A stretch of 37,579 nt of DNA from an uncultured Bacteroidota bacterium. GTDB lineage: Bacteria > Bacteroidota > Bacteroidia > Chitinophagales > LD1. A program made the position numbers and the translations under genes. Shown here piece by piece: positions 1 through 37,579 of this stretch; position 1 is the first letter of the stretch, and each line of letters starts with the position of its first letter. The stretch lies in contig CAIXGR010000039.1 of the NCBI GenBank assembly GCA_903919075.1, forward strand, positions 1 through 37,579. Direction: 5' to 3'. The notes below the pieces were generated by a model. It searched no databases. It was not told where the DNA came from and saw only the letters and a list, made by a program, of their open reading frames with translations.

Positions 1-461
1 CCACGCAAACCCCAGCGCATTGAAATATGCCCTGCAGCAATGTCAACAATCATTTTAGGAATAAAAAACGGATTGAAGCGCGGCGCTTTATTAAGTGCCA
101 GGTTGGTAATTTCCTCAATAAAAACATCTAACCCTCCAATGCCCGAACCCCAAATAACACCTATCCGGTCTTTATTTACTCCAGGTAAATCTAATCCTGC
201 ATCTTTAATAGCCTCATCGCTTGCTACTAATGCAAATTGTGCAAAGCGGTCAAGTCGGCGTACTTCCTTTTTATCAATAAAGTTGGTGGGGTCAAAATTC
301 TTTACCTCGCAGGCAAACTTGGTTTTATAAAGCTCGCTGTTAAATCTGGTAATAGGGCCTGCACCGCTGGTTCCTTTTAATAAAGCATCCCAAAATTCGG
401 GCACCGTATTGCCTATTGGCGTTAACGCGCCCATGCCTGTTACTACTATTCGTTTAAACAT
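1..461 (-). CDS. fabF: Beta-ketoacyl-ACP synthase II, N-terminal part (runs off window)
   Basis: This enzyme condenses malonyl-ACP with a growing acyl-ACP in type II fatty acid synthesis, in the cytoplasm. The reverse strand starts with ATG at 461 and reads VVTGMGALTPIGN near the N-terminus, the KAS II signature start, then GAGPITRFN and a GSGIGGLD segment typical of FabF. About 153 residues are visible; the family is about 410-420 long, so the catalytic Cys (near residue 163) and the two His lie outside the window. acpP is upstream on the same strand, the usual partner gene. A hairpin with a T-run lies between the two genes, so fabF is probably transcribed by read-through or from its own promoter. 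The fabF call is secure; only the 3' end is missing. Confidence 0.95.
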   Translation of the reverse strand, partial: MFKRIVVTGMGALTPIGNTVPEFWDALLKGTSGAGPITRFNSELYKTKFACEVKNFDPTNFIDKKEVRRLDRFAQFALVASDEAIKDAGLDLPGVNKDRIGVIWGSGIGGLDVFIEEITNLALNKAPRFNPFFIPKMIVDIAAGHISMRWGLR

Positions 462-596
462 ATTACGACTATGTTTGAATTTATCCAGAAATTATTTGTG
501 CCCGCTATATGGCACATCCAAGCGCCCTCCACAAATCTTTGCCGCTTTAAACATTTGCCAAGTGTGTTTTGTTGCGCACACCTTCAAAACAGCTTT

Positions 597-625
597 AAAA
601 AAAAGTGGCAGACTTTCATCTGCCA
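597..625 (-). terminator. Intrinsic terminator/attenuator between acpP and fabF
   Basis: On the minus strand, a TGGCAGA / TCTGCCA stem (7 bp, plus a possible G-U closing pair) with a 6-nt loop is followed by C and eight T residues (604 down to 597). It sits 24 nt after the acpP stop codon. This is the layout of a Rho-independent terminator and would let acpP be transcribed in excess over fabF. Confidence 0.7.
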
Positions 626-648
626 TCTCCGTTTTTTCAGTAATTAAT

Positions 649-888
649 TTACTTGCTTATTGTTTTTTCAAGGTATTCAATTGCTTGACCTACGGTGCCA
701 ATGTTTTCGGCTTGCTCGTCAGGAATAGAAATATTGAATTCCTTTTCAAATTCCATGATCAGCTCAACTGTATCCAAAGAATCTGCTCCGAGATCGTTGG
801 TGAAACTTGCCTCGGGGGTAACCTGGCTTTCTTCAACGCCCAACTTGTCAACGATAATTTTCTTTACTCTTTCTGCGATGTTTGACAT
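649..888 (-). CDS. acpP: Acyl carrier protein
   Basis: A 79-residue acidic carrier protein that holds acyl chains on a phosphopantetheine arm during fatty acid and lipid synthesis. The attachment site is Ser37 in the invariant [10 protein letters not shown] motif, and the length is the usual 75-80. The start ATG at 888 gives the typical N-terminus [10 protein letters not shown]. fabF follows on the same strand, the standard partner arrangement. A promoter-like pair of boxes lies about 24-54 nt upstream, and a terminator hairpin follows the gene. Identification is essentially certain. Confidence 0.98.
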
Positions 889-911
889 GTTTTTAAGATT
901 TAAATGTGGTG

Positions 912-942
912 CGAAAATAAAAACATCCCCTACGTTGACAAA
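912..942 (-). promoter_or_regulatory. Probable acpP promoter (Bacteroidota type)
   Basis: On the minus strand, TTTG (942-939), a 19-nt spacer, then TATTTTCG (919-912). The Bacteroidota consensus is TTTG at -33 and TAnnTTTG at -7, so the -7 box has one mismatch. Transcription would begin roughly 17 nt before the acpP start codon. Confidence 0.5.
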
Positions 943-1108
943 AAATAATTTGATATGTTAATTTTTGGGCTGATTAGTGACAACAAAAACATATTATATA
1001 GTATTGACATTGAACTTTTTATGTGTTTTTTATGGCAATATTGACTTCTGTTCGATTTACTGGCAAAAACCCGAAAAAAGCCCCTTTTACGCTGAAATGC
1101 CTCAATTA

Positions 1109-1116
1109 TACATTTG
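1109..1116 (+). promoter_or_regulatory. -7 box candidate for the IPExxxVDY-pyk operon
   Basis: TACATTTG is an exact match to the Bacteroidota TAnnTTTG box. It lies about 127 nt before the start codon at 1244, which would give a long leader containing the AT-rich inverted repeat. The upstream -33 box is only a T-run, so the assignment is tentative. Confidence 0.35.
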
Positions 1117-1243
1117 CCAAGTAATTGTAATTTCACCCAGCAATTCACTATTTACTTTTAGTATTTAGCCCTAAGTATTAAATCCAATGATTGCTTTTTG
1201 GCTGTCATCTTCATACTTTATACTAAATACTTAATCCTCGTTT

Positions 1244-1714
1244 ATGGCCGATAAGAAATTGAAAAACGAACTGGAAACTAACTATCGCCTGTTAGGTATA
1301 GCCTCTTCGCTTAAAGAATATACTTTGTGCCATCACCTTAATCTTTTCCTGGGTTGCGATTTCAGAAAACTCGAGCCGCTGACATTTGAACCTAAAGACC
1401 GGACACGAAAAATTCAATTCAGCATTTTTAAGGCCGAAGATGAAGAAGAGAATAATATATTTGCCGTCTTCGGAAATAAAAACCTGGGCGAATTTCTGTT
1501 GCCCGAAGTAAACAACTTCGATTATATTTTACAGATAACCGGTAAATATTCCGATGAGAAAATGAAGGGATTAACAGATGCCGTGAAACAGTTTCCAGAA
1601 GTTGTAATGAGCGCTGAAATACCTATTAAAAAAATTAAAAGTAAAGAACGGCTTATCTACCGCGAAGAAAAAGAAGCTCCGGTGCGATTCAAAATTCGGA
1701 AAAGCCCAAAATAA
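1244..1714 (+). CDS. IPExxxVDY family protein
   Basis: A 156-residue protein of a Bacteroidota-restricted family of unknown function, named for an IPExxxVDY-like motif. Here the motif reads LPEVNNFDY at about residues 86-94, with conservative changes (L for I, F for V). The N-terminal half contains a YRLLGIASSLKEYTLCHHLN segment typical of the family. The C-terminal tail is very basic (many K/R after residue 128), which could mean nucleic acid or membrane contact, but this is inference. There is no signal peptide or membrane segment. pyk starts 11 nt after its stop, so the two are almost certainly co-transcribed; this linkage is common in the phylum. Confidence 0.85.
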   Translation: MADKKLKNELETNYRLLGIASSLKEYTLCHHLNLFLGCDFRKLEPLTFEPKDRTRKIQFSIFKAEDEEENNIFAVFGNKNLGEFLLPEVNNFDYILQITGKYSDEKMKGLTDAVKQFPEVVMSAEIPIKKIKSKERLIYREEKEAPVRFKIRKSPK

Positions 1715-1725
1715 ATTTGCAGTCA

Positions 1726-3156
1726 ATGAAAGTTCGAGTAAATAAAACAAAGATTATAGCCACTTTCGGCCCCGCCTGTAACGACATGGCAACGCTTGAA
1801 GATATGGTGGGTGCGGGTGTAGATGTATTTCGCTTTAATATGAGCCACGGCACCTACGAAGATCATTTGGAAGGAATTAAAAAAATCCGCCAAATGAATA
1901 AAGAGCACAATTTAAATGTTGCCATTTTAATTGACTTGCAAGGCCCAAAAATTCGTATCGGCGAGGTGCGCGATAATATGGAAGTGCTGGAGAAAGACCA
2001 GATTATTGAAATAACCAATATTGAAAGTGTAAGTACTTTCAAAAAGCTTTATATCAGTTACAAAAACTTACCGCAGGAAGTTAAACCCGGCCATTCTATT
2101 TTAATTGATGATGGTAAAATACAATTAACAGTAATCGAATCCAATCATAAAGACCTCATCAAAGCAAAAGTCGTTACCGGTGGCAAAATAAGCAACAACA
2201 AAGGCGTAAACCTGCCCGATACAAAAACCACGGTTCCTGCGCTTACCGAAAAAGACCATAAGGATTTAAAGTTTGCCATGGATAACGGCGCAAATTGGAT
2301 TGCTCTTTCTTTTGTTCGTTCGCCGGAAGATGTGGAAGAACTAAAAGCCATCATCGGCAAAAAAAACTCTTACATGAAGGTGATGGCCAAAATTGAAAAG
2401 CCCGAAGCCTTAATTGAATTAGACAGCATTATTAAAATTACCGACGGCATTATGATTGCCCGCGGTGATCTTGCAGTAGAAGTGCCGCAGGAAAGAATGC
2501 CCCTGATACAAAAAGATATTATTGCCCGCTGCCTTCGTTTTGCCAAGCCGGTAGTTGTAGCTACGCAAATGATGGATAGCATGATTGAAAATCCCAATCC
2601 CACCCGTGCCGAAATAACTGATGTAGCCAACGCTGTAATTGACGGAACCGATGCGGTGATGTTAAGTGGCGAAACCTCAACCGGTAAATACCCTGTTAAA
2701 GTAATACAGGTAATGGAGAAAATTTTATCAAACGTTGAACAGGCAAATATTATTTACGACAAGCATCAAAGTGCAGAAAACACATCCGAAACTTTTATCA
2801 GCGATGCTATTTGTTACAGCGCTGCCCGACTTAGTTCCGAACTTGGCGCTAAAGCAATTATAGGCATGACCTTTAGCGGCTATACCAGTTTTATGCTTTC
2901 AAGCTACCGCCCAAAAGCCAACATTTATATTTTTACTGAGAACATGGACCTCCTCAATTCATTAAGTATGTGTTGGGGCGTGCGCGCTTTTCATTACGAT
3001 AAATTTGAAGGCACTGATACATCTATTCACGATGTTATCAGAATATTAAGAGAGAACCGCCTTTTAAAGAAAGGAGACCTTGTAGTTAATACCGGTAGCA
3101 TGCCCATGAGCCACCGGGGGCGCGCAAACATGGTAAAAGTAACTGAAGTAGAATAA
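1726..3156 (+). CDS. pyk: Pyruvate kinase
   Basis: This 476-residue enzyme catalyses the last step of glycolysis, phosphoenolpyruvate plus ADP to pyruvate plus ATP. Seen: TKIIATFGPAC at the N-terminus; the active-site segment VMAKIEKPEAL with its catalytic Lys; MIARGDLAVEVP, which binds metal and substrate; and MLSGETSTGKYPV. The C-terminal alpha/beta domain is complete and there is no extra PEP-utiliser domain. I chose the ATG at 1726 (MKVRVNKTK) over an in-frame TTG three codons earlier, because the ATG leaves an 11-nt gap after the upstream stop and fits the family N-terminus. It forms an operon with the IPExxxVDY gene. Confidence 0.97.
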   Translation: MKVRVNKTKIIATFGPACNDMATLEDMVGAGVDVFRFNMSHGTYEDHLEGIKKIRQMNKEHNLNVAILIDLQGPKIRIGEVRDNMEVLEKDQIIEITNIESVSTFKKLYISYKNLPQEVKPGHSILIDDGKIQLTVIESNHKDLIKAKVVTGGKISNNKGVNLPDTKTTVPALTEKDHKDLKFAMDNGANWIALSFVRSPEDVEELKAIIGKKNSYMKVMAKIEKPEALIELDSIIKITDGIMIARGDLAVEVPQERMPLIQKDIIARCLRFAKPVVVATQMMDSMIENPNPTRAEITDVANAVIDGTDAVMLSGETSTGKYPVKVIQVMEKILSNVEQANIIYDKHQSAENTSETFISDAICYSAARLSSELGAKAIIGMTFSGYTSFMLSSYRPKANIYIFTENMDLLNSLSMCWGVRAFHYDKFEGTDTSIHDVIRILRENRLLKKGDLVVNTGSMPMSHRGRANMVKVTEVE

Positions 3157-3186
3157 GTAATTAGTATTCAAATATGTTTTGCGGGG

Positions 3187-3227
3187 AGCGGTTCTCCCTT
3201 TAGGAGTTAGAGGGTGCGGGGAGCCGG
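3187..3227. repeat. Degenerate palindromic intergenic element
   Basis: A GC-richer block between pyk and the M42 peptidase gene. It contains GGTTCTCCC ... AGGAG ... AGAGGGTGCGGGGAGCC with self-complementary parts (CTCCC against GGGAG/GAGGG). It resembles the short palindromic intergenic elements common in Bacteroidota genomes. Similar G/C-rich blocks occur at 29064-29102 and 33826-33881. Family membership is from memory and not tested. Confidence 0.4.
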
Positions 3228-3280
3228 AAAATATATACTTGCGAAAAACACACATACATTTAAAACTAAAAACACAACAT

Positions 3281-4336
3281 ATGTCAATCAATGTATCGCT
3301 GCTAAAAAAAATATGCGAAACGCCTGGTGTGCCGGGCCACGAACAAAAAGTACGTGAACTTGTTCAACGCGAATTAAAGGGCCTGGCCGATGAAGTTACA
3401 GTTGACAACATGGGCAATCTTATAGCTTTAAAAAAAGGAAAGAGCAGCAGCAAAAAAGTTATGGCTGCCGCCCACATGGATGAAATAGGTTTTATTATAA
3501 GCCATATTGATGACAACGGATTTCTTCGTTTTCATCCACTCGGTGGCTTCGACCCTAAAACCCTTACTGCGCAACGCGTAGTAGTGCATGGCAAAAAAGA
3601 TGTTATAGGTGTAATGGGCACCAAACCCATTCACTTAATGACTGCCGAAGAAAGAGTAAAGCCACTAATACTTACCGATTATTTTATCGACCTCGGAATG
3701 AAGAAAAGCGAAGTGGTAAAAATTGTAGAAGTAGGTAACGTAGTAACCCGCGAGCGCGAATTAATTGAAATGGGCGATTGCGTAAACTGCAAATCAATCG
3801 ATAACCGCGTAGCGGTTTTTATCTTGATTGAAACCTTGAAAGAAATGAAGGGGAAAAAAATTCCGTACGATTTTTATGCTGTATTTACCGTGCAGGAAGA
3901 AGTAGGTATTCGCGGCGCGCAAGTTGCCGCACACCATATCGACCCTTACTTTAGTTTTTGTATCGACACAACAATTGCATTCGATACGCCCGGTTCAAAG
4001 CCTGAAGAAAATGTAACGAAGTTGGGCGAAGGCGTAGCTATTAAAATAATGGATTCATCAGCCATTTGCGACTACCGGATGGTAAAATACATGAAAGAAC
4101 AGGCCGGCAAAAACAAAATTAAATGGCAGCATGAATTATTACCTGCCGGCGGCACCGATACTGCCGGTATGCAGCGCATGGCAAAAAACGGAACCATAGC
4201 CGGCGCTGTTTCAATTCCAACTCGCCACATTCACTCGGTTATTGAAATGGCACATAAAGACGACATACAGGGAAATATAGATTTGCTAACCACCTGCGTA
4301 AGCAATTTAGATAAATATGATTGGAGTTTTGTGTAG
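3281..4336 (+). CDS. M42 family metallo-aminopeptidase
   Basis: A 351-residue cytoplasmic dizinc aminopeptidase of the M42 (glutamyl/deblocking aminopeptidase, FrvX-like) family, normally a large oligomeric shell that trims peptides. Metal and catalytic motifs seen in order: AAHMDEIGF (His65, Asp67), NCKSIDNRV near residue 174 (bridging Asp), the catalytic TVQEEVG pair of Glu near 205, FCIDTT, and TRHIHS near 315 (final metal His). The frame is open upstream to 3179, but that part is repeat-like intergenic sequence; ATG 3281 gives the family N-terminus (LLKKICETPGVPGHEQ). The exact substrate cannot be read from sequence. Predicted independent transcription or read-through from pyk. Confidence 0.93.
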   Translation: MSINVSLLKKICETPGVPGHEQKVRELVQRELKGLADEVTVDNMGNLIALKKGKSSSKKVMAAAHMDEIGFIISHIDDNGFLRFHPLGGFDPKTLTAQRVVVHGKKDVIGVMGTKPIHLMTAEERVKPLILTDYFIDLGMKKSEVVKIVEVGNVVTRERELIEMGDCVNCKSIDNRVAVFILIETLKEMKGKKIPYDFYAVFTVQEEVGIRGAQVAAHHIDPYFSFCIDTTIAFDTPGSKPEENVTKLGEGVAIKIMDSSAICDYRMVKYMKEQAGKNKIKWQHELLPAGGTDTAGMQRMAKNGTIAGAVSIPTRHIHSVIEMAHKDDIQGNIDLLTTCVSNLDKYDWSFV

Positions 4337-4380
4337 CTTAGTGGGGTGATTATTTAATCTCACAAGCACAACCTCTAATT

Positions 4381-4611
4381 ATGTGGACCAAAAAAGATAA
4401 TTCCCTCAAAAAAACTTTCAAATTCAAAAACTTTAATGAAGCCTTCGGCTTTATGACTCGCGTGGCCCTCATTGCCGAAAAAATGGACCATCATCCTCAC
4501 TGGATAAATGTATACAACCGGGTTGAAATAACTTTAAACACTCACAGTGCCGGTGATATTGTTACTGAAAAAGACCGAAAGCTGGCCAAAGAGATTGATA
4601 AGATTCGTTAG
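4381..4611 (+). CDS. Pterin-4-alpha-carbinolamine dehydratase (4a-hydroxytetrahydrobiopterin dehydratase)
   Basis: A 76-residue protein that dehydrates 4a-hydroxytetrahydropterin so the cofactor of aromatic amino acid hydroxylases can be recycled. The family motif is clear: [16 protein letters not shown] with His37-His38-Pro39, His55 in NTHSAG, and Asp65 near the end, matching the catalytic His triad. It is at the short end of the family range (about 75-110). No phenylalanine or tryptophan hydroxylase gene lies in the window, so the partner is elsewhere, or it serves another pterin process. Its stop codon directly abuts that of the convergent beta-barrel gene at 4612. Confidence 0.9.
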
Positions 4612-5406
4612 TTACAATCCCTGTGTTTCTTCTTTTACCTTTTTCTTTGGGCTAATATAAAATACAAGGCTTAAACCTACGCTACTACTTGCCAAACTAA
4701 GGGTATGGCTGTTAATTTCGCCATAATAAGTACCGCTATTAATGGGAACATTATTATTCTGGCTACCCGAGTTTATATTAGTATAAGAAACCACTTCTGT
4801 TCCTTTTCTGCCAATATACGTAATCCCTAAATTCGCCGAAATCCCTAAAGCTAAGTTTTTATAAAAAAAATACTGCCCGCCTAGCATTAATCCACCACCT
4901 ACTGAATATCCGAAAGGATAAGTGGTGGAATTAATTATCTGGCTATAATAGTCTGTTGCCACTGTTACCGAATTTGAGCTGTTGGATAACGTAATGGAAC
5001 CTGTTCCAAGCGAAAGATTAGCGCCGGTGTATAAATCAAGATTACTTTTTATTTCGAAATGATAAAGGATAAACGGGTTTATACTCAAAGCCATGGTCTT
5101 GTTTGAACTGGTTGTTGTTTGCTGGCCAATAACATAAAACCCGCTCTGGCCTGAAGGGTGGTCATAATAGGTTTGTTGGGCAGATATGCTAGCGGCGGTG
5201 CTTTGTGAATATTGAACATTAACAGAAGAGCCTACCTCCCAATGGTTGGTTACCAAGCCGCTAAAAGTAAGTCCTTGTATAGCTGTTCCATTAAAACTCA
5301 CACCATACTTTACTCCGAAATCGCCAATAACTGGTTTATTAGTTTGTCCGGCCGCTAATAGGCATATTAGCATGGTTATAGTTGTAAAATTTCTTTTCTT
5401 ATTCAT
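4612..5406 (-). CDS. Secreted outer membrane beta-barrel-like protein
   Basis: A 264-residue protein with a short signal peptide (about the first 20 residues, ending near LLAAGQ). The rest alternates polar and hydrophobic residues and is rich in Gly, Ser, Thr, Tyr and Asn, as in outer membrane beta-barrels. Segments such as YPFGYSVGGGLMLGGQYFFY and LALGISANLGITYIG look like transmembrane strands. Ser/Asn-rich stretches probably form loops. The C-terminus is charged (KKKVKEETQGL) and does not end in the classic aromatic residue. Function is unknown. A TATATTTC sequence at 5457-5450 resembles a -7 box. It is divergent from ligA and convergent, with no gap, with the pterin dehydratase gene. Confidence 0.75.
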   Translation of the reverse strand: MNKKRNFTTITMLICLLAAGQTNKPVIGDFGVKYGVSFNGTAIQGLTFSGLVTNHWEVGSSVNVQYSQSTAASISAQQTYYDHPSGQSGFYVIGQQTTTSSNKTMALSINPFILYHFEIKSNLDLYTGANLSLGTGSITLSNSSNSVTVATDYYSQIINSTTYPFGYSVGGGLMLGGQYFFYKNLALGISANLGITYIGRKGTEVVSYTNINSGSQNNNVPINSGTYYGEINSHTLSLASSSVGLSLVFYISPKKKVKEETQGL

Positions 5407-5471
5407 GGTTTTTTGGTTTTATTTTGAAACTTGAAAACGTGTTAAGGCAGAAATATAGATAAATATTAATT

Positions 5472-7571
5472 ATGTATTCTAAAGAGCAACAGCATCAACT
5501 TAATTTGTTAACTGAAAAAATAATTCAGCATAAAGAGTCCCTTTCCGATAAAGAAAAAGCAGAGGCACTAAAAAAAGCAATCAACTACCATGACTGGCGC
5601 TACTATGTGCTAAGCGAACCCTTAATAACCGATTTCGATTACGACCAGATTTTTAAAGAGTTAAAAAAAATTGAAGCCGATAATCCTAAGTTAGTTACAC
5701 CCGATTCTCCAACACAACGGGTAGCACGCGCCTTAACCAGCGATTTCGAACAGGTTAGCCATTTGGTTTCCATGCTCTCGCTCGAAAACTCGTACAATGC
5801 CGATGACTTAAATGACTTTGACAGAAAAGTAAAAGAGTTTACCAGCGAAGATAAAATCGACTATTGTGTTGAACCCAAATTCGACGGTGCAAGCATTGCG
5901 TTGGTATATGAAGATGATATGCTTGTTCGCGCAGCCACTCGCGGCGATGGAGCGGTGGGCGAAGACATTACAAATAATGCCAAAGCGCTGGCCTCCATTC
6001 CACTTACTGCAGCATTTTCAAAACATGGAATTTATAAAATAGAAGTACGCGGCGAAGTAATTATACGCAAAGATGTTTTTGAAAAAATGAATGCCGAGCG
6101 AAAAGCTGCCGGCGAAAAAACTTTTCAAAATTCACGCAACACCGCCTCCGGTTCATTAAGATTAAAAGACCCTAACGAAGCCGCCAGCCGAAAACTGGAA
6201 GCGGTTTTGTATCACGTAAGTTTTGCTGAAGATAAAAACGGAAACAATTTACTTGCCGGTAAGCTCCATTCTCATTTTCATACTATAGAAATATTATACG
6301 ATTGCGGATTTAAAACACCCATCCACGAATTAAAAGTTTGCCACAATATTGACGATGTACATACTTTCATACAAACATGGGAGAAAAAAAGAGTTGGTTT
6401 TAATATTGAAACCGACGGCATGGTTATTAAAGTAAATGGCTTGAAGGAACAACAAAAATGCGGCTACACCTCGCACCATCCGCGTTGGGCTATGGCATTT
6501 AAATTTCAAGCCAAGCAGGCGCAATCTAAACTTGTGGATGTTGAGTATCAGGTGGGAAGGACCGGTGCCATTACACCGGTAGCTAAAATTCAACCGGTGG
6601 CCTTAGCCGGCGTTACCATTTCATCCATCTCATTACACAACGCTGACTTTATTACCGAAAAAGACATTCGCATTAACGACACCGTAATTGTTGAGCGCGC
6701 CGGCGAGGTAATTCCATATATTGTTGGCGTGGTAGCTGATTTGCGCACCGGTAAGGAAAAGAAAATTGATTTCCCAACACAATGCCCATCATGCGGAGAG
6801 GATTTAGTAAAACCTGAAGACGAAGTAGCATGGCGTTGCGATAATGCCGATTGTCCCGCCCAGGCCGAAGAACGCGTCATTCATTTTGTTTCGAAAGATG
6901 CTATGGATATTGATGGCTTCGGGCGTGCTATTGTAATAGATTTTATTCAGCGCGGGTATATTAAAACCATGGAAGATATTTATCGCCTGCCATACAATTC
7001 CATTTTAGAATTAGAAGGCTGGGGAGGAAAATCTGTAGAAAACCTAAAACAGGGAATAGAAGAATCGAAAGACCGTGCCATTTGGAGGTTGTTGAACGGA
7101 CTAGGAATTCGGCATGTGGGTGTTACTACTTCAAAAGACCTAACTGCACATTTAAAATCTATTCTTGATTTGAAAGATTATAGCCTCGAAGATTTGATAA
7201 ACATAGAAGGTATAGGCCCCAAAGTTGCACAAAGTATATTCGAATTTTTTAATAACGAAGGCAACATCCGCTTACTTCACGCATTAGAAGAATTTGGTGT
7301 AAACATAAACAACCGGCCGGCCGATCTGCGCGCCAAAAACAATAAGCTGGAAGGAAAAACCTTTCTGTTTACCGGCAGCCTTCAACAATTTACCCGCGAC
7401 CAGGCTAAAGAACTAGTTGAACAAAACGGCGGCAAATTATTAAGCGGCGTAAGCGCCAACCTTAATTACCTAATAGCAGGCGAAGAAGCGGGCAGTAAAC
7501 TATCGAAGGCAAAAAAAATACCGTCCATTCAAATATTAACCGAGGATGATTTTTTAAAAATGATTTCGTGA
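5472..7571 (+). CDS. ligA: NAD-dependent DNA ligase
   Basis: This 699-residue enzyme seals nicks in replication and repair using NAD+. Domains in order: Ia domain (about 30-95; YHDWRYYVLSEP), adenylation domain with the AMP-accepting Lys136 in EPKFDGAS, OB fold (VDVEYQVGRTGAITPVA), a four-Cys zinc finger starting near residue 438 (CPSCGE ... CDNADC), helix-hairpin-helix repeats (about 490-610), and a C-terminal BRCT domain from about 622. Length and domain order are those of a complete LigA. The start ATG follows a 65-nt region shared with the divergent beta-barrel gene. Confidence 0.98.
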   Translation: MYSKEQQHQLNLLTEKIIQHKESLSDKEKAEALKKAINYHDWRYYVLSEPLITDFDYDQIFKELKKIEADNPKLVTPDSPTQRVARALTSDFEQVSHLVSMLSLENSYNADDLNDFDRKVKEFTSEDKIDYCVEPKFDGASIALVYEDDMLVRAATRGDGAVGEDITNNAKALASIPLTAAFSKHGIYKIEVRGEVIIRKDVFEKMNAERKAAGEKTFQNSRNTASGSLRLKDPNEAASRKLEAVLYHVSFAEDKNGNNLLAGKLHSHFHTIEILYDCGFKTPIHELKVCHNIDDVHTFIQTWEKKRVGFNIETDGMVIKVNGLKEQQKCGYTSHHPRWAMAFKFQAKQAQSKLVDVEYQVGRTGAITPVAKIQPVALAGVTISSISLHNADFITEKDIRINDTVIVERAGEVIPYIVGVVADLRTGKEKKIDFPTQCPSCGEDLVKPEDEVAWRCDNADCPAQAEERVIHFVSKDAMDIDGFGRAIVIDFIQRGYIKTMEDIYRLPYNSILELEGWGGKSVENLKQGIEESKDRAIWRLLNGLGIRHVGVTTSKDLTAHLKSILDLKDYSLEDLINIEGIGPKVAQSIFEFFNNEGNIRLLHALEEFGVNINNRPADLRAKNNKLEGKTFLFTGSLQQFTRDQAKELVEQNGGKLLSGVSANLNYLIAGEEAGSKLSKAKKIPSIQILTEDDFLKMIS

Positions 7572-7583
7572 CAGCAATTAAAA

Positions 7584-8150
7584 CTACTTGGCTGCCTTTA
7601 AAAACTCGTAAATCTTTTTCCAATCGCGGGTTTCAACCGCCACAAAAGGTTTTAATTGTTCTGCACTTTCTTTAATATCTGTTGCGCCTAAATTTCTGCC
7701 ATCATTCATAAAAACACTCATGCAGCCCAAATTCTTTGCGAGTTTTACATCCGTAATTCTATCGCCTATTACAAATGAGTTGGGTAAATCATATTGCTCC
7801 GAAAAATATTTCGTCAGCATACCGGTACCCGGCTTGCGCGTTGGCAAATTCTCATGCGGGTATGATTTATCAATACAAATTTCCGAAAACCTTATCCCTT
7901 CGTTTTCAAAAACGCGAACAATAAAATTCTGCACCTTCCAAAAATCTTCTTCAGGAAAATCAGCTGTGCCCAAGCCATCTTGGTTAGTTACCATCACTAA
8001 TTCATAATTCAGTTCGCGCACTATTCTTCCCAGGTATTGAAAAACCTCCGGGTAAAAAATCAACTTTTCAAATTGCTCAATCTTAAAATCATCTGTCTCC
8101 AATATCAATGTCCCGTCGCGGTCAATAAATAAAACTTTCTTCTTTCCCAT
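7584..8150 (-). CDS. HisB-N-like HAD phosphatase (probable histidinol-phosphatase)
   Basis: A 188-residue HAD-IIIA hydrolase closely resembling the N-terminal half of bifunctional HisB. Seen: LFIDRDGTL with nucleophile Asp10 and Asp12, MVTNQDGLGTADFP (very like HisB), TRKPGTGML, and IGDRITDVKLAKNLG. The known reaction of this domain is L-histidinol phosphate dephosphorylation. It lacks the imidazoleglycerol-phosphate dehydratase half and stands outside any his operon. The loop before RKP, which in E. coli HisB carries three Cys and a His that bind zinc, here reads CIDKSYPHENLPT and has no Cys cluster. Another phosphatase role (for example on a sugar phosphate) is possible. It is convergent with ligA, 12 bp apart. 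Confidence 0.75.
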   Translation of the reverse strand: MGKKKVLFIDRDGTLILETDDFKIEQFEKLIFYPEVFQYLGRIVRELNYELVMVTNQDGLGTADFPEEDFWKVQNFIVRVFENEGIRFSEICIDKSYPHENLPTRKPGTGMLTKYFSEQYDLPNSFVIGDRITDVKLAKNLGCMSVFMNDGRNLGATDIKESAEQLKPFVAVETRDWKKIYEFLKAAK

Positions 8151-8306
8151 GCCGTAAGTTTACGAAGCCTTTTTCAGGATTCGTAAATTTTCGCTATAGA
8201 ATATCCTTTCTCCACCTCACAAATCCGTTAAGCCTACACAGGCTCGCCAGTCAAAATATCACTTTAATAAAATTAGTGTATCTTTAATCTACTAAATTAA
8301 TAGACT

Positions 8307-8870
8307 ATGTTAGATTTCTTGCGCCTGCCTTGGCACTGGTCAATTGCCGGTGTCCTCATCGGCCTTACCGTTCCGGTGCTATACCTTATAGGCAATAAAC
8401 CGTTTGGCATTTCCTCTACTTTCAAGCATATCTGCGCCGCATGTCTTCCTGCTTCAACACCTTACTTTAATTATAATTGGAGAAAAGAAACATGGAACCT
8501 GTTTTTTGTATTCGGCATTTTTCTGGGCGGCATCGTTGGCGCTACTGTTCTTGCCAATCCTAACCCAATTAAAATTGCCGCTCCCACACAAGCAGACCTA
8601 ACACAATTAGGTATAACCCAATTTTCGCAACTTGAACCAACAGATATTTTCAGCTTCACTGGCCTACTAACCGCCAAGGGATTTATCATGATTGTAATGG
8701 GCGGTTTTTTAGTGGGCTTTGGTACTCGCTATGCCGGTGGCTGTACTTCCGGCCATGCAATTACCGGTCTTTCAAACTTTCAGCTATCAAGCCTTATTGC
8801 AACTATTTGTTTTATGCTGGGCGGCTTTTTTGTTACTCATTTGGTGTTGCCTTTAATTTTCAAACTTTAA
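8307..8870 (+). CDS. YeeE/YedE family sulfur-compound transport protein (first half)
   Basis: A 187-residue membrane protein of the YeeE/YedE (DUF395, TsuA-like) family, whose characterised members import thiosulfate. About five hydrophobic segments are seen. Conserved Cys motifs are CAAC near residues 43-46 and the hallmark GTRYAGGCTSGHAI near 138-151. It covers only half of a full YeeE. The partner gene at 8882 begins 11 nt after its stop and supplies the other half, so the pair probably assembles as a heteromeric transporter. A TATCTTTA box at 8279-8286 could be its -7 element. Transport of thiosulfate or another sulfur compound is inferred from family only. Confidence 0.85.
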   Translation: MLDFLRLPWHWSIAGVLIGLTVPVLYLIGNKPFGISSTFKHICAACLPASTPYFNYNWRKETWNLFFVFGIFLGGIVGATVLANPNPIKIAAPTQADLTQLGITQFSQLEPTDIFSFTGLLTAKGFIMIVMGGFLVGFGTRYAGGCTSGHAITGLSNFQLSSLIATICFMLGGFFVTHLVLPLIFKL

Positions 8871-8881
8871 AAACTGTAGTT

Positions 8882-9349
8882 ATGAAAGAAATTAGTGAAG
8901 AAGAAGCAACCAACCACCAACAAACAACCGAGTCGTTTAAATCAAAATTAAAATACGTTTTGGTCGGAATTTTCTTTGGTATTGTATTCGTAAAAGCCGA
9001 AATAGTTTCGTGGTTCCGCATACAGGAAATGTTTCGCCTACAATCCTTCCACATGTACGGCGTTATTGGAACGGCATTTGTAGTAGCCGCAATTTCCACC
9101 TTAATCATCAAAAAGTTTAAAATCAAAACTATTTATGGCGAAGACGTGGTGTTTGGCAAATCAGTATTTCATAAAGGCAATATAATAGGCGGGCTGCTAT
9201 TTGGTTTTGGCTGGGCACTTACCGGTGCATGCCCCGGCCCCATTTATGGCTTAATTGGTAGTGGCTTTCCAGTATTTATTGTTGCGCTCGCAAGTGCAAT
9301 AGCCGGCACTTATATGTATGGTGTTTTTAAAGAGCGGCTACCGCATTAG
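8882..9349 (+). CDS. YeeE/YedE partner protein (DUF6691-type)
   Basis: A 155-residue membrane protein, the second half of the split YeeE/YedE transporter. After a charged N-terminal tail there are about four hydrophobic segments. The family motif is WALTGACPGPIYGLIG near residues 112-127, with the conserved Cys in GACPGP. The frame is open for 25 codons upstream within the preceding gene, but ATG 8882 gives MKEISEEEA directly after the upstream stop and is the sensible start. Its last 23 bp overlap the convergent flippase-like gene. The substrate is presumably the same as for the upstream gene. Confidence 0.83.
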   Translation: MKEISEEEATNHQQTTESFKSKLKYVLVGIFFGIVFVKAEIVSWFRIQEMFRLQSFHMYGVIGTAFVVAAISTLIIKKFKIKTIYGEDVVFGKSVFHKGNIIGGLLFGFGWALTGACPGPIYGLIGSGFPVFIVALASAIAGTYMYGVFKERLPH

Positions 9350-10406
9350 ATTTCTTACTATCCGAAAGCCATTTAGGCAACACCAATATACCAAGTAACA
9401 GATACAAGTAATAAGAATATATACGCCATACCAATACAATAGCCGCAGATAAACCAACCGGCATAAACTCGCAATTAACAGCTATAAAAGAAAGCTCAGC
9501 CAGCCCACTGGCACCGGGTGTTGAAGGAATTACAAGAAAAAGCCATAGCACATATTGCCTTGCAAATATTTCAAGCATATTCAGGCCGCCGGTCGAAAAA
9601 GCAAACAATAAAGCATTAGCAAGCAAATAGCGTGCGGCCCAGTTAATCAAAGTAGCAATACTCATTTTAAACCAAAACGAAAATTCTCTGCCTTTGTATT
9701 CCAGTGCAGTAATTTCAATTTCATCGCCCAAATGCATTAGGCTGTCTTTAAACCGGCTAAATAGTTTGATAGTTGAAACACGGTGAAAAAACTTTTTAGC
9801 CGAACGCGGCAACCAAAAAAGCGCTACGCCAAAAAACAAAGCCATGGCACAAAAAAACACATAGCCAATCCAGGCTTTGGAGGCCAGCCCGCGCAGCGAC
9901 TGCATAATTGCATGGCCCGCAATATCGGGGCAGTCGGCATTTATAATCAACATTTGTTGCCCCAGTTTCCAATAAAGCAATGCGAACACCACAACAAAAG
10001 CCACATTATCTAAAAAGGTATTCAACACTAATGCAGCTATACTTCGGCCGTAACTCAGCCCGCTTTTTTTAAGCACCCAAAGTATAAAAGCTACCTCTCC
10101 TAATTTTGGTGTAATGGCGGCACCAAACTCCCACATTATAATTGCTTGAAATGTTCTTCGCCAGCTTAACTTTTCGCCAGTGCTTAACCGTATTTTATAC
10201 ATAAAAGCAAAGTCGCGAACTGCAATGGCAACCAGGCCCAAAAACAAACCCAAAAACATTTTTTGTGAAGGATGTATTAGGCGAAGCGCCGACGGATGAA
10301 AATTAGTATAGAAAAGATATAACGAAACACCCAGGCTAATACCAACAGGAATGATTAGCCTTTTTAAATTAATTTTTTGTTTGGGAACAACTATGGCTTC
10401 CGACAT
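9327..10406 (-). CDS. Flippase-like / lysylphosphatidylglycerol-synthase TM-domain membrane protein
   Basis: A 359-residue integral membrane protein with about eight hydrophobic segments and the pattern of the PF03706 family (YbhN/UPF0104; the membrane part of MprF and related lipid-linked flippases). Supporting segments are WRRTFQAIIMWEFGAAITPK early and LWLFLVIPSTPGASGLAELS late, matching the family's conserved T-P-x-x-G-E and P-G-x-x-G-x-x-E features. There is no catalytic aminoacyl-transfer domain, so it is more likely involved in lipid or glycolipid translocation than in lysyl transfer. The substrate is unknown. It overlaps the YeeE partner gene by 23 bp at the 3' ends. scpA ends 33 bp upstream on the same strand. 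Confidence 0.8.
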   Translation of the reverse strand: MSEAIVVPKQKINLKRLIIPVGISLGVSLYLFYTNFHPSALRLIHPSQKMFLGLFLGLVAIAVRDFAFMYKIRLSTGEKLSWRRTFQAIIMWEFGAAITPKLGEVAFILWVLKKSGLSYGRSIAALVLNTFLDNVAFVVVFALLYWKLGQQMLIINADCPDIAGHAIMQSLRGLASKAWIGYVFFCAMALFFGVALFWLPRSAKKFFHRVSTIKLFSRFKDSLMHLGDEIEITALEYKGREFSFWFKMSIATLINWAARYLLANALLFAFSTGGLNMLEIFARQYVLWLFLVIPSTPGASGLAELSFIAVNCEFMPVGLSAAIVLVWRIYSYYLYLLLGILVLPKWLSDSKKSNAVAAL

Positions 10407-10439
10407 GAAGGCGGTATAATTTGCAGGGCTAAGATTTTT

Positions 10440-11228
10440 TTAATTCTCCTGTCCGTCTAACGTAACTTCGCTTTGTTCTTCAGCAGGGCCTGCTTTTTCT
10501 AACCAGAAATTATTGTAGCCATCGCCAATCAGAATTTTTATTTGTTGTTCCTGTATTAGTTCAAGCATGGATAGAAACACAAACACTGCATGAACACGAT
10601 TTTCAACACCCTCAAAAATATCTTCGAAAGGCGTTTTCGCACCACCGGTTAGCTTTTCAATAATCATCATCTTCTCCCCTTGTATAGTATAGGGCGGGGT
10701 TTCAACGGTATGTATTACTTTATTCTTTTCTCTCGATAGCCGGTCCAACACATTTTGAAATGCTTTAAGCATTCTGAACATCGTCAGATTTTGCATTTCA
10801 AAATCAGTTTCAAAAATTGCAGCTATTTCCCGGTTTTCATCAAGGGCATTGCCTCGCTTGGTAATATTTTGGCGGTCTTCTTCAAGTTTGCGTAACGCTT
10901 CTGTAGCTTCTTTAAATTTCTTGTATTCAATCAAACGGTTTACCAACTCATCGCGCGGGTCAATTTCCGCACCGGTAACAGGATCCACATCTTTGCGTGG
11001 CAACAACAATCTTGCTTTAATACGCATTAAAGTAGCCGCTACCAGAATAAATTCGCTCGCCAACTCAATATCCAATATTTCCATTCCGTTGATGTAGGAA
11101 AGAAAATCATCTGTAATTTTCGAAATAGGAATATCATAAATATCCAGCTCGTCGCGCTCAATAAAAAACAGCAACAAATCGAAGGGGCCTTCAAACTGGG
11201 GTAATTTAATTTCGTAGGTATCCTGCAT
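10440..11228 (-). CDS. scpA: Segregation and condensation protein A (kleisin)
   Basis: This 262-residue kleisin bridges the SMC heads in bacterial condensin and so helps compact and segregate the chromosome. The N-terminus reads IKLPQFEGPFDLLLFFIE, the ScpA hallmark (usually FxGPLDLLL; here Phe replaces Leu). The acidic N-terminal helical part and C-terminal winged helix (LTGGAKTPFEDIFEG onward) are both present. The frame is open 12 codons further, but ATG 11228 gives the family N-terminus, and a TATCTTCG promoter box ends only 6 nt before it. scpB is not adjacent. metF lies upstream on the same strand. Confidence 0.93.
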   Translation of the reverse strand: MQDTYEIKLPQFEGPFDLLLFFIERDELDIYDIPISKITDDFLSYINGMEILDIELASEFILVAATLMRIKARLLLPRKDVDPVTGAEIDPRDELVNRLIEYKKFKEATEALRKLEEDRQNITKRGNALDENREIAAIFETDFEMQNLTMFRMLKAFQNVLDRLSREKNKVIHTVETPPYTIQGEKMMIIEKLTGGAKTPFEDIFEGVENRVHAVFVFLSMLELIQEQQIKILIGDGYNNFWLEKAGPAEEQSEVTLDGQEN

Positions 11229-11234
11229 AGCCTG

Positions 11235-11265
11235 CGAAGATAAGGTTTCGCGGGCAAGTAGCAAG
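11235..11265 (-). promoter_or_regulatory. Probable scpA promoter placed right at the start codon
   Basis: On the minus strand, CTTG (11265-11262), a 19-nt spacer, and TATCTTCG (11242-11235), one mismatch in each box from TTTG / TAnnTTTG. The -7 box ends 6 nt before the ATG at 11228, so the transcript would be leaderless or nearly so. The arrangement and spacer match the acpP candidate. Confidence 0.4.
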
Positions 11266-11297
11266 TTTAAGGTTGCGGTTTTATGCGGCTGTTTTTA

Positions 11298-12251
11298 TTA
11301 AAAAACGGCCTTTGCAATCTCTACCGTAGCCTCGCTCCTGCTCATGGTATAGTAATGTAAACAAGGAACATTCGCCGCTTTCAGTTCTTTCGATTGTTGT
11401 ATAGCCCACTCAATTCCAACGCGTTTAACCGCCTTGTCATCTTTACACTTTTCAACCGCATCGGCTAAATCTTCAGGAATATCAATATGGAACATCTTAG
11501 GCAAGTTGGTTAACTGCGCTTTGGTAGCCAAAGGTTTAACACCCGGTATAATCGGAACATTAATGCCTATCGCCTTGCATTTTTCAACAAACGAAAAATA
11601 TTTTTGGTTGTCGAAAAACATTTGGGTTACTATATAATGTGCGCCGCAATCTATTTTATGTTTCAGCCATTTTAAATCGGTGGCCAAGTTTGGCGACTCA
11701 AAATGTTTTTCAGGATAACCGGCAACGCCAATACAAAAATTGGTTTTCAATTCGTTTTCTGTTTCCTCATGCAAAAATCGTCCTTTATTCATATTACTTA
11801 CCTGGCTTACTAATTCCGAGGCGTGCTTATGTCCTGCTTTAGCTTGCGCATTTGATGTTGGATTTTTATCTGCATCACCTTGCAACAATAACAAATTAGT
11901 AATACCAAGGTAATGAAGTGTAAAAAGAGCGTCTTCCGTTTCTTCCTTTGTAAATCCACCACACACTAAATGCGGAACGGTGTCAACACTAAACCGGCCT
12001 TTTACCGCAGCACAAATTCCTGCAGTACCCGGCCGCTTGCGCAGTGGAATTTCTTCCACAAGCCCGTCTAATCTTCTTTTATAAATAATTTCTTCCCGGT
12101 GGTAGGTTACATCTATAAAAGGAGGTTTAAACTCAAGCAATGGCTCTATCACTTTTAACAAATCATCTATCGTTTTCCCTTTCTGTGGGGGAAGCACCTC
12201 AATACTAAAAAGAGTACTTCGGGCGTTATTTAAGTGTTCTATTACGTTCAT
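11298..12251 (-). CDS. metF: 5,10-methylenetetrahydrofolate reductase
   Basis: This 317-residue flavoenzyme reduces 5,10-methylene-THF to 5-methyl-THF, the methyl donor for methionine synthesis. Seen: FSIEVLPPQKG with the catalytic Glu near the N-terminus; FIDVTYHR; LLLQGDADKNP, which lies in the FAD/folate site; VTQMFFDNQKYF; and PIIPGVKPLATKAQ. It is a TIM barrel without the regulatory domain found in eukaryotes. I chose ATG 12251 (MNVIEHL) over an in-frame start at 12275 because a TACATTTG promoter box lies between them, so the longer form would start upstream of the likely transcript. scpA follows after 69 bp. Confidence 0.95.
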   Translation of the reverse strand: MNVIEHLNNARSTLFSIEVLPPQKGKTIDDLLKVIEPLLEFKPPFIDVTYHREEIIYKRRLDGLVEEIPLRKRPGTAGICAAVKGRFSVDTVPHLVCGGFTKEETEDALFTLHYLGITNLLLLQGDADKNPTSNAQAKAGHKHASELVSQVSNMNKGRFLHEETENELKTNFCIGVAGYPEKHFESPNLATDLKWLKHKIDCGAHYIVTQMFFDNQKYFSFVEKCKAIGINVPIIPGVKPLATKAQLTNLPKMFHIDIPEDLADAVEKCKDDKAVKRVGIEWAIQQSKELKAANVPCLHYYTMSRSEATVEIAKAVF

Positions 12252-12257
12252 GCCATG

Positions 12258-12265
12258 CAAATGTA
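12258..12265 (-). promoter_or_regulatory. metF -7 box, 6 nt before the start codon
   Basis: TACATTTG on the minus strand is an exact TAnnTTTG match. Its 3' end is 6 nt upstream of the metF ATG, predicting a leaderless or near-leaderless mRNA. No good -33 box was found at the usual distance. Confidence 0.45.
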
Positions 12266-12307
12266 TAAAAGTCAATATTTAATCAGTTTTTATTTAAACT
12301 ATAATAT

Positions 12308-12967
12308 ATGAAACGATATTCTGCATTGGCAATAGCAACCTTGTTGTGTATTGCTACCTATGGCCAACTTGGCTTATATCTCGGCCTTCGCGGGGGCGCG
12401 GGGGGCTTGCTTACTAGCGACCAGCTTAACAATATAACTACCCTTGACGGGGGACAAAATGTAACCAGAAACTTCCCGGGCTGGTCAACCAATGTTAAAG
12501 GCGAGGCTTTATTCGGTGTTTGGAGGTTTCGATTGGGGTACCAGTTTATGTACAATTTTTCTCAGCCAACAACTACCTACGGCGGCCCTTATTATGGCGT
12601 TGATAACAGCCGGGTTACCACCTATTTTAGTAGTTCGCAAACTCAAATTTTTGCCCATTATTTTTTACTGGAGTTTGCGCTTATAAATCGCAAACATTTT
12701 GGCCTTGTACCGGGTATAGCATTGGGAAGTTACAATGGATTTAGAGTAGACAATAATACCGGTAAAAGAGTTCCGCTGTCAGATGTTACATACCACCGTT
12801 TTTCAGTAGGTGCCGACTTAAATGCTGAAATAAAATTTGGCCGTTGTACTTTCTTAATAGGCCCTAACTACTATATGTTCAGCTTACAAGATAAAGCCAA
12901 CAACAACTGGCACGAATACCAACACTTAATAGGTGCTGATATAGGGTTAAGGGTGAAGCTGCTTTAG
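12308..12967 (+). CDS. Secreted beta-barrel-like protein of unknown function
   Basis: A 219-residue protein with a signal peptide of about 19-20 residues (MKRYSALAIATLLCIATYGQ). It is followed by amphipathic stretches rich in Gly, Tyr, Phe and Arg, such as LGLRGGAGG, VWRFRLGYQFMYNF and FLIGPNYYMFSLQ. This looks like a small outer membrane beta-barrel (OmpW/porin-like fold) but matches no family I can name. The C-terminus IGADIGLRVKLL resembles a terminal membrane strand. It is divergent from metF and overlaps the convergent serine hydrolase gene by 4 bp. Confidence 0.7.
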   Translation: MKRYSALAIATLLCIATYGQLGLYLGLRGGAGGLLTSDQLNNITTLDGGQNVTRNFPGWSTNVKGEALFGVWRFRLGYQFMYNFSQPTTTYGGPYYGVDNSRVTTYFSSSQTQIFAHYFLLEFALINRKHFGLVPGIALGSYNGFRVDNNTGKRVPLSDVTYHRFSVGADLNAEIKFGRCTFLIGPNYYMFSLQDKANNNWHEYQHLIGADIGLRVKLL

Positions 12968-14208
12968 TTTAGCTGATCCGTAAAATCACGCGGCTCAAAT
13001 ACTGGAGAGCGTTTTCGGCCTCTGTTTAACTCATAATCATAAACAGCCGTAAACAGGTTTCGGAAAAAGGGCAGGGCTATGCTTTCGTACTCGTAAATAT
13101 CGTCGTTCAATATTTCGTCCTTGTTAGTATATATAGTGGCACTTATAAAAAACTCAACTTTATTTAGTGTGTCTTCAATATAGCTGCAATCGGTAGTAAA
13201 TCCGTAAGCCTCGCCCACTTTATTAAATATCCTGATATGGTCCGGCGCATGTGCATTGGTGTCTTTTAATGCTAAATAGAACTTTACTTTATTATCCGGA
13301 AACTGATATTTAGGCGATAAAGATTCGCGCGGAAACATGCCCAGATACTTTTTTATAAAAGCATAATCCACTGCTTTAAGGTTAAGCTTACGCGATTTTG
13401 GCTGAATGTTGGGGAATATTAATGAAATAAGCACCCGGTGCAAATCAAGCAAAGAAACATAGTTATTAAAAGCAAAATCTTTAGGCGGGCCAATACCATC
13501 GGCATTCAAAAATCCCCTGCCCACTACCGTATTCATATTCCTAACCTTAGGCTCGCCCGGGTTAATAGTTGCCGGTTGAATATATTTTAAATGGCCGGTG
13601 CCCTTATCGTAAAAAAGAACAGAGCTTGTAATGCGGTTCTGAAAGCTATCGCAATTTGCAAACCTGCTACATATTGTTGCCGATGTATAACCAAGCTCGT
13701 GCGCGCGCTTATTAAAATAAGCCTGCCCCAAAAAATCGTACAGCGGATTAAACGCATGATTGTTACTTACCAGCAACATTTCTTTAATCATTTGGGCCGG
13801 TGTACAAAGGGTAGCCCGGTAGCTTTTATAATTTGTTTCATTTGGGTCGCCACAAGGGTCGCCCGAAACTACCATTGAATCATAAACAGTAACGCCTAAT
13901 TTCTTTTTAATATTATTTATTTTCTCAATAGCCAAGGGTATCTCCAAAAGTTTAACCATGCTGGCGCAGTAGAAATAAGTGGCGTTGGTATCAACACAAT
14001 AGGTAGTTAAGTGGGGTCGATTCTTATCATCGCGGTCTATTTGTGTGTATATAATTTGCAGCCGGTAGCGCTTGCTGTTTTGCAATACCGAATCAAATTG
14101 TTTCGGGTGTTCGTGTAAAATATTCAACAATATGTTTTCACCCTTCCCCTGTGCCGAAGAGAAAAACACTGAGAATAAAAAAATAAAACATTCGTAGCAA
14201 CGGTTCAT
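12964..14208 (-). CDS. Secreted beta-lactamase-fold serine hydrolase
   Basis: A 414-residue protein with an N-terminal signal peptide (hydrophobic 8-19, ending SSAQ). It has the three class A beta-lactamase/DD-peptidase-type motifs in order: S83-M-V-K86 (SxxK nucleophile and base), S148-N-N150 (the SDN position with Asn for Asp), and K330-V-G332 (the KTG position). The spacing between SxxK and SxN (65 residues) is near that of class A enzymes. The SxN-to-KxG distance is much longer, so it carries inserts and is more likely a penicillin-binding-type or esterase-like serine hydrolase than a true beta-lactamase. Location is periplasmic or outer envelope. Substrate unknown. Confidence 0.7.
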   Translation of the reverse strand: MNRCYECFIFLFSVFFSSAQGKGENILLNILHEHPKQFDSVLQNSKRYRLQIIYTQIDRDDKNRPHLTTYCVDTNATYFYCASMVKLLEIPLAIEKINNIKKKLGVTVYDSMVVSGDPCGDPNETNYKSYRATLCTPAQMIKEMLLVSNNHAFNPLYDFLGQAYFNKRAHELGYTSATICSRFANCDSFQNRITSSVLFYDKGTGHLKYIQPATINPGEPKVRNMNTVVGRGFLNADGIGPPKDFAFNNYVSLLDLHRVLISLIFPNIQPKSRKLNLKAVDYAFIKKYLGMFPRESLSPKYQFPDNKVKFYLALKDTNAHAPDHIRIFNKVGEAYGFTTDCSYIEDTLNKVEFFISATIYTNKDEILNDDIYEYESIALPFFRNLFTAVYDYELNRGRKRSPVFEPRDFTDQLN

Positions 14209-14268
14209 TTTTTCGTTTTATAAGCCCATTGGCATTTGCTGTTGTAGGGTTTGCAAAAGCAACGCTTA

Positions 14269-15459
14269 CTATTTCTTTATTGCCTTCATCAGGTTCTGGT
14301 TATTAATATTACCCCAGTGGTATCCCAACGAAAAACTTAAAGGCTGAACATGAGAAGAATCTGATTTATATGCTTTGTCAAGAAGCTCATCTTTAATCCA
14401 CGGAAAATCACTCACCGGTTTAGCATAGTGCCCATATAACTTCATTGTCCAAACGTTTTTATCAAAATATTTAAATCCAATACCGGTATCATCCTGCAAA
14501 ACCGATTTGCCCTTTTTAAGACAAAAATCGCGAATAGCAGAGAAGTCCGTAGAATTCATCAAATATGATGCCGCTTTGGCGTAAACATAAAAATCTGGCA
14601 ATGCATTCAGGTAGTTTTGCAAAGCCTTATTGTCTTTAAACGAGGTCATGCCCTGATAAGCATTATCGCCAAGGTTAGTTCTGAAATAAACAATTTTACG
14701 TAAAGTATCTACTCCCTGTGTGCGGAAATATATTTCAATAAAATCATTGGTATGAGAAGGCACTGAATCTGCCGATAATGAAACTACTGTGCCATCATTA
14801 TTTAAATGCTTATTGTAAATAGCTACCACCGGGTGGTTGGTTCTTTCCAGAAATAAGCACATCAAAGGAATTACGCCATTCACTTTTACCCTCTGTAAAT
14901 CCTGCACCATTTTACGGGTAATAAAATAGCTTTTACCAAACACATCCTGCAGCGATTGGTAAACCGAGTTTAAATAAACTGTTGCTTGCGCACTATCCAT
15001 TTTTTTAAAATCAGGAATACTGCCATACCGCTCCAATGCAATCATAACATATTCGGTTGCATTAGGGTAAAACTGCATCGCATGCAATATATCCGGGCCC
15101 GAAAAAGGATAAAATAAAACACGGGACTGCTCATGCTCCGTTTTCATTTCCGCATCAGCCCATTGGCGCATAAGGCTTAACCGGTTAACTTCAATTTTGC
15201 TGAAGTTAGAATCCATTTCAGCCACATATTTTTTATTTAGCGGGCTATTCAAAATTTTAGCCGGCACACTATTTCCCACAAGTGGTTTACCTGCAAGAAA
15301 CAAGCTATAATCGCGCAATACCGAATCTTGAACAACACTCTTTTCTACAGCAGAAGTTGTTTTAGCCGTTGTTGATGTGCTTTTTGTAGCGGTGCCCGGC
15401 TGGCTATTACAGCCCTCGAAGAAAAAAACAAGAATTAATAAGTGCAAAAGGTACTTCAT
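14269..15459 (-). CDS. Lipoprotein of unknown function
   Basis: A 396-residue protein with a lipoprotein signal: a hydrophobic stretch LLHLLILVFFFEGC with the acylated Cys at residue 17, then a Ser/Thr/Lys-rich linker (residues about 20-45). The rest looks globular and helical at first, then mixed, with no motif I recognise. The start ATG 15459 was chosen because it gives the signal peptide; the frame runs open further upstream into the permease gene. It starts 19 nt after the permease stop on the same strand, so the two are probably co-transcribed. I cannot assign a function. Confidence 0.75.
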   Translation of the reverse strand: MKYLLHLLILVFFFEGCNSQPGTATKSTSTTAKTTSAVEKSVVQDSVLRDYSLFLAGKPLVGNSVPAKILNSPLNKKYVAEMDSNFSKIEVNRLSLMRQWADAEMKTEHEQSRVLFYPFSGPDILHAMQFYPNATEYVMIALERYGSIPDFKKMDSAQATVYLNSVYQSLQDVFGKSYFITRKMVQDLQRVKVNGVIPLMCLFLERTNHPVVAIYNKHLNNDGTVVSLSADSVPSHTNDFIEIYFRTQGVDTLRKIVYFRTNLGDNAYQGMTSFKDNKALQNYLNALPDFYVYAKAASYLMNSTDFSAIRDFCLKKGKSVLQDDTGIGFKYFDKNVWTMKLYGHYAKPVSDFPWIKDELLDKAYKSDSSHVQPLSFSLGYHWGNINNQNLMKAIKK

Positions 15460-15478
15460 AATAAAAACTTTAAATGCG

Positions 15479-16786
15479 TTACTGTGATTTTTTATCCTGG
15501 TGTTTCGAAAGATTATGCGCTGCAAAATAAACAAGCATTCCCAATGCCACAATGCCAAGTCCTATTAAACTGGGCATAGTGTTATTTTTTATCCAGAAAT
15601 ACATAAACCAAATATTAGCTACCACAAAAAAGATGGTTGTAAACGGATATCCAAATGTTTTGTATGGCCTGTTTATTTGTGGGCGTTTAAACCGCAACAC
15701 TATAACCCCTATAACTGTAAGTGTTGCAAAAAGTGTTAGCACAAACGTGGTATAACCCAAAATAACACTAAAGCTTGAAGTGAAAAGAATAACAAGCGCC
15801 ACTGCACTTTGAAACCATATGGCAGTAGCCGGTATGCCGTGTTTGTTCCTTTTGCTTACAATGCGGAAAATTGAAAAGTCTTCTCCCATTCTTTGCACCA
15901 CCCGTGGCCCCGCAATAATCATACTGCTTATAGTCGAAACCAATAACAAACTAATAATAAGGCTAACCACTTTGCCCCCGTTCTCGCCAAAAATATATTT
16001 AGCCGGTACAAAAGCAACTTCTTTTACACCTGCCATTTCCGACGCCGGTGCCACGTACAAAAAAATAAAATTCAAAAACACGTAAAGCAAAGTAACAATA
16101 GCTGTTCCCGAAATAATAGAAAAAGGAATATTGCGTGAGGGGTGATGTATCTCTCCGGCAATATAGCTGGAAGCATTCCATCCGCTGTAAGCAAAGTTTA
16201 CATACACTAACGATATAGCAAACCCGCTACCAAATATGGCAGTAAGCGTTTCTTTGCAGGGTACAAAACTTACCGGTTGTGGATGAATAAAAAACCCTGC
16301 AGCAATAAACAACACAATAAGCAGCACCTTAAGCAAGGTTGCAAAAGATTGGAAACCGCCGCCAACCCGGTAATCAATAGTTTGAATAATAGTAATACCT
16401 ATTATTACCGCAGCCCCAATAAAGCGTGCATCATAACCGGGAATAACATTGCCAAAGTAACCGCCAAGCAAAGACGCCGCCAAAGCAATAGGCGCACTAA
16501 ATCCTATAATAGCGCTTACCCAACCCGAAAGAAACCCAACGGAAGGATGGAAAATTTCGGTTAAAAAATTGTATTCACCCCCGCTCTTTGGGAATGCAGC
16601 ACCCAACTCGCTATAAGCAAAAGCGCCACACAAGGCTATTACTCCGCCAAGCACCCATAAAATTATAATCGAAGCAAAATCATGCAGGCCAAGCAATTGA
16701 TAGCCCAGGCTACCAAACACGCCAGTGCCAATCATATTGGCTATAACAACAGCGGTTGCGGTATTTAGGCCGTATTTTTTGCTCAT
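15479..16786 (-). CDS. APC superfamily amino acid permease
   Basis: A 435-residue inner membrane transporter with about 12 hydrophobic segments. The APC signature is at the N-terminus: VVIANMIGTGVFGSLGY (unwound TM1 with the GxG substrate site), then AYSELGAAFPKSGGEYNFL (TM2-3 region) and FAYSGWNASSYIAGEIHHP (TM6 region with the conserved E near the loop). These fit amino acid:polyamine:organocation permeases of the LAT/AAT-like type. Substrate specificity cannot be read. The lipoprotein gene follows after 19 nt. An exact TACATTTG box lies 14 nt upstream of the start codon. Confidence 0.88.
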   Translation of the reverse strand: MSKKYGLNTATAVVIANMIGTGVFGSLGYQLLGLHDFASIIILWVLGGVIALCGAFAYSELGAAFPKSGGEYNFLTEIFHPSVGFLSGWVSAIIGFSAPIALAASLLGGYFGNVIPGYDARFIGAAVIIGITIIQTIDYRVGGGFQSFATLLKVLLIVLFIAAGFFIHPQPVSFVPCKETLTAIFGSGFAISLVYVNFAYSGWNASSYIAGEIHHPSRNIPFSIISGTAIVTLLYVFLNFIFLYVAPASEMAGVKEVAFVPAKYIFGENGGKVVSLIISLLLVSTISSMIIAGPRVVQRMGEDFSIFRIVSKRNKHGIPATAIWFQSAVALVILFTSSFSVILGYTTFVLTLFATLTVIGVIVLRFKRPQINRPYKTFGYPFTTIFFVVANIWFMYFWIKNNTMPSLIGLGIVALGMLVYFAAHNLSKHQDKKSQ

Positions 16787-16800
16787 GGTTTAAAAGCTGG

Positions 16801-16808
16801 CAAATGTA
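16801..16808 (-). promoter_or_regulatory. -7 box for the permease gene
   Basis: TACATTTG on the minus strand, an exact match to TAnnTTTG, ends 14 nt before the permease ATG. The divergent MFS gene starts on the other side of this 76-bp region. Confidence 0.45.
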
Positions 16809-16862
16809 TATTAAAACAACATAGATTTTTGAAAGCCGCATATAATAATCTTCTTTGCATAT

Positions 16863-18125
16863 ATGAATGATGTGAGGAAACATGACCCCTATGCCGTACT
16901 GCGTATTGCAGAATTCCGGAATCTTCAGCTTTCGCGTTTCACCTTAACCTTTGCCATTCAATTAGCCGAAACCATATTAGGATGGAAGGTTTATGAATTA
17001 ACACACGACAAACTGGCCCTAGGGTTAATAGGCCTTAGTGAGGCTTTGCCTTTTATCCTTACCGCCCTTTATTCGGGCCATGCTGCCGATACTTACAACC
17101 GCTATAAAATTATAAACCGTACCATTTTTATTTTGTGGCTTTGCTTTGCCGCCATCACTTTTTTTATGTTTAATGATGCCCTGATATTAAAAACACATGG
17201 CATTTGGCCTATATATTTTGTTATTGGCATTTCGGGTATTGCACGTGCATTTTATGCCCCCTGCCTACAGTCCATTGTTCCGCGTATTATACCGCGAGAG
17301 TTATATGCCAACGGCGCCACCTGGAGCAGCAATACATGGCAAACCGCTGCAGTTACAGGCCCCGCATTCGGCGGCCTTTTGTATGGAATGTTGAAAGACC
17401 ATTACCATTCAGATATTGCCGAAATTGGCTCATTCTCGGTTTCACTTTTTCTTATAGCAGTTTCGGCGTATACATTTAATCGGCTACAGGTTCGCGAAAA
17501 CCCACCCAAAGAAAAAAACGAATCGCTCACCGAATCACTTAAAACCGGCCTGCGATTTGTTTTTAATAAACAAGAAATGCTAGCGGCTATCTCATTAGAT
17601 TTATTTGCCGTGCTTTTTGGTGGCGCAGTAGCCTTACTGCCTGTTTACGCAAGCGATATTCTTCATGTTGGTCCGCAGGGTTTGGGCATATTACGCGCAG
17701 CACCATTTTTGGGCTCGGTAGTTATGGGCTTCTTTCTTGCCTTTAACCCGCCTACCCATAATGCCGGCAGAAACCTGCTGATGGCGGTGTGTGGCTTTGG
17801 CTTAGCTACCATAGGTTTTGCTGTATCGCAAAATTTCACCTTGTCATTTGCCATGCTTTTTCTTACCGGTGTGTTCGATAATGTAAGCGTTGTTATTCGC
17901 CAAACCATTATGCAGGTAATAACACCCGACACTATGCGCGGCCGTGTAAGCGCAGTGAACCAGATATTTATCTCATCATCTAACGAAATAGGCGCGTTCG
18001 AATCGGGGCTTGCAGCCAAATTAATGAACACGGTTCCCTCGGTAGTTTTTGGCGGCTGTATGACTTTAGTTGTAGTAGTTGTAACTTATATGCTTGCCCC
18101 TAAAATGAGAAAGTTAAAATTGTAA
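16863..18125 (+). CDS. MFS transporter (EntS/MFS_3-like exporter)
   Basis: A 420-residue inner membrane protein with about 11-12 hydrophobic segments. The MFS motif-A region after TM2 reads YSGHAADTYNRYK, in the G-x-x-x-D-x-x-x-R pattern. The second-half counterpart with TMRGRVSAVNQ resembles the MFS_3 (enterobactin exporter EntS-like) branch, which commonly has an RGRVSAVN segment. Its substrate is unknown: EntS-like proteins export siderophores, but the branch is widely used for other small molecules, and no siderophore biosynthesis genes are nearby. ATG 16863 gives a sensible cytoplasmic N-terminus ahead of TM1. Confidence 0.85.
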   Translation: MNDVRKHDPYAVLRIAEFRNLQLSRFTLTFAIQLAETILGWKVYELTHDKLALGLIGLSEALPFILTALYSGHAADTYNRYKIINRTIFILWLCFAAITFFMFNDALILKTHGIWPIYFVIGISGIARAFYAPCLQSIVPRIIPRELYANGATWSSNTWQTAAVTGPAFGGLLYGMLKDHYHSDIAEIGSFSVSLFLIAVSAYTFNRLQVRENPPKEKNESLTESLKTGLRFVFNKQEMLAAISLDLFAVLFGGAVALLPVYASDILHVGPQGLGILRAAPFLGSVVMGFFLAFNPPTHNAGRNLLMAVCGFGLATIGFAVSQNFTLSFAMLFLTGVFDNVSVVIRQTIMQVITPDTMRGRVSAVNQIFISSSNEIGAFESGLAAKLMNTVPSVVFGGCMTLVVVVVTYMLAPKMRKLKL

Positions 18126-18175
18126 CGCTTCAAAAACTAATTGCTCTTAATTTTTCTACTTCACATCCCATCAAT

Positions 18176-18183
18176 TACATTTG
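18176..18183 (+). promoter_or_regulatory. -7 box upstream of rnhB
   Basis: TACATTTG, an exact TAnnTTTG match, ends 19 nt before the TTG start of rnhB. Transcription would begin near 18190, which rules out any start codon further upstream and supports TTG 18203. Confidence 0.45.
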
Positions 18184-18202
18184 TTTTATTAAAAACAGGC
18201 GC

Positions 18203-18799
18203 TTGCTAAAACCCTTCTACCAAAACAAACTTATTGAAGCCGGTTGCGATGAAGCGGGGCGCGGATGCCTTGCAGGGCCTGTATTTGCCGCTGCAGTTAT
18301 ATTGCCTCCCGATTTTAAAAACGAAACACTTAACGATTCTAAAAAACTTACGACCAAACAACGCGATGAGCTTCGGCCCATTATTGAAAAAGAAGCCATT
18401 GATTTTGCAGTAATGAGTTTCGATAATATTAAAATTGATCAAATAAATATTCTGAACGCTTCCATACTTGCTATGCACGGGGCTTTGAAAAAATTGAACA
18501 AAAAATTCGAATTTATTATTGTTGATGGCAACCGGTTCAAGCCCTACAAAAAAATTCCACACCAAACTATTGTTGAAGGAGATGGCTTATACATGAGCAT
18601 CGCCGCCGCCTCTGTACTTGCCAAAACCTACCGCGACGAATACATGCAGCAACTTCATAAAGAATATCCTTTATACAATTGGCAAAAAAACAAAGGCTAT
18701 GCTACCCGAGAACACCGCGATGCAATTATGCAACACGGCTACACCCCACTGCACCGCCGCACCTTTGTACTTAAAGAATTTCAGTTGCAGATATTTTAG
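18203..18799 (+). CDS. rnhB: Ribonuclease HII (TTG start)
   Basis: A 198-residue enzyme that cleaves RNA in RNA-DNA hybrids and removes misinserted ribonucleotides. The active site starts at GCDEAGRGCLAGP with Asp16 and Glu17. The third acidic residue is in FIIVDGNRF, and VEGDGLYMSIAAASVLAK carries the fourth plus the conserved Ser/Ala/Lys stretch. The C-terminal YATREHRDAI segment is also typical. No ATG is available before the conserved core, so TTG 18203 (read as MLKPFYQNKLIEAG) is the likely start, supported by a -7 box 19 nt upstream. Confidence 0.94.
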   Translation: MLKPFYQNKLIEAGCDEAGRGCLAGPVFAAAVILPPDFKNETLNDSKKLTTKQRDELRPIIEKEAIDFAVMSFDNIKIDQINILNASILAMHGALKKLNKKFEFIIVDGNRFKPYKKIPHQTIVEGDGLYMSIAAASVLAKTYRDEYMQQLHKEYPLYNWQKNKGYATREHRDAIMQHGYTPLHRRTFVLKEFQLQIF

Positions 18800-18825
18800 T
18801 TTTCCATCTATTAGTTGAAAAGCTG

Positions 18826-18833
18826 TAAACTTG
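18826..18833 (+). promoter_or_regulatory. Possible -7 box for the beta-barrel gene
   Basis: TAAACTTG, one mismatch from TAnnTTTG, ends 18 nt before the ATG at 18852, a spacing like that of rnhB. Confidence 0.3.
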
Positions 18834-18851
18834 CACTGCTAATTAAATCAC

Positions 18852-19880
18852 ATGAAAACAAAACTACTTCTGCCCTTTTTCTTTTTCGTGCTTTTAATAA
18901 ACCGTCTAAACGCACAAAGTTTTTTTGTAAAAATAAATGGCGGCTATGCCTGGCCTGGCTTTTATAATACCCAAAATATAGTGGGGCCTAAAATAGACCC
19001 TGCCACCCCTCTTACAGATGCGTTAGTGAATATGGCCGATATCAACGACTCTGCAAAAACATATAAAGCCACTCATGGCTCTTATGGCTCTGGGGTAAAT
19101 ATCAACGCTCGTTTCGGCTATATGATAAATCCATATTTTGGGGTTGATCTTGGCGTGTCATATTTAAGTAGCACAACTATTTCATGCAACCAGGTCCGAC
19201 AAATGACCGGTCCCGGTAGCGCTATACCATACATATCCGACAACTATTACTTAAATGCCAGCATTGCAACAAATACATACGGCTTATCGCTAATGCCCTC
19301 CATTACAGTTACAGGTGCTAAACCGGGCTTCAAAGTATATCCTTACGCACGCTTGGGCATTACCCTTCCGGTATGGGGAATCGTTATACATAAGGTAAAT
19401 ATTCAGGTTGACCCATATATATCCCCTCTAACCAATAACAATGTATATTTCCTGGGCACCAACAATCAAATTGTTTTAGAAACAAAAGGCACTGTATCTA
19501 TAGGCATAAATGGTTCTATAGGTATTGCATACAAACCGCTGAAGTTCCTCGATGTCTTTGCTGAAATAAACGGGCAATATCTTGATGTGCGCGGAAAATC
19601 TTCGGTTGTCACAAAATGGGATGCCGATGGTGTTAATCAAATTCCCGCGCGCGGTGTTTACCGTACTCAATTTAATTATGTTGATGAATTGACATCCGCT
19701 TCAAATAATAAGGCACAGAATCCCAACTATGACCCTAACAAACCGAAGGATGATGTCCGGCCAACAGCACCTTTTAGCAATTTAGGTTTTAATGTGGGCG
19801 CAACTTTTTATTTCGGTAAACATGCCGATAAAAAGAAAAAAAACAGTGCCGCATCTAACAGCGTTCCTGAAGCTAAATAA
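18852..19880 (+). CDS. Outer membrane beta-barrel protein
   Basis: A 342-residue secreted protein with a clear signal peptide ending at about NAQ22. The mature part shows alternating strands with Gly and aromatic residues (FFVKINGGYAWPGF, INARFGYMINPYFGVDLGV, GFKVYPYARLGITLP, FSNLGFNVGATFYF). It resembles Bacteroidota outer-membrane proteins of the OmpA beta-barrel/porin type. The last strand FNVGATFYFG is followed by a Lys-rich polar tail. There is no OmpA-like peptidoglycan-binding domain. Function is unknown, possibly a structural or adhesion-related barrel. A possible -7 box lies just upstream; doxX follows on the same strand after 53 bp. Confidence 0.75.
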   Translation: MKTKLLLPFFFFVLLINRLNAQSFFVKINGGYAWPGFYNTQNIVGPKIDPATPLTDALVNMADINDSAKTYKATHGSYGSGVNINARFGYMINPYFGVDLGVSYLSSTTISCNQVRQMTGPGSAIPYISDNYYLNASIATNTYGLSLMPSITVTGAKPGFKVYPYARLGITLPVWGIVIHKVNIQVDPYISPLTNNNVYFLGTNNQIVLETKGTVSIGINGSIGIAYKPLKFLDVFAEINGQYLDVRGKSSVVTKWDADGVNQIPARGVYRTQFNYVDELTSASNNKAQNPNYDPNKPKDDVRPTAPFSNLGFNVGATFYFGKHADKKKKNSAASNSVPEAK

Positions 19881-19933
19881 TTTGAAGATGACGCGCTTTT
19901 GCTTTATAATAGCATTATATTTACTTTATTACT

Positions 19934-20356
19934 ATGCTTAAAAAACTTCTTTTTTCAAAAAACATTGACTGTGGCTTATTGCTTGTTAGGGTTGCCATAG
20001 GTTCATTAATGCTTTTCTCGCACGGGTTAGGTAAATTATCAGGCTTTAGCGAAATGTTTCATTCTTTTCCAGACCCCTTAGGCATAAGCCCTGAAGCAAG
20101 TTATTCCCTAACGGTATTTGCCGAGTTTTTTTGTTCTCTGTTTTTAATATTAGGGTTATTTACCCGTGTTGCAGCCATTACACTTGTTATCAATATGGCG
20201 GTAATTATTTTTATCATGCAACTTCATGAACCGTGGAGCAAAAAAGAATTTGCTGTACTTTTTTTAATCCCCTATCTCACCATATTGCTTACCGGTGCCG
20301 GAAAATATTCTTTAGATTATTTATTGTTTGAGAAAAATAGTTTAAACAAAAAATAA
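19934..20356 (+). CDS. DoxX family membrane protein
   Basis: A 140-residue protein with four predicted membrane helices in the DoxX arrangement. Seen: GLLLVRVAIGSLMLFSHGLGKLSGF in two overlapping parts (the conserved R and H-G-x-x-K near the N-terminus), PEASYSLTVFAEFFCSLFLI, then LGLFTRVAAITLVINMAVII. DoxX relatives are linked to redox and sulfur metabolism and to membrane-bound oxidoreductases, but many have no known role. A perfect hairpin terminator begins 17 nt after its stop. A TATATTTA sequence at 19916-19923 may be its promoter box. Confidence 0.85.
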   Translation: MLKKLLFSKNIDCGLLLVRVAIGSLMLFSHGLGKLSGFSEMFHSFPDPLGISPEASYSLTVFAEFFCSLFLILGLFTRVAAITLVINMAVIIFIMQLHEPWSKKEFAVLFLIPYLTILLTGAGKYSLDYLLFEKNSLNKK

Positions 20357-20372
20357 AATCCACTCATCACCA

Positions 20373-20414
20373 AAAACAGAAAGGGACAATTTGAAAATTG
20401 TCCCTTTCTGTTTT
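20373..20414. terminator. Bidirectional Rho-independent terminator (doxX / asnS)
   Basis: A perfect 19-bp inverted repeat with a 4-nt loop: left arm 20373-20391, right arm 20396-20414, core CAGAAAGGGACAATT. The arms begin with A4 and end with T4, and the A-run extends one base further on the asnS side. The element therefore ends in a T-run in both directions. It lies 17 nt past doxX and 25 nt past asnS, so it can stop both convergent transcripts. Confidence 0.9.
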
Positions 20415-20438
20415 AAATTAAACTCGTCGCTTTGGTTT

Positions 20439-21956
20439 CTATGGAAATAACCTTCCATAATAACGAGGAAAAGGAATAGACTCACGAATGTGCGGCAAGC
20501 CACAAATCCAGGTTACCATACGCTCTAACCCAAGCCCAAAGCCCGAATGCGGAATATTTCCGTACTTGCGCAGGTCCAGATACCACTCAAATGCTTGCAT
20601 AGGCAAATCGTGTTCAACTATTTTCCTTTTCAGTTTTTCAAGATCAGTTTCACGCTCGCCACCACCTACTACTTCGCCGTAGCCTTCCGGTGCCAGCAAA
20701 TCCACCCCTTTGGCATAGCCTTGCAGCTCTTCATCCTCTTTCATATAAAAGGCCTTAACAGCACCCGGCCACGTATGCACCATCACCGGTTGCCCAAACA
20801 TTTTAGTAAGCACTGTTTCATCGCTTCCTCCAAAATCGTTGCCGCGCTCAAAGTTTTTTGCGCTGTTCAACCATTGCGGCATGTTCGATAACTTTTCTTC
20901 TAAATCTTTAATGTCGTTTTTCAGCTGGTCAACCTTAGCCTTGTTGAAGTTTATTTCCCCTTTCTTCAATTCGCCCGAGGCAATTTTTTTCTCGCGCTCT
21001 TCAATATCTTTTTGTAAAGTAATGATTGATGATTGCAGGCCCTTCTCTTCTTCGTCAAGCATCTGCAAACTTGTTCTTCCGTTTACATCCTTTTCGCCTT
21101 TAATAATGCTCACGGCATCATCGTATTTCATACGTATAAATGGTTGCCTTACTTTTTCAAGATAAGTTGTATCGCGCTCAATTACTGAAAGTTCGCTTTT
21201 GCATTTGTCAAGCACACTGCCCACTATATACTGAACAAATTTTTCAATCACATCCATGTCCATCTTCAAATCATAGAAAGCCATTTCAGGTTCTATCATC
21301 CAAAATTCAGAAACGTGCCTTCTGGTCTTCGATTTCTCTGCACGGAACGTAGGCCCGAACGTATAAATAAGCCCCTGAGCCATAGCCATGGCCTCACCAT
21401 ACAATTGCCCCGACTGAGATAGATACGCGGGCTCGCCGTAATAATCAGTTTCAAACAATGTTGAAGTTCCCTCACAGGCGTTACCGGTAAAAATGGGCGC
21501 ATCCATTTGCACAAACCCATTCTCCTGAAAAAACTTATGGATAGAAAATATGATTTCGTTCCTAATGCGCATAATAGCCCATTGCCGTTTCGAGCGCAAC
21601 CACAAGTGCCGGTTATCCATTAAAAAATCAATACCGTGCTCCTTCGGTGTAACCGGATATTCTTGTGCTTCTGCAATAATTTTTACTGCTGTAGCATGTA
21701 CTTCGTATCCGCCAAACTGCCTTTCGTCTTTTACCACCTTTCCGGTAATAGACAATGAGCTTTCTTGAGGCAACTTCTTCGCGCTTTCAAACTGGTCATT
21801 ACCTACGGCATTCAAATCAATTACACATTGTACAAACCCCGTCCCATCGCGAAAGGTCATAAATACTATTCCTTTGCTGTCGCGTTTTTGTGCGTTCCAG
21901 CCTTTCATCTCTACCTCTTTGCCTTCGTATTTGGCGAGGTCTTTAATATAAACCAT
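20439..21956 (-). CDS. asnS: Asparagine-tRNA ligase with coiled-coil insert
   Basis: A 505-residue class IIb aminoacyl-tRNA synthetase charging tRNA-Asn. Seen: an N-terminal OB anticodon-binding domain (GWNAQKRDSKGIVFMTFRDG), motif 2 region (FGPTFRAEKSKTRRHVSEFW, about 201-220) and motif 3 (HSGFGLGLERMVTWICGLPH, about 470-489). The C-terminus RESIPFPRYYGRLFP and APEGYGEVVGG resemble the Bacillus/Thermus type rather than the E. coli-like type. Those enzymes are about 430-440 long. The excess here is a charged, heptad-like segment at residues about 290-375 with KDIEEREKKI and LKNDIKDLEEKL, predicted to be a coiled coil between motifs 2 and 3. It ends in a terminator shared with doxX. Confidence 0.94.
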   Translation of the reverse strand: MVYIKDLAKYEGKEVEMKGWNAQKRDSKGIVFMTFRDGTGFVQCVIDLNAVGNDQFESAKKLPQESSLSITGKVVKDERQFGGYEVHATAVKIIAEAQEYPVTPKEHGIDFLMDNRHLWLRSKRQWAIMRIRNEIIFSIHKFFQENGFVQMDAPIFTGNACEGTSTLFETDYYGEPAYLSQSGQLYGEAMAMAQGLIYTFGPTFRAEKSKTRRHVSEFWMIEPEMAFYDLKMDMDVIEKFVQYIVGSVLDKCKSELSVIERDTTYLEKVRQPFIRMKYDDAVSIIKGEKDVNGRTSLQMLDEEEKGLQSSIITLQKDIEEREKKIASGELKKGEINFNKAKVDQLKNDIKDLEEKLSNMPQWLNSAKNFERGNDFGGSDETVLTKMFGQPVMVHTWPGAVKAFYMKEDEELQGYAKGVDLLAPEGYGEVVGGGERETDLEKLKRKIVEHDLPMQAFEWYLDLRKYGNIPHSGFGLGLERMVTWICGLPHIRESIPFPRYYGRLFP

Positions 21957-22188
21957 AGCTTAAAAATTTACTTCTTTTAAAATTGGACAAAAAAATCTAC
22001 TAAAAATCAGTCTCATTTAATATAAACAAAAGATTGCGAATATAAAAAAGCAATTCGTCTTGCGAAAGGTTGACTTATGTGCTAAAATTGCTTTATTTTA
22101 TTGCTCGAAGGTATATACATAGTGTTTTTTCACCATTATTACCTCAACTGTTGTGATTATTTAATTGTTTTTTAGAAAATTTGCTGCC

Positions 22189-23700
22189 GTGTTAAACCAA
22201 AGATTACAACAAAAGCTTTTACAAAAGCTATCGCCCCAACAAATTCAGTTAATGAAAATGTTGCAGATTCCTACCGCCCAATTAGAGCAGCGGATTAAGG
22301 AAGAGATTGAAACCAACCCTGCATTAGAGGAAGGAGAGAATAACGAAGACGAAACACCTGAGATTTCTGAAAGTACTTTGCCTGAAGCCGAAACTAGAAC
22401 GGATGAAAGCGAAGAAACAGAAACGCCCGAAGAAGATGCCAAGGTAGATGATGAAATTGATATGGGTGAATACTATGATGAAGATGATGAAGGTGTAGCC
22501 GAATACAAAACTGCCGACCCCGGCGAAGTTTACGACCCTGAGAACGACAATAAAAGCGTGCCGGTATCTACCGCCGCTACATTCCACGATTATTTAGAAT
22601 CGCAAGTGGGCATGTTGGACATGGACGAACGCCAACAGGAAATTGCCTTGCATATTATTGGTAGTATTGATGATGATGGATATTTGCGTCGAGACCCTGA
22701 TGCGATTGTTGATGACTTGGTCTTCCGTCAAAACATTTCTACCCACGAAAAGGAAGTATTTCACATCATTGAGCAAATTCAAAAATTTGATCCTGCCGGT
22801 GTTTGCGCCCGCTCCCTTGAAGAATGTTTGCTGATTCAACTAAAAAGAAAAGAAGACCCTACTGAATACACACAGCTTGCAATTAAAGCTATCGAAAAAC
22901 ATTTCGACCTGTTTGCCAAAAAGCATTACGACAAACTGGAAAACTTAATGGGCATTGACGACCAAAAGCTAAAACGTATTATCGAGGAAATTACAAAGTT
23001 GAACCCTAAACCCGGAAGTTCTTTTTCAAGTAGTTCCAACGAAGGAGAAATAACTGTTATCCCTGATTTTATTATTGCCAATAATAATGGCGAGTTAGTT
23101 CTTACGCTCAGTTCGCGCAATGCGCCTGAGCTTAGGGTAAGCAATCATTTTAAAGAAATGATTACCACATACAAGCAGGCCAAAATAAAAAGCAAAGACC
23201 AGAAAGAGGCAATCTTGTTCGTGAAGCAAAAAATAGATTCGGCTAAATGGTTTATTGAAGCTATACAATCACGCTACAACACCATGCTGCATACTATGAA
23301 CGCCATTATGGAGTTCCAGAAAGAATATTTGCTTACCGGTGATGAATCGCATCTGCGCCCCATGATATTGAAAGATATTGCCGATAAAACGGGCTTAGAT
23401 ATTTCTACCGTTTCGCGTGTTGCCAACAGTAAATATGTACAAACCGAATTCGGAACTATTTCACTCAAATACTTTTTCAGCGAATCCATGACCACCGATA
23501 GTGGCGAAGAAGTTTCGACAAGGGAAGTGAAGAAAATTTTAAACGACCTCATTGGCGCCGAAAGCAAAGACAAGCCCATCAGCGACCAACACCTTACCGA
23601 AATACTAAACCAGCGCGGCTATAACATCGCCCGCCGCACCGTTGCTAAATACCGCGAGCAATTGAATATACCGGTGGCAAGGTTAAGGAGGGAGTTATAA
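22189..23700 (+). CDS. rpoN: RNA polymerase sigma-54 factor (GTG start)
   Basis: A 503-residue sigma factor that directs RNA polymerase to -24/-12 promoters and needs AAA+ activators. Region I is seen at once (QQKLLQKLSPQQIQLMKMLQ), followed by a very acidic linker (about 43-110, rich in E and D). The core-binding domain, the HTH region (LKDIADKTGLDISTVSRVAN) and the RpoN box ARRTVAKYRE near the C-terminus follow. I chose GTG 22189, which yields MLNQRLQQKLL, the usual Bacteroidota start; a TTG eight codons earlier would add an unlikely FFRKFAA extension. No ATG is available. No sigma-54 activator gene is in the window. Confidence 0.95.
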   Translation: MLNQRLQQKLLQKLSPQQIQLMKMLQIPTAQLEQRIKEEIETNPALEEGENNEDETPEISESTLPEAETRTDESEETETPEEDAKVDDEIDMGEYYDEDDEGVAEYKTADPGEVYDPENDNKSVPVSTAATFHDYLESQVGMLDMDERQQEIALHIIGSIDDDGYLRRDPDAIVDDLVFRQNISTHEKEVFHIIEQIQKFDPAGVCARSLEECLLIQLKRKEDPTEYTQLAIKAIEKHFDLFAKKHYDKLENLMGIDDQKLKRIIEEITKLNPKPGSSFSSSSNEGEITVIPDFIIANNNGELVLTLSSRNAPELRVSNHFKEMITTYKQAKIKSKDQKEAILFVKQKIDSAKWFIEAIQSRYNTMLHTMNAIMEFQKEYLLTGDESHLRPMILKDIADKTGLDISTVSRVANSKYVQTEFGTISLKYFFSESMTTDSGEEVSTREVKKILNDLIGAESKDKPISDQHLTEILNQRGYNIARRTVAKYREQLNIPVARLRREL

Positions 23701-23711
23701 CTTTCATCAAA

Positions 23712-23918
23712 ATGAAAAAAGCTGTAAGTCTTTTTCTTCTTTTCACCGGTAGTTTATTATTACTAGCTGGCTTACATGAAATGTATACCTGGATTTTTGA
23801 AGAACGTAGTAGTTCACATATACAAAGTGTAATTGCGTGCTATTTATTTGGAGGGTTTGCCATAAAATACGGGCTTAAGTATTCTGGCAAAAAGAAAGCG
23901 AATACAATTGGAAGTTAA
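23712..23918 (+). CDS. Small membrane protein, 68 residues, unknown
   Basis: This begins 11 nt after rpoN on the same strand and reads as two hydrophobic helices (SLFLLFTGSLLLLAGLHEMY and SVIACYLFGGFAIKYGL). They are joined by a short polar loop with EERSSSH, and a basic tail ends the protein. The composition is protein-like and the gap to rpoN suggests co-transcription. I recognise no family. It could be a real small membrane protein; a chance open frame cannot be excluded at this length. Confidence 0.5.
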   Translation: MKKAVSLFLLFTGSLLLLAGLHEMYTWIFEERSSSHIQSVIACYLFGGFAIKYGLKYSGKKKANTIGS

Positions 23919-23928
23919 AGCCCAATCT

Positions 23929-24864
23929 TTACCCCTTCATCCTAATCTTATACGAAGGAAACGGCATCTTAAAAAGATTCAATGCCTTAAATGCGGCTTT
24001 TCCGGTAGCGTCATTTTTTCTCAATCTTGGCAAATCGGCATCTAAAGAAAACTTCAGCACTCGGTAGCGGATCAAATCAGTTCTGTCATGCTCCTTTCCC
24101 TTTTCATCTATCCACTTATTTTCAAAACCACCGTATAAGTTTTCGCCTTTATATCCAATAGCAAGGCACATCCAGTCGGGTTTAATGGCCGGTATAAATT
24201 TTGATGGATTCACAGAAACCCATAGTGTCATATTATTATAATCTTTCAATAATCGCTCAGCAAAAGTTTTCCCAAAAAGATTATCTGCACGTTCACTCAA
24301 TTCTCCCGCAGGGTAAGGGCTTTCACTTCCGTTATAAGAGTACTTGCACATAATGCGCTGCTCCTCCCACAATAAATACTGCGTCATAGCCAGCGATGCG
24401 CCAATAAAATTCGCCATCAGGTCACTCCACGATGCGCCCCACTTGGCAGAGTAACCATCCCAAATCTCAATACTGCTATGAAAACTCATCCCTAAAAAAG
24501 CCGCCGTAATTGCCGCGCGTTTATTATCAACTCCCGACCATCGCAAAAGTTCATACGCCCAAACCGTCTCAAAATATGCCCCGAATATGTGTCCGGTCTT
24601 ATCCATCTGGTTCCACTCCCGCCGGTCATCAAACCAATGAAAAGCATTTCGTTTATACAACCGGTACCATGCAAAATTTAACCAGGTAAAAGTGATTGTG
24701 TAAAGGCCCGCAATAACAAAACCCAAAACATATAATCGTTTCCTGTCTGGAAGGTTCGCACTTTTCATTAATGACGTGACCGCAGATGGCTTAGCTTGCT
24801 TCGCTTTATCCCGAACATAATCAGCATAAAGAATATATATAATGATGACAAGAAGTATAATCAT
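23929..24864 (-). CDS. DUF2279 family membrane-associated protein
   Basis: A 311-residue protein with two N-terminal hydrophobic segments (residues 1-13 and about 46-64). It contains a DUF2279/YfiM-like core: QMDKTGHIFGAYFETVWAYE, FLGMSFHSSIEIWDGYSAKWGAS and DLMANFIGASLA, with conserved Asp, Lys, His and Trp positions. The family is found in Bacteroidota envelopes and its function is unknown. The C-terminal 120 residues form an extra soluble region with many aromatic residues. It is the last gene of a minus-strand run and starts 18 nt after the GH25 lysozyme gene, so the two are probably co-transcribed, which hints at a role at the cell wall (inference). Confidence 0.75.
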   Translation of the reverse strand: MIILLVIIIYILYADYVRDKAKQAKPSAVTSLMKSANLPDRKRLYVLGFVIAGLYTITFTWLNFAWYRLYKRNAFHWFDDRREWNQMDKTGHIFGAYFETVWAYELLRWSGVDNKRAAITAAFLGMSFHSSIEIWDGYSAKWGASWSDLMANFIGASLAMTQYLLWEEQRIMCKYSYNGSESPYPAGELSERADNLFGKTFAERLLKDYNNMTLWVSVNPSKFIPAIKPDWMCLAIGYKGENLYGGFENKWIDEKGKEHDRTDLIRYRVLKFSLDADLPRLRKNDATGKAAFKALNLFKMPFPSYKIRMKG

Positions 24865-24882
24865 GTGTGCGGTTCCGGTAAT

Positions 24883-25680
24883 TTATTTCACCAACAAAGA
24901 ATCAAACTGTGCCCGGCTGCCATTAAACACATCCGCATCGGCATTACTATTAATGCCAAGCAAATCGGCTTTATTAGAATGCTGCCAAAACACCCACCGG
25001 ATGCCCTCATCCGGATCTAACTCCTGCTGGTAATAATTCGAAATCCAAAACGGATACTCTTCAAAGTCATCAGCCAAATAATCTTCAACAAAATTTATGT
25101 TCGAATAAATAATGGGCTTTACCTTATACTGCTCTTCAATTTTATGAAGATATACTTTTAGTGTGGCCACAATTTCATCTTTGCTTTTACCGCGCACCTC
25201 CTCAACATCAACCGCCGGAGGCAGGTCTCCGGCCTGTAACTTTACCGTCGAAGTAAAATTCTTCGCTTGTAGCTCGGGGCTCCTGTCCGGCAAAAAATAG
25301 TGGTAAGCTCCCCGAACAATATGATGGTCTCTGGCATCATCCCAATTCTCATCAAACATTTCATCTTCTATAACCAGGCCCTGTGTTGCTTTAATATATA
25401 CAAACTGAAAGTTAATAGTATCGCCATGTGTATTTACAGCCTGCAACTTTCGCCAGTCAATAACATCCTGAAAGTGCGACACGTCAATACCATGCACTTC
25501 ATATCCATCCGGAAAATCTGAGGGTTTAAAATTCGTTTTGTAATACCGGTGGGTAATGTACCGGTATGCCCTGCGCACATATTTCCTGTTCTGATAAATA
25601 AAGAGAATAAGCACTGCTACTAATATTATTTGCAGCAGCCTTTTTGTCCATAAGAGAGTTTTACTCTTTTGTTTCGCCAT
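24883..25680 (-). CDS. Membrane-anchored GH25 lysozyme-like muramidase
   Basis: A 265-residue glycoside hydrolase family 25 protein, the family that cleaves N-acetylmuramic acid to N-acetylglucosamine bonds in peptidoglycan. An N-terminal anchor helix lies at about 13-29 after a basic start, then the TIM-like domain from about 60. Catalytic positions are present: Asp66 in GIDVSHFQ and the Asp158-x-Glu160 pair in PPAVDVEEV, with FVYIKATQG, RGAYHYF and WISNYY as family landmarks. The enzyme probably acts in the periplasm from the inner membrane. It starts 3 nt after the RidA stop and is followed 18 nt later by the DUF2279 gene. Confidence 0.92.
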   Translation of the reverse strand: MAKQKSKTLLWTKRLLQIILVAVLILFIYQNRKYVRRAYRYITHRYYKTNFKPSDFPDGYEVHGIDVSHFQDVIDWRKLQAVNTHGDTINFQFVYIKATQGLVIEDEMFDENWDDARDHHIVRGAYHYFLPDRSPELQAKNFTSTVKLQAGDLPPAVDVEEVRGKSKDEIVATLKVYLHKIEEQYKVKPIIYSNINFVEDYLADDFEEYPFWISNYYQQELDPDEGIRWVFWQHSNKADLLGINSNADADVFNGSRAQFDSLLVK

Positions 25681-25683
25681 TAA

Positions 25684-26082
25684 TTAAATGGTGGCAATTA
25701 CTTTTAGTTCGATAGCAATAGCAGAAGGAAGCGCATTCACTTCAACAGTAGTACGGCATGGTTGATTCTCTTTAAAATACTCAGCATATATCCGGTTAAA
25801 CGTATGAAAATCTCTTTTCATATCAACCAGAAATACGGTTACGTCTACAATTTTATCCCAGCCACTTCCAGCGGTTTCAAGTGCTGTCCTTACGTTTTTA
25901 AAAACAGAATGCACCTGCTTCTCAAAATCAAAGGTTTTGTAATTGCCAAATTTATCTAACTCAAGCCCGGGTATATTATCTGTACCCGCCTCGCGTGGGC
26001 CCATGCCCGATACGAACAATAAGTTTCCAACCTTTTTTGTGGCCGGATATAATCCCATAGGTTGCGGAAGTTTATCGCTCAT
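25684..26082 (-). CDS. RidA (YjgF/YER057c/UK114) family protein, probable 2-aminomuconate deaminase
   Basis: A 132-residue trimeric-type RidA protein. Family features: LLFVSGMGP, AGSGWDKIVDVTVFLVDM, and the ligand-binding QPCRTTVEV with Arg110, plus Glu125. General RidA proteins hydrolyse enamines and imines; a branch (NbaF/AmnD type) deaminates 2-aminomuconate in 3-hydroxyanthranilate or 2-aminophenol breakdown. The neighbouring AMSDH-like dehydrogenase makes 2-aminomuconate, so that role is likely here, by context and not by a unique motif. An 82-bp gap with a weak hairpin separates it from the dehydrogenase. GH25 starts 3 nt after it. Confidence 0.8.
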   Translation of the reverse strand: MSDKLPQPMGLYPATKKVGNLLFVSGMGPREAGTDNIPGLELDKFGNYKTFDFEKQVHSVFKNVRTALETAGSGWDKIVDVTVFLVDMKRDFHTFNRIYAEYFKENQPCRTTVEVNALPSAIAIELKVIATI

Positions 26083-26147
26083 AGTTTACGGAGTTAATCA
26101 GAAAATTGGGAATACAGGAAATCGGTTAAATATTATTTGAATATAAG

Positions 26148-26166
26148 AAACAGAATTTTTCTGTTT
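26148..26166 (-). other. Weak hairpin overlapping the dehydrogenase stop codon
   Basis: AAACAGAA and TTCTGTTT form a perfect 8-bp, AT-rich inverted repeat with a 3-nt loop. It covers part of the aldehyde dehydrogenase stop codon and the start of the gap to the RidA gene. Only a short interrupted T-run follows, so it is at best a leaky terminator. Confidence 0.35.
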
Positions 26167-27607
26167 AAATTTTAATGCAAACATTTTTTGCTTCCGTAAA
26201 AAACCGCATCGCTTCCCATCCACCTTCGCGGCCTACCCCGGAGGCCTTAACGCCGCCAAAAGGAGTCCTTAAATCGCGCAGCAGCCAACAATTAATCCAT
26301 ACAATGCCAGCTTCAATTTTTTCAGCTACTCGATGTGCTCTGCTTAAATCAGTGGTCCATATAGAAGATGCCAAGCCGTACTTAACCGAGTTAGCCATAG
26401 TCAAAACTTCCTCCTCACTTTCAAAAGGCGTAAGCGTTACTACCGGTCCGAAAATTTCTTCTTGTTGAGTGCGGCATTTATAATCTAAGCCTTCAATAAC
26501 AGTAGGCTCTATAAAATAACCTTCAGCACAACGCCCCTCTATTTTTAATTCTTTACCACCGCACAAAATTTTTCCGCCTTCCTGTTGCGCCAGTTCGATA
26601 TATGACAGAATTTTTTCTTTGTGTTGTTTTGAAACAATGGCGCCCATCATCGATTTTTCATCCTGCGGGTCGCCGGTTTTTAATGTTTTAACGCGGGCAA
26701 CAAATGCTTCTTTAAATTTCTCGTAAATGGATTTCTCAACAAAAACTCTTGAGCCACACAAACAAATTTCGCCCTGGTTAGATAGCGATGCGGTTACCGT
26801 TTGTTTTACTGTTTCATCAAAATCGCAATCGGCAAAAACTATAGTAGGATTTTTGCCACCTAATTCTAACGACAACTTTTTAAACATTGGCGCAGCTGTA
26901 GCTGCAATTTTTTTACCGGTCTCTGTGCCACCGGTAAAAGATATGGCTTTAATTTCAGGATGTTCAATAATTGCTTGTCCTGCTTTACCGCCTAAACCAT
27001 GCACTATATTCAAAACTCCTTTAGGCAAACCGGCTTCAATACAAACTTCTGAAAGCAGATATGCTGTGTAAGGTGTTACCTCGCTTGGCTTAGCAACCAC
27101 GCAGTTACCGGTAGCCAAGGCCGGTGCAATTTTCCAACTAAACAGATATAGGGGGAGGTTCCAGGGAGAAATGCAGCCCACCACCCCAATAGGCTGGCGC
27201 AAAGTATAGTTAACTCCCATTCCCGGCATCTGATGGCTTTCAGAAGCAAAATGCTGAAGCGCCGAAGCATAAAATTTGAAGTTAGAAACGGCGCGTGGAA
27301 TATCAACAGCACGAGCAAGCTTCAAAGTTTTCCCGTTATCTCTTGACTCTGCCGCCACAAACTCATCCATTCTTTTTTCTATGCCGTCAGCAACTTTCAT
27401 CAACAACATCATGCGCTCTTCCAATCCGGTATTGCTCCATGCGGCAAACGCCTTCTTAGCCGCATCAACAGCCAATTGCACATCCTGCGAATCTGAGTCA
27501 GGAATTAATCCATAAACTTTGCCGGTTGCGGGCTCGTAATTGTCGAGATGTTTTTTCGAAACAGCCTCTATCAATTCACCGTTAATGTAGTTTTTAATAG
27601 TTATCAT
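26165..27607 (-). CDS. 2-aminomuconic 6-semialdehyde dehydrogenase (ALDH8A1/AMSDH type)
   Basis: A 480-residue NAD-dependent aldehyde dehydrogenase. Catalytic Glu248 lies in LELGGKNP, nucleophile Cys282 in NQGEICLCGSR, and oxyanion Asn150 in SPWNLP. The NQGEICLC block and the NCWLLRDLRTPFGG segment are strongly like ALDH8A1 and bacterial AMSDH (NbaE). Arg444 sits where AMSDH has its substrate-binding Arg464 (offset 20, as for the Cys). The enzyme would oxidise 2-aminomuconate semialdehyde to 2-aminomuconate. Gene order supports it: a 3-hydroxyanthranilate dioxygenase gene nearby, and a RidA deaminase gene downstream. 2-Hydroxymuconate semialdehyde is an alternative substrate of close relatives. 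Confidence 0.9.
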   Translation of the reverse strand: MITIKNYINGELIEAVSKKHLDNYEPATGKVYGLIPDSDSQDVQLAVDAAKKAFAAWSNTGLEERMMLLMKVADGIEKRMDEFVAAESRDNGKTLKLARAVDIPRAVSNFKFYASALQHFASESHQMPGMGVNYTLRQPIGVVGCISPWNLPLYLFSWKIAPALATGNCVVAKPSEVTPYTAYLLSEVCIEAGLPKGVLNIVHGLGGKAGQAIIEHPEIKAISFTGGTETGKKIAATAAPMFKKLSLELGGKNPTIVFADCDFDETVKQTVTASLSNQGEICLCGSRVFVEKSIYEKFKEAFVARVKTLKTGDPQDEKSMMGAIVSKQHKEKILSYIELAQQEGGKILCGGKELKIEGRCAEGYFIEPTVIEGLDYKCRTQQEEIFGPVVTLTPFESEEEVLTMANSVKYGLASSIWTTDLSRAHRVAEKIEAGIVWINCWLLRDLRTPFGGVKASGVGREGGWEAMRFFTEAKNVCIKI

Positions 27608-27617
27608 ATACTATAAG

Positions 27618-28415
27618 TTATAAGCAGGCAGTTCTTCCACCATCAACCGGTACATTAATGCCGTTAATATACGCCGCCGCGGGGCTTGCTAAAAAAGCCA
27701 CTGCATTTGCAACCTCTTCGGGCTTTCCAAAACGCCTTAGTGGAATTGTCTTCAGCATCTCCTCTTCAATCTTTTCTACCGGTGTGTTTGTTTTCTCGCT
27801 TTTAGTTTTAATCAGGCTATGATGGCGGTCCGTTTCTGTAGCGCCTGGTAAAATATTGTTTACAGTAATTCCAAATTCTCCCAATTCATTAGCCATGGTT
27901 TTGGCCCAGCTTGCCACTGCTGCGCGAATAGTATTACTTACACCAAGATTAGCCAGCGGCTGCTTAACAGATGTTGAGATGACATTAATAATTCTTCCAT
28001 ACCCATCTTTCTTCATCCCCTCCATAAAAAGTTTGGCAAGAATATGATTGCAGATAAGGTGCGATTCGAAAGCAGCAATAAACTCATCTTCCTGCGCATC
28101 TTGTATTTTCCCCGGGTTAGGCCCACCGGTATTATTAACTAATATGTGGTACGTTTTATTGTTCTTTTTAATGTGGCGCTCTACCACGCTTTTTACTTTT
28201 TGTGGCTGGCTGTAATCAACTGCTACATAATCGTGGCGCTGGTCGCCTTTGCCAATAAAACTCAGGTCTATCAGGTTTTGCATTAAGGCCTGTTCATCGC
28301 GCCCCACCAAAGTAACATTTCCGCCAAGCCGCGCCAGCTCAAAGGCTACTGCCTTGCCTATTCCTTTACTGCTTCCGCCTACAAAAGCATTTTTACCGGT
28401 TAAATCGAGATTCAT
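27618..28415 (-). CDS. Atypical short-chain dehydrogenase/reductase lacking catalytic Tyr and Lys
   Basis: A 265-residue SDR-fold protein. The nucleotide-binding start is GGSSKGIGKA (residues 13-22), with NNTGG at 94-98 in place of NNAG, and the C-terminal GGR region is intact. The active site is not: where SDRs have YxxxK, this reads SNTIR, with Ser160 for Tyr and Arg164 for Lys; Ser147 and Asn are present. This matches the divergent, FabG-like SDR subgroup described as lacking the catalytic tetrad. ATG 28415 is preferred over an in-frame TTG four codons upstream. It precedes the AMSDH gene by 10 nt, so a link to 3-hydroxyanthranilate breakdown is likely, but its role is unknown. Confidence 0.88.
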   Translation of the reverse strand: MNLDLTGKNAFVGGSSKGIGKAVAFELARLGGNVTLVGRDEQALMQNLIDLSFIGKGDQRHDYVAVDYSQPQKVKSVVERHIKKNNKTYHILVNNTGGPNPGKIQDAQEDEFIAAFESHLICNHILAKLFMEGMKKDGYGRIINVISTSVKQPLANLGVSNTIRAAVASWAKTMANELGEFGITVNNILPGATETDRHHSLIKTKSEKTNTPVEKIEEEMLKTIPLRRFGKPEEVANAVAFLASPAAAYINGINVPVDGGRTACL

Positions 28416-28526
28416 ATCACATGACAATTAAGAAATTGGAAAAATAAGTAAAAACAGAGTTTCAATCTGTAACTTTACCCCACAAACATAATTTTCTTAT
28501 TGCTGTAATTTTCTTAATTTTCTAAC

Positions 28527-29042
28527 ATGATAACAAGACCTTTAAATTTTAAAAAGTGGATTGACGAGCACCGCCATTTATTAAAGCCCCCTGTAATGAA
28601 CCAGGTAGTATATAAAGGTAACGACGACTTTGTGGTAATGGTAGTAGGCGGTCCCAACAAGCGCAAAGATTTTCACTACAACGAAACTGAAGAGTTTTTC
28701 TACCAGTTAGAAGGCAATATCGTTGTAAAAATTGTAGAGGATGGAAAAGTGGTAGACATGAATATTAACGAAGGCGACATTTTTCTCTTGCCCGCACGCA
28801 CTCCCCACTCTCCCCGCCGCCCCGAAAATTCCATCGGTTTAGTAATGGAAGTAAACCGCCCACAAGGTGTATTAGATGCCTTTCAATGGTATTGCGAAAG
28901 TTGCGGCAATAAGCTGTACGAAGAAAAATTACGTGTTGATGATATAGTAAAAGACCTGCCCGGAGTAATGGAGCGCTTTTATGCTAATAAAGAGTTGCGC
29001 ACTTGCAAAAACTGCGGCACTGTATTAGAACCGCCGCAATAA
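28527..29042 (+). CDS. haaO: 3-hydroxyanthranilate 3,4-dioxygenase
   Basis: A 171-residue cupin enzyme that opens the ring of 3-hydroxyanthranilate to 2-amino-3-carboxymuconate semialdehyde. Catalytic iron ligands are His50, Glu56 and His94 (FHYNETEEFFY and LLPARTPHSPRRPE). Substrate-binding residues Arg46, Arg98 and Glu108 are present. The C-terminal rubredoxin-like iron site of bacterial enzymes is complete: Cys123-x-x-Cys126 and Cys160-x-x-Cys163. The gene diverges from the SDR-AMSDH-RidA run with a 111-bp spacer. Also called nbaC in nitrobenzoate-degrading strains. The product either cyclises to quinolinate (NAD synthesis) or is decarboxylated by ACMSD, whose gene is not here. Confidence 0.96.
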   Translation: MITRPLNFKKWIDEHRHLLKPPVMNQVVYKGNDDFVVMVVGGPNKRKDFHYNETEEFFYQLEGNIVVKIVEDGKVVDMNINEGDIFLLPARTPHSPRRPENSIGLVMEVNRPQGVLDAFQWYCESCGNKLYEEKLRVDDIVKDLPGVMERFYANKELRTCKNCGTVLEPPQ

Positions 29043-29063
29043 CCTTGCCCTTATTACTAAATT

Positions 29064-29102
29064 AAGTCTCTCTCGCCGCGGCGGAGAGATTTAGAGGGGC
29101 TC
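29064..29102. repeat. Palindromic intergenic element between haaO and recQ
   Basis: A GC-rich hairpin: TCTCTC (29069-29074) pairs with GAGAGA (29084-29089), enclosing GCCGCGGC (29075-29082) with a bulged G at 29083. It is flanked by AAG and TTTAGAGGGGC. It abuts the recQ stop codon and lies between convergent genes, so it could act as a transcription terminator in both directions. It resembles short palindromes common between Bacteroidota genes (from memory). Confidence 0.5.
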
Positions 29103-31306
29103 TAATTCGCCAACTCACTCATAAACTTAATCCGCACCAGGTGTATGTCTTCTATCTCCACATTGTCGTTCTTAAATTCTTCGAAAGCCGCTTCTAATGA
29201 ATCGCTGGTTGCGGTTCTGAAATAATCGTAGATGTAGCCAATCAATTCTTCATCTAAAATATTCTTCAGGTAGTAATCTATATTAAGCTTGGTGCCCGAG
29301 TTAACTATCGTTTCTAATTCGTTGATTAAATCCCCCCGCTTCATGTTCAGCATCTTCGATATTTCATCAATCGAAATCCGCTTATCAATAGCCTGAATAA
29401 TGCGCACCTTGTCGCCGCTTTTATTCATTACACTCTTCACCACAAAATCAGTAGGGCGGTCAATTTCATTTTCATCCACATACTTCTTAATCATGTCGGT
29501 AAACTTCTTACCATACCGGTCGGCCTTGCCTTTGCTTACACCGGTAATATTAATTAGTTCATCGGGCGTAATTGGGTATTTGGTAGCCATTTCTTCCAGC
29601 GAAAAATCCTGGAAAATAACGTACGGCGGAAGATTGTTTTGCTTGCCAACCTGTTTACGCAGTTCTTTCAGCATACCTAACATTTCCGGGTCAAGTACTC
29701 CGCGAGAGCTGCTGCCATCGTCTACCGATACTTCCGAACCATCATCTTCATAGTTATGGTTTATCGAAACCTTCATTGCCGTTGGCTTCTTTAAATACTC
29801 ATGCCCCTTCTTGGTAATTTTCAGCACGCCGTATTCTTCAATATCCTTATCAACCAAACCATGTAGCATGGCATGGCGGATAACCGAGTTCCAATGGTGC
29901 TCATCTTTATCGGCACCAATGCCAAACCACTCTGTTTTATCGTATTTAAAGTCAGTAATTTCTTTTGCCTTTTTGCCTATCAATACTTTTACCATATAAG
30001 GCAGGTCATGCTTTTCTTTCAAAGCGGTTACCGCTTTAATTACAATTTTAATATCGTTGGTTACATCTATTTTCTCTTTCGGGTGCTTGCAATTATCGCA
30101 CATCTTATTACAGTCCTTAGCATCAAATGGCTCGCCAAAATAGTGCAACAAAAATTTTCTGCGGCACTCTGCCGATTCAATGTATGCAACAGTTTCATTA
30201 ATCAGTTGAATATTCCGTTCACGCTCTGCCACTGTTTTATCGCGCAATAGTTTTTCAAGTTTCGAAATATCTTTGTACGAAAAATAAACCGCGCATTCGC
30301 CATCCAACCCATCTCTACCGGCACGGCCTGTTTCCTGATAATAATTTTCAAGCGATTTAGGAATGTCGTAATGTATAACGAAACGGATATCCGGCTTATC
30401 TATACCCATGCCGAACGCTATGGTAGCTACAATAACATCCATTTCCTCCATCAAAAATGCATCCTGTGTGTTGGTTCTTACTTTACCATCCAGCCCGGCG
30501 TGGTATGCTCCGGCCTTTATGCCATTTGCGCGCAATACCTTCGACAGGTCATCTGCCGTTTTTCTATTAATAACATACACAATACCCGATTTGCCATTAC
30601 GCTGCTTAATAAACTGAACCATGTTTTTAATGGCAAGCTGCGGTGTTTTTTTAGGGCGTATCTCATAAAACAGATTGGGCCGGTTAAACGACGAAATAAA
30701 TATGTCGGGCTTTTTAAGCAGCAGCGTTTTTACAATATCGCTTTGCACTTTGGGCGTAGCGGTTGCGGTAAGTGCTATAATGGGAAATTTCTGGTCTAAT
30801 GCCTCAATAATCTCGCGTATTCTGCGGTATTCAGGCCTAAAGTCATGCCCCCACTCCGAGATACAGTGTGCTTCGTCTACAGCTATAAAACTAACTTTTA
30901 CCTCTTTAAATAGGTCTACCGTTTCTTGTTTAGTTAAAGTTTCAGGGGCTACGTAAAGCATTTTTGTTTTGCCGCCTCTAATATCCTTTAGCACAACATT
31001 GCGTTCTGTGCGGGTTAAAGATGAATTCAAAAAGTGGGCAATATTATCTCTCGATGAATAGTTTCTAACCAAATCCACCTGATTTTTCATTAAGGCTATA
31101 AGAGGCGAAATAATAATAGCTACGCCCTCGCTCATTATAGCCGGTAATTGATAACACAATGATTTTCCGCCTCCTGTGGGCATAATTACAAAGGTATCCT
31201 TGCCGCTCATCAGCGCTTTAATAATCTTTTCCTGATTGCCTTTAAATGCACTAAAGCCAAAATACTCCTGTAGCGCCTCTTCCAAGGGCAATGTTGCTAT
31301 TTCCAT
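29102..31306 (-). CDS. recQ: ATP-dependent DNA helicase RecQ
   Basis: A 734-residue 3'-5' helicase for recombination and fork repair. Domains: helicase core with Walker A MPTGGGKSLCYQLPA (Lys48) and DEAH motif VDEAHCISEWGHDFRPEY, the second RecA-like half with YQETGRAGRDG (motif VI), zinc-binding domain (C-x-x-K...CNKMCDNCKHP), RQC winged helix, and a C-terminal HRDC-like region. The length, well beyond the 610 residues of E. coli RecQ, is usual for Bacteroidota, whose enzymes carry an extra C-terminal helical part. The gene is convergent with haaO and divergent from the mannose-1-phosphate guanylyltransferase gene. Confidence 0.97.
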   Translation of the reverse strand: MEIATLPLEEALQEYFGFSAFKGNQEKIIKALMSGKDTFVIMPTGGGKSLCYQLPAIMSEGVAIIISPLIALMKNQVDLVRNYSSRDNIAHFLNSSLTRTERNVVLKDIRGGKTKMLYVAPETLTKQETVDLFKEVKVSFIAVDEAHCISEWGHDFRPEYRRIREIIEALDQKFPIIALTATATPKVQSDIVKTLLLKKPDIFISSFNRPNLFYEIRPKKTPQLAIKNMVQFIKQRNGKSGIVYVINRKTADDLSKVLRANGIKAGAYHAGLDGKVRTNTQDAFLMEEMDVIVATIAFGMGIDKPDIRFVIHYDIPKSLENYYQETGRAGRDGLDGECAVYFSYKDISKLEKLLRDKTVAERERNIQLINETVAYIESAECRRKFLLHYFGEPFDAKDCNKMCDNCKHPKEKIDVTNDIKIVIKAVTALKEKHDLPYMVKVLIGKKAKEITDFKYDKTEWFGIGADKDEHHWNSVIRHAMLHGLVDKDIEEYGVLKITKKGHEYLKKPTAMKVSINHNYEDDGSEVSVDDGSSSRGVLDPEMLGMLKELRKQVGKQNNLPPYVIFQDFSLEEMATKYPITPDELINITGVSKGKADRYGKKFTDMIKKYVDENEIDRPTDFVVKSVMNKSGDKVRIIQAIDKRISIDEISKMLNMKRGDLINELETIVNSGTKLNIDYYLKNILDEELIGYIYDYFRTATSDSLEAAFEEFKNDNVEIEDIHLVRIKFMSELAN

Positions 31307-31443
31307 AATAAACGTGTTTAATAATCAATCTGGGTAAACTTTCACTCTAATAGCGTCATTTTTAAATCTTCGTCAATTTACTAAATTTTTCTGATGAAAA
31401 GGCAGCGAATTTACAAACAACTTTTTTTGCGCGTAGGTTTATG

Positions 31444-31451
31444 TATTTTTG
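31444..31451 (+). promoter_or_regulatory. -7 box for the mannose-1-phosphate guanylyltransferase gene
   Basis: TATTTTTG is an exact TAnnTTTG match ending 29 nt before the ATG at 31481. A TTTG lies 14 nt upstream of it, shorter than the usual 19-20 nt spacer. Promoter assignment is likely but the -33 part is uncertain. Confidence 0.4.
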
Positions 31452-31480
31452 CCGCTTTTCGTTAACAAAATTTTTATACG

Positions 31481-32560
31481 ATGAGTAACGTTTATGTGGC
31501 AATTATGGCTGGTGGCATTGGTAGCCGCTTTTGGCCTAAAAGCCGGGCCGCCAAGCCAAAACAGTTTCTCGACATCCTTAATACTGGTAAAACGCTCATA
31601 CAGCTTACTTACGAAAGGTTCCTTGATATTGTTCCGAAAGAAAATATTTATGTGGTTACTGCTGAGGATTACACCAGCTTAGTAAAAGAGCAACTGCCCG
31701 ACATTAAAGACCACCAGATATTAAAAGAACCCGTACGCCGTAATACTGCGCCCTGTATTACTTATGCCTGTCATAAAATTTATACGGCCAACCCCAACGC
31801 CACTATTATTATCTCGCCTGCCGATCATTTAATTCTGCAGCAGGAAAAATTTTCGGGCGTAATAAATAAGTGCATTGATTTTGTAAAAGACAACGGCCTG
31901 CTTGTTACTTTAGGCATTACTCCAACACGTCCGGCTACAGGTTATGGCTATGTTCAGTTTGTTGACGAACATTCGGCTTCTGGGTTTTATAAAGTAAAAA
32001 CTTTTACCGAAAAACCCTCGCTTGAAATTGCTTCCACTTTTTTAAAAAGCGGCGACTTTTTATGGAACTCAGGCATGTTTGTTTGGAAAGCAAAAACAAT
32101 TCTTGAGGCTATCAGAAAATACCTGCCCGAAATTGGCGATGCCTTCCGCGATGGAGAAAACCATTACAACAAACCGTCTGAAGATGCTTTTATTAAAGAA
32201 GCGTATTCGCAATGCACCAATATTTCTATTGATTACGGCGTTATGGAAAAAGCCGATAACGTTTACACCCTTCCTGCCGAGTTTGGATGGAGCGATGTTG
32301 GCTCTTGGGAATCATTATACGAAATTTATAACCACGATTATTTGGGCAATGCTGTTGCGGGAAAAAACGTAAAAATTTACGACTCAGCCAATAACATGAT
32401 TATGGTGCCTAAAGATAAATTAGTTGTATTGCAGGGCCTTCGCGATTATTGTGTGGTTGACACCGGAGACGTTTTATTAATCTGCGAAAAATCGCAGGAG
32501 CAAATGATAAAACAAATTACAGTTGATTTAAAAGTATCGAATCTCGATAAATATCTTTAA
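31481..32560 (+). CDS. manC: Mannose-1-phosphate guanylyltransferase
   Basis: A 359-residue nucleotidyltransferase making GDP-mannose from mannose-1-phosphate and GTP, for surface polysaccharides and glycosylation. The GDP-mannose pyrophosphorylase signature is seen: GGIGSRFWPKSRAAKPKQFL, with the G-x-G-x-R and the Lys, plus TRPATGYGYV, TEKPS and the sugar-binding FLWNSGMFVW. There is a C-terminal beta-helix part, but no phosphomannose isomerase domain as in bifunctional enzymes (about 480 residues). A short AT-rich region with a large imperfect hairpin follows, then the aminotransferase gene. ManC-type activity is well supported; the pathway using GDP-mannose is not visible in the window. 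Confidence 0.93.
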   Translation: MSNVYVAIMAGGIGSRFWPKSRAAKPKQFLDILNTGKTLIQLTYERFLDIVPKENIYVVTAEDYTSLVKEQLPDIKDHQILKEPVRRNTAPCITYACHKIYTANPNATIIISPADHLILQQEKFSGVINKCIDFVKDNGLLVTLGITPTRPATGYGYVQFVDEHSASGFYKVKTFTEKPSLEIASTFLKSGDFLWNSGMFVWKAKTILEAIRKYLPEIGDAFRDGENHYNKPSEDAFIKEAYSQCTNISIDYGVMEKADNVYTLPAEFGWSDVGSWESLYEIYNHDYLGNAVAGKNVKIYDSANNMIMVPKDKLVVLQGLRDYCVVDTGDVLLICEKSQEQMIKQITVDLKVSNLDKYL

Positions 32561-32572
32561 ATGCCAATGAGT

Positions 32573-32654
32573 AAATTTGAAAATTCGGAAATGAGTAAAT
32601 GAATACAAGTTTTCATTTCATTTTCAAATTTTCGAATTTCCAAATTTTCAAATT
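32573..32654. repeat. AT-rich imperfect hairpin/short repeat element
   Basis: A tract of repeated AAATTTGAAAA-like units: left arm 32573-32603, right arm 32611-32654, in reverse complement with gaps. It lies between manC and the aminotransferase start (32661). Such AT-rich units are common in Bacteroidota intergenic DNA (from memory). It could fold as a hairpin in mRNA or act as a terminator. Confidence 0.5.
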
Positions 32655-32660
32655 AATCTA

Positions 32661-33818
32661 ATGAACTTCCCCTCCTCAATAAATTCTAAACTTCCCGCTG
32701 TAGGCACTACTATTTTCACAACCATGTCTACATTGGCGAAGGAGCATAACGCCATTAACCTGTCACAGGGGTTTCCTGATTTTAGTCCACACCCGGCACT
32801 GATTGAAGAAATGGAAAAAGCCATGCGCAATAACAGCTTCAATCAATACCTGCCCATGCCTGGCTATTTGCCTTTGCGCGAAAAAATTGCAGAGAAAACC
32901 GAAGCGCTGTACGCTGCTAAGGTTGATCCAGAAACAGAAATAACCGTTACAGCAGGAGGAACACAGGCAATCTTCACCGCCATACTTTCGGTGATACGTG
33001 AAAACGATGAGGTTATTCTTTTTGCGCCTGCATATGATAGTTATGCTCCATCAATTGAGCTTACAGGCGGCAAGGCCATTTATTACGACCTTGAAGCACC
33101 CGATTATAAAGTAAACTGGCAAAGCGTTAAAAAGCTCATCAACCAGCGCACTAAAATGATTATCATCAACACGCCCCACAACCCCACCGGTACTGTGTTA
33201 AGCACTACCGATATGGAGCAACTGGAAAAGCTGGTGAAGGGAACCGACATTATTATTTTGAGCGATGAGGTATATGAGCATATTCTTTTTGATGGGCTGC
33301 AACATTTAAGTATCCTGCGTTATCCAAAATTGGCGGAGCGCAGTTTTGTTATTAGCTCTTTCGGAAAAACATATCACACCACCGGTTGGAAGTTAGGCTA
33401 TTGCATTGCACCCAAAAACCTGATGGCCGAGTTTAGAAAGGTGCATCAATTTAATGTTTTCAGCGTTAACTCTATTGCGCAAGTGGCCTACAGCAAAATA
33501 CTTGACCGCAAAGAACTTTACTTAGAACTGAATGATTTTTACCAGCAGAAACGAAATTATTTTCAGCGTGCTATTCAATCATCACGTTTCAAACTTTTAA
33601 AATGCGAGGGCACTTATTTTCAATTGGTGTCATATAACCGCATCAGTAGCGAGCGCGATACCGAGTTTGTTCGCCGTATGACAAAAGATATGGGCGTAGC
33701 AGGTATTCCTGTTTCTGTTTTCTACCGGCATAATATTGATAACAGTGTAATTCGTTTATGCTTTGCCAAAGAAGAAGAAACGTTGAAACGCGCCGCCGAG
33801 TTGATTTGCAAAATTTGA
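32661..33818 (+). CDS. PLP-dependent aminotransferase (YbdL / glutamine transaminase K type)
   Basis: A 385-residue class I aminotransferase. The PLP Lys236 is in SSFGKTYHTTGW, with Asn174 (NTPHNPTG), Asp202 and Tyr205 (SDEVYEH). The N-terminal NLSQGFPDFSPHPAL is typical of the methionine aminotransferase YbdL and of kynurenine/glutamine transaminases of the KAT I type. Next on the same strand is a YafV-like omega-amidase gene, as in methionine-salvage gene pairs. The transaminase makes 2-oxo-4-methylthiobutyrate into methionine using glutamine, and the amidase removes the 2-oxoglutaramate formed. This role is inferred from family and order; other substrates, including kynurenine, are possible. 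Confidence 0.9.
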   Translation: MNFPSSINSKLPAVGTTIFTTMSTLAKEHNAINLSQGFPDFSPHPALIEEMEKAMRNNSFNQYLPMPGYLPLREKIAEKTEALYAAKVDPETEITVTAGGTQAIFTAILSVIRENDEVILFAPAYDSYAPSIELTGGKAIYYDLEAPDYKVNWQSVKKLINQRTKMIIINTPHNPTGTVLSTTDMEQLEKLVKGTDIIILSDEVYEHILFDGLQHLSILRYPKLAERSFVISSFGKTYHTTGWKLGYCIAPKNLMAEFRKVHQFNVFSVNSIAQVAYSKILDRKELYLELNDFYQQKRNYFQRAIQSSRFKLLKCEGTYFQLVSYNRISSERDTEFVRRMTKDMGVAGIPVSVFYRHNIDNSVIRLCFAKEEETLKRAAELICKI

Positions 33819-33825
33819 TTTTTTG

Positions 33826-33881
33826 TCCTCCGCTGGCGGAGGAGTGGGTAAGCCTGAGGGGAGCAGGAGCTGGAGGGCTCC
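33826..33881. repeat. GC-rich palindromic intergenic element
   Basis: Two adjacent hairpins. TCCTCCGC (33826-33833) and GCGGAGGA (33836-33843) form a perfect 8-bp stem with a 2-nt loop, then GGAGC (33866-33870) pairs with GCTCC (33877-33881). It lies 8 nt after the aminotransferase stop. It could act as a terminator or be a repeat remnant related to the elements at 3187 and 29064. Confidence 0.5.
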
Positions 33882-33935
33882 TATAAACAACCAAGGCTAA
33901 TACTATTCTAATTATCTTTACACAGAATCTTAGCT

Positions 33936-34745
33936 ATGTCAGATAATCTCACCATAACACTCATTCAATCTTCACTACATTGGGAAAACCCCGAGGCCAA
34001 CCTCAATATGTTTTCCGAAAAAATTACTGCCATAAAAGGCAAGACTGATTTAATTATTTTACCCGAAATGTTTAGCACCGGTTTTAGCTTAAATGCCGAA
34101 GCTCATGCCGAAGAATCAAAAAGCAGTTCGTCGATAGAGTGGATGAAAAACACTGCCATGCAAAAAGACTGCGCCATTGTAGGAAGTCTCATGCTAGAAG
34201 AAAGTGGTGAATATTACAACCGGTTGATATGGATGAACAGCAATGGCAAGTTTCAACAATACGATAAACGCCATTTGTTTTCGTTTTCAAAAGAAGAACA
34301 AATTTACACTGCCGGCACAGAGCGCTTGATGGTTGAATTAAACGGCTGGAAAATTTGCCCATTAGTTTGTTATGATTTGCGTTTCCCCGTATGGAGCAGA
34401 AACAGCAATGACAACACCTACGACCTGCTGATATACGTTGCCAATTGGCCTGAGCGAAGAAATTATGCATGGAAACAATTGCTGGTAGCGCGCGCTATCG
34501 AAAACCAATCCTATGTAATCGGAGTAAATCGCATTGGCAACGATGGCAACGACCTTTATTATTCTGGCGATTCAATGGCAATAGATGCCCTCGGTAATAT
34601 ATTGTATCATCGCCGCGATGAAGAAGATGTTTTTACCATTGAATTAAAAAAGGAAGACTTAAACACAGTTCGAAAAACATTTCAGTTTTTAAAAGATGCC
34701 GACTCGTTTGTTATAGACTCCAAATCAAAAATTAAGGGACATTAA
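33936..34745 (+). CDS. Omega-amidase of the nitrilase superfamily (YafV-like)
   Basis: A 269-residue carbon-nitrogen hydrolase. The Glu-Lys-Cys triad is complete: Glu44 in ILPEMFSTGF, Lys111 in YDKRHLF, and Cys145 in PLVCYDLRFPVW. The YDKRHLFSF and NWPERR segments are typical of the YafV/Nit2-type omega-amidase group, which hydrolyses 2-oxoglutaramate to 2-oxoglutarate and ammonia. It follows a glutamine/methionine-type aminotransferase gene by 117 bp on the same strand, and this pair is known from methionine salvage. A short conserved gene begins 5 nt after its stop. Confidence 0.9.
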   Translation: MSDNLTITLIQSSLHWENPEANLNMFSEKITAIKGKTDLIILPEMFSTGFSLNAEAHAEESKSSSSIEWMKNTAMQKDCAIVGSLMLEESGEYYNRLIWMNSNGKFQQYDKRHLFSFSKEEQIYTAGTERLMVELNGWKICPLVCYDLRFPVWSRNSNDNTYDLLIYVANWPERRNYAWKQLLVARAIENQSYVIGVNRIGNDGNDLYYSGDSMAIDALGNILYHRRDEEDVFTIELKKEDLNTVRKTFQFLKDADSFVIDSKSKIKGH

Positions 34746-34750
34746 AATAT

Positions 34751-35116
34751 ATGCCGCTACTAAATAATGAAGAAAAGAATGAAGAAGAAAAAAGCTTCGC
34801 ATTCCGCTGGTACCAGGTGCGCAACCTGGTAAAAGAACAATTCGGCCAGCGGCCCGATATTAATGCCATGCTGTTTATTATAGGCATTAACGAAGTAGGC
34901 ATAGTAAAAGAAAAATGGGAGAAAGAAGAAAAGCAGGATTTAATGCACGTAGCCGTTTGCAAACTCTTCGCTTCCGAAGGTTATTATAAACTTACCGGTG
35001 TTGATGACGACGGCTGGCCACATTACGAAGCCGTGCAAGGCATCCCTAAACTTGTTTTAAAAGAACAAGATGAATTGCTGAAGAGGAAGATTGTGGAATA
35101 TTTTGAAGCGTTATGA
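34751..35116 (+). CDS. Conserved hypothetical protein, 121 residues
   Basis: A small, strongly charged soluble protein, with no signal peptide or membrane segment. It starts with an acidic stretch (NEEKNEEEK), followed by a helical part with RWYQVRNLVKEQFGQRPDIN and GINEVGIVKEKWEKEEKQDL, and ends in a coiled-coil-like Lys/Glu helix. It looks like a single-domain protein known in Bacteroidota, but I cannot name the family. It starts 5 nt after the omega-amidase and is probably in that operon. The last 6 bp overlap the convergent STM3941-like gene. Confidence 0.7.
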   Translation: MPLLNNEEKNEEEKSFAFRWYQVRNLVKEQFGQRPDINAMLFIIGINEVGIVKEKWEKEEKQDLMHVAVCKLFASEGYYKLTGVDDDGWPHYEAVQGIPKLVLKEQDELLKRKIVEYFEAL

Positions 35117-35650
35117 CCTGTACAAATTAAACTTTTCGCTTAAAATAGTTAGTAGCTCATCAAACGAAATCTTTAACCCATTAGAGGTTATATATAAAGG
35201 GCTGTCGGACATTTTGTAATTCAATTGCAATAATTTTCTCTTAAAACCGTTTTCTTGCCTGCTAATAAATTCTTGAGGATTTTTTAACCATATCGATACA
35301 AGGCGCTTCCTATTTATCTTTGTTACCGAAATTTTTTCGACATCAGACCAAAGTATTTGCCCGACCGAAAACCCGCTGGAATTATCGAATATCCCGTTTG
35401 TGTCAATGATCAATCCGGGACTTTTGTCAAATAATTTTCGAAAAATAAACATTGCCGTTAATCCAAAAAACAATATGGAAACATAACCGACAATCGAAAT
35501 CATAGTCGGGTCAAAAACGGGATTGTTGATTGTTTTCGGAGCAACGACAAACTGCAGGCCAATTGCAACAAATGCTAATGCGCCTAAAAAAAGGAAGATA
35601 AGTTTTACCCTGCTGATAGGAATTTCTATTCGCTGTTGCGCTATTACCAT
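35111..35650 (-). CDS. STM3941-like membrane protein
   Basis: A 179-residue protein with two hydrophobic helices near the N-terminus (about 14-34 and 48-68) and a C-terminal soluble domain. The soluble part carries a PGLIIDTNGIFDNSSGFSVG and LWSDVEKI pattern like the STM3941 family (bacterial, function unknown). The start at 35650 (MVIAQQRIEIPI) leaves a 16-nt gap after the upstream gene; an earlier in-frame ATG at 35701 would overlap it by 35 bp. The protein likely sits in the inner membrane with its C-terminal domain in the cytoplasm. Function unknown. Confidence 0.7.
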   Translation of the reverse strand: MVIAQQRIEIPISRVKLIFLFLGALAFVAIGLQFVVAPKTINNPVFDPTMISIVGYVSILFFGLTAMFIFRKLFDKSPGLIIDTNGIFDNSSGFSVGQILWSDVEKISVTKINRKRLVSIWLKNPQEFISRQENGFKRKLLQLNYKMSDSPLYITSNGLKISFDELLTILSEKFNLYRS

Positions 35651-35666
35651 CGTAAGTTTCGTGATA

Positions 35667-36050
35667 TTATTTCTTCTTCTCATAATACGGCACCTCATCA
35701 TGTGAAACCGTTTCCGCCTGCTTCCAGTATTTTAAAGTTACCACATGCCCATCAGGCGTATGCAATAATCTTCCAAAAATTGCATTGGTGGCATTAAAAG
35801 AAACATCGGTAACACCCACAGAAAAAGTTTCAGGCGGCGTTGGTGGAGATGGTGCATCGGCTGCCACAACAGTGCCCGCAACCGGTGCCGGTGCTTTGGG
35901 TAGTGGGCTTTTTACAACAACTACCGTATAGTGGTTAAACTCCAATAGCTTCTTCAAAAACTCAACCCGCTCGGGCTTGCAGTTTTTTTCTACAATGGCA
36001 CATTTCACGCCATCTAAATCTTCGAAAGTATGGTTTTGGTTAATCGCCAT
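35667..36050 (-). CDS. Hypothetical protein next to nuoN, 127 residues
   Basis: A small soluble protein that starts 15 nt after nuoN and is almost certainly co-transcribed. The N-terminal 50 residues (DLDGVKCAIVEKNCKPERVE, with two Cys) are followed by an Ala/Pro-rich linker (about 48-73, SPLPKAPAPVAG and APSPPTPPE). A second conserved part then reads GVTDVSFNATNAIFGRLLHT. The two halves around a flexible linker suggest two small domains. I recognise no family; its position at the end of the nuo genes suggests a possible link to complex I (inference only). Confidence 0.7.
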   Translation of the reverse strand: MAINQNHTFEDLDGVKCAIVEKNCKPERVEFLKKLLEFNHYTVVVVKSPLPKAPAPVAGTVVAADAPSPPTPPETFSVGVTDVSFNATNAIFGRLLHTPDGHVVTLKYWKQAETVSHDEVPYYEKKK

Positions 36051-36065
36051 AATTAATTTTCCGTT

Positions 36066-37484
36066 CTAAAATTTATCGCTTAAACTAAATATCGCTTCAA
36101 AAAACCCTTTAATAAACCCGAGCGATAAAATGCCCACAACACAAACAACAAAGGCTATCATTTCGTTTATCGAAAAATTTATTTTCTCTATCGGCTCATC
36201 CGTTTTCTCAATAAACATAGCCCGAACAATCCGCAAATAATAATATAGCGAGATGATAAGGTTCAACGAAGCAATAATAATGAGCGTCCAGTTGCTTTGC
36301 TTCGCCCCCGCAGTAAGCAAAAACAATTTCCCGAAAAACCCCGCTGTTGGAGGAATACCCGCAAGCGAAAAAAGCGCAATCGCCATCACCAAAGCAAGAG
36401 CAGGATTAGAGGCATATAACCCTTTAAAGTCCTGAATATTTTCTTTACCGGTAAAAGCAGATATAACCGAAATAACGCCAAACGCGGCAAGATTCGAGAA
36501 CACATAAATCATAATAAAATAAACCACCGAAGTAACACCAAGCGCTGAAATGCCTGAAACACCTATCAACAAATAGCCAACCTGCGCAATAGATGAAAAC
36601 GCCATGAAGCGTTTTAAATTAGTTTGCCTTAATGCAAACAGGTTGCCGGTAATTATAGTAATCACCGCAGTAAGCGCAAGCATTTTATACCACATATCGC
36701 CCATGCTTCCAAACACTCTGTAAAGCGTTGTGATAAAAACAAATGCCATTGAGCCCTTTGAAACAACTGAAAGAAAAGCCGTAATAGCCACCGGTGAGCC
36801 CTCATAAACATCTGCGGTCCACAAATGAAACGGAACTACTGATAGTTTAAACGCAAAGCCCGTAAAAATCAAAATGAAGGCGAATAATTGCAGGGTGCTT
36901 CCGACCATTGTCTCAGAAATTATCTTAAAATCAAGCGAACCGGTAGTGCCGTATATCATAGAAATGCCGAAAAGCAATATACCCGATGAGAACGCCGATG
37001 ACAAAATCATTTTCAACGCCGCTTCCGATGAAATTCTTTTCTCCAAATCAAAATTGCAAAGTGCCGCCACTGGAATAGTAGATAGCTCAAGCCCCAAATA
37101 AAACATAAGCAAATTGCTGCTACTAATCATAAAAAACATGCCCAACAATGATGATAACATCAGGATATAAAACTCGGAAACATGTTTATGATTCTTCGCC
37201 CAACTGTATGATGTAAGCGAAATAATTAGAGTGGCAAACAGTAGTATGTTTTTTTCAAATGCTATTAATGGTGTAGTTCGAAACATGCCACTAAATATTT
37301 CCGACGAGCCATTTCCTACAAACCCTAAAACAAAACTTAACAGCAATAAAATGTTTGTGGATTGAACTACAAAAGCAGTCCCTGCCCGGCCCTCAATTTT
37401 TATAATAAGAAGAAAGAAAACGACAAGCGTTATCATCGCCTCAAACTTCATGGCCATAAGAAATGAAAGGAAATTAATTTCCAT
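36066..37484 (-). CDS. nuoN: NADH-quinone oxidoreductase subunit N
   Basis: A 472-residue membrane subunit of respiratory complex I, with about 13-14 hydrophobic segments and antiporter-like proton-conducting features. Conserved residues: Glu in YLGLELSTIP (TM5), Lys in GFAFKLSVVPFHLWTADVYE (TM7), Lys in VVSKGSMAF (TM8), and a Lys-Arg in LKRFMAFSSIAQVGYLL. Residues KLSVVPFHLWTADVY are nearly invariant in NuoN. nuoN is normally last in the nuo operon. The 95 bp upstream show no nuoM coding end I can recognise. An exact TAGATTTG box at 37579-37572 could give nuoN its own promoter. Two small genes follow on the same strand. Confidence 0.96.
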   Translation of the reverse strand: MEINFLSFLMAMKFEAMITLVVFFLLIIKIEGRAGTAFVVQSTNILLLLSFVLGFVGNGSSEIFSGMFRTTPLIAFEKNILLFATLIISLTSYSWAKNHKHVSEFYILMLSSLLGMFFMISSSNLLMFYLGLELSTIPVAALCNFDLEKRISSEAALKMILSSAFSSGILLFGISMIYGTTGSLDFKIISETMVGSTLQLFAFILIFTGFAFKLSVVPFHLWTADVYEGSPVAITAFLSVVSKGSMAFVFITTLYRVFGSMGDMWYKMLALTAVITIITGNLFALRQTNLKRFMAFSSIAQVGYLLIGVSGISALGVTSVVYFIMIYVFSNLAAFGVISVISAFTGKENIQDFKGLYASNPALALVMAIALFSLAGIPPTAGFFGKLFLLTAGAKQSNWTLIIIASLNLIISLYYYLRIVRAMFIEKTDEPIEKINFSINEMIAFVVCVVGILSLGFIKGFFEAIFSLSDKF

Positions 37485-37571
37485 TTTTCTGTTTTGCTCT
37501 TAATTTTAATCCGTTGAGCAAATCGGCAATACGCTAATGTAAAATAATTTACGTGTGCGAAAAACAAAAAA

Positions 37572-37579
37572 CAAATCTA
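37572..37579 (-). promoter_or_regulatory. Candidate nuoN promoter box at the window edge
   Basis: TAGATTTG on the minus strand is an exact TAnnTTTG match about 88 nt before the nuoN ATG. The -33 part would lie outside the window, and the region is AT-rich, so this could be chance. Confidence 0.25.

Follow-up and report, generated by a model that had tools for sequence, protein, structure and literature searches.

A Tyr-Lys-free SDR linked to kynurenine-pathway genes in Bacteroidota: a candidate ene reductase on the way to 2-oxoadipate

The locus and the SDR gene

The window analysed here is the whole 37,579-nucleotide stretch of contig CAIXGR010000039.1 (GenBank assembly GCA_903919075.1), which comes from an uncultured Bacteroidota bacterium of the Chitinophagales. 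An open reading frame on its minus strand (27618..28415), running from an ATG at 28415 to a TAA at 27620-27618, encodes an SDR protein of 265 amino acids, modelled by AlphaFold2 with a mean pLDDT of 96.6; an alternative in-frame TTG lies 12 nt upstream of the ATG and would lengthen the protein by four residues. HAAO (3-hydroxyanthranilate 3,4-dioxygenase; 28527..29042, plus strand) lies upstream of the SDR gene and diverges from it, and its product scores above the cut-offs of TIGR03037 and PRK13264. Downstream, also on the minus strand, the SDR gene is followed by an aldehyde dehydrogenase gene (26165..27607), across the gap of 10 nt that the earlier note had described, and then by a RidA-family gene (25684..26082, minus strand). 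Judging from its seven best PDB matches, all of them 2-aminomuconate 6-semialdehyde dehydrogenases (best 1.5e-143), the aldehyde dehydrogenase is likely AMSDH; its best NCBIfam model is TIGR03216 (2-hydroxymuconic semialdehyde dehydrogenase), at 603 bits and below the cut-off of 693. The RidA-family product (PF01042; TIGR00004 at 91.5 bits, below the cut-off of 106) is from its context a candidate 2-aminomuconate deaminase. A GH25 lysozyme-like gene, which begins 3 nt past the RidA gene, and, in the same orientation, a DUF2279 gene occupy 23929-25680 and are probably unrelated. Elsewhere in the same genome, an ACMSD homologue was found at C33 and a glutaryl-CoA dehydrogenase, with 1sir (glutaryl-CoA dehydrogenase) as its best PDB match (1.2e-130), at C82.

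Among the labels used below for other genes of the pathway, KMO denotes matches to kynurenine 3-monooxygenases (1.1e-104), kynureninase is above the cut-off of TIGR01814, TDO denotes the Pfam family Trp_dioxygenase, and KynB denotes the broad Cyclase family only. The closest PDB chains of the ACMSD homologue at locus L201 are named ACMSD (1.5e-128), while a second type of amidohydrolase, labelled "ACMSDb", is related to ACMSD only distantly (5e-25); no NCBIfam model matched either type at the thresholds used.

The N-terminal glycine motif GGSSKGIG (residues 13-20), NNTGG (residues 94-98) and the C-terminal GGR are all present in the SDR, in agreement with what had been noticed at first reading. 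Ser147 (codon 27975..27977) falls in the catalytic Ser column of the FabG alignment, 13 residues ahead of the Tyr column, and is thus the classical catalytic serine retained. The YxxxK motif is absent: in the columns where FabG 2p68 has YSTTK, the window SDR has SNTIR (codons 27924..27938), with Ser160 and Arg164 in place of Tyr and Lys, and both the translation and the alignment bear out the replacement that the earlier note had claimed. An Arg after the second strand is taken in SDRs as a sign of NADPH preference, and the invariant Arg39 at this place hints at such a preference here.

Superfamily membership is clear from the Pfam families adh_short_C2 and adh_short (PF13561, 142 bits, cut-off 27; PF00106, 113 bits, cut-off 26.6), and none of the 25 NCBIfam models listed, of 221 matching, was above its cut-off. 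The FabG models are far from theirs (PRK12826.1-2, 153 bits against 222; TIGR01830, 139 against 298), and FabG, while it has in common with the window SDR the overall fold, the Rossmann motif and the catalytic Ser (2p68 and others), carries the YxxxK that is absent here. The suspicion that a 3-oxoacyl-ACP reductase label would be wrong was therefore justified, and we rejected a FabG identity. CDD cd05344, with which the earlier note had suggested a comparison, is a FabG-like SDR subgroup in which the catalytic motif is imperfect. Compared with solved SDRs, the AlphaFold2 model gave Z scores of 33.9-36.9 among the 50 matches listed, with 36.7-36.9 for 5vps, 5va8 and 5idy, 36.5 for L-sorbose reductase and 35.4 for FabG; differences in Z of less than 1 are ties, so that fold alone does not select a function. 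The window genome contains nine other SDR matches, the best-scoring of which is 32% identical.

A conserved clade and its ties to the kynurenine pathway

In a quick maximum-likelihood tree, with SH-aLRT as the only support and with L095 (broken motif) excluded, the window SDR belongs to an SNTIR clade of 57 rows with no outsiders inside (SH-aLRT 96); AerF and BacG (see below), classical SDRs and other SNxxR SDRs fall outside it. The 50 Bacteroidota genomes of this clade had been chosen by eye on an E-value gap and the motif and were later tested as a clade by the tree. Ser160 and Arg164, whose conservation in homologues was the point raised by the earlier note, are both found in 57/57 members, as are Ser147, Arg197 and His61, while Asn161 and Thr162 are each found in 56/57 and His119 in 51/57. 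The alignment of the 57 members has 41 invariant columns and Tyr in none of them (Y249 is Tyr in 53/57), and conservation thus points to no alternative Tyr-Lys pair elsewhere in the protein. Among 38 aligned orthologues, Ser160, Thr162 and Arg164 occur without exception, and in a set of 35 sequences that also spans other SDR subfamilies Ser147, Ser160, Asn161, Arg164 and Arg197 are invariant. Identity to the window protein is 42-60% across the 37 relatives compared.

The distribution of the SDR follows that of AMSDH. Among 296 Bacteroidota genomes, 39 have both, 11 the SDR only, three AMSDH only and 243 neither, so that the SDR is present in 39 of the 42 AMSDH genomes against 11 of the 254 genomes without AMSDH; Fisher p-values overstate the significance of such counts because the 296 genomes are related, not independent. 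The one threshold applied to AMSDH was E 1e-150 (in G275 and G283, HAAO is present and AMSDH not counted), and some misses are possible because the best few candidates were scored per genome (up to eight for the SDR, five for AMSDH and six for glutaryl-CoA dehydrogenase). The SDR accompanies HAAO in 41 of the same genomes, with nine having the SDR only, 27 HAAO only and 219 neither, where HAAO was counted at E <1e-40, a level reached by 68 of the 89 matching genomes. The SDR is tied more closely to AMSDH than to HAAO, and we do not favour a broader tie to HAAO or to the synthesis of NAD, since just two of the 26 genomes with HAAO and without AMSDH have the SDR. The tie to 3-hydroxyanthranilate breakdown that the single locus had suggested is strong and specific in these genomes.

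Gene neighbourhoods agree with this. A core kynurenine gene lies within 6 kb at 31 of the 50 clade loci, against 0/31 for other SDRs, most of them SNxxR, whose loci were those left over from the same searches rather than a random draw. Many loci end near contig ends. AMSDH itself is within 6 kb at 17/50 clade loci, on the same strand in 17/17 and within 123 bp (between tblastn match ends) in 13/17. No core kynurenine gene was found within 6 kb at 19 of the 50 clade loci. Eleven of the 50 clade genomes are without AMSDH at E 1e-150, and nine of these 11 are also without HAAO. In three genomes without AMSDH or HAAO (G253, G126 and G033; loci L054, L057 and L061), the SDR adjoins KynU, which would be either a relic or a sign of a second role. 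At up to 21/50 clade loci the SDR has an ACMSD homologue within 6 kb; given these, and the one in the window genome, we rejected the SDR as a substitute for ACMSD.

The association recurs in Proteobacteria. In a scan of named genomes, considering the best 80 of 585 relatives, which are not a random sample, the closest relative was from a Chitinophagales MAG (75% identity), and a kynurenine-type gene (Rid included) was found at 43 of the 80 loci. The SDR stands directly before AMSDH in the Gammaproteobacteria Marinicella sediminis, Aliikangiella coralliicola and an Alteromonadaceae MAG, and one alpha- and one gammaproteobacterial MAG have the order SDR, AMSDH, RidA, HAAO, ACMSD, KynB, KynU, KMO. 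In the class to which Marinicella belongs, HAAO was found in 16/369 genomes; an ACMSD homologue (at least 49% identity) is near HAAO in eight of the 16, and six of these eight have an SDR with SNT[IVL]R. The other eight HAAO genomes, among which G381 has an ACMSD-like gene at 37%, have no SNT[IVL]R SDR, and four of them have an SNGAR-type relative. AMSDH, RidA, HAAO and ACMSD are present in G349 and G337, where no SDR match was found at E 1e-30; G337 was seen on a 4.7-kb contig, and the kynurenine cluster of G349 is otherwise complete. At the G349 locus (L222) an apaH-like gene follows AMSDH by about 165 bp, while L211 has the order apaH, SDR, AMSDH, so that L222, without the SDR, is a natural deletion for comparison with L211.

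Relatives without the catalytic tyrosine and the route after aminomuconate

The best single-sequence PDB match to the SDR is AerF (6jh7, 1.3e-42), and BacG, which we take to be the same protein as YwfH, also scores high. AerF belongs to the aeruginosin pathway of Microcystis aeruginosa, and the titles of its PDB entries (6jh7, 6jha and 6jhb) name NADPH and a 2-oxo acid as ligands. BacG belongs to the bacilysin pathway of Bacillus subtilis; its entries (3u49 and 3u4c) are titled "NADPH dependent reductase", and a passage of a review gives its reaction as dihydro- to tetrahydro-hydroxyphenylpyruvate (H2HPP to H4HPP). Both proteins are reported to reduce unsaturated 2-oxo acids. The SDR fold of the window model superposes well on both (6jhb of AerF, Z 35.8, rmsd 1.7 Å over 262 residues; BacG, Z 35.9, rmsd 1.5 Å over 254 residues), and a Tyr-Lys pair is missing from all three, the motif being SNTIR in the window SDR, SGVVN in AerF and NSMMN in BacG. 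AerF has Ser in the Tyr column and no Lys, as in the window SDR, but it has Asn where the window SDR has Arg. At three columns (Ser147, 119 and the Lys column), AerF and BacG both have Gly, Lys and Asn, respectively, whereas the window SDR has Ser, His and Arg there and lacks the AerF/BacG-type site residues. AerF also works in another pathway, on a substrate bulkier than the one proposed here. In the tree, AerF and BacG pair together (97) outside the SNxxR rows and form no single clade with the window SDR, and this position is unsure because BacG was flagged as a long branch. The Arg197 column holds Arg in AerF, BacG, 5va8, 2z1n and 1o5i, and Met in FabG 2p68.

Other solved SNxxR proteins are 5va8, 5vps and 5idx/5idy from Burkholderia, 1o5i from Thermotoga (TM1169) and 2z1n from Aeropyrum (APE0912), whose records give no function. 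Like the window SDR, 5va8 (SNGAR), 1o5i (SNSAR) and 2z1n (SNIMR) combine Ser-Asn and Arg with Ser147 and Arg197, and all three are outside the kynurenine-linked clade in the tree. NADP is bound in 5va8 and 5idy, and NADPH in 5vps.

Two further SNxxR subfamilies have neighbourhoods of their own. Genes of an LYLSN..R subfamily adjoin a RidA-type gene at 6/6 loci (L106, L114, L115, L116, L118 and L119), with starts less than 1 kb apart; a coupling of Rid proteins to Tyr-less SDRs may extend further, and it would fit enamine or imine products. Those of an LILSNS.R type (several of L100-L111) lie near genes labelled by eye as 3-hydroxyacyl-CoA dehydrogenase-like, acetate-kinase-like and FAD protein genes.

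The textbook bacterial exit from this pathway runs through 2-oxo-3-hexenedioate decarboxylase, 2-oxopent-4-enoate hydratase, 4-hydroxy-2-oxovalerate aldolase and acetaldehyde dehydrogenase. The aldolase model TIGR03217 was above its cut-off in one of the 42 AMSDH genomes, G128, and in none of 14 further SDR genomes; it matched below the cut-off in 20 more of the 42, in 12/14 of the further SDR genomes and in 14/14 control genomes, and we read these matches as related aldolase-type enzymes. No genome was above the cut-off of the hydratase model TIGR03220, to which G128 gave a strong match (1.9e-95) and G030 and G041 weak ones (2.6e-16 and 1.8e-4, respectively). G128, which is among the three genomes with AMSDH only, has RidA, hydratase/decarboxylase, acetaldehyde dehydrogenase and aldolase genes in a row, the aldolase and acetaldehyde dehydrogenase above their cut-offs and the hydratase/decarboxylase below, and a second decarboxylase-type gene adjoins its HAAO. 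G085 and G293, with kynurenine clusters at L125 and L126, have AMSDH, but no SDR and no aldolase above the cut-off genome-wide. In the proteobacterial HAAO genomes, the aldolase was searched for genome-wide in G296 and near HAAO in the others, and none was found near HAAO in G337 and G349.

Glutaryl-CoA dehydrogenase is present in 42/42 AMSDH genomes; because it is also widespread (179/254 of the others) and within 6 kb of the SDR at 0/50 clade loci, it counts as weak support. At L066 and L201 it comes after the kynurenine genes, with one pyrF-like gene (by eye) between. Taken together, the aldolase and hydratase models and glutaryl-CoA dehydrogenase indicate that AMSDH genomes with the SDR are, by the measure of these models, without the usual exit and are equipped for 2-oxoadipate. 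PMC7842363 names two ways onward from 2-oxo-3-hexenedioate, one of which is its reduction to 2-oxoadipate, and passages of two reviews lead to glutaryl-CoA from 2-aminomuconate semialdehyde (PMC10143591) or from 2-aminomuconate (PMC13151070) and name no reductase. In the literature searched, mostly as listings with a few passages, no gene for the reduction of 2-oxo-3-hexenedioate or 2-aminomuconate was found, nor was the phrase "aminomuconate reductase".

Proposed function and its alternatives

The SDR family is real, strongly conserved and linked to the pathway, and its active site is not the classical one. Judging from its co-occurrence with AMSDH and from the missing alternative route, it most likely acts as an ene reductase through which the breakdown of tryptophan reaches 2-oxoadipate. 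We give a probability of about 0.5 to the reading that it is an NADPH-dependent C=C (ene) reductase acting late in the kynurenine pathway, with 2-oxoadipate as the product. Confidence stays near one half because of the exceptions to the pairing of the SDR with AMSDH, the site differences from AerF and BacG, and their separate branching. The fuller statement, in which the whole clade would be an aminomuconate or 2-oxo-3-hexenedioate reductase that uses Ser160, Arg164 and Arg197 and feeds a mammal-like glutaryl-CoA route of tryptophan breakdown, is a little more tentative and falls somewhat short of even odds.

In the proposed scheme, HAAO would open 3-hydroxyanthranilate, ACMSD would decarboxylate the product and AMSDH would oxidise it further to 2-aminomuconate, from which RidA would take off the amino group, with RidA and the SDR possibly acting in either order. 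The SDR would then transfer the hydride of NADPH in a conjugate (1,4) addition, its target being the C=C beside the 2-oxo (or imine/enamine) group of 2-oxo-3-hexenedioate or 2-aminomuconate, with Arg197 (codon 27825..27827) as a candidate ligand of the substrate carboxylate, and 2-oxoadipate would go to glutaryl-CoA and crotonyl-CoA by a 2-oxoacid dehydrogenase complex and glutaryl-CoA dehydrogenase. Cofactor, substrate, product, order of steps and the roles of Ser160, Arg164 and Arg197 are all proposed here from context and homology. Tyr and Lys would be replaceable by Ser and Arg because conjugate addition leaves an enolate, for which protonation of a carbonyl by the Tyr-Lys pair is unneeded. 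AerF binds and BacG acts on a 2-oxo acid, and 2-oxo-3-hexenedioate is likewise one, its double bond being conjugated.

The earlier note had proposed a non-canonical role in 3-hydroxyanthranilate breakdown, perhaps the binding or isomerisation of a muconate intermediate; the link to the pathway has held up well, and the binding or isomerisation now appears the weaker option beside a reductase. In that version, the SDR, with cofactor or as apoprotein, would tautomerise, isomerise or bind 2-aminomuconate, 2-hydroxymuconate or 2-oxo-3-hexenedioate, and a separate reductase would follow. The loss of Tyr and Lys together with the conserved polar Ser147, Ser160, Arg164 and Arg197 suits non-redox acid-base chemistry, and the tight linkage to AMSDH and RidA is as expected; however, 2-oxo-3-hexenedioate would be stranded in the 41 of 42 AMSDH genomes without an aldolase above the cut-off, so that a second, unlinked enzyme would be required, and those near relatives to which a double-bond reaction has been assigned are reductases that depend on NADPH. 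We consider it unlikely. A conjugate reductase is the simpler reading, because the cofactor motif is kept, several solved relatives hold NADP(H), and AerF and BacG reduce C=C bonds. The SDR might otherwise be an alcohol or ketone SDR with a rebuilt active site and a substrate not specific to the pathway, for which the clade genomes without AMSDH and the tie of L-sorbose reductase with the best folds (Z 36.5 against 36.9, FabG being at 35.4) can be cited; since the whole clade is associated with AMSDH and the same association is seen again in Proteobacteria, this is quite improbable.

Slightly less probable still is a role one step or two before this, with ACMS or 2-AMS as the substrate, in which the SDR might pass 2-AMS to AMSDH and so avert its cyclisation to picolinate. 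The shared strand of the SDR and AMSDH wherever the two are within 6 kb speaks for it, as does the spontaneous cyclisation of both semialdehydes described in a passage of PMC10143591, but it predicts neither the near-absence of the hydratase-aldolase route from SDR genomes nor that the sole AMSDH genome with this route is without the SDR. Finally, the textbook Tyr and Lys are gone, as they might be in a hitch-hiking or decaying gene with no catalytic role; a decaying site would drift, yet Ser160, Arg164, Ser147 and Arg197 have stayed invariant throughout the clade despite the divergence of its members, and we have discarded this explanation as highly improbable.

With a gene family backed by genome-wide evidence, the reduction step between aminomuconate and glutaryl-CoA becomes testable by one expression experiment. 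If the ene reductase reading is true, it would provide a function for some members of a widespread group of SDRs with FabG-like sequences, and it would be an instance of an SDR free of the Tyr-Lys pair that transfers hydride in catabolism rather than in natural-product synthesis. Many Bacteroidota and some Proteobacteria would then use a mammal-like glutaryl-CoA route of tryptophan breakdown, in place of the hydratase-aldolase route.
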